Shown: positions 1 through 64,000 of the stretch, in pieces
Numbering within the stretch: position 1 is the first letter of the stretch
Layout: every line of letters starts with the position of its first letter
NCBI RefSeq assembly: GCF_014218335.1
Contig: NZ_AP023367.1
Coordinates: 77,001-141,000 of the forward strand
Direction: 5' to 3'
Origin: Anaerocolumna cellulosilytica
GTDB taxonomy: Bacteria > Bacillota > Clostridia > Lachnospirales > Lachnospiraceae
Length of the DNA: 64,000 nucleotides
Made by a program: the position numbers and the translations under genes
The notes under the pieces: generated by a model
Seen by the model: the letters and a program-made list of their open reading frames with translations, nothing else
The model's database searches: none
Told to the model about the DNA's origin: nothing

Positions 1-1244
1 AAGTTATTAGCAGAGGCTCCGCCGTCTACCTTTAAGGTGTTTAGTAACAGGCCGGAATCCTGTTCCATTGCTTTTAGAACATCGTAGGTCTGATAAGCAA
101 TGGATTCTAAGGACGCACGAATTAAATGCGCTCTGTTAAAGCCCCTTGTCATACCGACAATCGTCCCTCTGGCATACTGGTCCCAATAAGGAGCTCCAAG
201 ACCGGAAAAGGCAGGAACTACGTATACACCATTGGTATCCGCTACAGATTTGGCAGCTTCTTCAGACTGGCTGGCGGTGCGAATAACCTGAAGCTCATCT
301 CTAAGCCACTGTATCACGGCACCTGCTACAAAAACGCTGCCTTCTAAGGCATATTGAATTTTACCTGCTTCGCTGGCAGCGACAGTAGTCAGCAGGCCAT
401 TTTTTGAAGTAATTATATCTTTACCAGTATTCATTAGCAAAAAGCATCCGGTACCATAGGTGTTTTTCACTTCACCCTGTTCAAAACAGCATTGTCCAAA
501 GAGTGCTGCCTGCTGATCACCGGCTACTCCCGCAATGGGAATTGAAGAGCCAAGCAGACCTGATTCTGTATGTCCGAAGATATGGCTTGAAGGTTTTACT
601 TCGGGGAGCATGGATGCAGGAATGTTTAGAAGCTTTAGAAGTTCTTCATCCCATTGTAATCTTTTTATATCAAACAACATGGTTCTTGAAGCATTTGTAT
701 AGTCCGTTGCAAAGACTCGGCCATTGGTTAATTTCCAAATAAGCCAGGTATCAACGGTTCCAAACAGTAGATTTCCTTTTTCAGCTTCCTTTCTTGCATC
801 GCTTACATGGTCTAAAATCCAGCTGATTTTTGTACCTGAAAAGTATGCGTCCGGAATCAAACCTGTTCGCTCTCGAATCAATGTATCATATCCCTCATTT
901 TTTAGGTTTAGAATGATATCAGAGGTTCTGCGGCACTGCCATACAATCGCATTATATACAGGTTCACCTGTGTGCTTATTCCAAACGATGGTGGTTTCTC
1001 TTTGGTTGGTGATTCCAATTGATACAATTTCTTCTGCTTTGGTACCTATTTTTGCCATTGCCTCTGTGGCAACACTAATTTGTGAAGACCAGATTTCCAT
1101 TGGATTATGTTCTACCCAGCCGGATATGGGATAGATTTGGCTAAACTCCTTTTGCGCGATGCTCACAGCCTGCCCTTTTTTATTAAATAAAATACATCTT
1201 GAGCTGGTTGTGCCTTGGTCTAAGGCCATAATATATTTTTTCAC
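1..1244 (-). CDS. glpK: Glycerol kinase, 3' end missing (off left edge)
   Basis: Reading the minus strand from a GTG at 1244 gives a protein beginning [20 protein letters not shown], the FGGY-kinase phosphate-1 motif of glycerol kinase. It continues through [11 protein letters not shown] and [10 protein letters not shown] to VDGGASANN at the window edge. About 414 codons are present of the roughly 495 usual for the family, so some 80 C-terminal residues lie outside. The start is set by a GGAGG six bases upstream of the GTG; an in-frame ATG five codons later is less well spaced. The enzyme phosphorylates glycerol to sn-glycerol-3-phosphate in the cytoplasm. The gene is divergent from proS, and no GlpF or GlpP partner is visible here. 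The family assignment is secure. Confidence 0.95.
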
Positions 1245-1436
1245 AGGTTACCTCCGCATGATATGTTTTGCTTTCTACGGTTCTCCATACCGTCATACTA
1301 TCTTATGGTAGATTATACTATTATTTTACTTTTAATACAAGGCAGACAAAAGATTCATATAGGTTAGAGGGTTAAAAAGAGACTACTAGTGGCAAAATAA
1401 AAATAGAAAAATCATTAAACAGTAGAATAATACAAC

Positions 1437-1465
1437 TTGACAAAAAGTAATAACTAACATAAAAT
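1437..1465 (+). promoter_or_regulatory. Sigma-A type promoter of the proS T-box transcript
   Basis: TTGACA at 1437-1442 and TAAAAT at 1460-1465 are separated by 17 bases, immediately ahead of the T-box leader. Confidence 0.7.
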
Positions 1466-1474
1466 CATGAGTAT

Positions 1475-1702
1475 AGCGATGATGAGGATTAGTATATAAA
1501 TGTTATCCTGCCAGAGAGAGAATTGATAGGTGTGAGATTCTCAGGAGAGCCTTATAGAACCTACCTTGGAGCACTGTATGAAAATACAGCGTAGGCCGGC
1601 GTTAACGGTATTTAAGGAGAACTGCTTCTGGCAGTTAATTAGGGTGGTACCGCCGAGGTCTTTCGGTCCCTTGTGGAGGAAAGGCTTATTTTTATGCCTT
1701 TC
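1475..1702 (+). promoter_or_regulatory. T-box leader upstream of proS
   Basis: The leader opens with the GATGAGGATTAGTA signature of T-box stem I. It carries the conserved antiterminator T-box AGGGTGGTACCGC at 1641-1653, whose UGGU can pair with the free ACCA end of an uncharged tRNA. The probable specifier is the proline codon CCT at 1560-1562, inside a GAAC-CTACC context. A hairpin AAAGGC/GCCTTT (about 1680-1702) follows and could act in the terminator form. T-boxes raise transcription when the cognate tRNA is uncharged, here tRNA-Pro. The T-box identity is clear; the specifier position was assigned by eye. Confidence 0.9.
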
Positions 1703-1754
1703 TATACTTACTGATATCAGTAGGTTAAAACAATTTTAAGAAGGAGAGATCATC

Positions 1755-3188
1755 ATGGCTAAGGAAAAGAAATTAGTTGAGGCAATCACCTCCATGGATG
1801 AGGATTTTGCCCAATGGTACACAGATGTTGTAAAAAAAGCAGAATTAGTTGACTATTCCAGTGTAAGAGGTTGTATGATACTAAGGCCCAATGGCTATGC
1901 CCTTTGGGAAAACATTCAGAAAGAATTGGATAAAAGATTTAAGGATACGGGTGTCGAGAACGTATATATGCCTATGTTTATACCTGAAAGTCTGTTACAG
2001 AAGGAAAAGGATCATGTGGAAGGCTTTGCACCGGAAGTAGCCTGGGTTACTCATGGCGGGCTGGAACCTTTACAGGAAAGGCTTTGTGTTAGACCTACGT
2101 CAGAAACTTTATTCTGTGATTTATATTCTAATATCATTCAGTCATACAGGGATTTACCTAAATTATATAATCAATGGTGTTCTGTAGTACGTTGGGAAAA
2201 GACCTCAAGACCTTTCCTGCGCTCTGTGGAGTTTTTATGGCAGGAAGGCCATACGGCACATGCCACTGCAGAAGACGCAGAGGAAAGAACCATTCAAATG
2301 CTCAATGTATATGCAGATTTTTGTGAACAGATATTAGCGATACCGATGATTAAAGGCAAGAAGACAGATAAAGAAAAGTTTGCCGGAGCAATGGCAACCT
2401 ATACAATAGAAGCATTAATGCATGACGGTAAAGCGCTTCAATCCGGAACCAGTCATAACTTCGGAGACGGCTTTGCGAAAGCATTCGACATTCAATATAC
2501 CGATAAAGAAAATAAACTACAGTATGTTCATCAAACCTCATGGGGACTATCAACTCGTATTATTGGTGCTATTATCATGGTGCACGGTGATGACAGCGGT
2601 CTAGTACTGCCTCCAAGAATCGCGCCAATCCAGGTAATGGTTATTCCAATTGCTCAGCACAAAGAAGGTGTACTTGAAAAAGCTGCCGAACTAAAAGATA
2701 AGTTAGGAGCTTTCCGTGTTAAGGTAGACGACACAGATAAAAGTCCGGGCTGGAAATTCAGTGAACAGGAAATGCGGGGTATACCGATTCGTATTGAAAT
2801 CGGGCCGAAGGACATGGAAGCCAATCAGGCAGTAATTGTTAGACGTGATACCAGAGAAAAAGTTGTAGTATCATTAGATGACCTTGAAAAAGAAGTGGAG
2901 CAGATTTTAAACACCATGCAAAATGATATGTTAGAAAGAGCAAGGGTGCATCGAGATACTCATACCTCTGTAGCAGCAGATTATGAGGCGTTCAAAGAGG
3001 TAATTGCTACTAAGCCGGGATTTGTAAAGGCTATGTGGTGTGGAGATAAGGAATGCGAAGATAAAATTAAAGAAGAAACAGGCGCTACTTCTCGTTGTAT
3101 GCCTTTTGAACAAGAGGAAATCACTGAAACCTGTGTATGCTGTGGAAAAAAAGCCAAATCCATGGTCTACTGGGGAAAAGCATACTAA
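1755..3188 (+). CDS. proS: Prolyl-tRNA synthetase (eukaryote/archaea-like type)
   Basis: This 477-residue class II synthetase charges tRNA-Pro. Motif 2 is visible in [20 protein letters not shown] and motif 3 in the [17 protein letters not shown] stretch. There is no editing (INS) insertion between motifs 2 and 3. Instead the protein has an anticodon-binding domain and a C-terminal zinc-binding-type domain with Cys residues (CGDKEC, CVCCGKK) ending in a Tyr. Length and C-terminal domain identify the archaeal/eukaryotic-like form found in some Bacillota rather than the roughly 570-residue E. coli type. AAGGAGAG precedes the ATG. Expression is probably controlled by the T-box leader upstream. 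Confidence 0.96.
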
Positions 3189-3195
3189 TATAAAA

Positions 3196-3226
3196 TCAGA
3201 GGCTGCTTTTAGAAAGCAGCCTCTGA
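3196..3226. terminator. Bidirectional terminator between proS and the nitroreductase
   Basis: A 14-bp perfect stem (arms 3196-3209 and 3213-3226) with a 3-base loop lies between the convergent genes. Downstream of it the minus strand reads TTTTAT and the plus strand reads TTCTTATTT. Confidence 0.8.
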
Positions 3227-3231
3227 AATTC

Positions 3232-3828
3232 TTATTTGAATATTATAACTCTTTCTTCTAAGGAGTTATATTGTTTGTCAGAAGGTCCGGCAACCGGTTT
3301 TCCAAATGGCATCTGAGCTATTAACTTCCAGGAATTATTTAAGTTCCACGCTTTCTTTACTTCTGCTTCAATCAGCTCACTATAGTGCTGTAAGGAAGCT
3401 CCTAAACCTTCTAATTCCAGTGCGGTCCATACAACATATTGATGCATACCGTTTGCCTGTTGTGCCCAAACCGGAAAGTTATCCTTATATAATGGGAAGT
3501 TTTGCTGTAAATCTTCTATTATGCTGAGATCCTCAAAGTATAAAACAGTTCCGTAGCCAGCTTTAAAGGAATTGATTTTTTCTTCTGTAGAAGCAAACTG
3601 GTCAGCAGGTACAATTGCTTTCAAAGAATTTATAGCGATATCCCATAGTTTATCATGTTCTTTACCTGTTAATAAAACAAATCTGGTACTTTGGGAATTA
3701 AATGCAGAGGGAGTATGTTTTATAGCGTGCTCCAGTACTTCCTTTAATTTATCATCAGATATAGTACTTTCTTTACTTAGGGCGTATATAGTGCGTCTGT
3801 CTTCAACTGCGTTATAAAAATCTTTCAT
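3232..3828 (-). CDS. Nitroreductase family protein (Frm2/Hbn1-like)
   Basis: The 198-residue protein starts MKDFYNAVEDRRTIYAL, with the Arg-Arg FMN-contacting region. It contains the HTPSAFNSQSTRFVLL stretch typical of the Frm2/Hbn1 oxidoreductase-like nitroreductases, and ends with the FGKPVAGPSDKQY motif. Such proteins bind FMN and reduce nitro compounds or quinones with NAD(P)H; some are linked to fatty-acid signalling or oxidative stress. The natural substrate cannot be told from sequence. An AGGAGG sits just before the ATG. A palindrome 90 bp upstream (3917-3928) matches the one ahead of the neighbouring marR gene, so MarR repression is likely. Confidence 0.88.
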   Translation of the reverse strand: MKDFYNAVEDRRTIYALSKESTISDDKLKEVLEHAIKHTPSAFNSQSTRFVLLTGKEHDKLWDIAINSLKAIVPADQFASTEEKINSFKAGYGTVLYFEDLSIIEDLQQNFPLYKDNFPVWAQQANGMHQYVVWTALELEGLGASLQHYSELIEAEVKKAWNLNNSWKLIAQMPFGKPVAGPSDKQYNSLEERVIIFK

Positions 3829-3916
3829 GGGGTTTTCCTCCTGTTTTAAATAAAGTATTTGATTCTTTAAGTTAGTATATGCGTTTCATTTGTTTGGTAT
3901 TTAATGGTGAATATAT

Positions 3917-3928
3917 TACTAATTAGTA
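3917..3928. promoter_or_regulatory. Palindromic operator, nitroreductase side
   Basis: TACTAATTAGTA, a perfect 12-bp palindrome, lies upstream of the nitroreductase gene. It is the core of the longer palindrome next to marR at 4497-4516. Confidence 0.65.
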
Positions 3929-3956
3929 CAATGTGATTATTTTTTAAGGTGTATAT

Positions 3957-4043
3957 AGCTCCCACTGCATGCCGCATCTACTTAAGATGTGGCACTGCCT
4001 TAAATCTGGGTGTGAAATTGTTTTAGTTTTCAATTTCACATTA
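3957..4043 (-). repeat. Dispersed two-hairpin repeat, copy A
   Basis: On the minus strand this 87-bp element starts at the marR stop codon. It has a first hairpin with 10-bp perfect arms (4031-4040 and 4011-4020), then an ACCCAGATT spacer and AGGCAG. A second hairpin with CATCTT/AGATG arms follows, and the element ends in GGCATGCAGTGGGAGCTA. The same order of parts occurs on the plus strand at 20371-20453. It may also act as the 3' end of marR, though no uridine run follows the stems. Confidence 0.65.
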
Positions 4044-4487
4044 GACACCTGATAATTTCTTTAATGTTCTTATTAAATTTCTTTTTTCATCATCTGTTAA
4101 AACCGAAAATATTTCATTAATATTTTCCTTATGCCTTGGAAATATACCTTGTATTAAGGCCCTTCCTTTATCGGTAATCCGAATCAGATTCACTCTTTTA
4201 TCAGCAGGATCGCTGCATCTGCTAACCAATCCATCCTTTACCAGATTATCTATGACTACCGTCATATTGCCTCCGGTTGATAATATTTTATCTATAATCT
4301 CACAAATCCTCAAGTCGCCTTTATGGTATAGTACCTCCAGTACTGCAAATTGTGAAACGGTTAACCCACCTTCCTTTATTGTCTTATACTCCCTTTTATG
4401 AACACTTTGGGAGCAACGGCTTAAGGCAATTAATGCTTTCAGATTAAGTTCTTCTGTATTACCATATTTTGTTTTGTTGTCTTCCAT
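4041..4487 (-). CDS. MarR-family transcriptional regulator
   Basis: This 148-residue winged-helix protein has the MarR layout. An N-terminal dimerisation helix is followed by GGLTVSQFAVLEVLYHKGDLRICEI, then the recognition region ILSTGGNMTVVIDNLVKDGLVSR, then the wing CSDPADKRVNLIRITDKGRAL. DPADKR is the family signature in the wing. The ligand is unknown. A 20-bp perfect palindrome centred about 20 bp upstream of the start probably mediates autorepression, and its core recurs before the adjacent nitroreductase gene. There is no clear Shine-Dalgarno sequence before the ATG because that space is taken by the palindrome and an AT-rich stretch. Confidence 0.92.
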   Translation of the reverse strand: MEDNKTKYGNTEELNLKALIALSRCSQSVHKREYKTIKEGGLTVSQFAVLEVLYHKGDLRICEIIDKILSTGGNMTVVIDNLVKDGLVSRCSDPADKRVNLIRITDKGRALIQGIFPRHKENINEIFSVLTDDEKRNLIRTLKKLSGV

Positions 4488-4496
4488 ACCATTAAT

Positions 4497-4516
4497 ATAT
4501 TACTAATTAGTAATAT
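4497..4516. promoter_or_regulatory. 20-bp palindromic operator at the marR start
   Basis: ATATTACTAATTAGTAATAT is a perfect 20-bp palindrome ending 10 bp upstream of the marR ATG. Its 12-bp centre is identical to 3917-3928. Length and symmetry suit a MarR dimer site. Confidence 0.75.
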
Positions 4517-4651
4517 TGTCAATAGCTTTTAAAAAAATTTATTTGAATTGGGAATTGTTATAAAGATAGATTAGAAGTATAATTGTTACCAATAGTCCTT
4601 CGTTTGTTAATTACTAAACTGAGTCAATTGAATATCCATTTTTATGGAATT

Positions 4652-4721
4652 GGATGAAAGCACCAAAAACAGGTTCTGATGGGGTGACATAGCACCTTTT
4701 TTGGTGATTTCACTTACATCC
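4652..4721 (+). other. Nested stem-loop in the leader of the CPBP gene
   Basis: Three nested pairings can be drawn: GGATG/CATCC outside (4652-4656 with 4717-4721), CACCAAAAA/TTTTTGGTG (4661-4669 with 4698-4706), and GGTG/CACC inside (4683-4686 with 4693-4696). The stem lies 60 bp upstream of the protease start. It could be a leader structure or the terminator of an unseen transcript. Confidence 0.4.
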
Positions 4722-4783
4722 TTGTTATAAAGAAGGATTTTCAATTGCCGAAATTACTAAAACTTATAATAGGAGAGCAAAGT

Positions 4784-5647
4784 ATGAAAAGGGTTGGGAA
4801 TATTATAATATCCATATTACCAATACTGGTATGTTATGGAATCCAGATGGTAGTATATACAGGAACACTTATAATTTATGGTCTCATTCAGGGCTTTCAA
4901 CTAGCTGCAATGGGGGAAACAGATCCGGTTATAGCCACGAAATATATTTTAGGCGGACTAAGTGTAGAGGTATTGTTGTTAATTTCAGCTATATCTGCTC
5001 TGTTGGCTTTGGCGGTATTTGGTATTTGGTATAAGCTGCTTACTAAAACTGAAGTAAGAACGGATTATAGCAGATTTAAGAAGCCTAAGAATCTGATGTC
5101 GATTCTATTTATAGGCATTGGCCTTCAGATTGGTATAACCTTTATCCTTAGCATTCTAGCTAGTTTAAAGCCGGAGTGGTTTGAATCATATGTTAAAGTT
5201 ATGGAGCAGCTAGGAATGGGAAATACCCTGTTATCCACAGTGTATATTGGTTTAATTGCTCCTTTTTCAGAGGAATTCATCTTTCGAGGAGTTATTTTAA
5301 AGTTAGCCCGCAGGGCATTACCTTTCACTGTGGCAAATATATTGCAGGCATTATTGTTTGGTATTTATCACGGCAATCTGGTTCAGGGCATTTATGCCTT
5401 TATTATTGGTATGTTCTTTGGATTTGTATGTTATAAATTAAAAACCATAGCAGGTTCCATTCTGCTTCACATGGTTATAAACATAAGTGGTCTTCTGCTT
5501 GAGTATGTCCTTACGGACCGGGTTCTTCAGATGCCGGGCATGGTAATTATACTGGCAGGCTTATCTATTGCAGGAATTGTCTATGGTACAGTAATGCTAA
5601 CTAAGCGGGACGAGGTGGATGAATTCGATTTATCAAATTATCGTTAA
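4784..5647 (+). CDS. CPBP-family intramembrane metalloprotease
   Basis: A 287-residue polytopic membrane protein with about eight hydrophobic segments. It carries the CPBP (Abi/Rce1-like) motifs: EEFIFRG (EExxxR), followed by a His motif in LLFGIYHGNLVQGIYAF and a last His in LLHMVIN. Members are membrane-embedded glutamate-type proteases, named after prenyl-protein CAAX proteases and bacteriocin self-immunity proteins; the substrate here is unknown. The start at 4784 is preferred because AGGAGA lies just upstream; a longer reading from a TTG at 4745 has no ribosome binding site. The gene stands alone, between marR and the CCA-adding enzyme. Confidence 0.88.
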   Translation: MKRVGNIIISILPILVCYGIQMVVYTGTLIIYGLIQGFQLAAMGETDPVIATKYILGGLSVEVLLLISAISALLALAVFGIWYKLLTKTEVRTDYSRFKKPKNLMSILFIGIGLQIGITFILSILASLKPEWFESYVKVMEQLGMGNTLLSTVYIGLIAPFSEEFIFRGVILKLARRALPFTVANILQALLFGIYHGNLVQGIYAFIIGMFFGFVCYKLKTIAGSILLHMVINISGLLLEYVLTDRVLQMPGMVIILAGLSIAGIVYGTVMLTKRDEVDEFDLSNYR

Positions 5648-5657
5648 TGAAATATAA

Positions 5658-5686
5658 TTGTTATCCCTGAAAAGTTCGGCTATAAT
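5658..5686 (+). promoter_or_regulatory. Promoter upstream of the CCA-adding enzyme
   Basis: TTGTTA at 5658-5663 and TATAAT at 5681-5686 with 17-bp spacing, about 105 bp before the chosen start. Confidence 0.6.
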
Positions 5687-5792
5687 ATAAAGATAGATTA
5701 TGGGATGTCTGAAAGCTAGTTGTTTCGTGGACTTATGTTCAGGAGGAATAGTTTCAGTTACACTATGGGAGAAGATGCAGGAAGGAATTGAC

Positions 5793-7184
5793 ATGAAGAT
5801 ACATTTACCACAAAATGTGGATTATATTATAAATGAGCTGATTAAACATGGATATGATGCTTATGCGGTAGGGGGCTGTATCAGAGACTCTATTCTTGGT
5901 AAAGAACCAGAGGATTGGGACATAACAACCTCTGCGAAACCTCTTGAAATAAAACAGATATTTAAAAGAACCATAGATACGGGAATTCAACATGGAACGG
6001 TTACTGTTATGCTTGATAAGGAGGGGTATGAGGTTACAACATACCGGATTGATGGTGAATATGAAGATAACAGGCACCCTAAAAGCGTGGAATTCACCAC
6101 AAACCTGACAGAAGATTTAAGACGCAGGGATTTCACTATTAATGCCATGGCTTTTAATGAATTAGAGGGTTTGGTAGATGTATTCGGGGGATTAGACGAT
6201 TTAAAAGACGGTATTATCCGCTGTGTTGGAAGTGCAGTGGAGCGATTTGAAGAAGATGCCTTACGGATTCTACGAGCGGTCCGTTTTTCTGCTCAACTGG
6301 GGTTTTGTATTGAAGAGGGAACCATACAAGCCGTTAAGGAAAAGGTGCAAAATCTGGAACATATAAGTGCGGAACGAATCCGTGTGGAGTTAAACAAATT
6401 GCTCCTATCGCCCCATCCCGAAAAACTACTAGACGCTTATAGCACAGGAATAACAAAAACGATTCTTCCTGAATTTAATGCTATGATGGAAAGAGATAGT
6501 GTGGGTTCTCTACCAAAGGAAACCGTAGGTCAAAACACCCTAAAAGCTATAGCATTAGTGGGAAATTCCCATAAGACAGAAACAGTTTTTGGGCACTTAA
6601 CTGAACAAAAAGAATATACGAAGCAGGAAATTTTAATTCTTAAGTGGGCGATGCTGCTTAGGAGGATTGCCGTACCAAGGGATAGTTCAGAAATAGAAGT
6701 AGAAGAGGATTTCATATTTCAGGACAGAGCCAGTGCTGCCACTGCGAAAGAAATATTAAAAAGATTGAAGTTTGATAATGATACGGTTGATACTGTATAT
6801 CGTCTTGTTTTATGGAATACGTACACGATTCCTATAACTGCTGCAAAGTTACGCAGGTCAATATATCAGGTAGGAGCTGATATTATGGAACTCTTATTGG
6901 AAGTGCAAAAAGCAGGTTTGATGGCAGAAAATGCAAGCGATATGGAATGTGAATGTAAAAAACTGGAACAAGCATCGGAGCTTTTATATGAGATAAAAAG
7001 TAAAAAGCAATGTGTTTGTTTAAAAATGTTAAAAATCAACGGAAAAGATTTGATTTCCATAGGATTTAAACCAGGTGTAATCCTAGGTGAAACTCTGGAA
7101 AAGCTTTTGCTTAAGGTAATCGAAGAACCATCCTTGAATGACAGAGATATCCTGCTTAAGATGGCGTCGGGCTATTTAGAATGA
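5793..7184 (+). CDS. cca: CCA tRNA nucleotidyltransferase
   Basis: The 463-residue protein has the class II nucleotidyltransferase head. AVGGCIRDSILG is the GGxxRD motif, EDWDITTSA holds the two catalytic aspartates, and FTINAMAFN and FEEDALRILRAVRFSAQLGF are the ERxRxEL-proximal motifs. EHISAERIRVEL then selects the incoming nucleotide. It adds or repairs the 3'-CCA of tRNAs using CTP and ATP. The start at 5793 follows AGGAAGG; a longer in-frame reading to 5700 lacks a ribosome binding site. No HD domain motif is obvious in the C-terminal half. Separation from poly(A) polymerase is by genome context and the full motif set, so the tRNA role is likely but not proven. Confidence 0.9.
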   Translation: MKIHLPQNVDYIINELIKHGYDAYAVGGCIRDSILGKEPEDWDITTSAKPLEIKQIFKRTIDTGIQHGTVTVMLDKEGYEVTTYRIDGEYEDNRHPKSVEFTTNLTEDLRRRDFTINAMAFNELEGLVDVFGGLDDLKDGIIRCVGSAVERFEEDALRILRAVRFSAQLGFCIEEGTIQAVKEKVQNLEHISAERIRVELNKLLLSPHPEKLLDAYSTGITKTILPEFNAMMERDSVGSLPKETVGQNTLKAIALVGNSHKTETVFGHLTEQKEYTKQEILILKWAMLLRRIAVPRDSSEIEVEEDFIFQDRASAATAKEILKRLKFDNDTVDTVYRLVLWNTYTIPITAAKLRRSIYQVGADIMELLLEVQKAGLMAENASDMECECKKLEQASELLYEIKSKKQCVCLKMLKINGKDLISIGFKPGVILGETLEKLLLKVIEEPSLNDRDILLKMASGYLE

Positions 7185-7401
7185 TTCTGAGTTGTATATG
7201 AAAACACTTTATAAATTATTACCACTATAGGTTGATATATTTTTCTATACGGTCGATATTAAATACAAATGAAAAGCTTTTTTGATATCAAATTTATCTG
7301 AAATCCTTACATTTCCTGTCATGAATCAGGTGCATTTATCATAGGATTAAAAGAGACACCCCTATGCAGCGGTGCAATAGTTTGAGTCAGGAGGCTTTCC
7401 T

Positions 7402-8484
7402 ATGGAGGATAGAAATCTAGAACTTTTAAGACAATATAATATAAAAATCTACAACACATACAGAATCAGGGGGGCATATATAGTAGAGACGGATAAGGGA
7501 CTCAAGCTATTGAAAAGCTTAGAGAGTTCGAAAAGTCGTGTCGAGTTTGAGAATACCCTTCTTGAGTATCTAACCGTTCAAAACTACCCTTATGTAGATT
7601 TATATATTAAGAATTCGGCAGGTGAATTAATTACAGAGGATGGTGCCGGAAATCGGTTTGTACTAAAAAACTGGTTTCCCGGGGAGGAATGCAATCTTAG
7701 AAATGAAGCAGACATTGCGGATGCTACAACTAATCTGGCACTTTTACATTCCATGCTGCGTGAGGTACCCTTAACGAAAGAACAGGCAGAATGGAGTACA
7801 TATTCTAATCTTACCGAAGTTTTTGATAAAAGAAACCGTGAATTAAAACGTGTCAGAGGCTATATTCGGGAAAAACGAAAAAAAAATGAGTTCGAAATAT
7901 GTTATTTGAATTGTTATGATGAATTTTATGAACAGTCTCAGCAGGCAGCAGAGATTCTGACGAATTCCAATTATGAAGCCTTAATGCAGGAGGCCATAGA
8001 GCATAAGTATATCTGCCATGGTAATTACACCTATCATAATGTAATTATGATTAATACCAATCAGATTGGCTATAGTAACTGGAAGCCTTCTTATCAAACC
8101 GAATACCTTTCAGCAGCTGGTTTACGTGGAAAAGTAAACGGAAATATGGCAACCACCAACTTTGATAAAGCTTGTATGGGAGTTCAAGTTATAGACTTAT
8201 ATCAGTATCTTAGAAAGGTTATGGAAAAGAATGAATGGGATATTGATCTAGGAAGTAGAATACTTGATACCTATAATCAAGTACTTCCCATTGATAAAGA
8301 TGAGCTTAAGTTATTATATGTACTACTTCTATATCCTGAAAAATTCTGGAAGATAACAAACTTTTATTATAATGGAAAGAAATCCTGGGTTCCCCAGCGC
8401 AATATACAAAAACTTATCGGAATTCAGGAACAGAAAGAAAAAAAGAAGAAATTTATGGAACGACTGGAAGCAACACTGGGTTAG
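7402..8484 (+). CDS. CotS-family spore coat protein (kinase-like fold)
   Basis: This 360-residue protein resembles the CotS/CotI/YsxE family, which has an aminoglycoside-phosphotransferase-like fold. Recognisable parts are the N-terminal beta-rich region with RIRGAYIVETDKGLKLLK, FVLKNWFPGEEC, the helix LALLHSML, and the catalytic-loop equivalent CHGNYTYHNVI. The later stretch NFDKACMGVQVIDLYQYLRKVM corresponds to the metal-binding region. In B. subtilis, family members are spore coat components. The ATG follows TCAGGAGG. It is probably expressed in the mother cell late in sporulation, which is inference from the family. Whether it has kinase activity is unknown. Confidence 0.8.
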   Translation: MEDRNLELLRQYNIKIYNTYRIRGAYIVETDKGLKLLKSLESSKSRVEFENTLLEYLTVQNYPYVDLYIKNSAGELITEDGAGNRFVLKNWFPGEECNLRNEADIADATTNLALLHSMLREVPLTKEQAEWSTYSNLTEVFDKRNRELKRVRGYIREKRKKNEFEICYLNCYDEFYEQSQQAAEILTNSNYEALMQEAIEHKYICHGNYTYHNVIMINTNQIGYSNWKPSYQTEYLSAAGLRGKVNGNMATTNFDKACMGVQVIDLYQYLRKVMEKNEWDIDLGSRILDTYNQVLPIDKDELKLLYVLLLYPEKFWKITNFYYNGKKSWVPQRNIQKLIGIQEQKEKKKKFMERLEATLG

Positions 8485-8576
8485 AGTTACAGTAAGGCAG
8501 TTGCGAAATGATTAAGAATCGAATATAATAGTAAAAATGAGGTTAATTAAGTCAAAAATTCCTTAAGAGAAGTCCC

Positions 8577-8660
8577 TAAGGCATAGCGTCAGGGTATGTT
8601 CCTGCTGTGGTGATATACCCTGGTAAACAAGTCCGGGTAACAGGAGCGTTATGTGCCTTA
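8577..8660 (+). ncRNA. Candidate structured, pseudoknotted leader RNA
   Basis: An outer stem pairs 8577-8585 with 8652-8660 (nine pairs, one G-U). Inside it, 8590-8597 pairs perfectly with 8615-8622 (CAGGGTAT/ATACCCTG), closing a 17-base loop. The loop sequence TTCCTG (8599-8604) can pair with CAGGAG (8641-8646), giving a pseudoknot. The 3' arm of the outer stem ends five bases before the AGGAGG of the next gene. I do not recognise it as a known riboswitch class. Confidence 0.5.
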
Positions 8661-8676
8661 TTACAGGAGGTAAACA

Positions 8677-10071
8677 TTGGAAGATAAAACGTATGGATAT
8701 AAAGTACATAAGAGACGAATCGTAGGTATTTTTCCCGTTTTTTTAATAGGAGCCTTTTTTGTGATACTGCTGGTTATGGCGTTTCATGTTACAGCAAAGG
8801 ACTCAAATCAAAATGGACATAATTCTTCAGCAACATCAGGAAATGGTACAATACCACCTTCTGATGAAGGACAGGATGGGAGGAATAAAGAGTTTCTAGC
8901 AGTGGTAAAGGAAATTAATAAAGAAGATTTAACTATGACTTTATTAGATACTAATTCCGGACAAGATATTATACTAGGGTATAGCGGCGGAACTCAGGTT
9001 TTGGACAAATATGAAAAAGTATTATCCGTTGCCCAGTTATCTTCTGGGGTAATGGTAGATGCTGTTTATAATACAGATACTTTAAAGCTTACAAAAGTAC
9101 AGTTAACCAACCAGGCCTGGGAATATAAAGGGGTTAGCAACTGGGCTATTTATGACTTGGAACAGCGCATTGATATTGTGGATACGAAATATCGTTACTC
9201 AGATAAAACAGTAGTCACCAGAGATGGAAAGCTTTTAGATGCAAATGTCCTTCATGAAAAGGATGAAGTGATTATAAGAGGCTACGATAAATTTATATGG
9301 TCCATCGAGGTGGTAAAGGGTCATGGGACTCTTATATTTAAGGATTATGACGATTTTATCGGTGGCATTGCGCATATTGGAAACAGAGAAACCCTTGCGG
9401 TAACAGAGGATATGACCGCGATTGTGCGGGAAGGAACATATGACATTACTTTGGAAAATGGGAACTTAAAAGGGACAAGGACTATAACAGTAATTCCTCA
9501 GGAGTCATTTATAGTGGATATGGGTGAATTTAAAAAGCCCAAGGCTCAGATGGGAGTAGTAGATTTTATAATATCTCCATATGGAGCAGAACTAAAAATT
9601 GATGGAACGGAAAAAGAGTACGAGAACGCAGTTGAACTTAAATACGGAGAACACAAAATAGAGGTGGCTCTTGGTGGATATACGACATATACAGGAACTC
9701 TTAATTTAGAGGAAGAGGAGAAGACCGTTAATATCACTTTGGCTGAAACCAAGAAAGATACAGATGCAGATGATACCTCTGAAAATGAGGATGAAACTAC
9801 GAATAAACCGGCTGATACATCGAAGGGCAGCGGGGATTATGAACAGGTATCTTACAATAATTATATTTATGTTGAGGAGCCGGAAGGAGCTTCTATCTAC
9901 TTTAACGGTCAATTTAAAGGAACTTCACCGGTGAGTTTTCCAAAAGAAGTGGGAACCCATTACATTACATTGATACAATCCGGCTATTCTACTAAAACTT
10001 ATACGGTAGAAGTTAAGGATGATAAGGAAGATGTCAAACTAACGTTTCCCGCAATGATAAAGTCAGAGTAA
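8677..10071 (+). CDS. Membrane-anchored protein with two C-terminal PEGA domains
   Basis: The 464-residue protein begins at a TTG preceded by ACAGGAGG. It has a basic N-terminus, one transmembrane helix (about residues 17-40, IFPVFLIGAFFVILLVMAFH) and an extracellular remainder. A beta-rich middle region is followed by two PEGA repeats, near residues 290-355 (ISPYGAELKIDG) and 395-460 (EEPEGASIYFNGQFKGTSPV). They are joined by an acidic, Asp/Thr-rich linker. PEGA domains are surface beta-sandwich modules often found in cell-envelope proteins. No catalytic motif is visible. The TTG start and the folded leader immediately upstream suggest regulated, modest translation. Confidence 0.78.
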   Translation: MEDKTYGYKVHKRRIVGIFPVFLIGAFFVILLVMAFHVTAKDSNQNGHNSSATSGNGTIPPSDEGQDGRNKEFLAVVKEINKEDLTMTLLDTNSGQDIILGYSGGTQVLDKYEKVLSVAQLSSGVMVDAVYNTDTLKLTKVQLTNQAWEYKGVSNWAIYDLEQRIDIVDTKYRYSDKTVVTRDGKLLDANVLHEKDEVIIRGYDKFIWSIEVVKGHGTLIFKDYDDFIGGIAHIGNRETLAVTEDMTAIVREGTYDITLENGNLKGTRTITVIPQESFIVDMGEFKKPKAQMGVVDFIISPYGAELKIDGTEKEYENAVELKYGEHKIEVALGGYTTYTGTLNLEEEEKTVNITLAETKKDTDADDTSENEDETTNKPADTSKGSGDYEQVSYNNYIYVEEPEGASIYFNGQFKGTSPVSFPKEVGTHYITLIQSGYSTKTYTVEVKDDKEDVKLTFPAMIKSE

Positions 10072-10083
10072 AAGGCTTGTAAG

Positions 10084-10135
10084 AATAACCCGGAGCAAAA
10101 GCAGTTGTATTCTACTGTTAGGTTTCTGGGTTATT
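10084..10135 (+). terminator. Terminator after the PEGA gene
   Basis: AATAACCC (10084-) and GGGTTATT (to 10135) form a long stem-loop followed by TTGG, between the PEGA gene and the lipoprotein gene. Confidence 0.6.
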
Positions 10136-10193
10136 TTGGTATATTTTATAACATAAGACATAGAATAAACTAAGGAGATTCTATGGAGGCATT

Positions 10194-10610
10194 ATGCGAA
10201 AGGTTAAGATATGGGTGCTGCTGTTTGCCTTAGTCGGAAGCAGTTTTTTATTAACCGGTTGTAAATCTGAAAAAACAGATATTAAAAAAATTAAGGATTT
10301 GGAGTTTACCGTTGTAGAAGATGCAGATGTACCGGAGCAGCTTATGGAAATTATTAATGAAAAGAAAAAAGAACCCTTTAAGATGTCTTATGCAAATGGC
10401 GACAGCTTATACATAGTGGTAGGTTATGGAGAAAAGCCCACGGGAGGTTACAGCATAGCAGTAGACAATTTATTTTTAACATCAAATGCTGTTTATATTG
10501 ATACGAATTTAATTGGACCGGCGGAGAATGAGCAGGTAACCAATGCCCTTACCTATCCCTACATAGTAGTTAAAACGGAGTTTATTGATAAAAGTGTAGT
10601 GTTTGAGTAG
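10194..10610 (+). CDS. PrcB-like lipoprotein
   Basis: A 138-residue precursor with a lipoprotein signal peptide ending in the lipobox LLTGC (Cys at about residue 23). The mature part carries the PrcB C-terminal domain signature GEKPTGGYSIAVDNLF and the closing TYPYIVVKTE strand. PrcB-type domains were named from a partner of the treponemal PrcA protease; in Bacillota they occur as small lipoproteins of uncertain role. GGAGG lies just upstream of the ATG. It follows the PEGA gene but is separated from it by a terminator, so it may have its own promoter. Confidence 0.75.
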   Translation: MRKVKIWVLLFALVGSSFLLTGCKSEKTDIKKIKDLEFTVVEDADVPEQLMEIINEKKKEPFKMSYANGDSLYIVVGYGEKPTGGYSIAVDNLFLTSNAVYIDTNLIGPAENEQVTNALTYPYIVVKTEFIDKSVVFE

Positions 10611-10884
10611 ATTTTTTGCTGGAGACTGCTTTTGGTTATTAATTTTACAAAAATTACGAGTATTGTATTTAAAAGCAGCTTCTCCGGTAATATCAATAAA
10701 TTCTGGTGATTATTGCCTTGATATGTTAAAATTGCCTAATTTTATTGTGCAATAAGTCAAAATGCGGAAAAATTTAAAATTAATTCTGTAAATTAATAAC
10801 AATAAATACTGACTTATAACAAAGTGAATTGGCACATTTTTTGTACACAAGTCTCGTAAAAATTGTGAGTTGTCAGAAAATTTG

Positions 10885-10913
10885 TTGACAAGCCGTAAAA
10901 TTCATGTTATAGT
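10885..10913 (+). promoter_or_regulatory. Strong sigma-A promoter of veg
   Basis: TTGACA (10885-10890) and TATAGT (10908-10913) with exactly 17 bp between them, about 110 bp upstream of the veg start. This fits the strong vegetative promoter for which veg is known in B. subtilis. Confidence 0.8.
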
Positions 10914-11024
10914 GACTATGGTTGTAATTTGGATATTTATGTTCAGAGATTTTAGACATCTTTAGAGTGGAAGAGTTGGTCTAAAACCTTAATATAAAGA
11001 TGTACTACTCTTAAGGAGGCTATT

Positions 11025-11270
11025 ATGATGATGAAACAGGCAGATGTCAGCAAGGTTCGCAGAGAAATAATAAGTCACGTGGGAAGCAGAGTAAAAATCA
11101 AAGCGAATAGAGGAAGAAATAAAATGGATATTACAGAGGGCATTATCACTGAGACATATCCAAGTATATTTTTAATTAAAATAGAAGATGGCAGTTCTGA
11201 TACGGTAAAAACAATGTCATTTAGTTATGCCGATGTTTTAACAAAAGATGTGCAGATGATGCTCTGCTAA
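11025..11270 (+). CDS. veg: Veg family protein
   Basis: The 81-residue protein contains the Veg (DUF1021) pattern: VRREIISHVGSRVKIKANRGR, then GIITETYPSIFLIKI, then MSFSYADVLT. It is a small basic beta-barrel-like protein conserved in Bacillota. In B. subtilis it is linked to biofilm gene expression, and its biochemical role is uncertain. TTAAGGAGG precedes the ATG; three consecutive ATG codons make the exact start ambiguous by two codons. The gene has a near-consensus promoter upstream and an intrinsic terminator downstream, so it is probably a single-gene transcription unit next to sipL, as often seen in Clostridia. Confidence 0.92.
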   Translation: MMMKQADVSKVRREIISHVGSRVKIKANRGRNKMDITEGIITETYPSIFLIKIEDGSSDTVKTMSFSYADVLTKDVQMMLC

Positions 11271-11290
11271 GTTATAATAGACAGGCTTTG

Positions 11291-11334
11291 GCTGTTGCAA
11301 AAGGTATGCTTATACCTTTTGCAGCAGCTTTTTT
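11291..11334 (+). terminator. Intrinsic terminator of veg
   Basis: A 17-bp stem with one G-U pair (11291-11307 with 11312-11328) and a 4-base loop, followed by TTTTTT. Confidence 0.9.
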
Positions 11335-11410
11335 ATGCGGTATATTTAATTTATTCATAAAAAGGATACCTTCTGAATATGATATGGTATAAGACAAGGA
11401 GGGATAGTTT

Positions 11411-12979
11411 GTGGAACTGATCAAGAAAAATATCCATATGAATAAATTGAAATGTCAAACCAGTCTTCAGCTTACCTTAGACGATGATTTTAATGTTCCT
11501 GATGCAAAACCTGACATTTATAAAATTATTAAAGAGCAAGGCTCAGTTAAAATCAATGATGTAAAAATGTCAAATGGTAAGTTAATGGTAAAAGGTGCGC
11601 TTTGTTTCAATGATTTGTATTTGAGCGATGAAAATGCAAGACCGGTAAATAACATGTCCGGGGAAGTGGCCTTTGACGAATTAATTCATCTGGAGGATGC
11701 CTGCGCTGGTGATGATGCAATAATTAACTGGGAACTGGAGGATTTGACAACTGGTTTAATTAATTCCAGAAAGCTGAGTGTAAAAGCGATTGTGAAGTTG
11801 ACTGTCCTAGTGGAGGATTTGTACGATGAAGCAACAGCAGTTTCTGTAGACGGAGAAGAGGATATCCAGTTTATTAACAAAAGTATTACGGTAACCGATG
11901 TAGCAGTTGACAAAAAAGACACCTACCGGGTAAAAGACCAGATACACCTACCCTCAGGTAAGGGGAACATCTCAGAGATTTTATACAGTGAAGTTGAATT
12001 AAGAAATCCGGAGGTTCGTTTACTGGACAGCAAATTTTCTGAAAAGGGTGAAATTCTCGTCTTTATCCTTTATGCAAGTGAAAATGAAGAAACCCCGGTT
12101 GAATATTTTGAGACGGAACTGCCTTTTAGCACTATAGTGGAATGCAATGGCTGTACGGAAGATATGATAGATAATATCAATTTTTCCATTGCCAGTAAAA
12201 GCTTAGATGTTATGCCTGATGCGGATGGAGAACAGAGGATTATCGATCTTGAGGTTGTGCTTGAGATGGGGATAAAAATATATGAGGAAGAAGAACTGGA
12301 ATTACTAAACGATGTTTATTCTCCTTCAAAAGAGTTAGTACCGGTTTTAAAAGAAGCACATTATGAGGATTTGTTAGTGAAGAATAACAGTAAAGTCAGG
12401 GTCAATGATCGTGTCAGGCTAACCCAGAATCAACCCGAGATACTTCAAATCTGCCATGCCAGCGGTGAAATTAAAGTGGATGATATTGAACTTATAGAAA
12501 ATGGTCTGGAAGTAAACGGCGTATTGGAAGTACAGATTTTGTACATATGTCCGGATGATAATAAACCTCTAAATTCGGTGAAAGGGGTTATACCCTTTAA
12601 TCAGTTAATCGAAGCAAAAGGTATAAATCAGAATAGTATTTATAATGTGAAGCCGGCATTGGAGCAATTGAGTGTTATGATGCTTGACAGTGAAGAGATA
12701 GAAGTAAAGGCTGGTATCGGTTTAAATGCTATGGTCTTCAATACAGTAACAGAGCCTATTATTACAGATATTGAAGTGTATGATATTGATTATGAGAAGC
12801 TTCAGTCAATGCCCAGTGTTGTGGGTTATATTGTAAAAGCCAGGGATACTTTATGGAACATTGCAAAGAAATACTATACGACTATAGACCGGATTAAACA
12901 AATTAACGGATTGGAAGAAGATAATGTAAAGGTTGGAGATAAACTTATTATTACAAAAAAGGTAGACCGATATATATAA
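11411..12979 (+). CDS. sipL: Spore morphogenesis protein SipL (SPOCS + LysM)
   Basis: A 522-residue protein that begins at GTG after AGGAGGG. The N-terminal region shows the DUF3794/SPOCS pattern DDDFNVPDAKPDIYKIIKEQG, repeated near residues 330-400 (RVRLTQNQPEILQICHASG with VKGVIPFNQL). The C-terminus (about 475-520) is a LysM domain, YIVKARDTLWNIAKKYYT through VGDKLIITK. This is the architecture and length of C. difficile SipL. There the LysM domain binds the SpoIVA ATPase and tethers the coat to the forespore, replacing Bacillus SpoVID. It is expected in the mother cell during engulfment; its role here is inferred from the family. Confidence 0.9.
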   Translation: MELIKKNIHMNKLKCQTSLQLTLDDDFNVPDAKPDIYKIIKEQGSVKINDVKMSNGKLMVKGALCFNDLYLSDENARPVNNMSGEVAFDELIHLEDACAGDDAIINWELEDLTTGLINSRKLSVKAIVKLTVLVEDLYDEATAVSVDGEEDIQFINKSITVTDVAVDKKDTYRVKDQIHLPSGKGNISEILYSEVELRNPEVRLLDSKFSEKGEILVFILYASENEETPVEYFETELPFSTIVECNGCTEDMIDNINFSIASKSLDVMPDADGEQRIIDLEVVLEMGIKIYEEEELELLNDVYSPSKELVPVLKEAHYEDLLVKNNSKVRVNDRVRLTQNQPEILQICHASGEIKVDDIELIENGLEVNGVLEVQILYICPDDNKPLNSVKGVIPFNQLIEAKGINQNSIYNVKPALEQLSVMMLDSEEIEVKAGIGLNAMVFNTVTEPIITDIEVYDIDYEKLQSMPSVVGYIVKARDTLWNIAKKYYTTIDRIKQINGLEEDNVKVGDKLIITKKVDRYI

Positions 12980-13000
12980 TAAGTTATGTATGTACATAAG

Positions 13001-13039
13001 CAGAGCCGAGGGAAATTAAGTTCCAACGGCTCTGTTTTG
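13001..13039 (+). terminator. Terminator of sipL
   Basis: CAGAGCCG (13001-13008) pairs with CGGCTCTG (13027-13034), followed by TTTTGT. Confidence 0.85.
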
Positions 13040-13172
13040 TATATAAACCAGTTACTAAGAATAATCTATTGTTTTTAAATTGTTTCTTTGTAAATTTGAA
13101 GTTGGCAGTACCGGGTTTACATTTTGATAACTACCGTTTTTTATATGTACAAAATCGTTTTGTAAGAGTTTT

Positions 13173-13769
13173 TTATTTAGCTCCAGCACTCTCTTTTGAA
13201 GAACTTCTCCACTGTTCCAGCTTTTCCATCGTTGCATCAAAAGTCTTTTGACAAATTTCTGGTAGTTCTCCGCCCCAAGCTTTTTTTGCCTGTTCAAAGC
13301 CTTCCTTTATGGCATCTGCCATAGCATCAATTTTATCCGGGTCACCGCCGGTAAGAGCTTTGGCAAAAGATATAAGGCGGTCAGAAGTTTGGTTTACACC
13401 CCAGTACCCGTCCTCTGCAATATCAGCGTTTGCTTGCGCAGCTGTTTCGTCATCTACAGTTACTTTACCCTCACGAAGCAGTTGGTACATCGTTGCCTCA
13501 TCAAAGGTCTGGCCTTGCTGCAACATCATTTTTTCAACTAAATCCCGAAGCTGTTTTGTACGTTTTTCAGCATCTGCCTTTAGCTGGGCAATGGTTACCG
13601 TGTCCTGTTTATAAACCGGTTTTTTTACAGTTTCCTCTGTGCTTTTTTCATATACAGCAGCGGGTTCATTAGCTGTACTACTTATAGTGGTGTCAGACTC
13701 GGTTTTTTTCTTAGTCTGTGTAGTAGTGGTGCTTCCGTAATTAGAAGCAGTAATTCCATTTACTCCCAT
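13173..13769 (-). CDS. DUF5610-like protein with disordered N-terminus
   Basis: The 198-residue protein has a low-complexity Thr/Lys/Glu-rich first third (about residues 8-55) and a central coiled-coil-like helix (IAQLKADAEKRTKQLRDLVEKMM). Its C-terminal segment, GYWGVNQTSDRLISFAKALTGGDPDKI then QAKKAWGGELPEICQKTFDATMEKL, resembles proteins I recall as DUF5610. No signal peptide or catalytic motif is seen. AGGAGGG lies before the ATG. The function is unknown. The reading frame is supported by composition and by the good ribosome binding site. Confidence 0.7.
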   Translation of the reverse strand: MGVNGITASNYGSTTTTQTKKKTESDTTISSTANEPAAVYEKSTEETVKKPVYKQDTVTIAQLKADAEKRTKQLRDLVEKMMLQQGQTFDEATMYQLLREGKVTVDDETAAQANADIAEDGYWGVNQTSDRLISFAKALTGGDPDKIDAMADAIKEGFEQAKKAWGGELPEICQKTFDATMEKLEQWRSSSKESAGAK

Positions 13770-13871
13770 ATTGGTACCCTCCTTGGTATTATAAGTTTAC
13801 TAGATATGGTTATTATCGGAATTATATTGTAAAAACTTTAGGTATGTACAAAACTCTTTGCTTTTTTTAAG

Positions 13872-13915
13872 GAAGTAGACGAAATCACCAAAATAAAGGT
13901 GATTTCGTCTACTTC
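13872..13915. repeat. Perfect 18-bp inverted repeat
   Basis: 13872-13889 and 13898-13915 are exact reverse complements around an 8-base loop. The hairpin lies between ispE and the DUF5610-like gene, both on the minus strand, where it could mark the end of the ispE transcript. Neither side has a proper uridine run, so an intrinsic terminator is not certain. Confidence 0.7.
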
Positions 13916-13958
13916 TATCACATAAAATGATAGTCTTATACTTGGCTAATTGAGATAT

Positions 13959-14831
13959 TTAATAGACGGGGTGATATAAATTTGTCAAAAAAACCTGTTT
14001 ACTTAATTCACTTATTTTAAATTGATAAAATGCTTTTTCTGCTGCCTTTAAATCATCAAACAAGCCGAATACGGTTGGACCACTGCCACTCATTAGAGAT
14101 ACTAGTGCACCATACTCCAGCATTTTTTCTTTAATAGTTCCAATAATGGGATAGTCTTTCATTGTAACTGTTTCTAATATATTACCGAAATCGCTAATTG
14201 CTGTATAAAGATTATTTTGTTCAATACCTTTTATAATACCATCTATATTCGGGTGATTTATTGTCTCATTAAGCTTTAAATGTTCGTAAACATATTTGGT
14301 AGATACATTAATGGAAGGCTTAACAATAAGTACGTGACAAGCAGGAAAGTGAGGCAGAGGAGTTAAGACTTCACCGATACCCTCAGATAAGGCAGTCCCC
14401 CTCATAATACAATAAGGTACGTCAGCACCTAATTTTAATCCCAGTTCCATAAGTTTTTCTCTGGAAAGCTTTAAATCAAACAGCCTGCTCAAGCCAAACA
14501 GCGTAGCTGCGGCATCCGTACTTCCGCCAGCCATACCGGCTGCAACAGGGATTTTTTTCTCCAATAAAATGGATACGCCCTGATTTATGTTATATTCTTT
14601 CTTAATTAAGGCGGCAGCTTTATAACAAAGATTATTATCATCGGTTGGAAGGTAATGGAGATTGGTCTTTACGATTACCCCTGTATGATTACAGCGGTTT
14701 ATGGTCAGCTTATCGTATAAGCCGATTGTCTGCATAATCATGCGGACTTCGTGATAACCATCTTCTCTTTTTCTCACTACGTCTAACCCTAAATTAATCT
14801 TGGCAAATGCTTTGAGTCTGATTGTATTCAT
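13959..14831 (-). CDS. ispE: 4-diphosphocytidyl-2-C-methyl-D-erythritol kinase
   Basis: This 290-residue GHMP kinase catalyses the ATP-dependent phosphorylation step of the non-mevalonate (MEP) isoprenoid pathway. Motifs visible are AFAKINLGLDVVRKREDGYHEV at the N-terminus (catalytic Asp and Lys region), the ATP-binding PVAAGMAGGSTDAAATL, and the C-terminal LMSGSGPTVFGLF. The start at 14831 (MNTIRLKAFAK) is preferred over a reading 11 codons longer, because an AGGA sits at normal distance and the longer start has none. It is probably co-transcribed with spoIIR upstream or has its own promoter in the 140-bp gap. Confidence 0.95.
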   Translation of the reverse strand: MNTIRLKAFAKINLGLDVVRKREDGYHEVRMIMQTIGLYDKLTINRCNHTGVIVKTNLHYLPTDDNNLCYKAAALIKKEYNINQGVSILLEKKIPVAAGMAGGSTDAAATLFGLSRLFDLKLSREKLMELGLKLGADVPYCIMRGTALSEGIGEVLTPLPHFPACHVLIVKPSINVSTKYVYEHLKLNETINHPNIDGIIKGIEQNNLYTAISDFGNILETVTMKDYPIIGTIKEKMLEYGALVSLMSGSGPTVFGLFDDLKAAEKAFYQFKISELSKQVFLTNLYHPVY

Positions 14832-14970
14832 AAGTATTCCTGTTCTCCTTATGTATTTTAGCACTTGTTAAAACCTATTACTGAGCATTTGTGCTGTAAG
14901 GCCAATTGCCATACAGCAGCACATTACTATGATTATATGCTTATGGTAGCATATTTGCAATAGTGCACTT

Positions 14971-15648
14971 TTAATCTGCCAGCAAATCCTTTACCAAAGA
15001 TATTAATTTAAACTTGACTTTGACTTTTGGCTTATTCGTTGAGAGGATTGAGGTATACTCATCCTCCGTAAGAAAATATTTAAGCTGGTCCTTGGATTCT
15101 TTTGGCACAACACTATAAGTTGCATCGACAAAGCAAAGAGGTGGGAACATGATACACCACCAGTTTTGGCCCTTTGCCTCCCCCAATTCAATGCGAAGTG
15201 CTTCATAATCTCCCGGAGGCAGGGACAAATCGCCATACACTTTTAAAGGAAAATAATCATTGGATAGGGAGGCTTTGGAAGTATATGTAAAGCCGTTCTC
15301 TGCTATTACGGAGTCTGCCAGGCTTTTAAGAGAGGTTAATTGGCTTTTTAGAAGCTCTCTTGCCTGCTCCGTACTGCCGGCATCTTTTAAGAGCGGCTCC
15401 AGATAAGAGGTTACCGCCGCCTTTATTTTTAACTTCAGTGCTTGATCCTCTGTAGAATCACTATTGGCAATTACATGAAAGCGTATAATTTCAGAAGCAA
15501 TCCCTTTTTGAAGTGTTTCTGCACTTTTAGGGGCTGCAATAACGTTATAGATGGAGAAAAAACTAATACTAAGCAGAAGACAGGCAATTACCAGCCAGCG
15601 ATTATCTTTATGTAAGAATATCTTTTGTAGAGTGCTTTTTAATGTCAT
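14971..15648 (-). CDS. spoIIR: Stage II sporulation protein R
   Basis: A 225-residue secreted protein with an N-terminal membrane or signal segment (WLVIACLLLSISFFSIYNVI). The SpoIIR core follows: IIRFHVIANSDSTEDQALKLKIKAAV, FPLKVYGDLSLPPGDYEALRIELGEAKGQNWWCIMFPPLCFVD. In B. subtilis SpoIIR is made in the forespore, secreted to the intermembrane space and triggers SpoIIGA to process pro-sigma-E in the mother cell. Forespore (sigma-F) control is expected from the family; I could not pick out a confident sigma-F promoter. It is transcribed toward ispE. Confidence 0.93.
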   Translation of the reverse strand: MTLKSTLQKIFLHKDNRWLVIACLLLSISFFSIYNVIAAPKSAETLQKGIASEIIRFHVIANSDSTEDQALKLKIKAAVTSYLEPLLKDAGSTEQARELLKSQLTSLKSLADSVIAENGFTYTSKASLSNDYFPLKVYGDLSLPPGDYEALRIELGEAKGQNWWCIMFPPLCFVDATYSVVPKESKDQLKYFLTEDEYTSILSTNKPKVKVKFKLISLVKDLLAD

Positions 15649-16018
15649 AAATACTCCGTTCTGCTGAAATTCAGCTAAGTTTTTTTCTATTATAAAATAT
15701 AAAATCTTTGAGAACTAACAGTGCTATGTATTGGAATATTTTAAGTATTGACATGATTGAAAGACTTAAACAAACTGAAACAGATTATTTATAGTAAGTA
15801 AAACATCTAATTTTTGTAAAATTAAAAACAGGAGAGGATTGTAAGTTAGCTATTGAATGTTCCACAAATAAATAGTAAAATGAATAAAGTGTTTCAAACA
15901 ATAATAAATATAGTGTAAGTATTTTGATTCCATAGCTTAAGTGACTGGGCTATTTTTTCTGATAGCCATAAGCTTATGTAAATCATGTGTTTTAAGCTAA
16001 AAAGAAAGGATACTTATT
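15649..16018. other. Divergent spacer between spoIIR and ddl
   Basis: About 370 bp of AT-rich DNA carrying the 5' control regions of the divergent genes spoIIR and ddl. The only structure I see is a pairing of ATAGCTTA and GGCTAT (about 15932-15958) with ATAGCC and AAGCTTAT (to about 15976), just ahead of ddl. It could be a leader hairpin. No ORF. Confidence 0.4.
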
Positions 16019-17101
16019 ATGAATAAAAAAACAGTGGCAGTTTTATTTGGCGGCAGGTCTTCAGAACATGAGGTTTCCTGTGTTTCGGCAAAAACTATTA
16101 TTTCAAATATAAATAGAGATTTATATGAGGTTATCATAGTCGGTATTACAAAGGAAGGGAAATGGATTAAAGTAAACTCCATTGAAGATATTACTTCCGG
16201 GAAGTGGAAAAACGGAACAACAACAGCGGTTATATCCCCAGATGCCACACAAAAAGCAGTATTATTTCTGGAGGGTAATAAGGTAAACATAGAAAAAGTT
16301 GATGTTGTATTCCCTGTACTTCATGGGTTGAATGGTGAAGACGGTACTGTTCAGGGGCTTTTAGAGCTTGCAGGAATTCCATATGTAGGCTGTGGAGTGG
16401 TGGCTTCCGGGGTATCCATGGATAAGCTGTTTACAAAAATCATTGCAGATTCCTTAGGAATACGTCAGGCAAAATATGCAGCCGTTCTGAAAAAGGAACT
16501 GGAGCAAATACATAAGGTAACAGAAAAAATTGAAAGTGTTCTCCCCTATCCGGTATTTATCAAACCTTCTAATGCCGGTTCTTCTAGAGGTGTATCAAAA
16601 GCAACGAACCGGGAAGAATTAATAGCAGGTCTTTATGCAGCAGCGGAACATGACCGTAAAATTCTTGTTGAAGAGACTATAATCGGACGTGAAATTGAAT
16701 GTGCAGTACTTGGCGGTAATGAACCAAGAGCTTCAGGAGTAGGAGAAATCATTGCAGCAGCGGATTTTTACGATTACGATGCAAAATATAACAATGAAGA
16801 GTCCAAAACCATTATATCTCCGGAATTGCCGGGCAATGCTACTGAGACAGTAAGGGATTTCGCAGTTAAGATTTTTAAAGCTGTAGATGGGTATGGTTTA
16901 TCCCGCGTTGATTTCTTTGTAATAAACGATGGAGAAGTTATATTTAATGAAATAAATACGATGCCCGGCTTTACAGCAATCAGTATGTATCCTAAGTTAT
17001 GGGAAGCCAAAGGCATTGGCAAGCCTCAGTTGATTGAAAAGTTATTGCAGTTGGCATTTGCAAGGGCAGCAGAGGCAGGAGGCGAAAACGATGGCCAGTA
17101 G
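16019..17101 (+). CDS. ddl: D-alanine--D-alanine ligase
   Basis: This 360-residue ATP-grasp enzyme joins two D-alanines for peptidoglycan. Motifs are VLFGGRSSEHEVSCVSA at the N-terminus (first substrate site), FPVLHGLNGEDGTVQGLLELAGIPYVGCG, the ATP-binding VFIKPSNAGSSRGVSKA, and the metal-binding VDFFVINDGEVIFNEINTMPGFT. AAAGAAAGG precedes the ATG. The end overlaps the start of murI by 11 bp, so the two cell-wall genes are translationally coupled. Together they supply D-Ala-D-Ala and D-Glu. Confidence 0.96.
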   Translation: MNKKTVAVLFGGRSSEHEVSCVSAKTIISNINRDLYEVIIVGITKEGKWIKVNSIEDITSGKWKNGTTTAVISPDATQKAVLFLEGNKVNIEKVDVVFPVLHGLNGEDGTVQGLLELAGIPYVGCGVVASGVSMDKLFTKIIADSLGIRQAKYAAVLKKELEQIHKVTEKIESVLPYPVFIKPSNAGSSRGVSKATNREELIAGLYAAAEHDRKILVEETIIGREIECAVLGGNEPRASGVGEIIAAADFYDYDAKYNNEESKTIISPELPGNATETVRDFAVKIFKAVDGYGLSRVDFFVINDGEVIFNEINTMPGFTAISMYPKLWEAKGIGKPQLIEKLLQLAFARAAEAGGENDGQ

Positions 17102-17912
17102 TGCGCCAATCGGTGTGTTTGATTCAGGAATCGGCGGCTTAACGGTAGCCAGAGAAATTATGAGACAGATTCCGGGCGAAACGATTATATATTTTGGTGA
17201 TACAGCCAGAGTACCTTATGGAAGCAAATCAAAAAAGACTATTATAACGTATTCAAGACAAATTGTTCGATTTTTACAGACAAAAAATGTTAAGGCTATT
17301 GTAATAGCCTGTAATACAGCCAGTGCTTTTGCATTAGAGACAGTTGCATCTGAGGTATCTATTCCGGTAATCGGAGTGGTAAAACCCGGGGCAAGGATTG
17401 CAGCAAAGGCAACTAGAAATGGAAATATTGGTATAATAGGAACGGAAGGTACTATAAGCAGTGGTATCTATAATACTTACTTAAGTGAAACGAACCCTAC
17501 GGTAAACGTCTACGGTAAAGCCTGCCCTCTATTTGTTCCGTTGGTGGAAGAGGGCTGGCTTACTGACCCTGTAACTGTGGAGGTGGCAAAAAGATATATA
17601 AAGGAACTATTAAGTTATGATATTGATACTTTAGTTTTGGGATGCACTCACTATCCATTGATACGTCATACCATTGGAGATATTGTTGGTAATAATGTCA
17701 CATTGGTAAATCCTGCTTATGAAACAGCACGTGAATTAAAGAAGGTTCTCGAAAAAGAAGGAATTGAAAGTACGGCAACAGCAGGAGAACATAAATTCTA
17801 TGTAAGTGATGGTGCGGAAAAATTTCAGAAATTTGCCAATACGATTCTTCCCTGTGAAGTAGTGGAAACAAAGGATATTAATATTGAAAGTTTTGCGGAT
17901 TCATTAATTTAA
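17091..17912 (+). CDS. murI: Glutamate racemase
   Basis: A 273-residue racemase converting L- to D-glutamate for peptidoglycan. The two catalytic cysteines appear in the motifs VIACNTASAFAL and LVLGCTHYPLI. The N-terminal FDSGIGGLTVAREI and FGDTARVPYG complete the family signature. The ATG at 17091 is chosen because GGAGG lies upstream within the end of ddl; a longer reading to 17034 has no ribosome binding site. It overlaps ddl by 11 bp. Confidence 0.95.
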   Translation: MASSAPIGVFDSGIGGLTVAREIMRQIPGETIIYFGDTARVPYGSKSKKTIITYSRQIVRFLQTKNVKAIVIACNTASAFALETVASEVSIPVIGVVKPGARIAAKATRNGNIGIIGTEGTISSGIYNTYLSETNPTVNVYGKACPLFVPLVEEGWLTDPVTVEVAKRYIKELLSYDIDTLVLGCTHYPLIRHTIGDIVGNNVTLVNPAYETARELKKVLEKEGIESTATAGEHKFYVSDGAEKFQKFANTILPCEVVETKDINIESFADSLI

Positions 17913-17950
17913 GAGGTATAATAGCTGGTTGTAAGTAAACTTAGGACAAG

Positions 17951-17987
17951 AAAGGCAGTATCACAGACAAGCCTGTGATATGCAAAG
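17951..17987 (+). other. Leader hairpin resembling the dispersed repeat tail
   Basis: AGGCAGT is followed by a hairpin (ATCACAG/CTGTGAT, about 17959-17980) and ATGCAAAGGG, directly before the DUF1934 start at 17997. The order AGGCAG, hairpin, ATGCAnnGGG is the same as in the 3' half of the repeats at 3957-4043 and 20371-20453. The stem sequence differs. Confidence 0.4.
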
Positions 17988-17996
17988 GGTATAAGA

Positions 17997-18431
17997 ATGA
18001 AAAAAAATGTACTGGTGTCAATATCTGGACTTCAATATGAAATCGATAAGGATGAAGCGGTAGAAGTAATCTCTGTTGGTGAGTATTATAATAAAAATGG
18101 TAAACATTATGTACTTTATGAAGAAATTTTAGAAGAGGTGGCTGGTGTAACCAACTGTACCATTAAAATTACAGATAATCAGATTGATATTATTAAAAGA
18201 GGTGCCAACAACGTTCATATGGTTTTTGAAACGAATAAAAAGAATACCACCTATTATCAGACTCCTTTTGGTGAGTTACAGATAGGCATCTACACAAACC
18301 AAATAGAAGTACATGAAGAAGAAGATAAGATTATAGCAGACATTAACTATGGTCTTGACATAAACTATTCCTTTGTGTCAGATTGTCAGATTCAAATTAA
18401 ACTAACTTCCAAAAAACAACAGGAAAGCTGA
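17997..18431 (+). CDS. DUF1934 family protein (YwiB-like)
   Basis: The 144-residue protein shows the DUF1934 beta-barrel pattern. It has VLVSISGLQYEIDKDEAVEVISVGEYY, the YVLYEE strand, and an internal TTYYQTPFGELQIGIYTNQIEV stretch. The lipocalin-like fold suggests a small-ligand or protein-binding role, but the function is not known. It follows murI by 84 bp and may be in the same operon. GGGTATAAGA upstream of the ATG is a weak ribosome binding site, lying at the foot of a hairpin that could limit translation. Confidence 0.82.
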   Translation: MKKNVLVSISGLQYEIDKDEAVEVISVGEYYNKNGKHYVLYEEILEEVAGVTNCTIKITDNQIDIIKRGANNVHMVFETNKKNTTYYQTPFGELQIGIYTNQIEVHEEEDKIIADINYGLDINYSFVSDCQIQIKLTSKKQQES

Positions 18432-18495
18432 AAGAAATAGAACAGTGCAAGTACAGATAGCACTAGAGCATACAGATGAATGTTAAAATGAAAAG

Positions 18496-18560
18496 GAGTC
18501 TTTCTCATTCCGTGGATATGCCCTTTGGCTTGCCCGGGTTATGAGACAGACTCTTCGTTT
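18496..18560. terminator. Terminator between convergent genes
   Basis: GAGTC (18496-18500) and TCTCAT (18503-18508) pair with ATGAGA (18541-18546) and GACTC (18549-18553), followed by TTCGTTTT, between the DUF1934 gene (+) and the next minus-strand gene. Confidence 0.55.
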
Positions 18561-18563
18561 TAT

Positions 18564-19025
18564 CTAAGCTTTTTCTTTATTGCTTAATTTATTTTTAATT
18601 TTTTGAAAGAATTTTTGTTTTTCTGGTTTTACATCTAAGTTAGAGCGAAGACCTTTAACGTCCATAATATAAATACCGTTCATAACTGCTTTAACTTCTT
18701 TTTTAATTGGAATCAAATCAAATACCTTATCATCACACATTAAAGTCATGATTTTTGGTCCGATTTTTGCTTTCACAATGGGAACCTTTGAGCCGCGCAG
18801 ATATTTTGGAGTTTGGTCAACAACTATTTTGGGAAGATTTGCTTCTTTAAGCTTCATCCTTTTTTTATCTATAACTAAAATAGAAACTGTTTGTGCACCA
18901 GCTTTCATCTGTGCCTGGGACTCCTCGGATTTCTTCTGGAGCTTTCTTCCATAAATCATTAAACCGATGAATGCGGCGAGAATAACAGCCAAAACAATCA
19001 ATATAATAATAACAGCGGTTTTCAC
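18564..19025 (-). CDS. Uncharacterised single-pass membrane protein
   Basis: A 153-residue protein from a GTG at 19025, seven bases after AAGGAGGT. An N-terminal transmembrane helix (TAVIIILIVLAVILAAFIGLMI) is followed by a short coiled-coil (GRKLQKKSEESQAQMKAGAQ). A soluble beta domain, SILVIDKKRMKLKEANLPKIV to IPIKKEVKAVMNGIYIMDVKG, comes next, with a basic C-terminus. I do not recognise a named domain; similar proteins occur in Lachnospiraceae. It lies 73 bp downstream of plsC on the same strand and is probably co-transcribed, so a role at the membrane surface is plausible but unproven. Confidence 0.72.
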   Translation of the reverse strand: MKTAVIIILIVLAVILAAFIGLMIYGRKLQKKSEESQAQMKAGAQTVSILVIDKKRMKLKEANLPKIVVDQTPKYLRGSKVPIVKAKIGPKIMTLMCDDKVFDLIPIKKEVKAVMNGIYIMDVKGLRSNLDVKPEKQKFFQKIKNKLSNKEKA

Positions 19026-19098
19026 GTATGTACCTCCTTCCTTTTGCATGCAATGGTAATATTGTATCATTAAATATTTAAAAGTTCAAGACTGAGTA

Positions 19099-19827
19099 TT
19101 ACACCAGAGGCTCGTTCTTTTCTAAGGTTTCCTTGATAATGTTTTGTATATGAGAACCGATAAATTTGCGTGTTTCCTTATCTAGTTCGTCAGGATAAAC
19201 AGGTTTTCCATATTCAATAACTACATGGGCTTTTCGTATCCAAGGAAGATGGGTTTCAAAAATAGTATCGGTATTGTTAATGGATACCGGGATGATTGGA
19301 CATCCTGACTTTTCTGCCATTTTTAAACTGCCTTCTTTAAAGGGCAGCATTTCCTTCCCTTGATTTCGGGTGCCTTCCGGGGAGATAAAAACAGAATACC
19401 CCTGTTTTATCAATTCTATACCCTGCAGGATTGTTTTTAAGCCTTCCCGTACGTTATCCCTGTCTAAAAACAGACAGTTTAGGTAGCGCATCCAGATGCT
19501 GATAAACGGGAGTTTTGACATTTCCTTTTTGGCAACAAAACCCGTTAAGTTAGGAACCGTAGTATATCCAATCAGGATATCAAAGTAACTTCTGTGATTG
19601 GCTACGTACAGTACCGCTTTGTCTTTTGGAACATTCTCTAATCCGATAACTGTCTTTCTTATGCCACAAATAAACAGTATAATTTTAAAAGCGCCTACTA
19701 CAATTGCTTGAGAAGATTTCACCTTCATATGAGGATTTATTTTTCCAATGATGGTTTCAATCAAAAATAAGGGTATACTGATAATAAAAAAGATAAGTAA
19801 AAATAAGCCTACAAGTATTGTTTTCAT
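19099..19827 (-). CDS. plsC: 1-acyl-sn-glycerol-3-phosphate acyltransferase
   Basis: The 242-residue membrane-associated enzyme acylates lysophosphatidic acid to phosphatidic acid in phospholipid synthesis. The catalytic HX4D motif is in YVANHRSYFDIL; the phosphate-binding motif is in FISPEGTRNQGKEMLPFKEGSL; PIIPVSINNTD completes the family pattern. Two hydrophobic N-terminal segments anchor it. GGGAGGG precedes the ATG. The upstream region contains a 116-bp tandem repeat whose minus-strand reading holds ribosome-binding-site-like and hairpin sequences, which may affect expression. Confidence 0.93.
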   Translation of the reverse strand: MKTILVGLFLLIFFIISIPLFLIETIIGKINPHMKVKSSQAIVVGAFKIILFICGIRKTVIGLENVPKDKAVLYVANHRSYFDILIGYTTVPNLTGFVAKKEMSKLPFISIWMRYLNCLFLDRDNVREGLKTILQGIELIKQGYSVFISPEGTRNQGKEMLPFKEGSLKMAEKSGCPIIPVSINNTDTIFETHLPWIRKAHVVIEYGKPVYPDELDKETRKFIGSHIQNIIKETLEKNEPLV

Positions 19828-19860
19828 AAAGCCCTCCCGGCTGATTTTAAATGTTTATGT

Positions 19861-20145
19861 TATCCAAAGAAAAATAGTCAACTTATAGTGCAAGCACAAA
19901 GTTGCCTCCTTCTTTTGATGGTTCTGGTAAGCGGATTAGAAATTCGAATGCAGTGCATTCTCATTCACGCTGCGCTTATCCAAAGAAAAATAGTCAACTT
20001 ATAGTGCAAGTACAAAGTTGCCTCCTTCTTTTGATGGTTCTGGTAAGCGGATTAGAAATTCGAATGCAGTGCATTCTCATTCACGCTGCGCTTATCCAAA
20101 GAAAAATAGTCAACTTATAGTGCAAGCACAAAGTTGCCTCCTTTT
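19861..20145 (-). repeat. 116-bp tandem direct repeat upstream of plsC (2.4 copies)
   Basis: Units begin at 19861, 19977 and 20093, a period of exactly 116 bp; the third is truncated after about 53 bp. The first two copies differ by a single base (C to T at 20011). Each unit contains the near-palindrome GAATGCAGTGCATTC. Reading the minus strand, each unit contains AAGGAGGCAACTTTG and then a short 16-codon frame. TCCAAAGAAAA at the start of each unit is the inverse of TTTTCTTTGGA just past the third copy, and GGTAAGCGGATTAG has its inverse at 20154-20166. Confidence 0.9.
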
Positions 20146-20370
20146 CTTTGGACTAATCCGCTTACCGTGGATATTATACCACAATGTAAGAAAAAAATCT
20201 TTATAAATATTATGTTCTTTACAATTTTCTTAAGGATTATTAAATATTTTGCTATTTCTTGTACTATTAAAAGAATATGATATAATGTAGAAGATAATGA
20301 AATTGGACTCTCAGAACAGACATAACAAATCCTTTGATTCATTAAAAGGAAGATAAGCGGCAGTGTTTAT

Positions 20371-20453
20371 TAGTGTGAATTATCGAAATATAATTTACAC
20401 CCTGATTAGAGGCAGGGTTCCATCTTTTTAAGATGTGGCATGCAATGGGAGCT
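20371..20453 (+). repeat. Dispersed two-hairpin repeat, copy B
   Basis: Same order of parts as 3957-4043, inverted relative to it. Hairpin 1 has arms TGTGAATTAT (20374-20383) and ATAATTTACA (20390-20399). CCCTGATT, AGGCAG, a CATCTT/AAGATG hairpin and GGCATGCAATGGGAGCTA follow. The 3' 18 bases match copy A at all but one position. It lies 145 bp upstream of pncB. Confidence 0.65.
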
Positions 20454-20458
20454 AGTAT

Positions 20459-20541
20459 GAGACAAGCAGCAATTATGCCAAGGGTTTAAATTCATCCCGA
20501 TTTGTATGCAGCAGGTATTTTAAGCAGTCTCTAATGCATAC
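20459..20541 (+). other. Possible pseudoknot in the pncB leader
   Basis: GAGAC (20459-20463) can pair with GTCTC (20527-20531), and GTATGCA (20504-20510) with TGCATAC (20535-20541). The two stems interlock, as in an H-type pseudoknot. It stands about 55 bp upstream of pncB. This is a by-eye fold only; no known riboswitch is recognised. Confidence 0.3.
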
Positions 20542-20597
20542 GATGGGAGTTTAATAAAAGCGCCTTTACGGGCACCTATGAACAAAGGAGTAAACAC

Positions 20598-22055
20598 ATG
20601 GGAAATGAGAATCTTACCTTATTAACAGATTTTTATGAATTAACTATGATGCAGGGTTATTTTAAAAATAATACCAATGACACAGTAATCTTTGACGTTT
20701 TTTACAGAACTAACCCTTCCGGAAGCGGCTACTCCATATGTGCCGGACTGGATCAGGTTATGGATTATATAAAAAACATTCGTTTTAGTCAGGAAGATAT
20801 CGCATATTTAGCAAGCTTAAATATGTTTGATAAGGATTTTCTGGATTATCTTGTTGATTTCCGCTTTACCGGTGATATATATGCGGTTCCGGAAGGTACA
20901 GTTATTTTTCCTATGGAACCGATTGTTAAGGTGATTGCACCTATTATAGAGGCTCAGCTAGTAGAGACAGCTATACTTAATATTATCAACCACCAGAGCT
21001 TAATTGCCACTAAGGCTTCCAGAGTATGTTATGCAGCGCAGGGTGACGGAGTAATGGAATTTGGTTTAAGACGCGCCCAGGGACCGGATGCAGGTACTTT
21101 AGGTGCCCGTGCCGCGGTTATCGGGGGTTGTATCGGTACCAGTAACGTTCTTGCTGCAAAACAATATGGAATGCCTGTATTGGGAACTCATGCCCATAGC
21201 TGGATAATGAGTTTTGAAGATGAATTAACAGCGTTTCGCACGTATGCAGACTTATATCCGGATAATGCAACCTTACTGGTGGATACCTATGACACACTTC
21301 GTTCTGGAGTACCGAATGCTATTACTGTATTTAAAGAATTAAAAGAATCCGGAACCATGCCTAAAAAGTATGGCATCCGCTTAGACAGTGGGGATTTAGC
21401 ATATCTATCTAAGAAAGCCAGAAAAATGTTAGATGCAGCAGGCTTTCATGATGCTACCATTGTTGCTTCCAGTGACTTGGATGAGTATTTAATAGATTCT
21501 CTAAAAACCCAGGGAGCAGCAATTGACTCCTGGGGAGTTGGTACAAATCTAATAACATCCAAAGACTGCCCTGCCTTCGGGGGAGTATATAAGCTGGCTG
21601 CAATTGAAAAAGAAGGCACCTTTATACCTAAGATAAAATTATCAGAGAATCAGTGGAAGATAACGAATCCTGGAAATAAAAAAGTGTATCGTATCTATGA
21701 TAAGGAAAGTGGCAAAATTAAAGCCGATTTAATTACCATGTCATATGAGACCTATTCTGAGGAAAATCCCCTTAAGCTCTTTGACCCAATGGCAACCTGG
21801 AAAAAGACGTATCTTAAAGCAGGTACTTATTCCTTAAGAGAATTGCTGGTACCAATATTTATAGATGGAAAATGTGTTTATGAATCACCAGCCGTTATGG
21901 ATATCAGGGAATATTGCCAGCAAGAGTTGAATACTTTATGGGATGAGACAAGAAGACTTGTAAATCCTCATGATGTTTATGTGGATTTATCCAATGAGCT
22001 ATTTCAATTAAAGAATCAGTTGTTAGATAATCTGAATGTAAACGGCCATAATTAA
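20598..22055 (+). CDS. pncB: Nicotinate phosphoribosyltransferase
   Basis: A 485-residue enzyme converting nicotinate and PRPP to nicotinate mononucleotide in NAD salvage. Family motifs include LLTDFYELTMMQGYF at the N-terminus, FGLRRAQGPDAGTLGARAA, GTHAHSWIMSF, LVDTYDTLRSGVPNAI (active-site region) and IRLDSGDLAYLSKKAR. The WGVGTNLITSKDCPAFGGVYKL phosphate-binding segment follows. AAAGGAGTAAACAC precedes the ATG. The upstream 250 bp hold a dispersed repeat and further self-complementary sequence, so leader control is possible. Confidence 0.94.
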   Translation: MGNENLTLLTDFYELTMMQGYFKNNTNDTVIFDVFYRTNPSGSGYSICAGLDQVMDYIKNIRFSQEDIAYLASLNMFDKDFLDYLVDFRFTGDIYAVPEGTVIFPMEPIVKVIAPIIEAQLVETAILNIINHQSLIATKASRVCYAAQGDGVMEFGLRRAQGPDAGTLGARAAVIGGCIGTSNVLAAKQYGMPVLGTHAHSWIMSFEDELTAFRTYADLYPDNATLLVDTYDTLRSGVPNAITVFKELKESGTMPKKYGIRLDSGDLAYLSKKARKMLDAAGFHDATIVASSDLDEYLIDSLKTQGAAIDSWGVGTNLITSKDCPAFGGVYKLAAIEKEGTFIPKIKLSENQWKITNPGNKKVYRIYDKESGKIKADLITMSYETYSEENPLKLFDPMATWKKTYLKAGTYSLRELLVPIFIDGKCVYESPAVMDIREYCQQELNTLWDETRRLVNPHDVYVDLSNELFQLKNQLLDNLNVNGHN

Positions 22056-22096
22056 ATACATTGGCTGAACAGGAGGATTGTTAATCAGGAGAAAGT

Positions 22097-23344
22097 ATGT
22101 TAAGCAGAAAGAAAAAACGTATGATTAAAAGGCGCTTAAAGATAGCGGCCATTGTTGGTGTGCCTGTTGCTATCATATGCGCTATTTCCTATATTTCAAT
22201 AAGCTCCTTATCCCATGCCAGTGAGTCCACATTTAAACCGGGGCAATATAATGACAATTCATCATACCCAGGTAAAAAGGATGAATATAATAATACAAAC
22301 TCTGGAAAGACAGAGGATGTAGTTGTGGATGAAAACGAAACAGAAGAAGTAATTACAAATCATGACAATTTAGTGCCGGACACAGACCCCTATAGCATTA
22401 CGGTACTTGTTAATAAGGAATTGCCGCTGCCTTCCGATTATATACCGGAAGACTTGGTTATTCCTAATGTTGAATTCTCGTTTGATTATACTAGTGAAAA
22501 AAATTATATGAGACAGGAAGCCGCAGATGCCCTGGAGGAGTTATTTCAAGGTGCAGTTGCCGATGGGATTGAACTGAATGCAGTATCTGCCTATCGCTCC
22601 TATGACAGGCAATATGAGATATTTACCAATAACGTAAAAAAACAAGGTCTTGTTCATACGTCGCAGTACTCAGCAGTACCGGGTTACAGTGAACATCAAA
22701 CGGGACTCTCTATCGATGTCTCAGCAGATGTTGTAGCCAATCGTTTAGATAGTTCCTTTGCTGATACAGCAGAAGGAAAGTGGTTACGGGAAAATGCATA
22801 TATATATGGATACATAATAAGATATCCCGAAGAAAAAACCACTCTCACTGGTTTTTCTTACGAACCCTGGCATATACGCTATGTGGGTAAGCCACTCGCC
22901 TTGTATTTATATAATAATAATTTATGTTTGGAAGAGTACTTTAATTTTGAATATAGTAAAGACTATACGGATGTAATTAGTTACGACAATCTGGAAGACT
23001 ATGGAATTGATTTGGCGGATGTTACAGTTCCAACTAGACGACCAACCAGGATACCGACTAAAATACCCACCGTTTCGCCTACTATAACGCCTACAAAAGT
23101 TCCGGAGGAGGGAGGAGAGGATGAAGAAGAGAAGCCATCCATTACTCCGACTGTTACACCTACACCGAAACCAAGTAATGGTGAAGATACGGTTAATGTA
23201 CCAACAGGAACTGTAACACCTGCCATTCCGGTAGAAGAAACACCCGATGACCCGGAACTAGAAGATTCAGAAACGGAGATTCCTGATGATATTACTCCAA
23301 GTGCCACGCCTTTTGTTACACCGATACCTAGTACCAATGGTTAA
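22097..23344 (+). CDS. D-alanyl-D-alanine carboxypeptidase, VanY-type (M15B)
   Basis: The 415-residue protein has a very basic N-terminus, one membrane helix (about residues 16-38), then an acidic linker. The VanY domain occupies about 115-285. Zinc ligands and catalytic residues lie in YSEHQTGLSIDVSAD (HxxxxxxD) and FSYEPWHIRYVG (ExxxH); AVSAYRSYDRQYEIF is the substrate-site Arg motif. The last 100 residues are Pro/Thr/Glu-rich repeats (RPTRIPTKIPTVSPTITPT), likely disordered and in the wall. It trims the terminal D-alanine from peptidoglycan pentapeptides. It follows pncB by 41 bp and may be co-transcribed. Confidence 0.9.
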   Translation: MLSRKKKRMIKRRLKIAAIVGVPVAIICAISYISISSLSHASESTFKPGQYNDNSSYPGKKDEYNNTNSGKTEDVVVDENETEEVITNHDNLVPDTDPYSITVLVNKELPLPSDYIPEDLVIPNVEFSFDYTSEKNYMRQEAADALEELFQGAVADGIELNAVSAYRSYDRQYEIFTNNVKKQGLVHTSQYSAVPGYSEHQTGLSIDVSADVVANRLDSSFADTAEGKWLRENAYIYGYIIRYPEEKTTLTGFSYEPWHIRYVGKPLALYLYNNNLCLEEYFNFEYSKDYTDVISYDNLEDYGIDLADVTVPTRRPTRIPTKIPTVSPTITPTKVPEEGGEDEEEKPSITPTVTPTPKPSNGEDTVNVPTGTVTPAIPVEETPDDPELEDSETEIPDDITPSATPFVTPIPSTNG

Positions 23345-23397
23345 GGGGTTAATAAAATACGCATTCATACATTGATTTGGGGTATAAAAAATTGGGA

Positions 23398-23426
23398 TTG
23401 ACAATTCAAAAAGTTTATACTATCAT
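23398..23426 (+). promoter_or_regulatory. Promoter of the ileS T-box transcript
   Basis: TTGACA (23398-23403), 17 bp, TATCAT (23421-23426), just before the T-box leader. Confidence 0.6.
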
Positions 23427-23449
23427 TATCATTAACAAAATTAAAATAA

Positions 23450-23716
23450 CCTGAAAAACCATGATGGAGAGAGTAAGAGTCGAAGTGAAAATTATAGCGA
23501 GTCAGAGATAGTGTAAGTCTGATATGAGTAGCAGATTCCCAAAATCACTCCTAAGTTGTAAGCTGAAATCAAGTAAGCCGAGCCGGTATCCACCGTTACA
23601 TGGAAGCATATCATAATTCTTTTGGTGCAATACTTAACTTAAGGATTCGTATGTAAATAGGTGGTACAATGAAGCACGTATGCTCTCATCCTGTTTATGG
23701 ATGGGAGCTTTTTTAC
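23450..23716 (+). promoter_or_regulatory. T-box leader upstream of ileS
   Basis: The leader begins with GATGGAGAGAGTAAG and includes a long stem I region. A T-box variant, AATAGGTGGTACAATG (about 23656-23671), contains the UGGU that reads a tRNA ACCA end. An intrinsic terminator follows with arms GCTCTCATCC and GGATGGGAGC (about 23680-23708) and a run of six Ts. A probable isoleucine specifier is ATC at 23544-23546. The T-box core departs from the usual GGGTGGTACC. The gene downstream fits, so the T-box call is firm while the specifier is tentative. Confidence 0.85.
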
Positions 23717-23738
23717 ATTTAGTAAGGAGGAAAATAAT

Positions 23739-26700
23739 ATGTATGATAAAGTCTCTACGAACCTAAATTTTGTGGAACGTGAAAAAGAAGTATTAAAATT
23801 CTGGAAAAATAACAAAATCTTTGAAAAGACAATTGAAGAACGAAAAAACGGAAAACCCTATACCTTTTATGATGGCCCTCCAACTGCTAACGGAAAGCCT
23901 CATATCGGGCATGTCTTAACAAGGGTTATTAAGGATATTATACCAAGATACCGTACCATGAAAGGTTATGATGTTCTGCGTAAAGCAGGTTGGGATACCC
24001 ACGGACTTCCGGTTGAATTAGAAGTTGAGAAAAAGCTTGGTCTGGATGGAAAAGAACAGATTGAGGAGTATGGTCTGGAACCTTTTATCCACGAATGCAA
24101 GGAAAGTGTCTGGAAGTATAAAGGCATGTGGGAAGACTTCTCCGGAACAGTTGGATACTGGGCAGATATGGATAATCCTTATGTTACCTACGAGAATGAT
24201 TTTATTGAATCCGAATGGTGGGCATTAAAACAGATTTGGGAAAAAGGCTTACTATATAAAGGTTTTAAAATTGTACCATATTGTCCTAGGTGCGGCACAC
24301 CTCTGTCAAGCCATGAAGTCGCACAGGGCTATAAGGATGTTAAGGAAAAATCAGTAATAGCAAAATTTAAGGTAAAAGATACGGAAAATGAATATATTCT
24401 TGCCTGGACAACAACACCTTGGACATTGCCTTCAAACGTCGGTCTTTGTGTAAATCCAAAAGAAACTTATGTTAAGGCTGAGGTACAATTAAATGCCAAA
24501 GGCGATATTATAAAAGAAGATAGTGAAGATAAGACACCTGTTAGGACTGAAAAATACATTCTGGCAGAAGCGTTGTTATCTGTTATTGAAGGAAACTATA
24601 CGGTTCTTAAAACTTATGTGGGTACGGACTTAGAGTATAAAGAATATGAACCTCTGTTTAATTATGTAACACCGGATAAAAAAGCATATTTTGTTACCTG
24701 TGATACCTATGTTACTTTGACAGACGGTACCGGTGTAGTTCATATTGCACCTGCTTTTGGTGAAGATGATGCCAGTGTGGGTCGGAAATATGATTTGCCT
24801 TTTGTACAGTTAGTTGACGGGAAAGGCGAGATGAAACCGGAGGTTACTGATTTTGCAGGCATGTTCTGTAAAAAAGCCGATGAAGGCATCATTAAATTGT
24901 TAGCATCAAAAGGACTGCTCTTTAAAACCTTAAAATTCGAACACAGCTACCCATTTTGTTGGAGATGCGATACACCATTAATTTATTATGCAAGAGAATC
25001 CTGGTTTGTCAAAATGACAGATGTTAAGGAGAAATTGATTGCCAATAACAACACTATTAATTGGATGCCCGAAAGTATTGGACAGGGACGATTTGGAGAC
25101 TGGTTAAAGAACGTTCAGGATTGGGGCATCAGTCGTGACCGTTATTGGGGAACTCCATTAAATATATGGGAATGTGAGGACGGTCATCGACATGCCATCG
25201 GAAGTATTGAAGAACTAAGGGCAATGTCTGATAACTGCCCTGAAAAAATTGAATTACACAGACCTTTTATTGATGAAGTCACTATAAAATGCCCAGAGTG
25301 CGGTAAGCAAATGCAACGTGTAAAACCGGTTATTGACTGCTGGTTTGATTCTGGTTCCATGCCTTTTGCACAATGGCACTATCCATTTGAGAACAAGGAA
25401 ATATTTGAGCGGAATTTCCCGGCTGATTTTATCAGTGAAGCGGTAGACCAGACCAGAGGTTGGTTTTATTCACTTCTTGCAATATCAACCTTGATTTTTG
25501 ACAGAGCGCCATTTAAAAATGTTATTGTATTAGGTCATGTGCAAGATGAAAACGGACAAAAGATGTCAAAATCCAAAGGAAATGCAGTTGATCCCTTTGA
25601 CGCATTATCTGAACACGGAGCAGATGCCATCCGCTGGTACTTCTATATCAACAGCGCCTTATGGCTGCCAAACCGTTTCCATCGTGGAGCTGTTACGGAA
25701 GGGCAGAGAAAGTTCATGGGAACCTTCTGGAATACCTATGCATTCTTTGTTCTGTATGCGAATATTGATAACTTTGATGCAACAAAATATACATTAGACT
25801 ATGATAAACTGACGGTAATGGATAAATGGCTTTTATCGAAATTAAATACGGTTGTAAAAACAGTAGATGAGCATCTGGAAAGCTATAGAATTACAGAAGC
25901 AGCAAGAATCCTTGATGATTTTGTAGATGAAATGAGTAACTGGTATGTAAGAAGGAGCAGAGAGAGATTTTGGGCCAAGGGAATGGAACAGGATAAAATC
26001 AATGCATATATGACCTTGTATACTACGCTTGTTACTCTGGCTAAGGTTTCCGCACCTTTTATTCCTTATATGACAGAAGATATTTACCGCAATCTGGTAG
26101 TAAACCTAGATAAGTCAGCACCGGAAAGTATCCATCTGTGTGCATATCCAACGTACCAGGAAGAATATATCGACAAAGAACTGGAAAAAAACATGGAAGC
26201 GGTACTTGAAATGGTGGTTCTTGGTCGTGCTTGCAGAAATGCTGCAAATATTAAAAACAGACAGCCAATCGGACAGATGTATGTGAAATCGGGTTATAAC
26301 TATACGGATATAGCAGGAGAACAAGTTCTTGGATTACCTGAATTCTATAGAGAAATTATTGAAGAGGAACTTAATGTTAAGGCAGTAGCTTTCACAAATG
26401 ATGTTAGGAACTTTACTTCTTACAGCTTTAAGCCTCAATTAAAGACGTTAGGACCGAAGTTTGGTAAGCAGATTGGGCAGATTCGAATGCTTCTATCTGA
26501 ACTGGACGGCAATAAGGCTATGGATGAAATCAATGCTACCGGGGGACTTAAAGTAACACTGGATGGAGTAGAAGCGGTTCTTGATAAAGAAGATTTACTA
26601 ATTGAGGCTGCGCAGACAGAAGGTTATGTTTCCGATTCCGATAAAGGTGTAACGGTAGTACTGGATACAAAGTTGTCTAAAGAGTTGATTGAAGAAGGTT

Positions 26701-26942
26701 TTGTAAGAGAAATCATCAGTAAGATTCAGACCATGCGTAAGGATGCAGGCTTTGAAGTTATGGACCATATTAAAGTATCCCAAAGCGATAATGATTCCAT
26801 AAAGGAAATCTTTGAGAGAAACTTAAATGAAATCAAGGCAGAGGTTCTGGCGGATGAAATTCATCTAGGAACAGCAGAAGGTTTTACAAAGGAATGGAAC
26901 ATTAACGGCGAAACTGTTACCTTAGGTGTCGTGAAGTTATAA
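23739..26942 (+). CDS. ileS: Isoleucyl-tRNA synthetase, long (type 2-like)
   Basis: The 1067-residue class I synthetase charges tRNA-Ile. The HIGH motif is in GKPHIGHVLTRVIKD, and KMSKS is in QKMSKSKGNAVDPFD; GWDTHGLPVELEVEKKLG and the CP1 editing insertion with TWTTTPWTLPSNVGL are clear. Length and the extended C-terminal region match the eukaryote-like type 2 enzymes (about 1030-1090 residues) rather than the roughly 920-residue bacterial type 1. Type 2 enzymes are known to be poorly inhibited by mupirocin; that trait is inference here. The ATG at 23739 follows AAGGAGG, and a longer reading would begin inside the T-box terminator. Confidence 0.95.
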   Translation: MYDKVSTNLNFVEREKEVLKFWKNNKIFEKTIEERKNGKPYTFYDGPPTANGKPHIGHVLTRVIKDIIPRYRTMKGYDVLRKAGWDTHGLPVELEVEKKLGLDGKEQIEEYGLEPFIHECKESVWKYKGMWEDFSGTVGYWADMDNPYVTYENDFIESEWWALKQIWEKGLLYKGFKIVPYCPRCGTPLSSHEVAQGYKDVKEKSVIAKFKVKDTENEYILAWTTTPWTLPSNVGLCVNPKETYVKAEVQLNAKGDIIKEDSEDKTPVRTEKYILAEALLSVIEGNYTVLKTYVGTDLEYKEYEPLFNYVTPDKKAYFVTCDTYVTLTDGTGVVHIAPAFGEDDASVGRKYDLPFVQLVDGKGEMKPEVTDFAGMFCKKADEGIIKLLASKGLLFKTLKFEHSYPFCWRCDTPLIYYARESWFVKMTDVKEKLIANNNTINWMPESIGQGRFGDWLKNVQDWGISRDRYWGTPLNIWECEDGHRHAIGSIEELRAMSDNCPEKIELHRPFIDEVTIKCPECGKQMQRVKPVIDCWFDSGSMPFAQWHYPFENKEIFERNFPADFISEAVDQTRGWFYSLLAISTLIFDRAPFKNVIVLGHVQDENGQKMSKSKGNAVDPFDALSEHGADAIRWYFYINSALWLPNRFHRGAVTEGQRKFMGTFWNTYAFFVLYANIDNFDATKYTLDYDKLTVMDKWLLSKLNTVVKTVDEHLESYRITEAARILDDFVDEMSNWYVRRSRERFWAKGMEQDKINAYMTLYTTLVTLAKVSAPFIPYMTEDIYRNLVVNLDKSAPESIHLCAYPTYQEEYIDKELEKNMEAVLEMVVLGRACRNAANIKNRQPIGQMYVKSGYNYTDIAGEQVLGLPEFYREIIEEELNVKAVAFTNDVRNFTSYSFKPQLKTLGPKFGKQIGQIRMLLSELDGNKAMDEINATGGLKVTLDGVEAVLDKEDLLIEAAQTEGYVSDSDKGVTVVLDTKLSKELIEEGFVREIISKIQTMRKDAGFEVMDHIKVSQSDNDSIKEIFERNLNEIKAEVLADEIHLGTAEGFTKEWNINGETVTLGVVKL

Positions 26943-26973
26943 TATACTAATTTAATATAATAGATAAATTTAA

Positions 26974-27017
26974 GAACAACAAAATTAAAGAACAACAAAA
27001 TTAAAGAACAACAAAGC
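26974..27017 (+). repeat. 16-bp tandem repeat after ileS
   Basis: GAACAACAAAATTAAA is repeated with a 16-bp period starting at 26974, 26990 and 27006 (third copy partial), leading straight into the terminator stem. Confidence 0.85.
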
Positions 27018-27058
27018 CATTACATCCGTATAATACGGTTGTGGTGGCTTTGTTTTTT
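27010..27058 (+). terminator. Terminator of ileS
   Basis: AACAAAGCCA (27010-27019) pairs with TGGCTTTGTT (27045-27054), with an inner CCGTATAATACGG hairpin, followed by a T run. Confidence 0.85.
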
Positions 27059-27320
27059 GGTCTATTCTCACTAAAAAGTAGTTCCCCAGTTTGAGTTAGT
27101 CTGCATAAGATAGTATGCGGACTAATTTTTATAAAGTTAAAGTTATCAAAAACAATCATTAAAGCAAGCGGATAAAGCTTTATCTGAAGCTCTAGTAAAG
27201 TCATAATAAAGTACTTTAAGGAGGCAAAATAACAGCCGTCGTTTTAGAATCCAAATTCTTTATGAATTCTTCTAACGTTTTTTGGAAACTATGTAACTAT
27301 AGCTGTGTAAGGAGGCTTGC

Positions 27321-29774
27321 ATGCAGGAATATAGTAAAAAAGAATTAAAAGATAATATAGAAGGTTATGTAAAGCTGCTCTACCGAAAGAATATGGAGGA
27401 AGCAACCGGTCAGCAGATATTTCAGGGAGTAGCTTATGCTGTAAAGAATATAATTATTGAAGATTGGATGAAGACCCATAAAGCATATGAAGCCCAGGAC
27501 TTAAAAACCGTCTATTATATGTCTATGGAATTTTTAATGGGGCGTGCCCTGGGAAATATCTTAATTAATCTGAAAGCAGATAAGGTGGTAGAAGAAGTAT
27601 TAGAAGAACTCGGGTTTAACTTAAATATAATCGAAGAACAGGAGCCGGATGCTGCCTTAGGTAATGGTGGTCTTGGGCGTTTGGCAGCCTGCTTTTTAGA
27701 TTCTTTATCAACGCTTTTATATCCTGCTTATGGGTGCGGGATACGGTATAAATACGGTATGTTTGAACAAAAGATTGAAGACGGCTTTCAGGTGGAAGTA
27801 CCAGATAACTGGCTTAAGTATGGTAACCCCTTTGAAATTAAACGTGCAGAATATGCTGTAGAAGTAAAGTTTGGAGGGTATGTCCGTTTAATCCGGGATG
27901 ATTTCGGAAGAGATAAATTTATTCAGGAGAATTATCAGTCAGTTCTTGCCATACCTTATGACCTGCCAGTTACCGGGTATGGTAATCATGTAGTTAATAC
28001 TCTGCGTATCTGGGATGCACAGGCAATTAATAATTTTAATCTGGATTCCTTTGATAGAGGGGATTATCAGAAGGCAGTGGAGCAGGAAAACCTGGCAAGA
28101 ACCATATGTGAAGTACTCTACCCTAACGATAACCACTATGCAGGAAAAGAACTACGGCTAAAGCAGCAGTATTTCTTTGTATCAGCCAGTGTACAGCGGG
28201 CAGTGTCAAAGTATATGGAAACGCATGAGGATATAAAAAAACTTCCAGTAAAAATATGCTTTCAGCTTAATGATACTCATCCAACCGTAACGGTTCCGGA
28301 GCTGATGCGTATTCTTCTGGATGAATACAACCTCGGTTGGGAGGAAGCCTGGGATATCACAAATCATACTTGTGCCTATACCAATCATACCATTATGTCA
28401 GAAGCGTTAGAGAAGTGGCCTATTGACCTATTTAAAAGACTGCTGCCTAGAATTTATCAAATTGTGGAGGAAATTAACCGCAGGTTTGAAGTGTTGTTAA
28501 GGCAAACATATTCATTGGAGGATTTTCACAAGAAAGCAGAAAAAATGTCCATTCTCTATAATGGTCAGGTAAGAATGGCACACCTTGCAATTGTTGGTAG
28601 TTTTTCTGTTAATGGTGTAGCAAAGCTTCATACGGAAATCTTAAAGGCAAAGGAATTGAAAGATTTTTATGAGCTATACCCCACCCGTTTTCATAATAAA
28701 ACCAATGGAATTACGCAAAGGCGCTTTTTAAAGCACGGAAATCCACTGTTAGCAAAATGGATAACGGATAAGATTGGGGACGGCTGGATAACGGATTTAT
28801 CACAAATATATAAGCTGAATAAATATGTAAAGAATGAGCAATGCCAGAAAGAGTTTATGCAGATTAAACACGAGAATAAGTTAAGACTAGCGGAATATAT
28901 AAAGAGCCATAACGGAATTATAATAAACCCGGACTCTATTTACGACGTACAGGTTAAAAGGCTGCATGAATATAAAAGACAGCTCCTAAACATATTACAT
29001 GTTATGCATTTATACAACCAATTAAAAAAGAATCCAGACAGGGCGTTTTACCCCAGAACCTTTATCTTTGGAGCCAAGGCTTCCGCAGGTTACGTTCGGG
29101 CAAAGGCAATTATCAAGCTGATTAACAGTGTGGCGGAAGTCGTTAACAAGGATGCAGAAATTGGTGACAAATTAAAAATAGTTTTTATAGAGAATTACAG
29201 GGTATCGAATGCAGAGTTTATTTTTTCGGCGGCAGATGTATCAGAACAAATCTCAACAGCAAGCAAGGAGGCTTCCGGTACCGGCAATATGAAATTCATG
29301 TTAAACGGAGCGTTAACACTTGGAACCATGGATGGAGCCAATGTTGAAATTGTAGAAGAAGTAGGTGCAGAGAATGCCTTTATCTTTGGGCTTACTTCGG
29401 AGCAGGTTATAGAGTATGAACAAAACGGAGGTTATAATCCCTTGGATATATATAATACCGACGAAGATATTAAACTTGTGGTTGACCAATTAATAAACGG
29501 TAAATATTCAAGAGAAGATAAAGAATTGTTTTTACCCCTTTATCAGTCCTTACTTTATAGCCAGGGAATGGAGAGGGCGGACCAGTACTTTATATTAAAA
29601 GATTTTAGGGCATATGAAGAGGCTCAGAAAAAGGTAGAAAGCGCATATGTAGATAAAAGCTGGTGGGCAGAGGCGGTTCTTCTTAATACTGCTAACAGCG
29701 GAAAATTTTCCTCAGACAGAACGATACAGGAATATGTACAGGAAGTATGGCACCTAGAGAAGGTTCATATGTAG
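27321..29774 (+). CDS. glgP: Glycogen/starch alpha-glucan phosphorylase
   Basis: An 817-residue PLP enzyme that releases glucose-1-phosphate from alpha-1,4-glucans. Family motifs are YYMSMEFLMGRALGN at the N-terminus, EPDAALGNGGLGRLAACFLDS, and YTNHTIMSEALEKWP. The PLP-lysine segment EASGTGNMKFMLNGALTLGTMDGANVEI is near residue 660. GGAGG lies seven bases before the ATG. The gene stands alone here, with a terminator on each side, and no glgA/B/C neighbours are in view. Length is normal for the family. Confidence 0.95.
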   Translation: MQEYSKKELKDNIEGYVKLLYRKNMEEATGQQIFQGVAYAVKNIIIEDWMKTHKAYEAQDLKTVYYMSMEFLMGRALGNILINLKADKVVEEVLEELGFNLNIIEEQEPDAALGNGGLGRLAACFLDSLSTLLYPAYGCGIRYKYGMFEQKIEDGFQVEVPDNWLKYGNPFEIKRAEYAVEVKFGGYVRLIRDDFGRDKFIQENYQSVLAIPYDLPVTGYGNHVVNTLRIWDAQAINNFNLDSFDRGDYQKAVEQENLARTICEVLYPNDNHYAGKELRLKQQYFFVSASVQRAVSKYMETHEDIKKLPVKICFQLNDTHPTVTVPELMRILLDEYNLGWEEAWDITNHTCAYTNHTIMSEALEKWPIDLFKRLLPRIYQIVEEINRRFEVLLRQTYSLEDFHKKAEKMSILYNGQVRMAHLAIVGSFSVNGVAKLHTEILKAKELKDFYELYPTRFHNKTNGITQRRFLKHGNPLLAKWITDKIGDGWITDLSQIYKLNKYVKNEQCQKEFMQIKHENKLRLAEYIKSHNGIIINPDSIYDVQVKRLHEYKRQLLNILHVMHLYNQLKKNPDRAFYPRTFIFGAKASAGYVRAKAIIKLINSVAEVVNKDAEIGDKLKIVFIENYRVSNAEFIFSAADVSEQISTASKEASGTGNMKFMLNGALTLGTMDGANVEIVEEVGAENAFIFGLTSEQVIEYEQNGGYNPLDIYNTDEDIKLVVDQLINGKYSREDKELFLPLYQSLLYSQGMERADQYFILKDFRAYEEAQKKVESAYVDKSWWAEAVLLNTANSGKFSSDRTIQEYVQEVWHLEKVHM

Positions 29775-29786
29775 GAGAATTCTTAT

Positions 29787-29826
29787 AAAACCCCTTTGCA
29801 GGAAAAAATTTGCGAGGGGGTTTTTT
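29787..29826 (+). terminator. Terminator of glgP
   Basis: AAAACCCC and TTTGCA pair with TGCGAG and GGGGTTTT around an A-rich loop, followed by a T run. Confidence 0.85.
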
Positions 29827-29876
29827 GTTTGTTTGATTGCTTCTGACAGAATACAAACTTCTGTAAATGGGAGGGA

Positions 29877-29904
29877 TTGACAATGATTTAGAACCTGTTA
29901 TGAT
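29877..29904 (+). promoter_or_regulatory. Promoter of the moxR operon
   Basis: TTGACA (29877-29882) and TATGAT (29899-29904), 16-bp spacing, about 75 bp before moxR. Confidence 0.6.
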
Positions 29905-29980
29905 AGGATTATAAGAGTTGTTTTAACTGCCATTTACAATCAGAAGGTATTTATGGGCAACCATAGTATAAGGAGGGTTT

Positions 29981-30925
29981 ATGCAAAATCAACAAGTAAC
30001 GGGAACAATTGTTAGGAATATGGAAAAGGTTATTGTGGGAAAACGAGAGGTTATAGAGTTTGCCGTAATTGCCCTGTTAGCAGAGGGACATCTTTTGTTA
30101 GAGGATGTCCCGGGAGTGGGTAAAACTTCATTAGCAAATGCTATGGCCAAGTCCATTGACTGCGGCTTTAACAGGATTCAGTTTACACCGGATACTTTAC
30201 CGGGAGACATAACTGGTGTATCTGTCTATAATATTCAAAAGAGCTGCTTTGAGTATAATCCGGGTGCAATTATGAATCATATTATTTTAGCGGATGAGGT
30301 GAACCGGACTTCACCTAAAACCCAGGCCAGCTTATTAGAGGCAATGGAGGAGCGGCAGGTGAGTATAGATGGGAAAACCTATGAATTACCCAGTCCATTT
30401 ATGGTTATTGCAACCCAGAATCCGGTGGATTATTTGGGAACATATAATCTCCCGGAAGCTCAGCTTGACCGTTTTCTTATGAAGTTATCTATTGGTTATC
30501 CCAGTGTGGCTGATGAAAAAAGAATGGCAGAATATTATATGAAGCAAAGCCCCTTAAAACAATTGATGCCAGTTACGGATAAAGAAACAATTCGAAATAT
30601 GCAGGAGGAGGTTAAAAGGGTACAGGTACATAGAGACTTAACATCCTATATGGTTGATATTATAGATAGTACCAGAAAGGATACAAACATAGCATTAGGA
30701 GCCAGTCCAAGGGCAACACTGGCTTTAATCCGGGCTTCCCAGTCAGCAGCTTATTTTGCAGGAAGGGATTATTGTATTCCTGATGATATACAAAAGGTGA
30801 TTCTGCCGGTTATTGAGCACCGCCTGATTTTATCCCCGGAAGCTAGATTAAATAAGCTGAATGCAGAAATAATATTATCAAGAATTATCAGTAAATTTCG
30901 TGTCCCCATTTTGCCGGTGGCTTAA
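29981..30925 (+). CDS. MoxR-family AAA+ ATPase
   Basis: A 314-residue AAA+ ATPase with Walker A in LLLEDVPGVGKTSLANAMA and Walker B in HIILADEVNRTSPKTQASLLEAMEE. Sensor 1 is in MVIATQNPVDYLGTYNLPEAQLDRF and sensor 2 near GASPRATLALIRASQS. MoxR ATPases act as chaperones for assembly or activation of partner proteins, usually the DUF58/vWA proteins encoded beside them. Here the next gene is DUF58 and the one after is a transglutaminase, the standard trio. AAGGAGGG precedes the ATG. Confidence 0.93.
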   Translation: MQNQQVTGTIVRNMEKVIVGKREVIEFAVIALLAEGHLLLEDVPGVGKTSLANAMAKSIDCGFNRIQFTPDTLPGDITGVSVYNIQKSCFEYNPGAIMNHIILADEVNRTSPKTQASLLEAMEERQVSIDGKTYELPSPFMVIATQNPVDYLGTYNLPEAQLDRFLMKLSIGYPSVADEKRMAEYYMKQSPLKQLMPVTDKETIRNMQEEVKRVQVHRDLTSYMVDIIDSTRKDTNIALGASPRATLALIRASQSAAYFAGRDYCIPDDIQKVILPVIEHRLILSPEARLNKLNAEIILSRIISKFRVPILPVA

Positions 30926-30964
30926 CCAACAGTTGATAAAATTAAGTTATCAGGAGGGATACAG

Positions 30965-32140
30965 ATGCGAAAAAATCGATTAATCTTACTACTTATGATA
31001 GCAGGTTCAGGTGCGTTGGTCAGTAACTACGGAGGTAATGCAGCCTATGCACTGTTTTACGGGACATCTATCCTGCCAGTGGTTGCTTTATTCTACACTT
31101 TTTATGTATACATACGGTTTCGGCTATATCAGGAAATAGGACGGCGCATTGTGGTAAAGGGTGATTTAACACCTTATACCTTTACCATTGCTAATGAAGA
31201 TTATATTACATACTGTAGTGTAAAAGTGAATTTTTTATGTGATAAATCCCAGATTGTTCATAGCTTGGGTTTAAAGGAGTACTGTCTTTTGCCAAATTCG
31301 AAGGAGACAATGGAAACCCAGCTTCGATGTAATTACCGGGGAGAGTATTATGTAGGGGCCCAGTCTGTCGAAATTGTAGATTTTTTATATATATTCAAAA
31401 TAACATATCCAATTAATTCAAAATTAAAAGTTACCGTTCTTCCAAGGGTGGTTTCCTTGAAAAAAATTGGCTTTGCACCCATTCAAAAGGATGCAAAGAA
31501 TCAGACATTTCAACTATATAAAGGCATGGATGCTATGGACATTGAAAGTCGTAAGTATCAGCCAGGGGATGAAAAAAAACAGATTCATTGGAAGCTTACT
31601 GCCAAACGTGGTGAAGTCTATTCCAGAAAATTTGCACCGGAGCCAAGGGCAGAAACAACGATCTATTTAGATTTGTCCACTATTAGAGAAGAAGAAATAA
31701 TGAAATTATTTATAGAGGACATGATACTTGAAAGTGTTCTTGCCATTGCCAATTATTATCGGGAGAATAATAATGCTGTACGAATTGTATACTGGCAGGG
31801 CGGACTTCAGCAGACCATTATAGCAGGCAAAGGAGAATTTGATTTTTTTTACCATGCCTGTGTATCGTTTCATTTTAATTCAGACTATCCTATTGAGGCA
31901 CTTATACAGGATGGTTTTTTGTACCCAGGCAGTAGCTTTCATATAATAATAACTCATAAGCTTACGGACGAGTTATATAAGTCTCTGCTTCTAGCAGCAG
32001 AAAAAGGAAAGGATATGGCTCTTATCTATATCGCTGTTGATAAAGAGATTAGAGAGGATATTTTAGAGGGACTTAGGCGGCATCATATACCTGTTAGAAT
32101 TGTGTTCCAGGCAGATAATCTGGAGGAGGTGCTAACATGA
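30965..32140 (+). CDS. DUF58 domain-containing membrane protein
   Basis: The 391-residue protein has two N-terminal membrane helices, a beta-rich middle and the DUF58 signature SRKYQPGDEKKQIHWKLTAK with YSRKF following. The C-terminal part has a von Willebrand A-like layout (TTIYLDLS, then ALIYIAVD), though a complete MIDAS motif is not obvious. Partner of the MoxR ATPase upstream (39-bp gap). It overlaps the transglutaminase gene by 4 bp, indicating tight translational coupling. The cellular role of the trio is not established for this lineage; an envelope-related function is likely. Confidence 0.9.
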   Translation: MRKNRLILLLMIAGSGALVSNYGGNAAYALFYGTSILPVVALFYTFYVYIRFRLYQEIGRRIVVKGDLTPYTFTIANEDYITYCSVKVNFLCDKSQIVHSLGLKEYCLLPNSKETMETQLRCNYRGEYYVGAQSVEIVDFLYIFKITYPINSKLKVTVLPRVVSLKKIGFAPIQKDAKNQTFQLYKGMDAMDIESRKYQPGDEKKQIHWKLTAKRGEVYSRKFAPEPRAETTIYLDLSTIREEEIMKLFIEDMILESVLAIANYYRENNNAVRIVYWQGGLQQTIIAGKGEFDFFYHACVSFHFNSDYPIEALIQDGFLYPGSSFHIIITHKLTDELYKSLLLAAEKGKDMALIYIAVDKEIREDILEGLRRHHIPVRIVFQADNLEEVLT

Positions 32141-34560
32141 TAGAGAATAAGAAGTCATATCGTATGGAAAAAATATTTCCATTGATAAATACGGCTCTTT
32201 TATCAGCCGCCCTGGTATTATTTTTAAATTCGTATTTTTTGCTAAAACAGCCCGATTTACTGATATTAATTCTGGCAGCCGGAGGAAGCCTACTTCTTAA
32301 TCTGCTATTCAGGAACAGGACAAATCCCTTTGCTTACTGCATCGTTGGCGGAATACTGGCAGGAACTTTACTCATTAGTTATTTGTTTAAATATAATATT
32401 CTGACTGGTTTTTATAAGGTGTATCGTTGGTGTCTATCTTACGATGGTACGGATGAGAGTTATCACAGAGCTTACGCTTTGGTAACAATATTGGTATTAC
32501 AGTTTGGTGCATGTATAATGTTCTTCCTGACAGACCGGATAAAACATAGTAAGGTTCTGGCAGCCATATTTTTGCCATCGCTTTTAATCCTTTTAACCGT
32601 CTGGGAGATACCTGTTCCAAAGCTTACTATTTTGGTTATACTTTGTTATTCTCTTACTGTTTTATCTAAAGTTCGAGGTAAGAAGTATTCAAGAACCAAT
32701 ACGATAGCAGGGTCTGCTCAGGCTGCTATGTATCTGGTACCCTTCTGTCTGTTCATAGCAATTTTTGCTGTAAGCATGCCGTCCCATCCCGAGCCTATAA
32801 AGTGGCAGGGATTTAAGAATCTGGTGAAGCGTCTGGACAGACAAGGTACAATCTGGATGACAAAGTTGGAATATTTATTCGACCGGACTGGTTTGGAATT
32901 CGGACTACGGTATTCTGGGTATTCAGAGGACAATGGAGAACTTGGTGGAGGGTTAGAAACAGACCAGACTACAACTCTTTTTATTAAGACGAAAAAACAA
33001 AGTACTGCCAAAGGGTACCTGATTGGAGCCGTGAGCGATACATACACCGGTCGTAAGTGGGAGAAAAGCACGGGAGAAGATGGATTCACAAAACCGGATT
33101 ATATATATGATTTTTATGAATTGTTAAGTTTTTTTACCAAAGTAAAAGAGGCGGGAATAGATACAGATAATCTGGTGCAAAAAAGAAATTTCACCATTGA
33201 ATACAATGATTTAAAAACCCGTTCTTTATTTTATCCTTTGAAGACCTTAAACATACATTTTATAAAAAAACCTAACTATCAGGATACCTTGCAGGGTGCT
33301 ATTCTGTTTGATAAAGCTAAAGGAATTGGTACAAAATATGAGGTGGAATATTACGAACTCAACCTGGAAAGTAATACTTTGAAGTTACTTCTTAAAGAGG
33401 CAGAAAATTATGATTCGATTTCTAACAGAAAGGCTTTTGCAGAGGCTTTAGATAAGGAATCTAAAAAAGTATTTTACCATGACTTTTCTAAAAGCGGCAT
33501 TCATATCGACCAAATGGAAGAGGAACTTAAACGTCGAGCTTTAGGTATAAAAGAACAATATACACAGCTGCCCAAAGAACTGCCGGACCGAGTGTATCTT
33601 TTAGCAAAAGAGCTTACAAAAGAGTCTAAGTCGGATTACGATAGGCTTAGGGCAATTGAAAGTTATCTTAATACTTTAACTTATACTACAAACATTGCAA
33701 AAACCCCCAAGGGAAAAGATTTTGTGGATTATTTCTTATTTGAACAGCAGGAGGGATATTGTACATACTTTGCCACTGCGATGGGGGTTCTTGCAAGATG
33801 TGCAGGTATACCTACAAGATATGTAGAGGGCTTTGTGGTGGATTATGAATCAATGATGGATAAAGATACGTATGAAGTTATTAGCAGTAATGCCCATGCC
33901 TGGATAGAAGCCTATATCGACGGAGTGGGATGGATACCCTTTGAACCTACACCGCCATTTACTTCTGGAAGATATGCACAGTGGAAAGATAAAATTGATC
34001 CATATGCGTACACAGAGGTCTCTTCCCACCAGGCTGAAGTTGAAGATATGTCTGTATCCTATCAGGATATGGTGGAGGGGGTTAAAGAAAGTGTTACCAA
34101 TGATACAAAGTCACTTGGACGTAAAAACCATGTTCCCGCAATTTTTGGTATAACGGCAGTTATTCTATTTTTAACGGTGAGCTTATTTTTTGTGTATTAC
34201 CGAATTCTAATGAATAGGTATAATCAAAAGTTTAAAAAAGCCTCTGGTAATGAAAAGTTGTTTATTTTATTTCATGAATTATTACGCTGCTTGGGAAAGG
34301 ATGGTTACCGTTTATTGGCGGATGAAACCCTTACTGCATTTTCGGAGAGAATAGGAGAGCGATTTTGTTATGATACCATTATTTTTTCTGTTGTGGCTGA
34401 AATCTTTATGAAGGTGAGATATGGTAATTATGTGGCTTCGGAAAGTCAATTAAACCTTATAACAAGCTTTTTAACACAGTATAAAAAGGATTTAATAAAA
34501 AAGCGGGGAAAAGTTAAAATGTTTTTTGATAGATTTCTGTATCTGCATGTTAACCAATGA
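32137..34560 (+). CDS. Transglutaminase-like membrane protein (TgpA type)
   Basis: An 807-residue protein with several N-terminal membrane helices, a large extracytoplasmic region and a further C-terminal helix (IFGITAVILFLTVSLFFVYY) plus a cytoplasmic tail. The transglutaminase core, about residues 530-610, shows the Cys-His-Asp triad: GYCTYFATAMGVLARCAGIP, SNAHAWIEAYI and VGWIPFEPTPP. It is probably a cysteine protease, peptidase or crosslinking enzyme acting outside the membrane. Third gene of the MoxR-DUF58 operon; the next gene, a LytM-like protein, starts 45 bp later and may share the transcript. Confidence 0.9.
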   Translation: MIENKKSYRMEKIFPLINTALLSAALVLFLNSYFLLKQPDLLILILAAGGSLLLNLLFRNRTNPFAYCIVGGILAGTLLISYLFKYNILTGFYKVYRWCLSYDGTDESYHRAYALVTILVLQFGACIMFFLTDRIKHSKVLAAIFLPSLLILLTVWEIPVPKLTILVILCYSLTVLSKVRGKKYSRTNTIAGSAQAAMYLVPFCLFIAIFAVSMPSHPEPIKWQGFKNLVKRLDRQGTIWMTKLEYLFDRTGLEFGLRYSGYSEDNGELGGGLETDQTTTLFIKTKKQSTAKGYLIGAVSDTYTGRKWEKSTGEDGFTKPDYIYDFYELLSFFTKVKEAGIDTDNLVQKRNFTIEYNDLKTRSLFYPLKTLNIHFIKKPNYQDTLQGAILFDKAKGIGTKYEVEYYELNLESNTLKLLLKEAENYDSISNRKAFAEALDKESKKVFYHDFSKSGIHIDQMEEELKRRALGIKEQYTQLPKELPDRVYLLAKELTKESKSDYDRLRAIESYLNTLTYTTNIAKTPKGKDFVDYFLFEQQEGYCTYFATAMGVLARCAGIPTRYVEGFVVDYESMMDKDTYEVISSNAHAWIEAYIDGVGWIPFEPTPPFTSGRYAQWKDKIDPYAYTEVSSHQAEVEDMSVSYQDMVEGVKESVTNDTKSLGRKNHVPAIFGITAVILFLTVSLFFVYYRILMNRYNQKFKKASGNEKLFILFHELLRCLGKDGYRLLADETLTAFSERIGERFCYDTIIFSVVAEIFMKVRYGNYVASESQLNLITSFLTQYKKDLIKKRGKVKMFFDRFLYLHVNQ

Positions 34561-34605
34561 ATAAAATCATCATTTCTGGTGAAAATATATCTAGAGGTGA
34601 TGATA

Positions 34606-35508
34606 ATGAAGAAACATAGCTTAGCTGAATTTTTCAAAAGCAAGAGCTTTTATGCGTTATTATGTGTCGGTGCACTGGCTATCATTGCAATAACAATGGT
34701 TGGCTTAAATCAATCATCTGATAAGAATGAAGGCAAAAATTTGGTGGACTTAAATGAACCAATTGCATCAGATGTGGCTGATAACTCTGACAACAGCCAG
34801 ATTGATACGAAAACTGACCCAAATAACACGACTTCAGACACTGCTGCTAATAATGAACCCGGCGCAGGAACGGCTGAAGTGGCACAAAATCCAAACGGTC
34901 AAAATGTTTATAATGAGCCGGTTACGGATGGAAGCCTTTTAGAATTTGATATTGTAGATGAACAGGAAGCAGTTGCTGCTAATGAACCAGAAAAAACAAC
35001 TCAAACAGCAAAAAACACTCCTGAGAGTACAGAAGAGACAGCTTCTGTACCAGAAGATTCACAAGAGGTTATGAGCCCCGATTCCTTGTATTTTGATGAT
35101 GAAGAGGACCTGACTTGGCCTGTAATGGGCAATATTCTAATGAATTACAGTGATGATAAAGTGGTTTATCATGAAACACTGGCACAATTTAAGGTTAATC
35201 CTGCAATTCTTATTGATGCAGAGGTAGGCACAGAAGTGTTAAGTGCAGCAACCGGAGTTGTTAAATCTATTACAACTACGGATGAAACAGGCCTTACTGT
35301 TACTGTTGATATCGGTAGTGGCTATAGTCTGGTATACGGACAGTTAATGGACGATATCAAATTTGAAGTAGGCGATATGATTAACGAAGGACAGACAATT
35401 GGTACAGTTGCAGAACCTACTATGTATTATACGGTGGAAGGCAGCAATCTATTTTTTCAAGTATTAAAAGATGATACGACCCTAAATCCTATGTTGTATT
35501 TAGAGTAA
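34606..35508 (+). CDS. LytM/M23-fold protein lacking zinc ligands (SpoIIQ-like)
   Basis: A 301-residue protein from the ATG at 34606 (GAGGTGA upstream). One membrane helix lies at about residues 13-34. A long Asp/Asn/Thr-rich, low-complexity linker follows (about 40-165), then a C-terminal LytM-type domain starting LTWPVMGNILMNYS. The M23 zinc ligands are absent: the HxxxD position reads NPAILID, and the final HxH motif reads NLFFQV. B. subtilis SpoIIQ is likewise non-catalytic and forms the forespore half of the SpoIIQ-SpoIIIAH channel. SpoIIQ is the best guess from the YHETLAQFKVNP region, but spoIID or spoIIIA genes are not adjacent. Confidence 0.75.
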   Translation: MKKHSLAEFFKSKSFYALLCVGALAIIAITMVGLNQSSDKNEGKNLVDLNEPIASDVADNSDNSQIDTKTDPNNTTSDTAANNEPGAGTAEVAQNPNGQNVYNEPVTDGSLLEFDIVDEQEAVAANEPEKTTQTAKNTPESTEETASVPEDSQEVMSPDSLYFDDEEDLTWPVMGNILMNYSDDKVVYHETLAQFKVNPAILIDAEVGTEVLSAATGVVKSITTTDETGLTVTVDIGSGYSLVYGQLMDDIKFEVGDMINEGQTIGTVAEPTMYYTVEGSNLFFQVLKDDTTLNPMLYLE

Positions 35509-35552
35509 GCAACAGGCGTAAAAGTGTAAAAATTCAAGAAGCATTAAGGAAG

Positions 35553-35579
35553 GGCTGGCCTCAGGTTCAGCCTTTTTTT
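35553..35579 (+). terminator. Terminator of the LytM-like gene
   Basis: GGCTG (35553-35557) pairs with CAGCC (35568-35572), with an inner CCT/AGG pairing, followed by seven Ts. Confidence 0.85.
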
Positions 35580-35584
35580 AGTTT

Positions 35585-35961
35585 TTTTTGGAACTATTTT
35601 GACTTATAAGAATATACTATAGTATTCATAAAATGTAAGGCACTAAGAGCTACATATCTACAACAATCCGCAACCGAACTCTTATACCTTATATTTTCTT
35701 TTTGCAGAAATACTATTTCATTCGGCTGCTTGACATAGATATGAAAAAGATGGGTGAACGAGATGCATTGCATTTTGTCACCCATTTTTATTATAGAATT
35801 TTTTTGAGGAAACACTTATATCTGCCTTTGATGAAAAACAGTTTCATCACATATACTATAGCTATGTTGTATTAAGGGTTATACAGCGTATTATTCAATA
35901 AATGATTCTAACCTTGAAATCCTGCTTAAAAAGAATTACAATAGAATAAAAAGGGTTTATT
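35585..35961 (+). other. 380-bp gene-free stretch with its own terminator
   Basis: No convincing ORF. A 12-bp palindrome ATACTATAGTAT sits at 35614-35625. An intrinsic-terminator-like hairpin, ATGGGTGA (35750-35757) with TCACCCAT (35778-35785) followed by five Ts, lies downstream with no plus-strand gene before it. The last 100 bp lead into the glycerophosphodiesterase gene. Confidence 0.5.
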
Positions 35962-37806
35962 ATGGCTGAAATAAAAAAGAGAAAAAAAATCTATATTAAC
36001 TCAATTAAGTTAATATTTCAAAATATTTTGTCCCTGACAGTCGGACAGGGCATGCTGCTTTTCTTATTTGTATTTGTATTAACTCCGATTATATCTAAAA
36101 TATATCATTTGGCTTTAAAGGTAACCGGCTTTAGTTATGTTACCATTGATAATATAGGTCGCTTTTTGTTAAACCCCATATCTATAATAATGCTCGCCCT
36201 TTTATTTATAGTGATTGGGCTATTTTTACTCTTGGAAATATTTTATCTTATTATATTTTTCTCCATGCTTGAAAATAATAAAAAATTTAGTTTATTGCAG
36301 GTGTTTAAGTATGCCTTGTATAAACTGGTATTTTGTATCAGAAAAGGGAATTTAAAGCTATTACCTGCTGCCTTTATAACTATGGCCGTTTTTAATCTGC
36401 CGCTTTTTATTTTTGTACTTAATCGTATCAGGCTGTTTCGTTTTTTTACAGATGAAATTCCTGATAAACTATTGCTGTTGTTAATTGGTGCTATAACAAT
36501 CATACTTATTGGTATATTCCTGTTTCGTAAATTGTTTGTGTTTCATTATTATATGGTTGAGGATGAAGCTTATAAAGATGCGATAGGTTACAGTAAAAGG
36601 TTAAAAGAGAATAAAACCCTGCCAACATTTTTGTATTTTCTTGGCTGGAATCTGATTCTTGTTGGAATCGAAATTATCCTCTATCTTTTTACCATGGCAG
36701 TCACCGGCTTTTTTGTATCCGGTATTTTTGACAGGACACTGGCTATTGCTACTTTTATATCCATAAATGATAGTATAAATCAGTATCTGATGCTAATTAT
36801 ATTTTTTATAAGTACCATTGGTAACTTTGCTTTGTATACCCATTTGTTTTATCATTATAAGCTTGCCGCCAATGTAAAAGGCATACTTAAAGATATACCG
36901 AATATAATTATATTTACAGAGAAAGAAGGAAACGCAAAGTCCTACAAAAAAATATTAAAAACTACCCTGCTTCTATTAATCGTTATAAATTTTTATTTTT
37001 TCTTTAATATCGTACGAAACGGCTCACCTCTCGATTATATGAATTTGGATATGATACGGGTTACCTCCCACCGGGGTTTTTCTTACTCCGTACCTGAAAA
37101 TACACTTCCTGCTATTGAAAAAGCCATTGAAGAGCAGGCTGATTATGTGGAGGTAGATGTCAGGGTGACAAAGGATGGGGAACTTATACTGCTCCATGAC
37201 AACAACTTAAAACGAACCACAGGATTGAATAAAAAAGTATGGGACATTAATTATGCTGAAATTGCATTATTGGATGCAGGGAGTTGGATGAACCAAAGCT
37301 TTATCGGAACAAAAATACCCACCTTAAGGGAAGTATTTGAAAGCAGTAAAGGTAAAGTATTATTAAATCTGGATTTAAAATACCGCAATGCCAGTGAAGG
37401 TCTTGAAGAAAAAGTAGTCGCCTTAATTGAGGAGTATGAGATGGAATGGCAATGTGTGATATCTTCAACCAGTCTTACCTGTATTGAAAATATTAAAAAA
37501 TTAAATCCTAATATCAGAACAGGATATATAACTTATCAACTTTATTCCGGTTTAAGCAGAAAAGAATCCATTGATTTTTTTAGTATGAAGTCAAATCTGG
37601 TATCCAAAAGTGTTGTACGTGAGATACATAAAAATGGTAAGGAACTTCATGTATGGACAGTCAATGCAAAAACAGAGCTGGAACGCCTTAAAAGGCTGGG
37701 AGTGGATAATATAATTACTGATAATCCTGCTTTTGCCAAGGAAGTTCTATATCAGGCGGGTTCAGACCAGTATCTCCTGACTTTGCTTAAAATAATAATG
37801 GAATAA
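35962..37806 (+). CDS. Glycerophosphodiester phosphodiesterase with membrane domain
   Basis: The 614-residue protein has an N-terminal half of about eight to ten hydrophobic helices (the GDPD membrane domain). The C-terminal GDPD TIM barrel runs from about residue 365. Catalytic motifs are TSHRGFSYSVPENTL (His-Arg), YVEVDVRVTKDGELILLHD (Glu-x-Asp and the second His), VLLNLDLK, and VWTVNAKTELERLKRLGVDNIITDNP near the end. Such enzymes split glycerophosphodiesters to glycerol-3-phosphate and an alcohol and may act on lipids or teichoic-acid-related polymers outside the membrane. The gene stands alone. Confidence 0.93.
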   Translation: MAEIKKRKKIYINSIKLIFQNILSLTVGQGMLLFLFVFVLTPIISKIYHLALKVTGFSYVTIDNIGRFLLNPISIIMLALLFIVIGLFLLLEIFYLIIFFSMLENNKKFSLLQVFKYALYKLVFCIRKGNLKLLPAAFITMAVFNLPLFIFVLNRIRLFRFFTDEIPDKLLLLLIGAITIILIGIFLFRKLFVFHYYMVEDEAYKDAIGYSKRLKENKTLPTFLYFLGWNLILVGIEIILYLFTMAVTGFFVSGIFDRTLAIATFISINDSINQYLMLIIFFISTIGNFALYTHLFYHYKLAANVKGILKDIPNIIIFTEKEGNAKSYKKILKTTLLLLIVINFYFFFNIVRNGSPLDYMNLDMIRVTSHRGFSYSVPENTLPAIEKAIEEQADYVEVDVRVTKDGELILLHDNNLKRTTGLNKKVWDINYAEIALLDAGSWMNQSFIGTKIPTLREVFESSKGKVLLNLDLKYRNASEGLEEKVVALIEEYEMEWQCVISSTSLTCIENIKKLNPNIRTGYITYQLYSGLSRKESIDFFSMKSNLVSKSVVREIHKNGKELHVWTVNAKTELERLKRLGVDNIITDNPAFAKEVLYQAGSDQYLLTLLKIIME

Positions 37807-37896
37807 CAACAGGAAATGGTTTTTAAGCGATGCTTATCTCTATTTCATAACAAAGTGTTCATTCATGTTTTTTTTCTGATTAAGTATTACTTACTA

Positions 37897-37924
37897 TTGA
37901 CACAAAAGGCGGGTAAAATATACT
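37897..37924 (+). promoter_or_regulatory. Promoter upstream of the TPR-like gene
   Basis: TTGACA (37897-37902) and TATACT (37919-37924), 16-bp spacing. The minus-10 overlaps a TACTATAGTA palindrome that also occurs at 35615-35624. Confidence 0.55.
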
Positions 37925-38047
37925 ATAGTAGGTAGATTACTATTTTTTATTCCTTTATGTACTTTTTCCGGTGTTACTTAAAGCTGGTCAAAAGGATAAG
38001 AAATGATAATGGCAACATGTAATGGCTGTAGTATCAGGAGGACTGGA

Positions 38048-38512
38048 ATGAGTGAAGAAGAAAAGAAACTGGCAATGGACTTATTTAATAAAGTCTGGGA
38101 GTTAATGGATAAGGAAAACAGGACGGAGGATGAAAATTATCTTATGGTGCACATGGCACATACCTCCTTATATCACTGGATTTCTGTTGGGACACCAGAG
38201 AATGTTTATATCGGAGAATGGCAGATTTCAAGAGTTTATGCAGCTCTTAATAACTTTGATTCTTGTTTGTTCCATGGGGAAAGGGCATTAAAGATATGTA
38301 AGGAGAATGATTTTACAGGCTTTCATTTAGCCTACGCCTATGAAACACTGTCCAGAGCTTTCTTAATAAAAGGAAACAAAAGTGAGAGTACAAAATATTT
38401 AGAATTGGCATTAAAAGAGGCACGTGTTGTTGAAGAACCTGAGAATAAAGACATCCTTCAAAAAGATTTGGACGAGCTTCAGAGCAAAATTCAAATAGCA
38501 TTTATCAGTTAG
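38048..38512 (+). CDS. TPR-like hypothetical protein
   Basis: A 154-residue cytoplasmic protein from the ATG at 38048, with AGGAGG eight bases upstream; a longer reading from 38003 adds 15 Cys-containing residues. It is all-helical. Helix pairs resembling tetratricopeptide repeats are WQISRVYAALNNFDSCLFHGERALKICKEN and FHLAYAYETLSRAFLIKGNKSESTKYLELALKEA. Such folds usually hold protein-protein contacts. I do not know its function; related short proteins are common in Clostridia and Bacilli. Confidence 0.72.
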   Translation: MSEEEKKLAMDLFNKVWELMDKENRTEDENYLMVHMAHTSLYHWISVGTPENVYIGEWQISRVYAALNNFDSCLFHGERALKICKENDFTGFHLAYAYETLSRAFLIKGNKSESTKYLELALKEARVVEEPENKDILQKDLDELQSKIQIAFIS

Positions 38513-38684
38513 TAAATAACTCAACTTTCCCACCAGCAAAGCTGTTGGAAATGCTTGATTCCTAAAGCAAAAAAACTTAATAAACGTTAAATACAGTAGT
38601 AAATTCCGGTGTACTCTTGCATACTGGAATTTACTTTTACTTTTTTACTTCATTTTACGGTTTATTTTAATTTATAAACATATA

Positions 38685-38713
38685 TTGACATATATGTGAA
38701 AATAATGTAAAAT
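38685..38713 (+). promoter_or_regulatory. Promoter of the orphan secreted protein
   Basis: TTGACA (38685-38690), 17 bp, TAAAAT (38708-38713). An AT-rich hairpin (AATAAATAAAAAC with GTTTTTATTTAT, about 38717-38746) follows in the leader. Confidence 0.6.
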
Positions 38714-38792
38714 AATAAATAAATAAAAACCGTTGTTTTTATTTATAAACTAGTCTGCGCAGAATAAACATTATACTTTATGGAGGTATTTA

Positions 38793-39761
38793 ATGAGAAA
38801 AAAAAGAAAATTTATAGTACCTATATTAATCATTGCTTTGTTTTTTACTATTATAACCAATCCAAGTACGGCTTTTGCGAGTACTGATAATATTAAGTCT
38901 ATAACGGATCAAACGTTGGAATACGATGAAATTGTCCAATATTTAAATGAAAATGCCTTAACTGAGACAGTCGTTACAAATGAAGTTGATTATATTAGGA
39001 ATTTAATGTCCTACTCACAAGATGAGCTGATTAAATATGGTTTTACTGTCGATGAAGCAAATGAGATTATAAATTATAACTATAATGAGAAACTTATTGA
39101 ATTTGTAGAAAACAACAAAGGTAATTTAGACATTATGGGTTATTCTCCATCAGAAGTTAATAGATTAGAAAGTTATGATGGTACTGAAGACGCCCTTGAA
39201 TACATAGAAACTTATGCATTAGGTGCAACACTTACTGTCGAGTGGGCACCTTGGCTTATTAATACTACTAATCAGTTTAGAATTTTATATACAACAACAT
39301 GGAGTGCTCAGCCAATATTTAATTATAGTGATATAATAGCAATTGGTTTTGTCGGTTACAATAGTTCTTCAATTCCTATTGGTATGAAATATGATGAAAC
39401 ACCTTCTTGTAATGTTCAGACGTATCGAAGCTCAGTTTATTTAGGTACCAAATCATATTCGCCTGATACTGTTAGTAATAACTCGGTAAGTTTCAAATTT
39501 CCAATGTCAATGGTTAATGCAGAGTATTCAAAGATAACTTCAGGTTCAGTGAGAGTTAGTACAGTAAGTAATTCTAGTAATCTTTACAGAATGAGTATTA
39601 GTTTTGGTTATGGACATACTGTTATTGGAATAGGTTCTCCAAGTGTTGATATATCAGTTACTGGAATTAATGTTAGTATAGCTTTTTCATATACAACAGA
39701 AACTACTTATCGTAAGCTTAGGGTATATACATATAATGGTACCTTAGTTTCTGAGGTATAG
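38793..39761 (+). CDS. Secreted protein of unknown function
   Basis: The 322-residue protein has a classical signal peptide (basic MRKKRK, hydrophobic core IVPILIIALFFTIIT, cleavage near AFAS). A helical acidic segment (about 35-140) contains YSQDELIKYGFTVDEANEII and a shorter echo, MGYSPSEVNRLESYDG. The C-terminal half is Ser/Thr/Asn-rich and beta-strand-like. No known domain, cell-wall anchor or catalytic motif was recognised. TGGAGG lies just upstream. Composition is more AT-rich than its neighbours, and it borders an IS110 remnant, so acquisition by transfer is possible. Confidence 0.7.
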   Translation: MRKKRKFIVPILIIALFFTIITNPSTAFASTDNIKSITDQTLEYDEIVQYLNENALTETVVTNEVDYIRNLMSYSQDELIKYGFTVDEANEIINYNYNEKLIEFVENNKGNLDIMGYSPSEVNRLESYDGTEDALEYIETYALGATLTVEWAPWLINTTNQFRILYTTTWSAQPIFNYSDIIAIGFVGYNSSSIPIGMKYDETPSCNVQTYRSSVYLGTKSYSPDTVSNNSVSFKFPMSMVNAEYSKITSGSVRVSTVSNSSNLYRMSISFGYGHTVIGIGSPSVDISVTGINVSIAFSYTTETTYRKLRVYTYNGTLVSEV

Positions 39762-39818
39762 TTTTAATTAGATAGTTTACTTATTTAGACCATTGTTTTA
39801 TTCAAGCTAATAATTAAA

Positions 39819-39868
39819 GCAGTCTAATACGTATGCTACACAATGTATTAGACTGCATTTTAATTTTT
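39819..39868 (+). terminator. Terminator of the secreted-protein gene
   Basis: GCAGTCTAATAC (39819-39830) pairs perfectly with GTATTAGACTGC (39845-39856), followed by ATTTTAATTTTT. Confidence 0.85.
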
Positions 39869-40163
39869 CATCTAATACGCTCTAAAAATAATGTCATTAT
39901 TAAACAAAGATTTAACTTTTTGAAGATATTTAGAATTATTATAATAAGTTATAGTAATTATTGATTTTATGTGTATTATCTGCTAGTATAATGATATGTA
40001 AATAAGTGGTAGTAAATTAATCAGTTTAAATTATTTTAATAAAGGATCGGTCATCAACTAACAATCTATTTTATATATGAAAAAATCGTCGATTTCTATT
40101 GTAAAGTAGATAAGTATTAGGCTCGTTGAAATACATATAAAGTAGGGTGCCAAAGAAATGCTT

Positions 40164-40565
40164 TCATAAGTCAAGGCTACAATTAGTATTTTCAAATGAT
40201 TTAGGAAAGGCTTTTAAGACAAGATTGAATATTAAAAACTGCATGACAAATATAGCAGCTTTGATGTAGGATTGATTTAATTTTTCTAGCTGATAAATTA
40301 CTCTGACAAGCTTTTTGCTAGCTGTGATATAGCGCTTGTCTTCGGAACGTTTCTTGTTCAGATAGGCGGAGAAGGTTGGATCTAAATGACTAACAAATTT
40401 TGCAACATTGAACAAAGCATAACGGAGATACTTTGAAGTACGTTTTTCCTTATGTGAATATGATGATTCGAAATGACCTGAATGATATGTAGAAGGCGAT
40501 AATCCTGCATGTGCCAGTATCTTCTCAGGAGAATCAAATCTATTGAGTTCACCATTTTGCACCTT
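40164..40565 (-). pseudogene. IS110-family transposase remnant (C-terminal part)
   Basis: The minus strand encodes LNRFDSPEKILAHAGLSPSTYHSGHFESSYSH followed by KEKRTSKYLRYALFNVAKFV. This is the transposase_20 (helix-hairpin-helix) domain that forms the C-terminal part of IS110 transposases. The open frame continues to 40655, but the sequence before about 40565 no longer resembles an IS110 protein, and the N-terminal DEDD catalytic domain is missing. The remnant is therefore not functional. It marks an old insertion next to the orphan secreted protein and a small membrane ORF. Confidence 0.85.
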
Positions 40566-40687
40566 TCTAAAACTATGAAGTGGTGGGAAGTAGAAACCAA
40601 TCCATATTGTCTCCCAAAGTATAGCATACAGTCCTTGGAGAGGGACTATAAACACTACTACCTATAATACGAGGATGTGAATATAAA

Positions 40688-40858
40688 ATGGCATTTTATT
40701 ATTATTTATCGTTAATTTCAGTTATCATTCTTTATGTAAATACAGTAACTCTTATAAAAAAGTTATTAAAAGATCAAGATATAACTACAAATACCGTTAT
40801 AGGTTGTGTATGTTCAGCAGCTGTTGTAGCAAGTATATTAGCTATATGTGGTAATTAA
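40688..40858 (+). CDS. Small two-helix membrane protein (56 residues)
   Basis: The frame from ATG 40688 to TAA 40858 encodes 56 residues. Helix 1 is FYYYLSLISVIILYVNTVTLI, the charged turn is KKLLKDQD, and helix 2 is TVIGCVCSAAVVASILAICG with three cysteines. A GAGGA lies 12 bases upstream, farther than ideal. The pattern suits a small membrane peptide, but nothing identifies its role. It sits directly beside the IS110 remnant. It could also be a chance ORF in AT-rich DNA. Confidence 0.4.
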   Translation: MAFYYYLSLISVIILYVNTVTLIKKLLKDQDITTNTVIGCVCSAAVVASILAICGN

Positions 40859-41608
40859 TATTTAGTTTATTCGGTTTCTCATACGTTCATCGTTAAAAAT
40901 ATTCCCTATGCTTATAGATTCATTAATTAGGAAAGATATTTGTAATGATACTCTGCTTTACGAATCATTTTTGCTTTATTCAATGCCTATAAATTCACGT
41001 TGTTTTCTGTGTATGCTTAATACACAGAAAATTAAACACGTTTAAAAATAACCAACATTCTTTTCAGTAATATATTCACTTTTGATGTAAGTATTCTGTA
41101 ATTATGGGAACTCTATAGTTCTGGTGGGATTTGTAGATGATATAGAAGCTACAAATTTATGATAATTTTGTTTCTGATACCTTTGATAAATATTATTACC
41201 TATCTGATGGATACAGTTTTATACATGGATTTAAGCAATGCACTTCAAAGCCTGATGGGCTTTGTTTGTTGAGCGCATTTCAACTTTGTCAGGAGATATC
41301 ACAGCCTGCATCAAAAGTAAAGTGACTGAATGGATGCTGTCTCAAGCTTCTTTATACAGGCTTTGTTTAGAAATGTTGCTGGGAAAGTTGAGAAAATAGA
41401 TAGACATATAATGAAAATTCATAAGATAAATAAAAATCCACTATATTTACCAATCAGGCAGATAAGCTCCATGGCTATTTTACTATATCATAAAAGGCAA
41501 AATAAGTCTTTCAGAATGATATTGGTAAAGGTAGTCATGGAACTTTTTTTACAGAATAATTCATAGCTTCAATTTTATAGATAAAAATCCCTTAAGGAAT
41601 GAATCCGG
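40859..41608. other. 750-bp accessory spacer without a recognisable gene
   Basis: AT-rich and with no convincing coding frame. It holds a 12-bp perfect hairpin (TTTTCTGTGTAT 41003-41014 with ATACACAGAAAA 41020-41031). Short broken frames, for example around 41100-41150 and 41220-41310, look like decayed coding sequence I cannot assign. Small ORFs near 41330-41566 have no ribosome binding site or family resemblance. Confidence 0.5.
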
Positions 41609-42556
41609 TTAAGCATTTCGACGCAGGGGAGATGCCGTCCAGGTTTTTAACTCGTCAGCGGTAGCTAATACAAAATGCTTCCCTTCAAGTTGGTGCATGG
41701 TTCCTTTGGTGTAATCTATTCCCGAGGCTTCATAATCATAAGTTAGGGAGGTGCGTCGCTTTTCCAGTCTTGGATTAGCCAGAGGGATAGCCGATAAGAG
41801 TGATTGGGTATAAGGATGTATGGGATTAGAAAAAATCTCTTCCTTTGTTCCTGTCTCAACTAGGTGACCCAAATGCAGCACCCCAATCCGATCAGATATG
41901 TATTTGACCATGGATAAATCATGAGCAATAAAGAGGTAAGCAATGTTGGTTTTATTCTGGATTTCCTTCATAAGGTTAATTACCTGTGCCTGAATGGACA
42001 CGTCCAAAGCACTGATGGCTTCATCTGCTATAATTAAATCCGGTTCCATAATCAGAGCACGAGCAATTCCTATGCGCTGCCGCTGTCCTCCAGAAAATTG
42101 ATGAGGATATCGGTTGGCATGGTCTGGGGACAGACCCACCATATGAAGCATTTTATATACTTTTTCTCTCCGTTCAGCTTCTGAATGGTACAGATGATGT
42201 ATATCAAGCCCCTGAGCTATAATATCCAGTACTTTTTTTCGGGGATTTAAGCAGGCCATGGGGTCTTGAAATATCATCTGCATTTTGGTACGCAGCGTGT
42301 AATTTTCCGCCTTAGTAAGCCTGCCGGAGATATTCTGCCCATGAAAGAGGATTTCTCCGGAGGTGGGTTCATAGAGTCTTATGATAGAGCGCCCGATGGT
42401 GGATTTACCGCTGCCGGACTCTCCCACAAGGCCATAGGTCTCCCCGGGATTGATGGTAAAGGATACACCGTCAACTGCTTTTACACGAAATCTCCGGGTA
42501 ATCCTAAAATATTGCTTTAGCTCCTTAACAATAAGCAGTGGTTCACTTTGCTTCAT
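41609..42556 (-). CDS. oppF: Oligopeptide ABC transporter ATP-binding protein OppF
   Basis: A 315-residue ABC ATPase. Walker A is [13 protein letters not shown], the signature is HQFSGGQRQRIGIARAL, and Walker B is DLIIADEAISALDVS. The C-terminal oligopeptide-transporter extension holds the HPYTQSLLSAIPLANP motif. It powers peptide uptake with OppD. It starts immediately after the oppD stop codon, last gene of the oppABCDF operon transcribed leftward. The Walker B Glu is followed by AIS rather than the usual PTS or PVS, a minor variation. Confidence 0.93.
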   Translation of the reverse strand: MKQSEPLLIVKELKQYFRITRRFRVKAVDGVSFTINPGETYGLVGESGSGKSTIGRSIIRLYEPTSGEILFHGQNISGRLTKAENYTLRTKMQMIFQDPMACLNPRKKVLDIIAQGLDIHHLYHSEAERREKVYKMLHMVGLSPDHANRYPHQFSGGQRQRIGIARALIMEPDLIIADEAISALDVSIQAQVINLMKEIQNKTNIAYLFIAHDLSMVKYISDRIGVLHLGHLVETGTKEEIFSNPIHPYTQSLLSAIPLANPRLEKRRTSLTYDYEASGIDYTKGTMHQLEGKHFVLATADELKTWTASPLRRNA

Positions 42557-43633
42557 CTAGGCTTCCTCCTTTAACATAAGAGTAATTCTTTGTTTTAATG
42601 TGGTTGGCATATCAAGTTTTGGTGCCTTCTCATGTAAAAGCCAGGTGGCGGCATAATGGGTATCAGTGATCTGAAACATAGGCGGTTCCTGTTTTAAATC
42701 TATAGTAAGGGCATACTGGTTTCTGGGAGCGAAGGAATCGCCCACCGGTTTATAAAGGAGATTTGGGGGACTACCGGGTATGGTATAAAGTTTATCGTCC
42801 GTGCAATCTATATCCGGCATAGCAGATAACAGACCCCAGGTGTAAGGGTGTCTTGGATCATAAAATATTTCATCCGTTAACCCCTTCTCCACGACCTTTC
42901 CAGCGTACATTACAGCCACATAATCGGCCACCTTTGCCACTACCCCTAAGTCATGTGTTATGTAAATTACTGAGATTCCGGTTTTTTTCTGGATGTCTTT
43001 TATTAACTCAAGTATTTTGGACTGAATGGTGACATCCAGTGCGGTGGTGGGTTCGTCACAGATTAAAAGTTCAGGGTCACAGGCAAGGGCTATGGCGATT
43101 ACCACTCTTTGCCGCATGCCGCCTGACAACTGATGGGGGTAATTCTTCATTCTTTTCTCCGGAGCAGTAATACCTACCAGGGCAAGCAATTTTAGAGCTT
43201 TTTCATAAGCCTGAGGTTTCTTATATTTGTAATGGTATCTCATGCCCTCCATGAGTTGGGCACCAATGGTCATGGTAGGGTTTAAGGAAGTCATTGGATC
43301 TTGAAATACCATGGCAATTCGTTTCCCATTAATACTCTTACGAATTTCCTTTTTAGAAAGCTTTAATAAGTCTTCGGTTACTTCCTCCTCCTTACCCTGT
43401 TGATGGGTAAAATATATATTGCCTCCCGTCACTTTTCCGTTGCTGCTTAGAATACCCATAATCGCTTTTACTGTTACGGATTTACCACTGCCGCTTTCTC
43501 CGACAATAGCCAGGGTTTTTCCCTTTTGTAAAGACAGATTCATGCCTCGGATGACATGAACTTCTCCGGCAGAAGTTAAAAAGGAGATGGATAGGTCCTG
43601 TATGGATAAAATGGTTTGCTTTTCAGGTATCAT
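42557..43633 (-). CDS. oppD: Oligopeptide ABC transporter ATP-binding protein OppD
   Basis: A 358-residue ABC ATPase. Walker A is [13 protein letters not shown], the signature is [17 protein letters not shown], and Walker B is [14 protein letters not shown]. The C-terminal oligo_HPY region ([18 protein letters not shown]) is present, but the Cys cluster that binds a [4Fe-4S] in some OppD proteins is not evident in the tail. It forms the ATPase pair with OppF. GGAGG lies upstream of the ATG, and it starts 11 bp after oppC ends. Confidence 0.93.
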
Positions 43634-43644
43634 GGTGCGCCTCC

Positions 43645-44700
43645 TTATATTTCTTTCATTTTTGGATCAAAAGCATCCCTTAAGCCGTCTGCCATTAGGT
43701 TAAAGCTTAACATGATAATGCCAAGTACAATGACCGGGAAGACGATCATATAGGGATGGGTGGTAAAGGACTTAAAGGCATCACTGATTAAAGAGCCAAG
43801 GGAAGCCAAGGGCTGTGGTACACCAAGACCGATAAAGGCTAAGAATGCTTCCGTAAATATAGCATTTGGTATAGAGAACATGGACATTACGATTAATTGT
43901 CCAAATATATTAGGAAGGATCTCCTTGAATATAATAAAGAAATCCTTAGCACCAAGGGTTTTGGAAGCCAGTATGAATTCCTGTTCCTTTAGCTTTAACA
44001 CCTGTGCTCTGGCAATTCTGCTCATACCTATCCAACCGGTGATGGCAAGAGCTATGGTTATAGTTAATAAACCAGGCTGAAAAACCAGAATCAGCAGGGT
44101 AACAATGACTAAAGTAGGTATGCCATTTAGAATTTCTGCAAATCTCTGCATTATCATATCGGTTCGTCCCCCAAAATACCCGGAGATTAAGCCATATATC
44201 ATACCAAAACACATATCTACCATAACTGCCACGAAAGCAATATAGAGGGAGATTCTGGTGCCTTCCCAAGTTCTTGTAAAGATATCTCTTCCAAGGACAT
44301 CCGTACCGAACCAGTAATAGACCTCTTCAAGTCCGGTGGTAATGGAGGTGTCTTCTGATATATATTTGTTCTGTTCTATGGTTCCGGTTGAAGTGGTAAT
44401 TGTTTCTGAACCATCAAAGATACCAATACCCTCTAGAAGCTTTATTCTTGGGGCTAGATTCTGGTGAGTAATATTTTGTGAATAATAGGTGTGACCGCTT
44501 AGCATTGGTCCGATAATTGCCAGCAGAAGGATTAAGAGAATCGAGATACCACCTGCTACAGCACCTTTATTAGCTGTAAAACGCTTTCGAATATCCTTAA
44601 AGTAAGACTGGGTATTATAAATCTCTTCAGGTGGTAAAAGATTATCTTTTGGTACAAATTCAAAATCCTCGGGTGAAAAAGAATATTCTGTCCTATTCAT
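43645..44700 (-). CDS. oppC: Oligopeptide ABC transporter permease OppC
   Basis: A 351-residue permease with an N-terminal cytoplasmic OppC_N segment. A first membrane helix (AVAGGISILLILLLAIIGPMLSG) precedes an extracytoplasmic loop and five further helices. The EAA-type coupling motif is in SKTLGAKDFFIIFKEILPN. It pairs with OppB to form the transmembrane channel. Its start overlaps the oppB end by 8 bp. Confidence 0.93.
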   Translation of the reverse strand: MNRTEYSFSPEDFEFVPKDNLLPPEEIYNTQSYFKDIRKRFTANKGAVAGGISILLILLLAIIGPMLSGHTYYSQNITHQNLAPRIKLLEGIGIFDGSETITTSTGTIEQNKYISEDTSITTGLEEVYYWFGTDVLGRDIFTRTWEGTRISLYIAFVAVMVDMCFGMIYGLISGYFGGRTDMIMQRFAEILNGIPTLVIVTLLILVFQPGLLTITIALAITGWIGMSRIARAQVLKLKEQEFILASKTLGAKDFFIIFKEILPNIFGQLIVMSMFSIPNAIFTEAFLAFIGLGVPQPLASLGSLISDAFKSFTTHPYMIVFPVIVLGIIMLSFNLMADGLRDAFDPKMKEI

Positions 44701-45634
44701 TGACGGCCTCCTTTGCTAAACGTATTCTGGGGTCTATCATTCCATAAAGAATATCCACAAATAGCATAATGCCAATGTACATTACACTATAGATAAAGGT
44801 AAGAGCAATTACTACGTTGTAATCATTGGATTGTATGGCAGAGACTAAAAGGCTGCCAATTCCGGGAATAGAAAATAGCTTTTCAATTACCAGGCTTCCG
44901 GTCATTAAGCCTACCACTAAAGGAGCCAGAACGGTAACAATTGGTATGAGAGCATTTCTTAAGGCATGGCGGAAGATAAGGGAGAAACTGTTAAGCCCTT
45001 TGCTTTCTGCCAACAACATATAGTCAGAGCCTAAGACTTCAAGCATTTCAGTTCTGGTAAAGCGGGCAACGGTGGCAATGGTAAACATACAGAGGGAAAT
45101 AGTTGGAAGAATTGAGGATTTTAATGGAGAATCGGCTTGATAAAGAAGAGGAAACCATTTTAAACGAAACCCCAGGGAATAAATTAAAGTCATAGCAAAT
45201 ACATAGGAAGGCAGGCTGACGCCAAGAACAGATATAACCGTGGTCAGGGTGTCATAGATGGTATTATGTTTAAGAGCAGCAATCATACCTAACATCAGAC
45301 CGATTAGGGTACCAATTAATATTGCCTGACCGCCAATACGCAGAGATATAGGTAATCTAGTTTCTAACAAGGCTGTAATAGGCGTATTCTTAGATATGGT
45401 ATAAGATACACCAAAGTCCCCCATTAACATAGATTTGATATAATGAAAAAACCGTACCATTATTGGTTTATCTAACCCATACTTTGCATTAAGAACTGCT
45501 TTTTGTGCCTCAGTTAATTTTTCATCGTTAAAGGGAGAACCGGGCATGAATTCCAGCATTAAAAATAAGACAAACAAAATAACAAGTAGAGTAACAACTG
45601 AGATTATAATGCGCTTTAGTATATATTTTTTCAA
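44693..45634 (-). CDS. oppB: Oligopeptide ABC transporter permease OppB
   Basis: A 313-residue, six-helix permease with the BPD_transp_1 fold. The EAA-like motif is AESKGLNSFSLIFRHALRNALIPIVTVL, and the N-terminus is KKYILKRIIISVVTLLVILFVLF. I place the start at a TTG at 45634, nine bases after AAGGAG. A reading from 45679 would add 15 residues with no ribosome binding site and run back into the intergenic hairpin. The usual family length (about 306-320) supports this. Confidence 0.92.
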   Translation of the reverse strand: MKKYILKRIIISVVTLLVILFVLFLMLEFMPGSPFNDEKLTEAQKAVLNAKYGLDKPIMVRFFHYIKSMLMGDFGVSYTISKNTPITALLETRLPISLRIGGQAILIGTLIGLMLGMIAALKHNTIYDTLTTVISVLGVSLPSYVFAMTLIYSLGFRLKWFPLLYQADSPLKSSILPTISLCMFTIATVARFTRTEMLEVLGSDYMLLAESKGLNSFSLIFRHALRNALIPIVTVLAPLVVGLMTGSLVIEKLFSIPGIGSLLVSAIQSNDYNVVIALTFIYSVMYIGIMLFVDILYGMIDPRIRLAKEAVNE

Positions 45635-45660
45635 AACACCACGCTCCTTACATAACAAGA

Positions 45661-45698
45661 ATGGCGCTGTCGTCTGCATACGCTATGGACAGCGCCAT
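45661..45698 (-). other. Stem-loop between oppA and oppB
   Basis: ATGGCGCTGTC (45661-45671) and GACAGCGCCAT (45688-45698) are exact reverse complements (11 bp) with a 16-base loop, in the 150-bp gap between oppA and oppB. No strong uridine run follows on the minus strand. It may protect the 3' end of oppA mRNA or cause partial termination. Confidence 0.75.
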
Positions 45699-45784
45699 CT
45701 GGGGATGGACTCCCGATATATTTAGTTTACTTGAAGATACTAGATGGCTTTTGGTAAATAGATAAAAACGTATGATTCCTATGC

Positions 45785-47470
45785 TTATTTTTTTGCATTT
45801 TTATAGATGCGGTTAATACCTACCGAATGGAATTCAATTCCTTCTATACCGTTTTTAATCATAACAGCATCACCTTTTTGATAAACCGGTAAGATAACAG
45901 CATCCTCCATAACCAGGCGTTCTGCGTCTTTTAGAGCTGCCCATCGGGCTGTAGTATCCAGTGCCAAAGCTCCCTTTTTGGCAGATTCAATAATAGAATC
46001 ATATTCTTTATTTGACCAGAAACCATAATTGTTAGGGCTTTTCGTGGTCCACATATCCAGATAAGTCATGGGATCTGCATAGTCTGGACCCCAACGGGTG
46101 AGACCAAGCTCAAAATCGCCTTGCTGCATCCGTTCCACTCTGTTTTTCTTTGGCATTGTCTGAAGTTCAATGGTTAAGCCAGGCAGGGTAGTCTGTATCT
46201 CTGACTGGATAAATTGTGCCACGTTCATGGTAGATTCCGTATCTTCAACAAGCATAGTATATTTTAACTGGCTAACATTCAGTTCAGCTTTTGCCGTCTC
46301 CCAGTAACTAAGCGCCGTCGCCTTGTCTGCTGCCAGATAAGTCGATGCAGTTTCACGGAAATCCTTGCCGTCGGGTCCGGTGGCAAGAAGAGTTGGTACT
46401 GCAAAATCTGCTACAATAGAACCATCTTTTAAGATGTTATTTACAATTGCCCCTTTGTCATAAGCCAGTGCCAGAGCTTTTCTAAGATTGACATTTTCAA
46501 GTCCTTTGATGGTTTGGTTCGGAGAGATATACCATAGATAACCAGCCATTATGTTATGGAATTCCGGGTCAGCCGCAAATTGTTCCACTTGCTCACCCGA
46601 TAAGGTTGCCACATCCAAATCACCATTTTGATAAGAGAGCATTGCTTGCTGCGAATCCTTAATTACTTGATAGCGGATTCCATCTAAGGCCACGTTCTGA
46701 ACATCCCAATAAGCAGGATTCTTTGTCAGGGTAATTGTAGTTGCGGCAGGTTCGTAGGAAGTTATAATAAAAGGTCCGTTACTTAAAATGGTGCTGGGTG
46801 AGGTACCGAAGGAATCACCTGCGGCTTTAAAGAAGGCCTCATTTACCGGCAGGAAGGAAGGGAATGCTAGTAAAGATTCAAAGAACGGTACAGGAACTTC
46901 TAAAGTAACTACCAGTGTTTTATCATTTGGTGCACTTACACCAAGTTCCTCTGTAGTTTTTTCGCCGGAAATAATAGCGGCTGCATTGGTTACACCGGCT
47001 ATCCCCATAATAAAGGAATATTCACTGGCAACCACCGGATCTACCAGGCGCCTCCATGCAAATACAAAGTCATGGGAGGTTACCGGAGTGCCGTCAGACC
47101 ATTTGGCATCTCTTAGAGTAAATGTGTAGGTTAAACCATCTTTGCTTTTGTCAACAGACTCAGCCATTGCTAGTATGGGTGAGCCGGAAGCATCTATGGA
47201 ATAGAGGCCTTCTGTAATGGCAGCTATGGTTTCAAAGGATGTGCCGTCAGTCGCTATCTGAGGATCCATAGAGGCTATTTCTACGTCAAAATGAACATTA
47301 AGGATATTTCCTCCTGCTGTGTCAGGTTCCGTACGAACAGTACCGTCTGTTTTCGGCGTATCAGCAGAGGTGTCTTTCACCTTTTTACTAGACCCGGTGC
47401 CGCATCCGGTAAGGCTTAGTATAAATAATAAGGTAAACAACAATAGTGACAGGGTTCTTAATTTTTTCAC
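45785..47470 (-). CDS. oppA: Oligopeptide-binding lipoprotein OppA
   Basis: A 561-residue solute-binding protein (SBP_bac_5). The lipoprotein signal peptide MKKLRTLSLLLFTLLFILSLTGC ends in a lipobox with Cys at about 23, followed by a Ser/Thr/Asp linker. Family motifs include LTYTFTLRDAKWSDGTPVTSHDFVFAWRR and FELGLTRWGPDYADPMTYLDMW. It captures extracellular peptides for the OppBCDF channel. The start is GTG at 47470 after AAAGGAGGAG. It is first in the operon, and the hairpin downstream may give it higher expression than the permeases. Confidence 0.94.
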   Translation of the reverse strand: MKKLRTLSLLLFTLLFILSLTGCGTGSSKKVKDTSADTPKTDGTVRTEPDTAGGNILNVHFDVEIASMDPQIATDGTSFETIAAITEGLYSIDASGSPILAMAESVDKSKDGLTYTFTLRDAKWSDGTPVTSHDFVFAWRRLVDPVVASEYSFIMGIAGVTNAAAIISGEKTTEELGVSAPNDKTLVVTLEVPVPFFESLLAFPSFLPVNEAFFKAAGDSFGTSPSTILSNGPFIITSYEPAATTITLTKNPAYWDVQNVALDGIRYQVIKDSQQAMLSYQNGDLDVATLSGEQVEQFAADPEFHNIMAGYLWYISPNQTIKGLENVNLRKALALAYDKGAIVNNILKDGSIVADFAVPTLLATGPDGKDFRETASTYLAADKATALSYWETAKAELNVSQLKYTMLVEDTESTMNVAQFIQSEIQTTLPGLTIELQTMPKKNRVERMQQGDFELGLTRWGPDYADPMTYLDMWTTKSPNNYGFWSNKEYDSIIESAKKGALALDTTARWAALKDAERLVMEDAVILPVYQKGDAVMIKNGIEGIEFHSVGINRIYKNAKK

Positions 47471-47540
47471 GATTCTCCTCCTTTAGTAGCCTGACAGGAC
47501 AATTGAACACTTTAATGTTATAAAGCGTACCTATAAAAGA

Positions 47541-47580
47541 AAAGTAGCCGTAAAATCAAATGTAATTTTGCGACTACTTT
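47541..47580 (-). terminator. Terminator-like hairpin in the oppA leader
   Basis: AAAGTAG (47541-47547) pairs with CTACTTT (47574-47580), extended by CG and ATTTT pairings. On the minus strand the stem is followed by TTTTCTTTTA. It lies 70 bp upstream of the oppA start, so it could be an attenuator or end an upstream transcript. Confidence 0.6.
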
Positions 47581-47699
47581 GTCTGTAAGGCTGATTATGA
47601 AATTTATTATATCCTAAAATTGCCATTTGTCAACTATTTTTTCCTTATTATGGATATATATACCACATTGCTTATTAATACTCTATAAAAATTTACTTA

Positions 47700-48071
47700 T
47701 TAGACTATCTTACTATTAAAATAGTTTTTGATACACAGATAGCTTTCGGTACTGATAACATGCTCAATTTTGCAGGCATCTTTTGCAGCAGTTTCTTTAC
47801 TTACACCAGCAGCAATTAACAGGCTGGTAAGGGTCTGATGGCGGTCATAAATTTTTATAGCAATATCCTGACCGGTTTTATTAAGAGTAATAGTTCCGTT
47901 TTCGTCTATGTGTATATAGCCATGTTCGCGTAGTTTTTTCATGGCTATGCTGACACTTGCCTTAGTGTAGCCTAACTTGTGGGCAATATCTACAGAACGG
48001 ACATGTCCGGTTTGCTCTTGTAATCTTAGAATAGTTTCTAAATAGTCTTCAGCGGATTCTTTAATCTGCAT
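47700..48071 (-). CDS. DtxR/MntR-family metalloregulator (short)
   Basis: The 123-residue protein has the iron-dependent-repressor helix-turn-helix ESAEDYLETILRLQEQTGHVRSVDIAHKLGYTKASVSIAMKKLREHGYIHI. The dimerisation/metal domain shows AIKIYDRHQTLTSLLIAAGVSKETAAKDACKIEHVIS, with the Glu/His ligand pattern of the family. It is shorter than MntR (about 140) and far shorter than DtxR (about 226, with an SH3 domain). GAGGTGATGGG precedes the ATG. It is divergent from an iron-siderophore ABC operon and is the obvious candidate repressor of it, using Fe or Mn as corepressor. Confidence 0.9.
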   Translation of the reverse strand: MQIKESAEDYLETILRLQEQTGHVRSVDIAHKLGYTKASVSIAMKKLREHGYIHIDENGTITLNKTGQDIAIKIYDRHQTLTSLLIAAGVSKETAAKDACKIEHVISTESYLCIKNYFNSKIV

Positions 48072-48151
48072 CCCATCACCTCATAATCAATTGATATCTA
48101 TTATTTTAACGAAAAGCAGAAGAGAATGCAATGCAATTTATAGGTTAACGG

Positions 48152-48180
48152 TTGACATTAAAAATATGTTATGGTATACT
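48152..48180 (+). promoter_or_regulatory. Promoter of the iron-uptake operon
   Basis: TTGACA (48152-48157), exactly 17 bp, TATACT (48175-48180). Confidence 0.75.
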
Positions 48181-48188
48181 TCCAAAGA

Positions 48189-48228
48189 AGTTAGTGGTAG
48201 CTAACTATTTTTTTGAATAAATAGTTAG
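48189..48228 (+). promoter_or_regulatory. Operator-like inverted repeats at the iron operon start site
   Basis: AGTTAG (48189-48194) and CTAACT (48201-48206) form an 18-bp dyad starting 9 bp after the minus-10 box. CTAACTATTT (48201-48210) is repeated inverted as AAATAGTTAG (48219-48228). TTAG/CTAA half-sites are those recognised by DtxR/IdeR-type repressors, and the site overlaps the expected transcription start. Confidence 0.65.
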
Positions 48229-48375
48229 AGACCTATAACATTTAGCAGATTTTAATTTTATCTTGTTTCTTCTGTAAGAAAGCAGAAGGAAAATTTATCT
48301 TAGCTTTTGCGTAGGAACATAGTAACTAATTTAATAATTTGCTTACCTATTAATACATATCTTTAGGAGGATTCT

Positions 48376-49422
48376 ATGAGAAAATTCTTTATACCCAAAT
48401 TAACTGTTTTTATTGCTGTCTTTGGTTTAATGTTGACGGGCTGTAGTAATTCAAGTAAGAATACTGCCACCACACCCACACCTACTTCTACACCTGCTGC
48501 AACGAGTGAACCTACAAATGAGCCTGTTGAAGTCGCAACAGTAGAAATTACAGATATTCACGGAACTGTTACTGTTCCTGTAAATCCCAAAAATGTAGTG
48601 GCTTTGGACAATAGAACTTTTGAAACTTTAGCTGATTGGGGGATTGAATTAGCAGCGGTTCCTAAGGGGGTAATGCCTGGGGATTCATCCTATGTAAGTG
48701 ATGCTTCCGTTCAAGATATCGGAAACCATAGTGAACCAAATCTTGAAATTATAGCAGCTGTAGACCCTGAACTTGTAATTGTCGGGCAGAGGTTTGCCAG
48801 TTATTATGAAGATATAAAAGCATTAGTGCCGAATGCGGCCGTTATTGACCTTAATTTTGATGTTTCTGCGGAATCTGGCACACCAGGTGATAACTTAGTA
48901 AATGGACTTAAGAATTCAACAATTGCATTAGGACAAATTTTTGATAAAAATGAAGAAGCGCTGCAATTAGTGGCCGATTTTGAAAAATCTATCGAAGATG
49001 CTAAATCTGCATATAATGGAACAGATACCGTTATTAGTGTTGTGGTTTCTGGTGGAGAGATTGGTTTTTCAGCGCCTCATTCCGGACGTGTTTGGGGTCC
49101 TATGTATGAGATTTTTGGATGGGGCTCTGCACTAGAAGTTGATGGCTCCACTTCAGACCATCAAGGTGATGATATTTCTGTTGAAGCAATTGCACAAAGT
49201 AATCCGGATTGGATTTTTGTACTGGATCGTGATGCCGCCATATCCTCTATAAACGATGCAGTTCCTGCTATGGATGTTATCAACAACTCACCTGCTCTTC
49301 AAAACACCACCGCTGTTACGAAGGGACAGATTGTTTATGCACCAAACGATACCTACACAAATGAATCTATACAAACATATGTAGAGTTATTTGAAAATCT
49401 TGCAAGTACTTTGGCTCAGTAG
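48376..49422 (+). CDS. Iron-siderophore-binding lipoprotein (FatB/YclQ type)
   Basis: A 348-residue periplasmic-binding-fold lipoprotein, with lipobox LMLTGC and a Thr/Pro linker. The body starts TVEITDIHGTVTVPVNPKNVVALDNRTFETLADWGIEL, the helical-backbone binding-protein pattern of FatB/CeuE/YclQ. These bind ferric catecholate siderophores such as petrobactin; the exact ligand is unknown. AGGAGG lies before the ATG. It is the first gene of a four-gene operon with two permeases and an ATPase. Confidence 0.9.
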   Translation: MRKFFIPKLTVFIAVFGLMLTGCSNSSKNTATTPTPTSTPAATSEPTNEPVEVATVEITDIHGTVTVPVNPKNVVALDNRTFETLADWGIELAAVPKGVMPGDSSYVSDASVQDIGNHSEPNLEIIAAVDPELVIVGQRFASYYEDIKALVPNAAVIDLNFDVSAESGTPGDNLVNGLKNSTIALGQIFDKNEEALQLVADFEKSIEDAKSAYNGTDTVISVVVSGGEIGFSAPHSGRVWGPMYEIFGWGSALEVDGSTSDHQGDDISVEAIAQSNPDWIFVLDRDAAISSINDAVPAMDVINNSPALQNTTAVTKGQIVYAPNDTYTNESIQTYVELFENLASTLAQ

Positions 49423-49442
49423 TATAAAGGAAGAATATCACA

Positions 49443-50456
49443 ATGCCTAAACATATAATGCAAAAAACCACAGGGGCTGAGGTTTCTCAGCCCCAAAACT
49501 TTAGTACCAAAAAAATATGGACAAAGCCTTTTATAGCAGCAGTTATTGTTGTTTTAATTTTAGGTGTTATTTCGTTGTTTACCGGAGTGTATGATATAAA
49601 AGGGCAAAAAGATGGATGGGATATGTTTTTCATAACTCGAGTTCCAAGAACAGCAGCACTCATGCTTACCGGTGCGGCAATGTCAATGTCAGGACTAGTA
49701 ACCCAGCTTATTACCCAGAATCGTTTAGTAGAACCTACTACAACAGGAACAATTGAATGGGCCGGTCTGGGGCTTATTTTTGTTTATTTGGTATTTCCTG
49801 CCCCGACTTTAGTACTTAGAATGACTGGCGCAATTATTTTTTCTTTTATAGGTACTATGATTTTCTTTTTGTTTTTAAGAAAAGTTAAACTTCGCTCGTC
49901 CTTAATTGTACCGATTATAGGAATGATGCTAGGAGCAGTAATATCCTCAATATCCACTTTTGTCGGGCTTGCTTTCCAAATGACGCAAAATATTGAAACT
50001 TGGTTTGTAGGTTCTTTCGCACCTGTTCAAATTGGACGATATGAGTATTTATGGCTTATTGTAATCGTTAACATTGTAATATTTATCTATGCGGATAGAT
50101 TAACGTTAGCCGGCTTAGGTGAAGATGTCGCTACGAGCCTTGGAGTAAATTATAATAAGATTGTAATATTGGGCACTGGTCTTATTTCAATTACAGTTGG
50201 TATTGTTGCAGCTGTTATTGGAAACTTGCCTTTTTTAGGCTTAATCGTACCGAATATTGTTTCAATGTATCGAGGCGACGATCTTAAGACCAACCTACCA
50301 TGGGTATGTGTACTAGGAACCGGAGCTATTACTCTTTGCGACATTATTTCCCGAACAATTATAATGCCTTTTGAAGTTCCCGTTTCTTTGATTCTTGGAT
50401 CGGTGGGAGCAGTTACCTTTATAGTTATCTTATTAAAACAAAGGAAGTTAAAATGA
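49443..50456 (+). CDS. Iron-siderophore ABC permease 1 (FecCD family)
   Basis: A 337-residue FecCD-type permease with about nine helices. The family pattern includes RVPRTAALMLTGAAMSMSGLVTQLITQNRLVEPTTTG near the N-terminus. The coupling-helix region LPFLGLIVPNIVSMYRGDDLKTNLPW lies toward the C-terminus. The sequence most resembles the YclN/FatD half of heterodimeric petrobactin-type importers. It overlaps the second permease by 4 bp. AGGAAG precedes the ATG. Confidence 0.9.
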   Translation: MPKHIMQKTTGAEVSQPQNFSTKKIWTKPFIAAVIVVLILGVISLFTGVYDIKGQKDGWDMFFITRVPRTAALMLTGAAMSMSGLVTQLITQNRLVEPTTTGTIEWAGLGLIFVYLVFPAPTLVLRMTGAIIFSFIGTMIFFLFLRKVKLRSSLIVPIIGMMLGAVISSISTFVGLAFQMTQNIETWFVGSFAPVQIGRYEYLWLIVIVNIVIFIYADRLTLAGLGEDVATSLGVNYNKIVILGTGLISITVGIVAAVIGNLPFLGLIVPNIVSMYRGDDLKTNLPWVCVLGTGAITLCDIISRTIIMPFEVPVSLILGSVGAVTFIVILLKQRKLK

Positions 50457-51517
50457 GTGAATTTATATATAGTAACAAGAACCGTGAGGAAATTAATATC
50501 AACCGTCATAAAAAGAGCAGGTCGGCCAAAGCTTTTCGTTCTAAGAAAGAGGAGAGACGTTATTGGATATTGCTGATAACATTGGTTGTTTTAGGTGCTC
50601 TTGCCACCTACGGACTTTTGATTTATAACAATCCGGTTCCGGTAGATTCTCCTTCTTTTATACCAGTCGTTAAAAGAAGACTGGTGGCTATAGTTGCAAT
50701 GCTTATAGCTGTCATTTGTCAGAGTCTGGCTACGGTTGCTTTTCAGACTAGCACCAATAATAGGATTATAACACCTTCACTTTTAGGGTTTGAAGCACTT
50801 TATTCTACTATCCATACTAGCACCATGTTTTTTTTGGGTGCTAGGGTATTTATAAAATTCAGTGGTGTCGGGTCATTTCTATTTCAAGTGATTATTATGG
50901 TTTTGATGTGTTTGATACTTTATGGATGGCTGCTTTCCGGAAAGTATGGAAACCTACAACTTATGCTTTTGGTTGGGGTTATCATCGGAACCGGTCTAAG
51001 GTCTGTGTCGTCTTTTATGAGAAGGTTATTAGCACCATCCGAATTTGATGTGTTACAAGCAAGACTATTTGGCTCTGTCAATAATGCAGATGCTTCGTAC
51101 TTTCCTATTGCAATTCCCATTGTAATAATTGCGGCAGTACTTGTCCTTGCTTATTCTAAAAAACTAAATGTATTGTCACTTGGAAAAAGTGTAAGTACTT
51201 CTTTGGGAGTTGATCATCCATCTGGTGTAATATATACACTTATTTTAGTATCTGTTTTGATGTCTATTTCAACCTCTTTGGTTGGGCCACTTACTTTCTT
51301 TGGATTCTTAGTTGCAGCTCTGACTTATCAAGCAGCACCAACGTATGATCATAGATATATTTTTCCAATGGCTCTTGCGATAGGATTTTTGATACTAACT
51401 GGAGCATACTTTTTTATGTATCATGTATTTAGGGCCCAAGGTGTGGTTTCCGTTATTATTGAAATGTTTGGAGGAATAACATTTCTGATTGTAATGTTAA
51501 GGAAGGGAACTTTATGA
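50453..51517 (+). CDS. Iron-siderophore ABC permease 2 (FecCD family)
   Basis: A 354-residue permease, YclO/FatC-like. It has a long basic cytoplasmic N-terminus (NRHKKSRSAKAFRSKKEERRY), then FecCD helices with the TNNRIITPSLLGFEALYSTIHT motif and VGPLTFFGFLVAALTYQ near the C-terminus. Forms a heterodimer with the preceding permease. Overlaps both neighbours by 4 bp, so the operon is tightly coupled. Confidence 0.9.
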   Translation: MSEFIYSNKNREEININRHKKSRSAKAFRSKKEERRYWILLITLVVLGALATYGLLIYNNPVPVDSPSFIPVVKRRLVAIVAMLIAVICQSLATVAFQTSTNNRIITPSLLGFEALYSTIHTSTMFFLGARVFIKFSGVGSFLFQVIIMVLMCLILYGWLLSGKYGNLQLMLLVGVIIGTGLRSVSSFMRRLLAPSEFDVLQARLFGSVNNADASYFPIAIPIVIIAAVLVLAYSKKLNVLSLGKSVSTSLGVDHPSGVIYTLILVSVLMSISTSLVGPLTFFGFLVAALTYQAAPTYDHRYIFPMALAIGFLILTGAYFFMYHVFRAQGVVSVIIEMFGGITFLIVMLRKGTL

Positions 51518-52266
51518 TAAAGATTGTTAATGCTAGAAAATTATATTCAGATGAGGTGAAAATAGGTCCTCTAAATATTGAAATACCAAAAGCCGGTCTT
51601 ACTTCTTTAATTGGACCAAATGGAGCAGGAAAATCTACGGCACTTTTGATGATTGGAAGACTTTTGAATATGGACGAAGGCCAAATTAAGGTAGCTAATT
51701 TGGATGTTTCTGAATCTAAATCAGAAGATTTAGCTAAAATTTTGACTATTTTACGTCAGGAGAACCATTTTGTAACGAGACTCACGGTTAGGCAGCTTGC
51801 CGGATTTGGGCGTTTTCCATATTCAAAAGGCAGATTAACAAAAGAGGATGAGGAAATTATTTCTAAATATATCGATTTTTTAGACCTTACTGACTTAGAA
51901 AACAGATATCTAGATGAGCTTTCCGGTGGTCAGAGGCAAAGAGCATATGTAGCAATGGTTTTGTGCCAGGAGACAGAATATGTACTTTTAGATGAACCTC
52001 TAAACAATCTCGATGTTGCCAGGTCTGTTCAAATGATGGAGCATTTAAAGCATGCTGCTAATGAATTCGGAAGAACCATTCTGACTGTTATCCATGATAT
52101 AAATTTTGCAGCCAAATATTCTGATAGAATCTGTGCTATGAAAAACGGAGAAATCGCTGCGTTTGGAACGGTAGGAGATATTATGAAACCGGAACTTTTG
52201 ACTGATATTTTTGAAACAAAAATAGAAATTATGAATGGACCGTATGGGCCAATAGCGATTTATTGA
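51514..52266 (+). CDS. Iron-siderophore ABC ATPase
   Basis: A 250-residue FepC-type ATPase. Walker A is LIGPNGAGKSTALLM, the signature is YLDELSGGQRQRAYVAMVLCQ, Walker B is YVLLDEPLNNLDVARS, and the switch His is in TVIHDINFAAKYSDRI. YclP/FatE-like. Last gene of the iron operon, followed by a terminator shared with the convergent hydA. Confidence 0.92.
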   Translation: MIKIVNARKLYSDEVKIGPLNIEIPKAGLTSLIGPNGAGKSTALLMIGRLLNMDEGQIKVANLDVSESKSEDLAKILTILRQENHFVTRLTVRQLAGFGRFPYSKGRLTKEDEEIISKYIDFLDLTDLENRYLDELSGGQRQRAYVAMVLCQETEYVLLDEPLNNLDVARSVQMMEHLKHAANEFGRTILTVIHDINFAAKYSDRICAMKNGEIAAFGTVGDIMKPELLTDIFETKIEIMNGPYGPIAIY

Positions 52267-52293
52267 TACCTTAGCTTATATACTTATTAAACA

Positions 52294-52328
52294 CCCAAAA
52301 GCGGCATCTTAGACATGCCGCTTTTGGG
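52294..52328. terminator. Terminator between iron operon and hydA
   Basis: A perfect 14-bp stem (52294-52307 with 52315-52328) and 7-base loop between two convergent operons. No long uridine run on either side. Confidence 0.75.
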
Positions 52329-52351
52329 TTATGCACTATATGGTCTATCTG

Positions 52352-54094
52352 TTAGTTTACACTTCGCTTTACATAAGTAGTATGAAGAATTTCATGTGCC
52401 TTATGACTTCCTGGTTTTTCTAAATAGGTATTGTATAATTCCTTTATAGCTGGATTATCATGGGATTTCCGATAGGGCATGGATGAATCCAGGTCGTATA
52501 ATACTTTTGCACGAAGCGACCGAATGTCATTAAAGTTTCGAATACCCGCTGGAACCTGTGGCATACCGCCGCCGTTTACACAGCCACCGGGACAACCCAT
52601 GATTTCGATAAAGTGGTACTCTGCTTCGCCGTTCTTTACTTTTGTTAAAAGCTCTTTTGCATTTTTTAGACCGGAGGCAACTGCCACTTTAATATCCATA
52701 CCTGCTACGTTATAGATTGCTTCTTTAATACCCTCTACGCCTCTTACCTCTGTAAAATCAAGGCTTTTTAACTCTTCACCGGTTAAGGTTTCAACCGCAG
52801 TACGAAGCGCTGCTTCCATAACACCGCCGGTTGCACCAAAGATAACACCTGCACCGGTAGAAATTCCAAGTGGTGAATCAAATTCTTCATCCGGTAAGGA
52901 TAAGAAGTTAATGCCGGTACGTTCAATCATTCTGGCAAATTCTCTGACCGTTATAGTAATATCAACATCGGCTACTCCCGCTGCATCCTGATCTTCCCTT
53001 CCAACTTCGAACTTTTTAGCAGTACATGGCATAACACTTACAGAGACAATGTCTTTTGGATCAAGGCCCATCTTATCTGCATAGTAGGTTTTAATTGTAG
53101 CACCAAACATCTGTTGGGGAGACTTACAGCTAGACAGATTCTCTGTCATATCCGGGAAGTAGTGTTCACAGTATTTAACCCACCCGGGTGAGCAGGAGGT
53201 AATTAAAGGCAGTACACCGCCATTTTGTACACGGTCTAAGAACTCATGAGCCTCCTCCATAATAGTTAAGTCTGCGGCAAAATCTGTGTCGAATACCCTA
53301 TCAAAGCCTAAGCGGCGAAGTGCGGATACCATTTTACCTTCTACATTGGTTCCGATCGGTAGACCGAATTCTTCTCCTAACCCTGCACGCACGGAAGGAG
53401 CGGTCTGGACTACGACGTGTTTAGTCGGATCTGCAATAGCAGCAAATACAGCATCTGTATGGTCTTTTTCTGATAAGGCACCAGTTGGACATACGGCGAT
53501 ACATTGTCCGCAGGATACGCAGCTAGTATCTCCAAGTCCCATATTAAAAGGAGAAGCGATGGTAGTCTTAAAACCGCGTTCATTAGGACCAATAACTCCT
53601 ATCGCCTGAACCTTTTCACAGACAGCGGAGCAGCGTCTGCAAAGAATACATTTGTTATTGTCACGGTACATATGAGCAGCAGAATAGTCTATCTCATATT
53701 CATTAGCCTCGCCGTCATAAACACCTTCATCCTCGACCTTAAGGTCTTTACATAGCTTTTGAAGCTCACAATTACCACTTCTGACACAGGAGAGACATTT
53801 CCTGTCATGGTCTGATAGGATTAATTCCAGGGTTCTTCTTCTGGAAGCCAATACCTTGGGGGTATTTGTCCATACTTCCATACCTTCATTGATTGGGAAC
53901 ACGCAGGAAGCTACAAGACTTCTGGCACCTTTTACTTCTACAACGCAGATACGGCAAGCACCGATTTCATTGATTTCTTTTAAGTAGCAAAGCGTTGGAA
54001 TGTCAATATGAGCCGTTCTGGCAGCTTCTAAGATGGTGGAGCCTGCGGGTGCAGCTATGTCTACACCGTTTATTTTAATATTTATGGTTTCCAT
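52352..54094 (-). CDS. hydA: [FeFe]-hydrogenase catalytic subunit of NAD-linked complex
   Basis: A 580-residue protein. In order it has an N-terminal plant-type [2Fe-2S] domain (CYLKEINEIGACRIC), a His-ligated [4Fe-4S] motif (HDRKCLSCVRSGNCELQKLC), and two [4Fe-4S] motifs (CILCRRCSAVC, CVSCGQCIAVC). The H-cluster domain has L1 TSCSPGW, L2 MPCTAKKFE and L3 EIMGCPGGCVNGGG. A C-terminal small-subunit-like tail ends it. This is the HydA/HndD layout of multimeric, NAD-linked and often electron-bifurcating enzymes. L1 has Ser where CpI-type enzymes have a second Cys. Last gene of the operon; partners are hydB, hydC and the HndB-like ferredoxin. Confidence 0.95.
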   Translation of the reverse strand: METINIKINGVDIAAPAGSTILEAARTAHIDIPTLCYLKEINEIGACRICVVEVKGARSLVASCVFPINEGMEVWTNTPKVLASRRRTLELILSDHDRKCLSCVRSGNCELQKLCKDLKVEDEGVYDGEANEYEIDYSAAHMYRDNNKCILCRRCSAVCEKVQAIGVIGPNERGFKTTIASPFNMGLGDTSCVSCGQCIAVCPTGALSEKDHTDAVFAAIADPTKHVVVQTAPSVRAGLGEEFGLPIGTNVEGKMVSALRRLGFDRVFDTDFAADLTIMEEAHEFLDRVQNGGVLPLITSCSPGWVKYCEHYFPDMTENLSSCKSPQQMFGATIKTYYADKMGLDPKDIVSVSVMPCTAKKFEVGREDQDAAGVADVDITITVREFARMIERTGINFLSLPDEEFDSPLGISTGAGVIFGATGGVMEAALRTAVETLTGEELKSLDFTEVRGVEGIKEAIYNVAGMDIKVAVASGLKNAKELLTKVKNGEAEYHFIEIMGCPGGCVNGGGMPQVPAGIRNFNDIRSLRAKVLYDLDSSMPYRKSHDNPAIKELYNTYLEKPGSHKAHEILHTTYVKRSVN

Positions 54095-54127
54095 ATTTAC
54101 CTCCTTAAAGTACTGAATTAATGGGCA

Positions 54128-55915
54128 TTATTTTTTAAAAATAGCACCAAAACGGCATTTTTCCATACAAGCACCGCATTTAATACACTTATCCTGTATG
54201 ATAAAATGTACTTCCTTAACTTTCCCTTCAATAGCACCATTTGGACAGGTTCTTGCACATAAGGTACAGCCTTTACATTTATCAGCTTCAATGACATAGG
54301 ACAATAAGGCTTTACATACTCCTGCGGGACATTTTTTATCCACTACATGTGAGATATATTCGTCCTTAAAATAGCGTAAAGTAGATAATACAGGATTTGG
54401 AGCAGTTTGGCCAAGGCCGCATAGGGAATTTTCTTTTATGTGGTAGCAAAGCTCTTCCAATTTATCAAGGTCTTCCAAGGTTCCCTGACCTTTTGTAATC
54501 TTGTCAAGCATTTCATACATACGCTTAGTACCGATACGGCAGGGGGTACATTTTCCGCAGGACTCATCTACGGTAAACTCTAAGAAGAACTTCGCAATAT
54601 CAACCATACAGTTATCTTCATCCATTACAATTAGACCCCCGGAACCCATCATGGAGCCGATACCGATTAAGTTATCATAATCAATGGGGATATCAAAATG
54701 TTCTTCGGGAATACATCCGCCGGAAGGACCGCCGGTCTGGGCAGCTTTGAACTTCTTGCCGTCTGGAATACCACCGCCGATTTGTTCTACAACTTCTCGA
54801 AGTGTAGTTCCCATAGGAATCTCCACAAGGCCTGTATTCTTAATCTTACCGCCGAGGGCGAATACTTTAGTACCTTTTGATTTTTCCGTACCCATAGCGG
54901 CAAACCATTCGGGGCCGTTTAATATAATCTGGGGAATATTAGCGTAGGTTTCTACGTTATTTAAAATAGTAGGCTTTCCGAATAACCCTTTTTGGGCAGG
55001 AAAGGGAGGTCTTGGACGAGGTTCCCCTCGGTTGCCTTCAATGGAAGTCATAAGGGCAGTTTCTTCACCGCATACAAAGGCTCCTGCACCAAGTCTTAAG
55101 CCGATGTCAAAATCAAAGCCTGTGCCAAAGATATTTTTACCTAGCATGCCATATTCTCTTGCCTGAGCAATGGCAATTTCCAGACGCTCAACAGCAATCG
55201 GGTATTCTGCACGAACATAGATATAGCCTTGGGAAGCACCAATAGCATAGCCGGCAATTGCCATAGCTTCTAATACTACATGAGGGTCGCCCTCGAGTAC
55301 AGAACGATCCATGAAAGCGCCTGGGTCTCCTTCATCGGCATTACAGCAAACATATTTCTGGTCAGCATCATTTGCTTTTGCAAGCTTCCATTTCAGACCG
55401 GTTGGGAAACCGCCGCCGCCACGGCCGCGAAGTCCACTGTCTAAAAGCGTCTGAATGACCTGATCGGGTGTACATTCGGTTAATACCTTTCCTAACGCTT
55501 CATAGCCGTGGGTTCCAATGTATTCTTCAATCTTTTCCGGATTAATAACACCGCAGTTACGCAGTGCAATTCGATGCTGTTTTTTATAAAAATCTGTTTC
55601 ATTAAGGGACTTAATTCCATTGTCAGTTACAGTTTCAGTATATAAGAGTCTGGTTACCGGTCTTCCTTTTAATAAATGCTCTGTTACGATTTCGGGAATA
55701 TCCTCTGGCTTTACCATAGAGTAAAAGGCAGCATCCGGATATACAATCATAATGGGACCTAAGGCACAAAGTCCGTGACAGCCGGTTTGAACAACAGAAA
55801 CTTCTTTTTCCAGACCATTTTTATCAATTTCTGTCTGTAAGGTTTCAATGATTTTAGTGCTTCCGGAGGAGGTGCATCCGGTACCACCACAAACTAATAC
55901 ATGTGAACGAAACAT
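54128..55915 (-). CDS. hydB: NAD-linked hydrogenase subunit HydB (NuoF-like)
   Basis: A 595-residue flavoprotein. It has an N-terminal thioredoxin-like [2Fe-2S] domain (CGGTGCTSSG, then QTGCHGLCALGP), a NuoF core with FMN/NADH motifs GLRGRGGGGFPTGLKW and CNADEGDPGAFMDRS, and the [4Fe-4S] motif ESCGKCTPCRIGTKRM. Two C-terminal [4Fe-4S] motifs follow (CKGCTLCARTCP, CIKCGACMEKC). It carries the NAD(H) site of the HydABC complex, passing electrons between NADH, ferredoxin and the H-cluster subunit. Lies 33 bp upstream of hydA. Confidence 0.95.
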   Translation of the reverse strand: MFRSHVLVCGGTGCTSSGSTKIIETLQTEIDKNGLEKEVSVVQTGCHGLCALGPIMIVYPDAAFYSMVKPEDIPEIVTEHLLKGRPVTRLLYTETVTDNGIKSLNETDFYKKQHRIALRNCGVINPEKIEEYIGTHGYEALGKVLTECTPDQVIQTLLDSGLRGRGGGGFPTGLKWKLAKANDADQKYVCCNADEGDPGAFMDRSVLEGDPHVVLEAMAIAGYAIGASQGYIYVRAEYPIAVERLEIAIAQAREYGMLGKNIFGTGFDFDIGLRLGAGAFVCGEETALMTSIEGNRGEPRPRPPFPAQKGLFGKPTILNNVETYANIPQIILNGPEWFAAMGTEKSKGTKVFALGGKIKNTGLVEIPMGTTLREVVEQIGGGIPDGKKFKAAQTGGPSGGCIPEEHFDIPIDYDNLIGIGSMMGSGGLIVMDEDNCMVDIAKFFLEFTVDESCGKCTPCRIGTKRMYEMLDKITKGQGTLEDLDKLEELCYHIKENSLCGLGQTAPNPVLSTLRYFKDEYISHVVDKKCPAGVCKALLSYVIEADKCKGCTLCARTCPNGAIEGKVKEVHFIIQDKCIKCGACMEKCRFGAIFKK

Positions 55916-55918
55916 ATT

Positions 55919-56293
55919 TTAAATCCTCCCTTCAGAGCTGATTGTGTATTGGCTGACAACCTGACCGCGGATTAAGTGCTGCTCCACTATCTCCAAAGCT
56001 TTTTCGGGAGTCATCTTCACATATGTTACTTTATCTTTATTTGGTTCAAATACTTCAACGATAGGCTCGTACTGGCATAAACCAATACAGCCGGTTTGCA
56101 ATACCGCTATATTAGAAAGGGATTTTTCCTGTACTGCATCAGAAAGGGCAGTAAGGACCGGTCTGGCTCCACTTGCAATGCCGCAGGTTGCCATTCCCAC
56201 TACAACTTTGGTTTGGTCAGAGGATTCAAAGCGTAAGCCCACCTGACTTTGCATCTTTTCTCTAATCTCTCTTAATTCCTCTAGAGTCTTCAT
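55919..56293 (-). CDS. HndB-like (2Fe-2S) ferredoxin-domain protein
   Basis: A 124-residue protein from ATG 56293 (GGGAG upstream; a longer reading to 56344 lacks a ribosome binding site). It has a helical start, MKTLEELREIREKMQ, then a thioredoxin-like [2Fe-2S] fold with GMATCGIASGA and QTGCIGLCQYEP holding four cysteines. Matches HndB of the Desulfovibrio NADP-reducing hydrogenase in length and pattern. Probably an electron-transfer partner of HydB/HydA. It ends three bases before hydB starts. Confidence 0.88.
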   Translation of the reverse strand: MKTLEELREIREKMQSQVGLRFESSDQTKVVVGMATCGIASGARPVLTALSDAVQEKSLSNIAVLQTGCIGLCQYEPIVEVFEPNKDKVTYVKMTPEKALEIVEQHLIRGQVVSQYTISSEGRI

Positions 56294-56484
56294 ATAATAA
56301 CTCCCATCTGTGTGCCCTAATGCATTGACACGGGTGTATGGCACGAGTGTCTTGACACTTGCACACGTACGAATAAGGATATGCTCCTTACAAATTAATA
56401 GGAAACAACTATGTTAAAAATTTATCAAAGTTTTGCGAAAAAAGCTTGAACATAAACTGGAATTGGGTCTTTATGATATTAAAG

Positions 56485-57042
56485 TTAGAATACGATTCCT
56501 CCGTCTGTTTCAGCTTGATTCTCAACGAAATATTCTTTTATATAGGTTGAAACTTCAGGACTATAAAAAGGTATATCCTTAAGGATTTCACGAAATTCTC
56601 TGGTATCTAAGGTAAAGCCTTTGTTATCAACATGGTAACAGTACAAAAAATCTACCGTTGTATGACAGATAACCAAGGAGCATATAACTAAAGCCATATC
56701 GCCTAAAGGCATACGGTCAATATGATTTAATTTAAATACAGCCATAAGGGTAGTTCCCCCACCCGGTTTTGAAGCAATATGTAAATGTCCGCCGGTTAAG
56801 AGTGCCGCCTGCTTTAAAAAGGGAATCCCTAACCCCACGGTTCTTGTGGTTCGTGTGGTATAAAAAGGGTCTTCAGCTTTTCTAAGCTCTACAGCCGTCA
56901 TTCCGCACCCATTGTCGGTTATAGATAGAGTAAGAGTCTCTGCTCTTGTATCTATTCTGACTGTAATCTGAATAAAGTCAGCTCCGGCTCTTAGGGAATT
57001 TTGCGCTGCATCTAATACATGAAGAGAAATTTCTGTCATCAT
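56485..57042 (-). CDS. GHKL-type ATP-binding protein (HATPase_c)
   Basis: The 185-residue protein has a complete Bergerat fold. The N box is LHVLDAAQNSLRAGADFI, G1 is LSITDNGCGM, G2 is RTVGLGIPFLKQAALLTGG, and GGGTTLMAVF closes the site. There is no histidine-phosphorylation (HisKA) domain and no membrane segment; the C-terminal 65 residues are unassigned. It resembles the ATPase half of sensor kinases or of RsbW-like anti-sigma kinases. Genes like it recur in clostridial hydrogenase operons. The role is unknown; phospho-signalling to or from the HydS/PP2C genes nearby is inference. Confidence 0.85.
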   Translation of the reverse strand: MMTEISLHVLDAAQNSLRAGADFIQITVRIDTRAETLTLSITDNGCGMTAVELRKAEDPFYTTRTTRTVGLGIPFLKQAALLTGGHLHIASKPGGGTTLMAVFKLNHIDRMPLGDMALVICSLVICHTTVDFLYCYHVDNKGFTLDTREFREILKDIPFYSPEVSTYIKEYFVENQAETDGGIVF

Positions 57043-57056
57043 AGGATTACCAATGG

Positions 57057-57551
57057 TTATTCATATTTTGCAAGGATATCTTTGATTTCATCTACGGTTA
57101 ACCTGCCGTATACATCTTCATTAATGGTTAACACGGGAGCTAAGCCGCATGCGCCGATACAACGACAGGCATCAAGAGAAAATTTACCATCAGGTGTGCA
57201 TTCTCCGCCTTCAACATGAAGCAGCTCCATTAGTTTATTGTAGATATCACCGGAGCCCTTTACATAACAGGCAGTACCAAGACATACGGAAATCTTGTAT
57301 TTACCTTTGGGATTCAGTGAAAATTGAGAGTAAAATGTTACAACTCCATAGACTTTTTCCAAGGGAATATCCATTTCATTGGAAATGATAGTTTGTACCT
57401 CGACAGGAAGATATCCATAGATATTTTGTGCTTCCTGGAGAATAGGCATCAAAGCGCCGTCGTCATCTTTGTATTTCTGAATGACTTTAAGAAGTTGTGC
57501 TTCTTGCTCTTTAGAGCCGGCAAAAGGGACTGTTTTTTTCTGGGAACCCAT
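57057..57551 (-). CDS. hydC: NAD-linked hydrogenase subunit HydC (NuoE-like)
   Basis: A 164-residue thioredoxin-like [2Fe-2S] protein of the NuoE family. The four cluster cysteines are in CLGTACYVKGSG and ACRCIGACGLAPV. The N-terminal helical part has GALMPILQEAQNIYGYLPVEVQTII. AAGGAGG precedes the ATG. First gene of the operon hydC, ATPase, hndB-like, hydB, hydA; it ends 14 bp before the ATPase start. Completes the trimeric hydrogenase. Confidence 0.94.
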   Translation of the reverse strand: MGSQKKTVPFAGSKEQEAQLLKVIQKYKDDDGALMPILQEAQNIYGYLPVEVQTIISNEMDIPLEKVYGVVTFYSQFSLNPKGKYKISVCLGTACYVKGSGDIYNKLMELLHVEGGECTPDGKFSLDACRCIGACGLAPVLTINEDVYGRLTVDEIKDILAKYE

Positions 57552-57974
57552 TTCTTAACCTCCTTGAATTTGTTGTCTGTTCTTAGATTAGGTAATTATA
57601 GCTCGGACTACTGGGATAGCCGGGTCAGATACTCATCTTAAAGTTCAGACTGCATAGCTGTTATTCGAATTTTATGCCGAAGGGGTGAAATACTACAAAA
57701 AAACTAATTATTATACAATTTCCTATCGGCAAACAATATCAGTATAGCATGTTATTGATAAAAAATCTATATGTATTATAAATTTCACAGAAGATGCTTT
57801 TTAATAAACTGAAATATATTTTATTTTATAAAAAATATATAAAGTTGATTAACTTATATAGCAATGTTATACTATAAATCAAGATTTATAATAGTAACGT
57901 TGTTATAATTGTACATTCGGTTGTAACGTGGCTTACGGAGAAGTCAAAGTGAGTATAGAAAGGGATGATATATC
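57552..57974. other. Divergent control region of the hydrogenase locus
   Basis: About 420 bp, very AT-rich near 57770-57900, between hydC (-) and the DRTGG gene (+). It must hold both promoters. TAACGTTGTTATAAT (about 57893) and GTTGTAACGT further on contain short inverted parts, but I see no clear Rex site. Confidence 0.4.
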
Positions 57975-58328
57975 ATGAGTTTACAGGAATTACTGAATAA
58001 GAAGTTATTCAAAGTAATCAATACCGGCAGTTGTTTGGAAACCGTATTAACCAAACCTTTTTGTTGTGATTTACTAAGCAGTGCCATGAGTAAAGCACCG
58101 GCTGGAGGGGTATGGATTACAGTCATAGCCAATATGAATACGTTAGCAGTAGCCTCTCTTACGAAGGTGGCATGTATTATTCTGGCAGAGGGCGTTACAC
58201 CGGACAGTCAGACACTAAAAAAAGCCCGTGAGCAGCAGATTACAGTACTGGCTTCCGAGCAGCCTATTTTTGAGACTTCTCTTTTGATATATGAACTTAT
58301 ACAGAATGATTATAAGAGAAGTTTGTAA
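57975..58328 (+). CDS. DRTGG-domain protein
   Basis: A 117-residue protein consisting almost wholly of a DRTGG-like domain: LLNKKLFKVINTGSCLETVLTKPFCCDLLSSAMSKAPAGGVWIT, then IILAEGVTPDSQTLKKAREQQITVLASE. DRTGG domains occur in phosphotransacetylases, CBS-pyrophosphatases and as stand-alone proteins near HydS-type hydrogenases; some bind nucleotides. It is the only plus-strand gene in the locus, divergent from hydC, with AAAGGGATG before the ATG and a terminator after it. The function is not known; a regulatory role is likely by context. Confidence 0.82.
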   Translation: MSLQELLNKKLFKVINTGSCLETVLTKPFCCDLLSSAMSKAPAGGVWITVIANMNTLAVASLTKVACIILAEGVTPDSQTLKKAREQQITVLASEQPIFETSLLIYELIQNDYKRSL

Positions 58329-58473
58329 TCTAGTTAGTATAAGAAGCAGAACTATATTCCAGATGGTTCGGGTATTTGGTATCGAGATAGATTTTAGAGC
58401 AGTATGCAGATTATTGCAACGATGATGATTTACTATAATATCTTAAAAAGGAATTGTATTCCCCGACATAACC

Positions 58474-58520
58474 AGGAAATCACTGTTGTCTGCTTGAGTT
58501 GCAGTTATGATTTCCTTTTT
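58474..58520 (+). terminator. Terminator of the DRTGG gene
   Basis: AGGAAATCA (58474-58482) pairs with TGATTTCCT (58508-58516), followed by TTTT. Confidence 0.85.
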
Positions 58521-58567
58521 CTGGGGTTTGATTTGGGGAGTTATCCATTCAGGATAAAGGAATGTTT

Positions 58568-60025
58568 TTACTTTGAATGCATGGAGAATTCCAGCTCTTC
58601 ATAACTTTTCAGGTTTTCATGAATGTCCCTTGCATCTGCTTTTGCAAATAATTTTTCACGATTGACACCTGCCACTCGTCCGGTTAAGATGCTTCCGGGC
58701 CCATTTAAGCATCCGCCCTCGCATACCATACCTTCTAAGAAATCCTCCGGTAATCTTCCGGCTTTTAAAAGTGTAAGTGCTTTTTTACATTCAGCTGCAC
58801 CATTGCAGGCTTTTACAGTTATGTTGGTATTTTCTTCTCTTTCTTTTAGTGATTGAATAACGGAAGCAGTTACACCGCCTGAAACACAGAACTTTTTGCC
58901 GTAAATACTACCCTGCTGAATGCTTTCTTCTGTGGGCTTTAACTCCACATCTTTTGCACGTATCATAGCATATAATTCATCTAAAGTTAAGGCATAATCC
59001 GCACCTTTTAAGCCAAGGGTATCTAAGACTTCCCCTTTTTTTGCCATACAAGGGCCAATAAATACACAGACGGCATCCGGTTCCATTGCTTTTATTAACT
59101 TAGCAGTAGCCGTCATGGGTGAAACGGTCGTTGACATGTTATCCTGTAACATGGGAAAATGCTTACGAATCATATTGACAAAAGCGGGGCAGCAGGAGGT
59201 GGTCATCTTCTTACTTTCCTTGTAAGCTTCTGCCCATTCTTCGGATTCGCTGGCAGCAACAAAATCCGCACCTAAAGCTACTTCATAAACTCCGTTAAAA
59301 CCGATTTCTTTTAAAGCTTCTGAGATACTAGAAAAAGTAACGGCTGCGCCGAACTGTCCTTCCCAGGCAGGTGCTAACATAGCGTACACTTTAAGCTGTG
59401 GCTTCGTGAGAAGACGAATTACATCTACCATAAAGGAACGGTCCGAAATAGCTCCAAATGGACAGTTTTTAATACATTGTCCACAGTTGATACACTTTTC
59501 TTCATTGATTACAACAATATTGTTTTCATCCATAGTAATAGCGTCTGCCGGGCAGCTTCTCTTACAGGGACGTGTTAAATCAGCTATGGCGTTGTAGGGA
59601 CAGGCTTGAGAACATTTTCCACATTCCTTACATTGATTTGGATCAATATGCGCTCTGTCTCTTAACATAGTAATGGCATTAAAGTTACAGGAAGCCTGAC
59701 ATCGCTTTCCAACACACTTTTGACAGTTATCTGTTACAACGAAACGTGTAATTGGACATCCTTCACAGGCTGAATTGATAACCTGAACAATGTTTTTTGA
59801 TTCTACCCCGGCAAGGGGGGCTTTTCCTTCCGCCAGTCGAATTCTCTGACGGATAATTTCTCTTTCTTTGTAGATGCAGCAACGGAAATTGGCTTGTGGG
59901 CCCGGGATTAGGTCAAAGGGCAGGCCCTCCTTCTTTTCCTCCAGTTCTCCGTTATAAGCAAGCTTTGCAACTTCAAATAACACTTCCTGCTTAATTGCAT
60001 CTATGTTGTTGTTCATTTCTAACAT
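58568..60025 (-). CDS. Ferredoxin [FeFe]-hydrogenase, group-B-like
   Basis: A 485-residue protein. An N-terminal helical segment (about 1-75) is followed by a Cys-rich region with several [4Fe-4S] motifs (CQKCVGKRCQASC, CKECGKCSQAC, CINCGQCIKNC). The H-cluster domain has L1 TSCCPAF, L2 GPCMAKKGE and L3 EGMVCEGGCLNGPG. The Phe in L1 and Gly in L2, with no HydA-type N-terminal [2Fe-2S] domain, fit the group B (CpIII-like) enzymes. It probably exchanges electrons with ferredoxin. GAGGAG lies upstream of the ATG. It follows the phosphatase gene on the same strand with a 180-bp gap. Confidence 0.9.
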   Translation of the reverse strand: MLEMNNNIDAIKQEVLFEVAKLAYNGELEEKKEGLPFDLIPGPQANFRCCIYKEREIIRQRIRLAEGKAPLAGVESKNIVQVINSACEGCPITRFVVTDNCQKCVGKRCQASCNFNAITMLRDRAHIDPNQCKECGKCSQACPYNAIADLTRPCKRSCPADAITMDENNIVVINEEKCINCGQCIKNCPFGAISDRSFMVDVIRLLTKPQLKVYAMLAPAWEGQFGAAVTFSSISEALKEIGFNGVYEVALGADFVAASESEEWAEAYKESKKMTTSCCPAFVNMIRKHFPMLQDNMSTTVSPMTATAKLIKAMEPDAVCVFIGPCMAKKGEVLDTLGLKGADYALTLDELYAMIRAKDVELKPTEESIQQGSIYGKKFCVSGGVTASVIQSLKEREENTNITVKACNGAAECKKALTLLKAGRLPEDFLEGMVCEGGCLNGPGSILTGRVAGVNREKLFAKADARDIHENLKSYEELEFSMHSK

Positions 60026-60205
60026 ATCGTCACTCCTCGTTATGTAAACTAGTCTGCAAGTTTGGACTTACACAAACAGTTAGGTGTGAAGTTAGTAAAG
60101 ATTAGCCGTTTGTTTATGCTTTGCCCGAGGGTGATTATACCAGTTTTTCAGAAAGAAGTATATGTTAAATTCAGATGAACTTTATCGTAAGTTTTCCGGA
60201 AATGA

Positions 60206-61378
60206 TTAGTAATATTTTAAAATAACTTCTTTTCCCATCTTTTTAGCGGTATCCCTTATTTGCTCAACGAGGTGCATACGAATGCTTAAGTCAAAGGGGA
60301 GTCCGGGATTTTGATGTGCCTCATTTATGGCTCTGCCGACATAAAGGTTTAAGACAGAGCAGTCTTCAATGATCAGTTTTGCAACCTGGGAGCCGCCATT
60401 TTCTTTATCTAGTTCCTCAAAGAAAAATTCATCTACAATTCCGTCCAGATAATGCTTTAGTAATGCCAACGCTCTTGATAAGGTCAAGACCCCTTCCGTT
60501 ACCAAATCCATATTTTTCATGGTTGCAGTAGGGGGAAGAGCTGGGTCAGTATAATTCAGGGAAGTAATAATGGGAATGTCCAAAATTCTGGAGACGATAT
60601 TGGCGCTGGTTCCTCCACAGATAATCCGTTTTCCCGGAGCATTCATAAAATCATGAATTAACAGCTCATCATCCTCCTTTTTTAAAGGAGGGCCGGTAAA
60701 GAGGTTTAATACTTTCATATTTGTAATTCTTGCAACAGCAACAGTGGTGTCATCCCCCGGTATCTGCATATATAAGTCGTCACAGGCTTTGGTTAGTACC
60801 GCTGCTAACCTTAAGGAAGATAGGGTCTCCTTAGCAGCAGCTAGAGCATAATCAGCCATGCTTTGCCAGGTCCATCCAAAGTTTAATAACTGCCCAACAC
60901 CGGCATGGATTACACCGTCACTCATCAGAATAAAGCAATCGTTTAAGATGGCCTGAAAACGACATTCCCGAATTGTTTTATTCTCAATGGTACGTTCCTT
61001 AAAGGGTAGATTAGTCAGCTTACCGTCCCTAATAAAAACACAGCAGGGATTGTCGAATTCCACCAGATAGGCTTCACCATTATGACTTATCTGTAAAATA
61101 CTAAAAGTGGAATAGGCTACCTGTCTTACCTGACAGACAGGCAGCGTCTTGACGATGGTTTCCACACAATCATCAATACCGGCACCATTTAAAAACATAG
61201 TACCTAATATTTTTGACGTTAAGGTAGCAAGAATATTTGCTTTTACCCCGCTGCCCATTCCGTCAGCTAATATCATAATACTGGAATTCTCGGTTTTTAG
61301 GATTTCAACTTTATCACCACAAAGTTCTTCATGATGTTTGTTTAAACTTTTATATGAGGCATCGATACTTACATTCAT
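60206..61378 (-). CDS. PP2C/SpoIIE-type serine phosphatase with extra C-terminal domain
   Basis: The 390-residue protein has a complete SpoIIE-like PP2C domain in residues 1-218: the metal-binding Asp motifs are in LADGMGSGVKAN, LMSDGVIHAG and GDDTTVAVARI. Residues 220-390 form a second domain (FMNAPGKRIICGGTSANIVSRIL to DLSIRMHLVEQIRDTAKKMG) that I cannot assign. No membrane segment. The gene lies 35 bp after hydS, and such phosphatases are linked to HydS sensors in other Clostridia (hfs loci). It would reverse phosphorylation of an unknown partner according to H2 or redox state. AGGAG precedes the ATG. Confidence 0.9.
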   Translation of the reverse strand: MNVSIDASYKSLNKHHEELCGDKVEILKTENSSIMILADGMGSGVKANILATLTSKILGTMFLNGAGIDDCVETIVKTLPVCQVRQVAYSTFSILQISHNGEAYLVEFDNPCCVFIRDGKLTNLPFKERTIENKTIRECRFQAILNDCFILMSDGVIHAGVGQLLNFGWTWQSMADYALAAAKETLSSLRLAAVLTKACDDLYMQIPGDDTTVAVARITNMKVLNLFTGPPLKKEDDELLIHDFMNAPGKRIICGGTSANIVSRILDIPIITSLNYTDPALPPTATMKNMDLVTEGVLTLSRALALLKHYLDGIVDEFFFEELDKENGGSQVAKLIIEDCSVLNLYVGRAINEAHQNPGLPFDLSIRMHLVEQIRDTAKKMGKEVILKYY

Positions 61379-61413
61379 GGCTTTACTCCTGTCCGCTCTA
61401 TTGTCTATCAGCC

Positions 61414-63162
61414 CTATGATTTTTTATGAGGCTGGTCGATTCCGTCATTTAATATGGTATCTCTTAATTTGGTAAGGGTAACTTTGGTTTCTGCGGTAGT
61501 TTCTCCCAACAGGCCGGCTATCTGCTGTGCAACAAACATCTGCTTATCAATTACCTTTTGTGCCATTTCAATGGTATCTACTTTGATTTTATAGGCTTGT
61601 CGGTTTAACTCTTCCTCCTTGGTGATATCCTGAAAAATACCAAGGACAGCATTTTGCTCGTGAATATATACAATATTTTGTAAAGTAGTAAGACCACGTT
61701 CCGTATACTCCACTTTTTTACCCATAATGGCCTTTTTGGTTTGTAGAACTTCTTCGAAATCTGTGTGATCAATTAATTCATACAGGTACTTTTCACGGGC
61801 TTTTAATCTGGGAATATGAAAATAGATTTCAGCCGCGCCGCTAAATTCTACAATCCGCATCTCAGCGTCCACAAGGATAATAATATTAGGGGTCATGTCA
61901 AGAACAACATTAGCCATAGATTGTGCCCTTTCATGCATATACGGAATGCACATGGTAAGCTCTGCTTTACCCTGATATACGGCAATGGCTTTTTCCTTAC
62001 AGCTAATATAACCACAGGCTCCGCAATTAAGCTCATCCTCTAGTTTGGTTTTACCTATTTTTCTAAGAATATGCTTAATTTCATCACTGGTAGGCAAAGG
62101 GTCTTTGGGAGAACGGTCGACAAATACTTTATGAAAAGAGATATCTTTGGCTCTCTCATAAAAGTTTTTTTCTGTAATTGGTTTTTTGGGTATAGCTTCC
62201 TCCATATCAAGCTTCACTTTAAAGCGGGAGATGGCTGCCCGGTCAACGGCAGGCCCTTTGATACAACCCCCGTTACAGAGGTCTGCTTCTATGAAGCAGC
62301 CTGATACTTCACCCCGTTCCATGCTTTCAAACAATTCAATGCAGTTTTTAATTCCATGGACGTAGAACTTTCGATATCCGTCAGCAGCACCATCTTTTTT
62401 GGTGGCAACAACAGAGGACAACACGCCGCTGCTGATTGGATATAGTCGGTTTACCATGGGATTTGGGTTCATGGGAGGGGTATCCTTAAGAGCTAGTATA
62501 TCAATATTCTCCTCCAAAAGCCATTGCTTAACTTCGGAAAAATTAATAACAGCGTCTATGTAGCCTACGGTTCTCGGGTCACTTTCAGCCTCCCGTTTTT
62601 TTGAAATACAAGGACCTAAGAATACAATTTTGACACCGTGCCCGAATTCTTTCCGAATTAATTTACCATGGGCAATCATGGGAGAGTCTACCGGAGCCAT
62701 ATATCTTGTCAGCGAAGGATAATAGATTTCAATTAAGTCATTTACACTGGGGCAGCAGGTGGTTATTATATTCTCCATCTTCCCCTCCGTCAGCAGTCTA
62801 TTATATTCTCTTGTGACATAGGCTGCACCCTCAGCCGTTTCCCGTACCATGGTAAAGCCCAGCTTCAATAAAGCAGTAATAACCTGCCCGGGTGTATTGT
62901 ACTTAAGTACGCCAAGATAAGCAGGAGCAATGGAAATGATAGTCGGAAGGTTATCCTTTAAATATCCTTTTACCTTATCCAAATCACTGATAAAGGATTT
63001 GGCATTTTGGGGACAGGCTTCCAGACAATGACCACAGAGAATGCATTTATCATTCATTATCTGTGCCTGTTCATTTTTAACCATGATAGCTTTTACATCA
63101 CAGGTACGCACGCATTTATAACAGTTCTTGCATTTTGCTTCTTTAAAGCCGATTACATTCAT
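61414..63162 (-). CDS. hydS: HydS-type sensory [FeFe]-hydrogenase with PAS domain
   Basis: A 582-residue protein. Two N-terminal [4Fe-4S] motifs (CKNCYKCVRTC, CILCGHCLEAC) are followed by an H-cluster domain with L1 TTCCPSV, L2 GPCISKKRE and L3 EADLCNGGCIKGP. Then come a further Cys motif (NCGACGYISCKEKA with a distant Cys), a PAS domain (about 430-535, MTPNIIILVDAEMRIVEFSG to VLGIFQDITKEEEL), and a C-terminal helix with an RLxxQ-like tail. This is the group C sensory layout, and all L1-L3 cysteines are present. It has no kinase domain, so the output is likely through the adjacent PP2C phosphatase. Overlaps the upstream ferredoxin gene by 4 bp. Confidence 0.92.
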   Translation of the reverse strand: MNVIGFKEAKCKNCYKCVRTCDVKAIMVKNEQAQIMNDKCILCGHCLEACPQNAKSFISDLDKVKGYLKDNLPTIISIAPAYLGVLKYNTPGQVITALLKLGFTMVRETAEGAAYVTREYNRLLTEGKMENIITTCCPSVNDLIEIYYPSLTRYMAPVDSPMIAHGKLIRKEFGHGVKIVFLGPCISKKREAESDPRTVGYIDAVINFSEVKQWLLEENIDILALKDTPPMNPNPMVNRLYPISSGVLSSVVATKKDGAADGYRKFYVHGIKNCIELFESMERGEVSGCFIEADLCNGGCIKGPAVDRAAISRFKVKLDMEEAIPKKPITEKNFYERAKDISFHKVFVDRSPKDPLPTSDEIKHILRKIGKTKLEDELNCGACGYISCKEKAIAVYQGKAELTMCIPYMHERAQSMANVVLDMTPNIIILVDAEMRIVEFSGAAEIYFHIPRLKAREKYLYELIDHTDFEEVLQTKKAIMGKKVEYTERGLTTLQNIVYIHEQNAVLGIFQDITKEEELNRQAYKIKVDTIEMAQKVIDKQMFVAQQIAGLLGETTAETKVTLTKLRDTILNDGIDQPHKKS

Positions 63163-63404
63163 TCTGTAAGCCTCCCAAGGACTTCCGTCTCAAAAAAGGT
63201 ATCTACCTCTGCCGGAGTTAAAGAAAATAATTGGTTCTCAACTTTAACACAGACACCCTTTACGCATTCCCCCATGCAAAAAGAGCCGGTAAGATTTACC
63301 TTATCTCCAAATTGATTCTGTGATATCAGGCTTTCCAGCTTATGTACGATTTCCCTGGAACCCTTTAGATGACAGGAACTTCCAATACATATTGTTATAA
63401 CCAT
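63159..63404 (-). CDS. Small (2Fe-2S) ferredoxin-like protein
   Basis: An 81-residue thioredoxin-like [2Fe-2S] protein with four cysteines in CIGSSCHLKGSRE and GSFCMGECVKGVC, like a shortened NuoE. AGGAGG precedes the ATG, and its TGA overlaps the hydS ATG (ATGA), so the two are translationally coupled. Probably feeds electrons to, or takes them from, HydS. First gene of the operon ferredoxin, hydS, phosphatase and probably the group-B-like hydrogenase. Confidence 0.88.
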   Translation of the reverse strand: MVITICIGSSCHLKGSREIVHKLESLISQNQFGDKVNLTGSFCMGECVKGVCVKVENQLFSLTPAEVDTFFETEVLGRLTE

Positions 63405-63710
63405 ACCTTTATCCTCCTAATAAAACCCCAAAAGATTGTTTTAAATTTAACAAAGTCTATCATTATTCTAGCACTTAATAAGAGGACTGTCAAAGGGAAA
63501 ATACTTAAGAAACAGTATGAAAATACTAGTATTTTACTCACTTTTTGTGTGGTTTAGTATAAGGCTTCTTTGGAATCTTTCGAGAAAACGAAGAGGTCAC
63601 CCTGATGTCAAAACATCCTGTCTGGTAAGATATAAATACGGAGGATTACATAATCTATAAAAGGAAATTCGAATCCTTGCTAATAATGACAGAGACTGGA
63701 TATTTTTTGG

Positions 63711-63738
63711 TTGTAATCGTTTTAGGTTGTGCTATAAT
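63711..63738 (+). promoter_or_regulatory. Promoter of asnS
   Basis: TTGTAA (63711-63716) and consensus TATAAT (63733-63738), 16-bp spacing, about 50 bp before asnS. Confidence 0.6.
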
Positions 63739-63786
63739 AGGAAAAGATATATGTAAAATAAGATGAAATAACAAAGGAGCAGGTTT

Positions 63787-64000
63787 ATGGAACTCATTAC
63801 CATTCGGGAATTGTATCGTAATAAAGAACAATACATCGGAAAGACTGTTAAAGTCGGAGGCTGGGTAAGAAGTATAAGAGACTCTAAGGCTTTTGGTTTT
63901 ATTGTACTTCATGATGGTACCTATTTTGAAACCTTACAGATTGTATATCATGATAAAATGGACAACTTTGCTGAAATATCCAAGTTAAATGTAGGGTCAG
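63787..64000 (+). CDS. asnS: Asparaginyl-tRNA synthetase, 5' part (off right edge)
   Basis: From ATG 63787 (AAAGGAGC upstream) 71 codons are visible. They read MELITIRELYRNKEQYIGKT, then VKVGGWVRSIRDSKAFGFIVLHDGT, the OB-fold anticodon-binding domain of class IIb AsnRS. The YFETLQIVY continuation favours AsnRS over AspRS or LysRS. The catalytic domain lies beyond the window. No T-box is visible in the 370-bp upstream spacer. Confidence 0.9.
   Translation, partial: MELITIRELYRNKEQYIGKTVKVGGWVRSIRDSKAFGFIVLHDGTYFETLQIVYHDKMDNFAEISKLNVGS

Follow-up and report, generated by a model that had tools for sequence, protein, structure and literature searches.

Dispersed leader elements in Anaerocolumna with a possibly split, pseudoknot-joined Shine-Dalgarno sequence

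The window, the 64,000-nt stretch of Anaerocolumna cellulosilytica DNA analyzed here, carries two copies of a short element that we call class 1. Copy 1 lies on the minus strand between marR and a nitroreductase gene (3955..4044; 76.7 bits, E 2.8e-16 with covariance model R1). Copy 2 lies on the plus strand in the 5' leader of a nicotinate phosphoribosyltransferase-like (NAPRT) gene (20370..20455; 79.8 bits, E 5.2e-17). R1 was trained on nine genomic copies that included copy 2 and left copy 1 out. A first-pass annotation had described both copies at these places, one abutting a stop codon and one in a leader, and the closer reading bears it out: the TAA that opens copy 1 (4041..4043, minus strand) is exactly the marR stop codon, and both copies keep the shared order of parts that it described, hairpin, linker, hairpin, tail. 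The window also holds an ordinary T-box leader (RF00230, 121 bits; 1470-1674) upstream of a prolyl-tRNA synthetase-like gene.

Copy 1 is the better folded of the pair. On the minus strand, a 10-bp first hairpin in the MFE fold (4011..4040; arms 4031-4040 and 4011-4020) is followed by the conserved linker CCCAGATTTAAGGCAG, defined by alignment (3995..4010), and by a second hairpin found in both the single and consensus folds (3967..3998; arms 3985-3994 and 3970-3979). The second hairpin has one bulged G and stands on a GCA/TGC foot (3996-3998 with 3967-3969). The tail TGGGAGCTA (3956..3964) contains a Shine-Dalgarno (SD)-like GGGAG with no start codon after it. In copy 2, all on the plus strand, a first hairpin (20373..20400; arms 20373-20383 and 20390-20400) and a second hairpin core (20421..20435; arms 20421-20426 and 20430-20435) lead to the tail GCATGCAATGGGAGCTAG (20438..20455), with GGGAG at 20447-20451. 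An ATG 7 nt past the GGG of this tail opens a 10-codon ORF, a possible upstream ORF (20457..20489). A decayed second unit ending in ATACGATGGGAGTTTAA stands in tandem with copy 2 (20456..20554), and the promoter TTGTAC-16-TATAAT lies upstream of the whole insertion (20259..20286).

Class 1 is a dispersed family. A BLAST search of the genome with the first copy alone returned 16 places, and R1, at E<=0.1, found at least 68 copies across its 5.43 Mb. The first-pass annotation had staked its claim on further copies with conserved pairing; both were found, so it passes its own test. When copies in this genome were mapped against genes, 22 of 34 preceded a same-strand ORF start by no more than 250 nt, and seven lay only after a stop codon. 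Within the genus, 13 of the 15 genomes contain R1 copies, with a maximum of 75; the 26 genomes outside it contain none. G010, G011 and G208 are rich in copies, and G003 and G004 are free of class 1. An exact 19-base pattern searched across 85,000 species hit Anaerocolumna records only, a genus of the Lachnospiraceae. Stems differ between copies and keep pairing, as had been noted, with compensatory changes in 5 of 19 pairs of a small class-1 set. Copy 1 folds far better than its shuffles (z -4.2); owing to imperfect pairing, copy 2 alone does not (z -1.2).

The conserved class-1 tail is, as judged from its sequence, a predicted ribosome-binding site that combines a GGGAG SD with a fixed start-codon position. 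Several copies end in ATGCAATGGGAGCTAG-N-ATG, which puts the start codon 7 nt past GGG. Across genomes only 12 of 87 copies lie at the start codon of a long ORF, a count that speaks against the explanation favored below. The effect of class 1 in the window is most likely modest and lineage-specific, and many copies resemble relatives that have spread or are decaying. A third, very short module also occurs, consisting of a hairpin and then CAGA(T/C)GGGAG; ~7 nt further downstream comes a start codon or the next module (L297, the engB leader of genome G004; L262, L241 and L254); it is sometimes in tandem with class-1-like units.

A search for the hairpin and tail without the start codon revealed a larger sister class. 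The pattern matched mostly a second architecture, class 2, and in 11 of 12 class-2 copies a long ORF had its start codon 6-8 nt past GGG; the reversed control pattern gave 0 matches. An alignment of 26 copies (A5) gives the order P1, with GAAAGGA and then TGCCAC in its loop, the P1 3' arm, GTGGCA, P3 and tail. P1 is an 11-bp covarying hairpin with AGAAAGGA in its loop. About 2 nt after AGAAAGGA, GCCAC pairs with GTGGC downstream of the P1 3' arm, forming an H-type pseudoknot. The tail GGGTGTAAA follows P3, with the start codon 7 nt past GGG. Class 1 differs in having neither AGAAAGGA nor pseudoknot and in carrying a contiguous GGGAG in its tail.

Covariation supports both the hairpins and the pseudoknot of class 2. 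In A5, 94.3% of pairs are standard, and P1 and P3 cells changed on both sides number 81 versus 29.6 in shuffles. Sliding the arms by 1-3 columns lowers pairing to 35-46%, a control that favors the structure because it was read from the same sequences. The first-pass suggestion that RNA structure, and not a simple repeat, is under selection is thus well supported for this sister class and moderately for the class with two window copies. In a larger alignment of 99 copies, 95 of them distinct (A6), the pseudoknot is 93.5% paired, with both-side changes in five of six pairs, a level reached by 0 of 500 shuffles; model R2, for class 2, does not contain the pseudoknot, so A6 was not fitted to it. 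Three pseudoknot types occur across genera, TGCCAC:GTGGCA and, outside the genus, TGCCCA:TGGGCA and TGCAAAC:GTTTGCG. Complementarity scores are 10.9 for a copy's own arms, 10.4 after a swap within type and 7.1 after a swap between types. GAAAGG, GCCAC and GTGGC stand out as highly conserved in A6, more so than P3, and copies without P3 still keep all three motifs. One copy (L267) has its hairpin relocated to precede GTGGCA, and both arms are retained.

Class-2 leaders sit at the starts of many unrelated genes. This genome has at least 129 R2 matches (E<=0.01), a lower bound as 150 of 6755 candidates were scored; the engB leader, for example, lies at G000:C1:4902491-4902599. An ORF of at least 60 aa adjoins 87 of the 96 copies read; some of the other nine precede short genes, such as one for a rubredoxin-like protein. 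Across the family, at least 21 of 250 genomes and at least 20 of 249 genera hold a match, again a lower bound with 15 candidates scored per genome. Rfam 15 has no family at its gathering threshold here, and nothing at E<=1 overlaps an element. We found nothing in the open-licence literature on Lachnospiraceae pseudoknot leaders or a "split Shine-Dalgarno". Type-C leaders in other Lachnospiraceae (L268, L270, L284 and others) stand before tRNA-modification-like genes with MiaA-, MnmG- and TadA-like N-termini. We rejected by inspection a coding function for class 2, represented by an ORF from TTG/GTG AAA GAA that spans 37 codons in the arrays of genome G010, since unit lengths vary by single bases and keep no reading frame.

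Another reading is a riboswitch-like or protein-bound cis-regulatory RNA that would mask or free the ribosome site on a signal without acting as a structural bridge. The pseudoknot and the tandem copies would suit such a device, as would two mutually exclusive helix pairs: P1 versus GAAAGGAU:AUUCUUUC, and the pseudoknot versus the foot of P3, both of which use GGCA. The forced alternative fold lies just ~4 kcal/mol above the consensus MFE. Against this stands the gene set. Judged by N-terminal sequence, the genes (gltX-, pyrH-, trmD-, leuD-, purC-, gpmI-, engB- and rdgB-like, among others) share no evident pathway, and the set differs among sister species. Moreover, the conserved parts complement 16S rRNA or each other and leave no separate aptamer core. 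We regard this explanation as distinctly unlikely. Still further down the scale, and very improbable, is a transcription attenuator in which P1 and a T-rich stretch form a terminator. Many copies do have CTTTTTATTTG after P1, but the hairpin itself is rich in A+U and encloses a loop of ~35 nt, interruptions break up the T stretch, whose columns are only ~52-79% conserved, and the spacing of tail and start codon would go unexplained.

The window itself holds a derivative of class 2. The first-pass annotation had pointed to a weaker third instance before the DUF1934 gene, and R2 matches there (17890-17999; 39.4 bits, E 3.7e-6). On the plus strand, the class-2-derived leader (17948..17999) runs from AAGAAAGG (17948-17955) through a hairpin, GCAGTATCACAG...CTGTGATATGC (17955-17983), to the tail AAAGGGTATAAG, which ends exactly at the ATG (17997-17999). 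Its layout identifies it as a shortened class-2 copy, with AAGAAAGG fused to P3 and a plain hairpin as the bridge; in two sister genomes, G006 and G008, the DUF1934 leader is of the complete pseudoknot form. In engB of these two genomes, AGGAAAGGA stands 10 nt before the ATG, and the leader is likely a deletion derivative that would use AGGAAAGGA directly. The G006 engB leader (L287) also carries a MITE-like insert with long inverted ends, taattgcgaaacta...tagtttcgcaatta, within a decayed class-2 leader. A possible fourth window copy (40603-40723, minus strand; R2 E 0.0039), which ends in GGGAGACAATATG and whose ATG opens only 10 codons, was set aside as most likely a chance match or a relic.

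An ordinary SD is missing beside the start codons of class-2 genes. We defined a core SD as GGAG, GAGG or AGGA within -18..-5 of the start. It is present at 8 of 87 class-2 starts versus 31 of 41 ordinary window ORFs (Fisher p 6e-14), a comparison in which R2 matches are biased towards tails without GGAG because R2 contains tail and start-codon columns. With a tail-free motif the count is 6 of 82, but these loci were mostly fetched by R2. Random 14-mers contain a core SD in 10% of cases, and ORFs of the loci in 176 of 320, both these and the control ORFs being taken from the first ATG. Comparing three genes across the genus, we found a core SD in 30 of 31 leaders without the element versus 3 of 8 with it (p 5e-4); the three exceptions are related rdgB leaders that have both pseudoknot arms and a core SD. 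Forms without AGAAAGGA mostly have GGGAG, GGAG or GGAGG in the tail, and class-2 starts have a weak GGTG or GGT nearby.

The missing SD may instead be found upstream. In its general textbook form, which the host's own end may not match exactly, the 3' end of Gram-positive 16S rRNA has AGAAAGGAGGTGATCC as its complement, and AGAAAGGA complements its final 8 nt. Predicted duplexes with the 16S tail are worth -9.1 kcal/mol for the left half, -5.9 for the right and -19.9 for the two joined as one strand. The SD half in the P1 loop is predicted to be mostly unpaired (mean 0.71 vs 0.46 overall). It lies 55-136 nt from the AUG (median 85), a spread that means any bridging geometry cannot be uniform.

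Both classes spread to new sites. The NAPRT promoter and gene are conserved in the genus, the promoter genus-wide in an alignment of sister leaders, and among the sequences aligned, copy 2 with its decayed second unit is found in the NAPRT leader of this genome only; the segment is absent from the ten sister sequences. Four sister genomes keep the marR-nitroreductase gene order, all without the element. Here and in G009 alike, the MarR reading frame closes with LSG(V/L)-stop, which places the start of the element at the native stop or directly after it. Eight class-2 copies in G010 share 93% identity, compared with 37-39% in their 130-nt flanks, and head-to-tail arrays with exact junctions occur. 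The element is thus insertion-polymorphic, that is, mobile or mobilised. At the same NAPRT leader position, A. aminovalerica (G002, L173) has a different tandem repeat, GGAATGAGGAAAATGGCAAGCTTGC..., and the insert in L174 looks related; this position may serve other leader repeats too.

Such mobility is what selfish DNA would produce. A non-autonomous MITE- or REP-like element could insert between an SD and the start, or at the TA of a stop codon, its hairpins serving transposition and its tail only keeping it harmless. The near-identical copies with unrelated flanks, the tandem arrays and the empty sites agree with this, as does an enrichment of SDs directly upstream of class-2 copies (39% vs ~13%); at 39%, these do not amount to a native SD before every copy, an idea we rejected. 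Several class-1 copies begin on the upstream stop codon: in L021, L026, L039, L041 and L115 the first TAG or TAA is exactly the stop of the upstream ORF, which suggests TA-containing stop codons as candidate targets. As regards a target-site duplication, elements have TA or TAG at both ends, and the empty marR site is compatible with TA, in species too diverged to define exact junctions. A test for MITE-like terminal inverted repeats found none, the ends TAGTGTGAAAT and GGGAGCTAG matching inversely only as TAG/CTA, and no autonomous relative was found. Y1_Tnp had no match in G010, G011, G006, G007 or G008, despite 24-75 class-1 copies in each, and we rejected a REP/RAYT origin on that ground. 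A phage origin was also rejected, the exact tail pattern, the one pattern searched, not being found in IMG/VR. A transposon end also predicts neither conservation of AGAAAGGA and a compensated pseudoknot in old, diverged copies nor the loss of a normal SD. We consider it unlikely as the full explanation, with any transposition mechanism itself conjectural.

The explanation we favor, and think somewhat probable, is a family of dispersing 5'-leader elements with their own ribosome-binding site, in which the class-2 pseudoknot joins a split SD. The pseudoknot and P3 would bring AGAAAGGA beside the GGTG of the tail, and these halves, ~85 nt apart, would pair as one SD with contiguous 16S rRNA. Opening of the pseudoknot should then lower initiation, and so should pairing of AGAAAGGA with the UUCUUUC arm of P1 instead. 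A switch is possible if the UUCUUUC arm pairs with GAAAGGAU instead; across 63 copies, MFE folding favors P1 in 43 and this alternative in five. Class 1 would be the short form of the leader family. The dispersed, paired element of the first-pass annotation stands within this picture; the tail as SD and start, the larger class at gene starts and the insertion polymorphism had escaped it, and the phenomenon is much larger than it stated.

Precedents exist for parts of this design. In T4 genes 25 and 38, RNA structure brings a distant SD near the AUG and raises translation, in single genes with simple structures and a spacing of 22-27 nt (PMC3014915). Class 2 likewise has structure between SD and AUG, with AGAAAGGA upstream and pseudoknot and P3 between, and, allowing for the model bias and the weak GGTG or GGT, no adequate SD beside the AUG. 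Unlike T4, it serves more than 100 genes per genome through a pseudoknot and hairpin spanning ~85 nt, with an SD apparently divided in two and dispersed as a repeat. H-type pseudoknot leaders such as S15/rpsO and T4 gene 32 also place a pseudoknot near the ribosome site, but these are single-gene autoregulatory operators, whereas here many unrelated genes are involved. Ribosome standby sites share an accessible upstream ribosome contact and a structured leader; in class 2 the upstream sequence is a defined AGAAAGGA beside a conserved pseudoknot. REP/BIME, BOX, RUP and Correia repeats are short, intergenic, hairpin-forming and tandem; they come in tens to hundreds of copies, and mobilisation in trans is probable. 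The present elements resemble them in all these respects, probably including mobilisation in trans, but class 2 is fixed at the start codon with an SD and a pseudoknot, and no terminal inverted repeat or partner transposase was found.

More than 100 genes per genome may use a split, pseudoknot-joined SD, a genome-wide, lineage-specific mode of initiation switchable by RNA folding; we put this at a little under an even chance. Known split ribosome sites come from isolated phage genes. If the reading is true, a repeat that spreads such sites, with species differing in the genes that carry them, would form a natural library relating RNA structure to initiation. Start prediction and expression models that rely on a nearby SD would fail for roughly 2% or more of the genes in these genomes, and the family would show one way in which a dispersed repeat can rewire translation.
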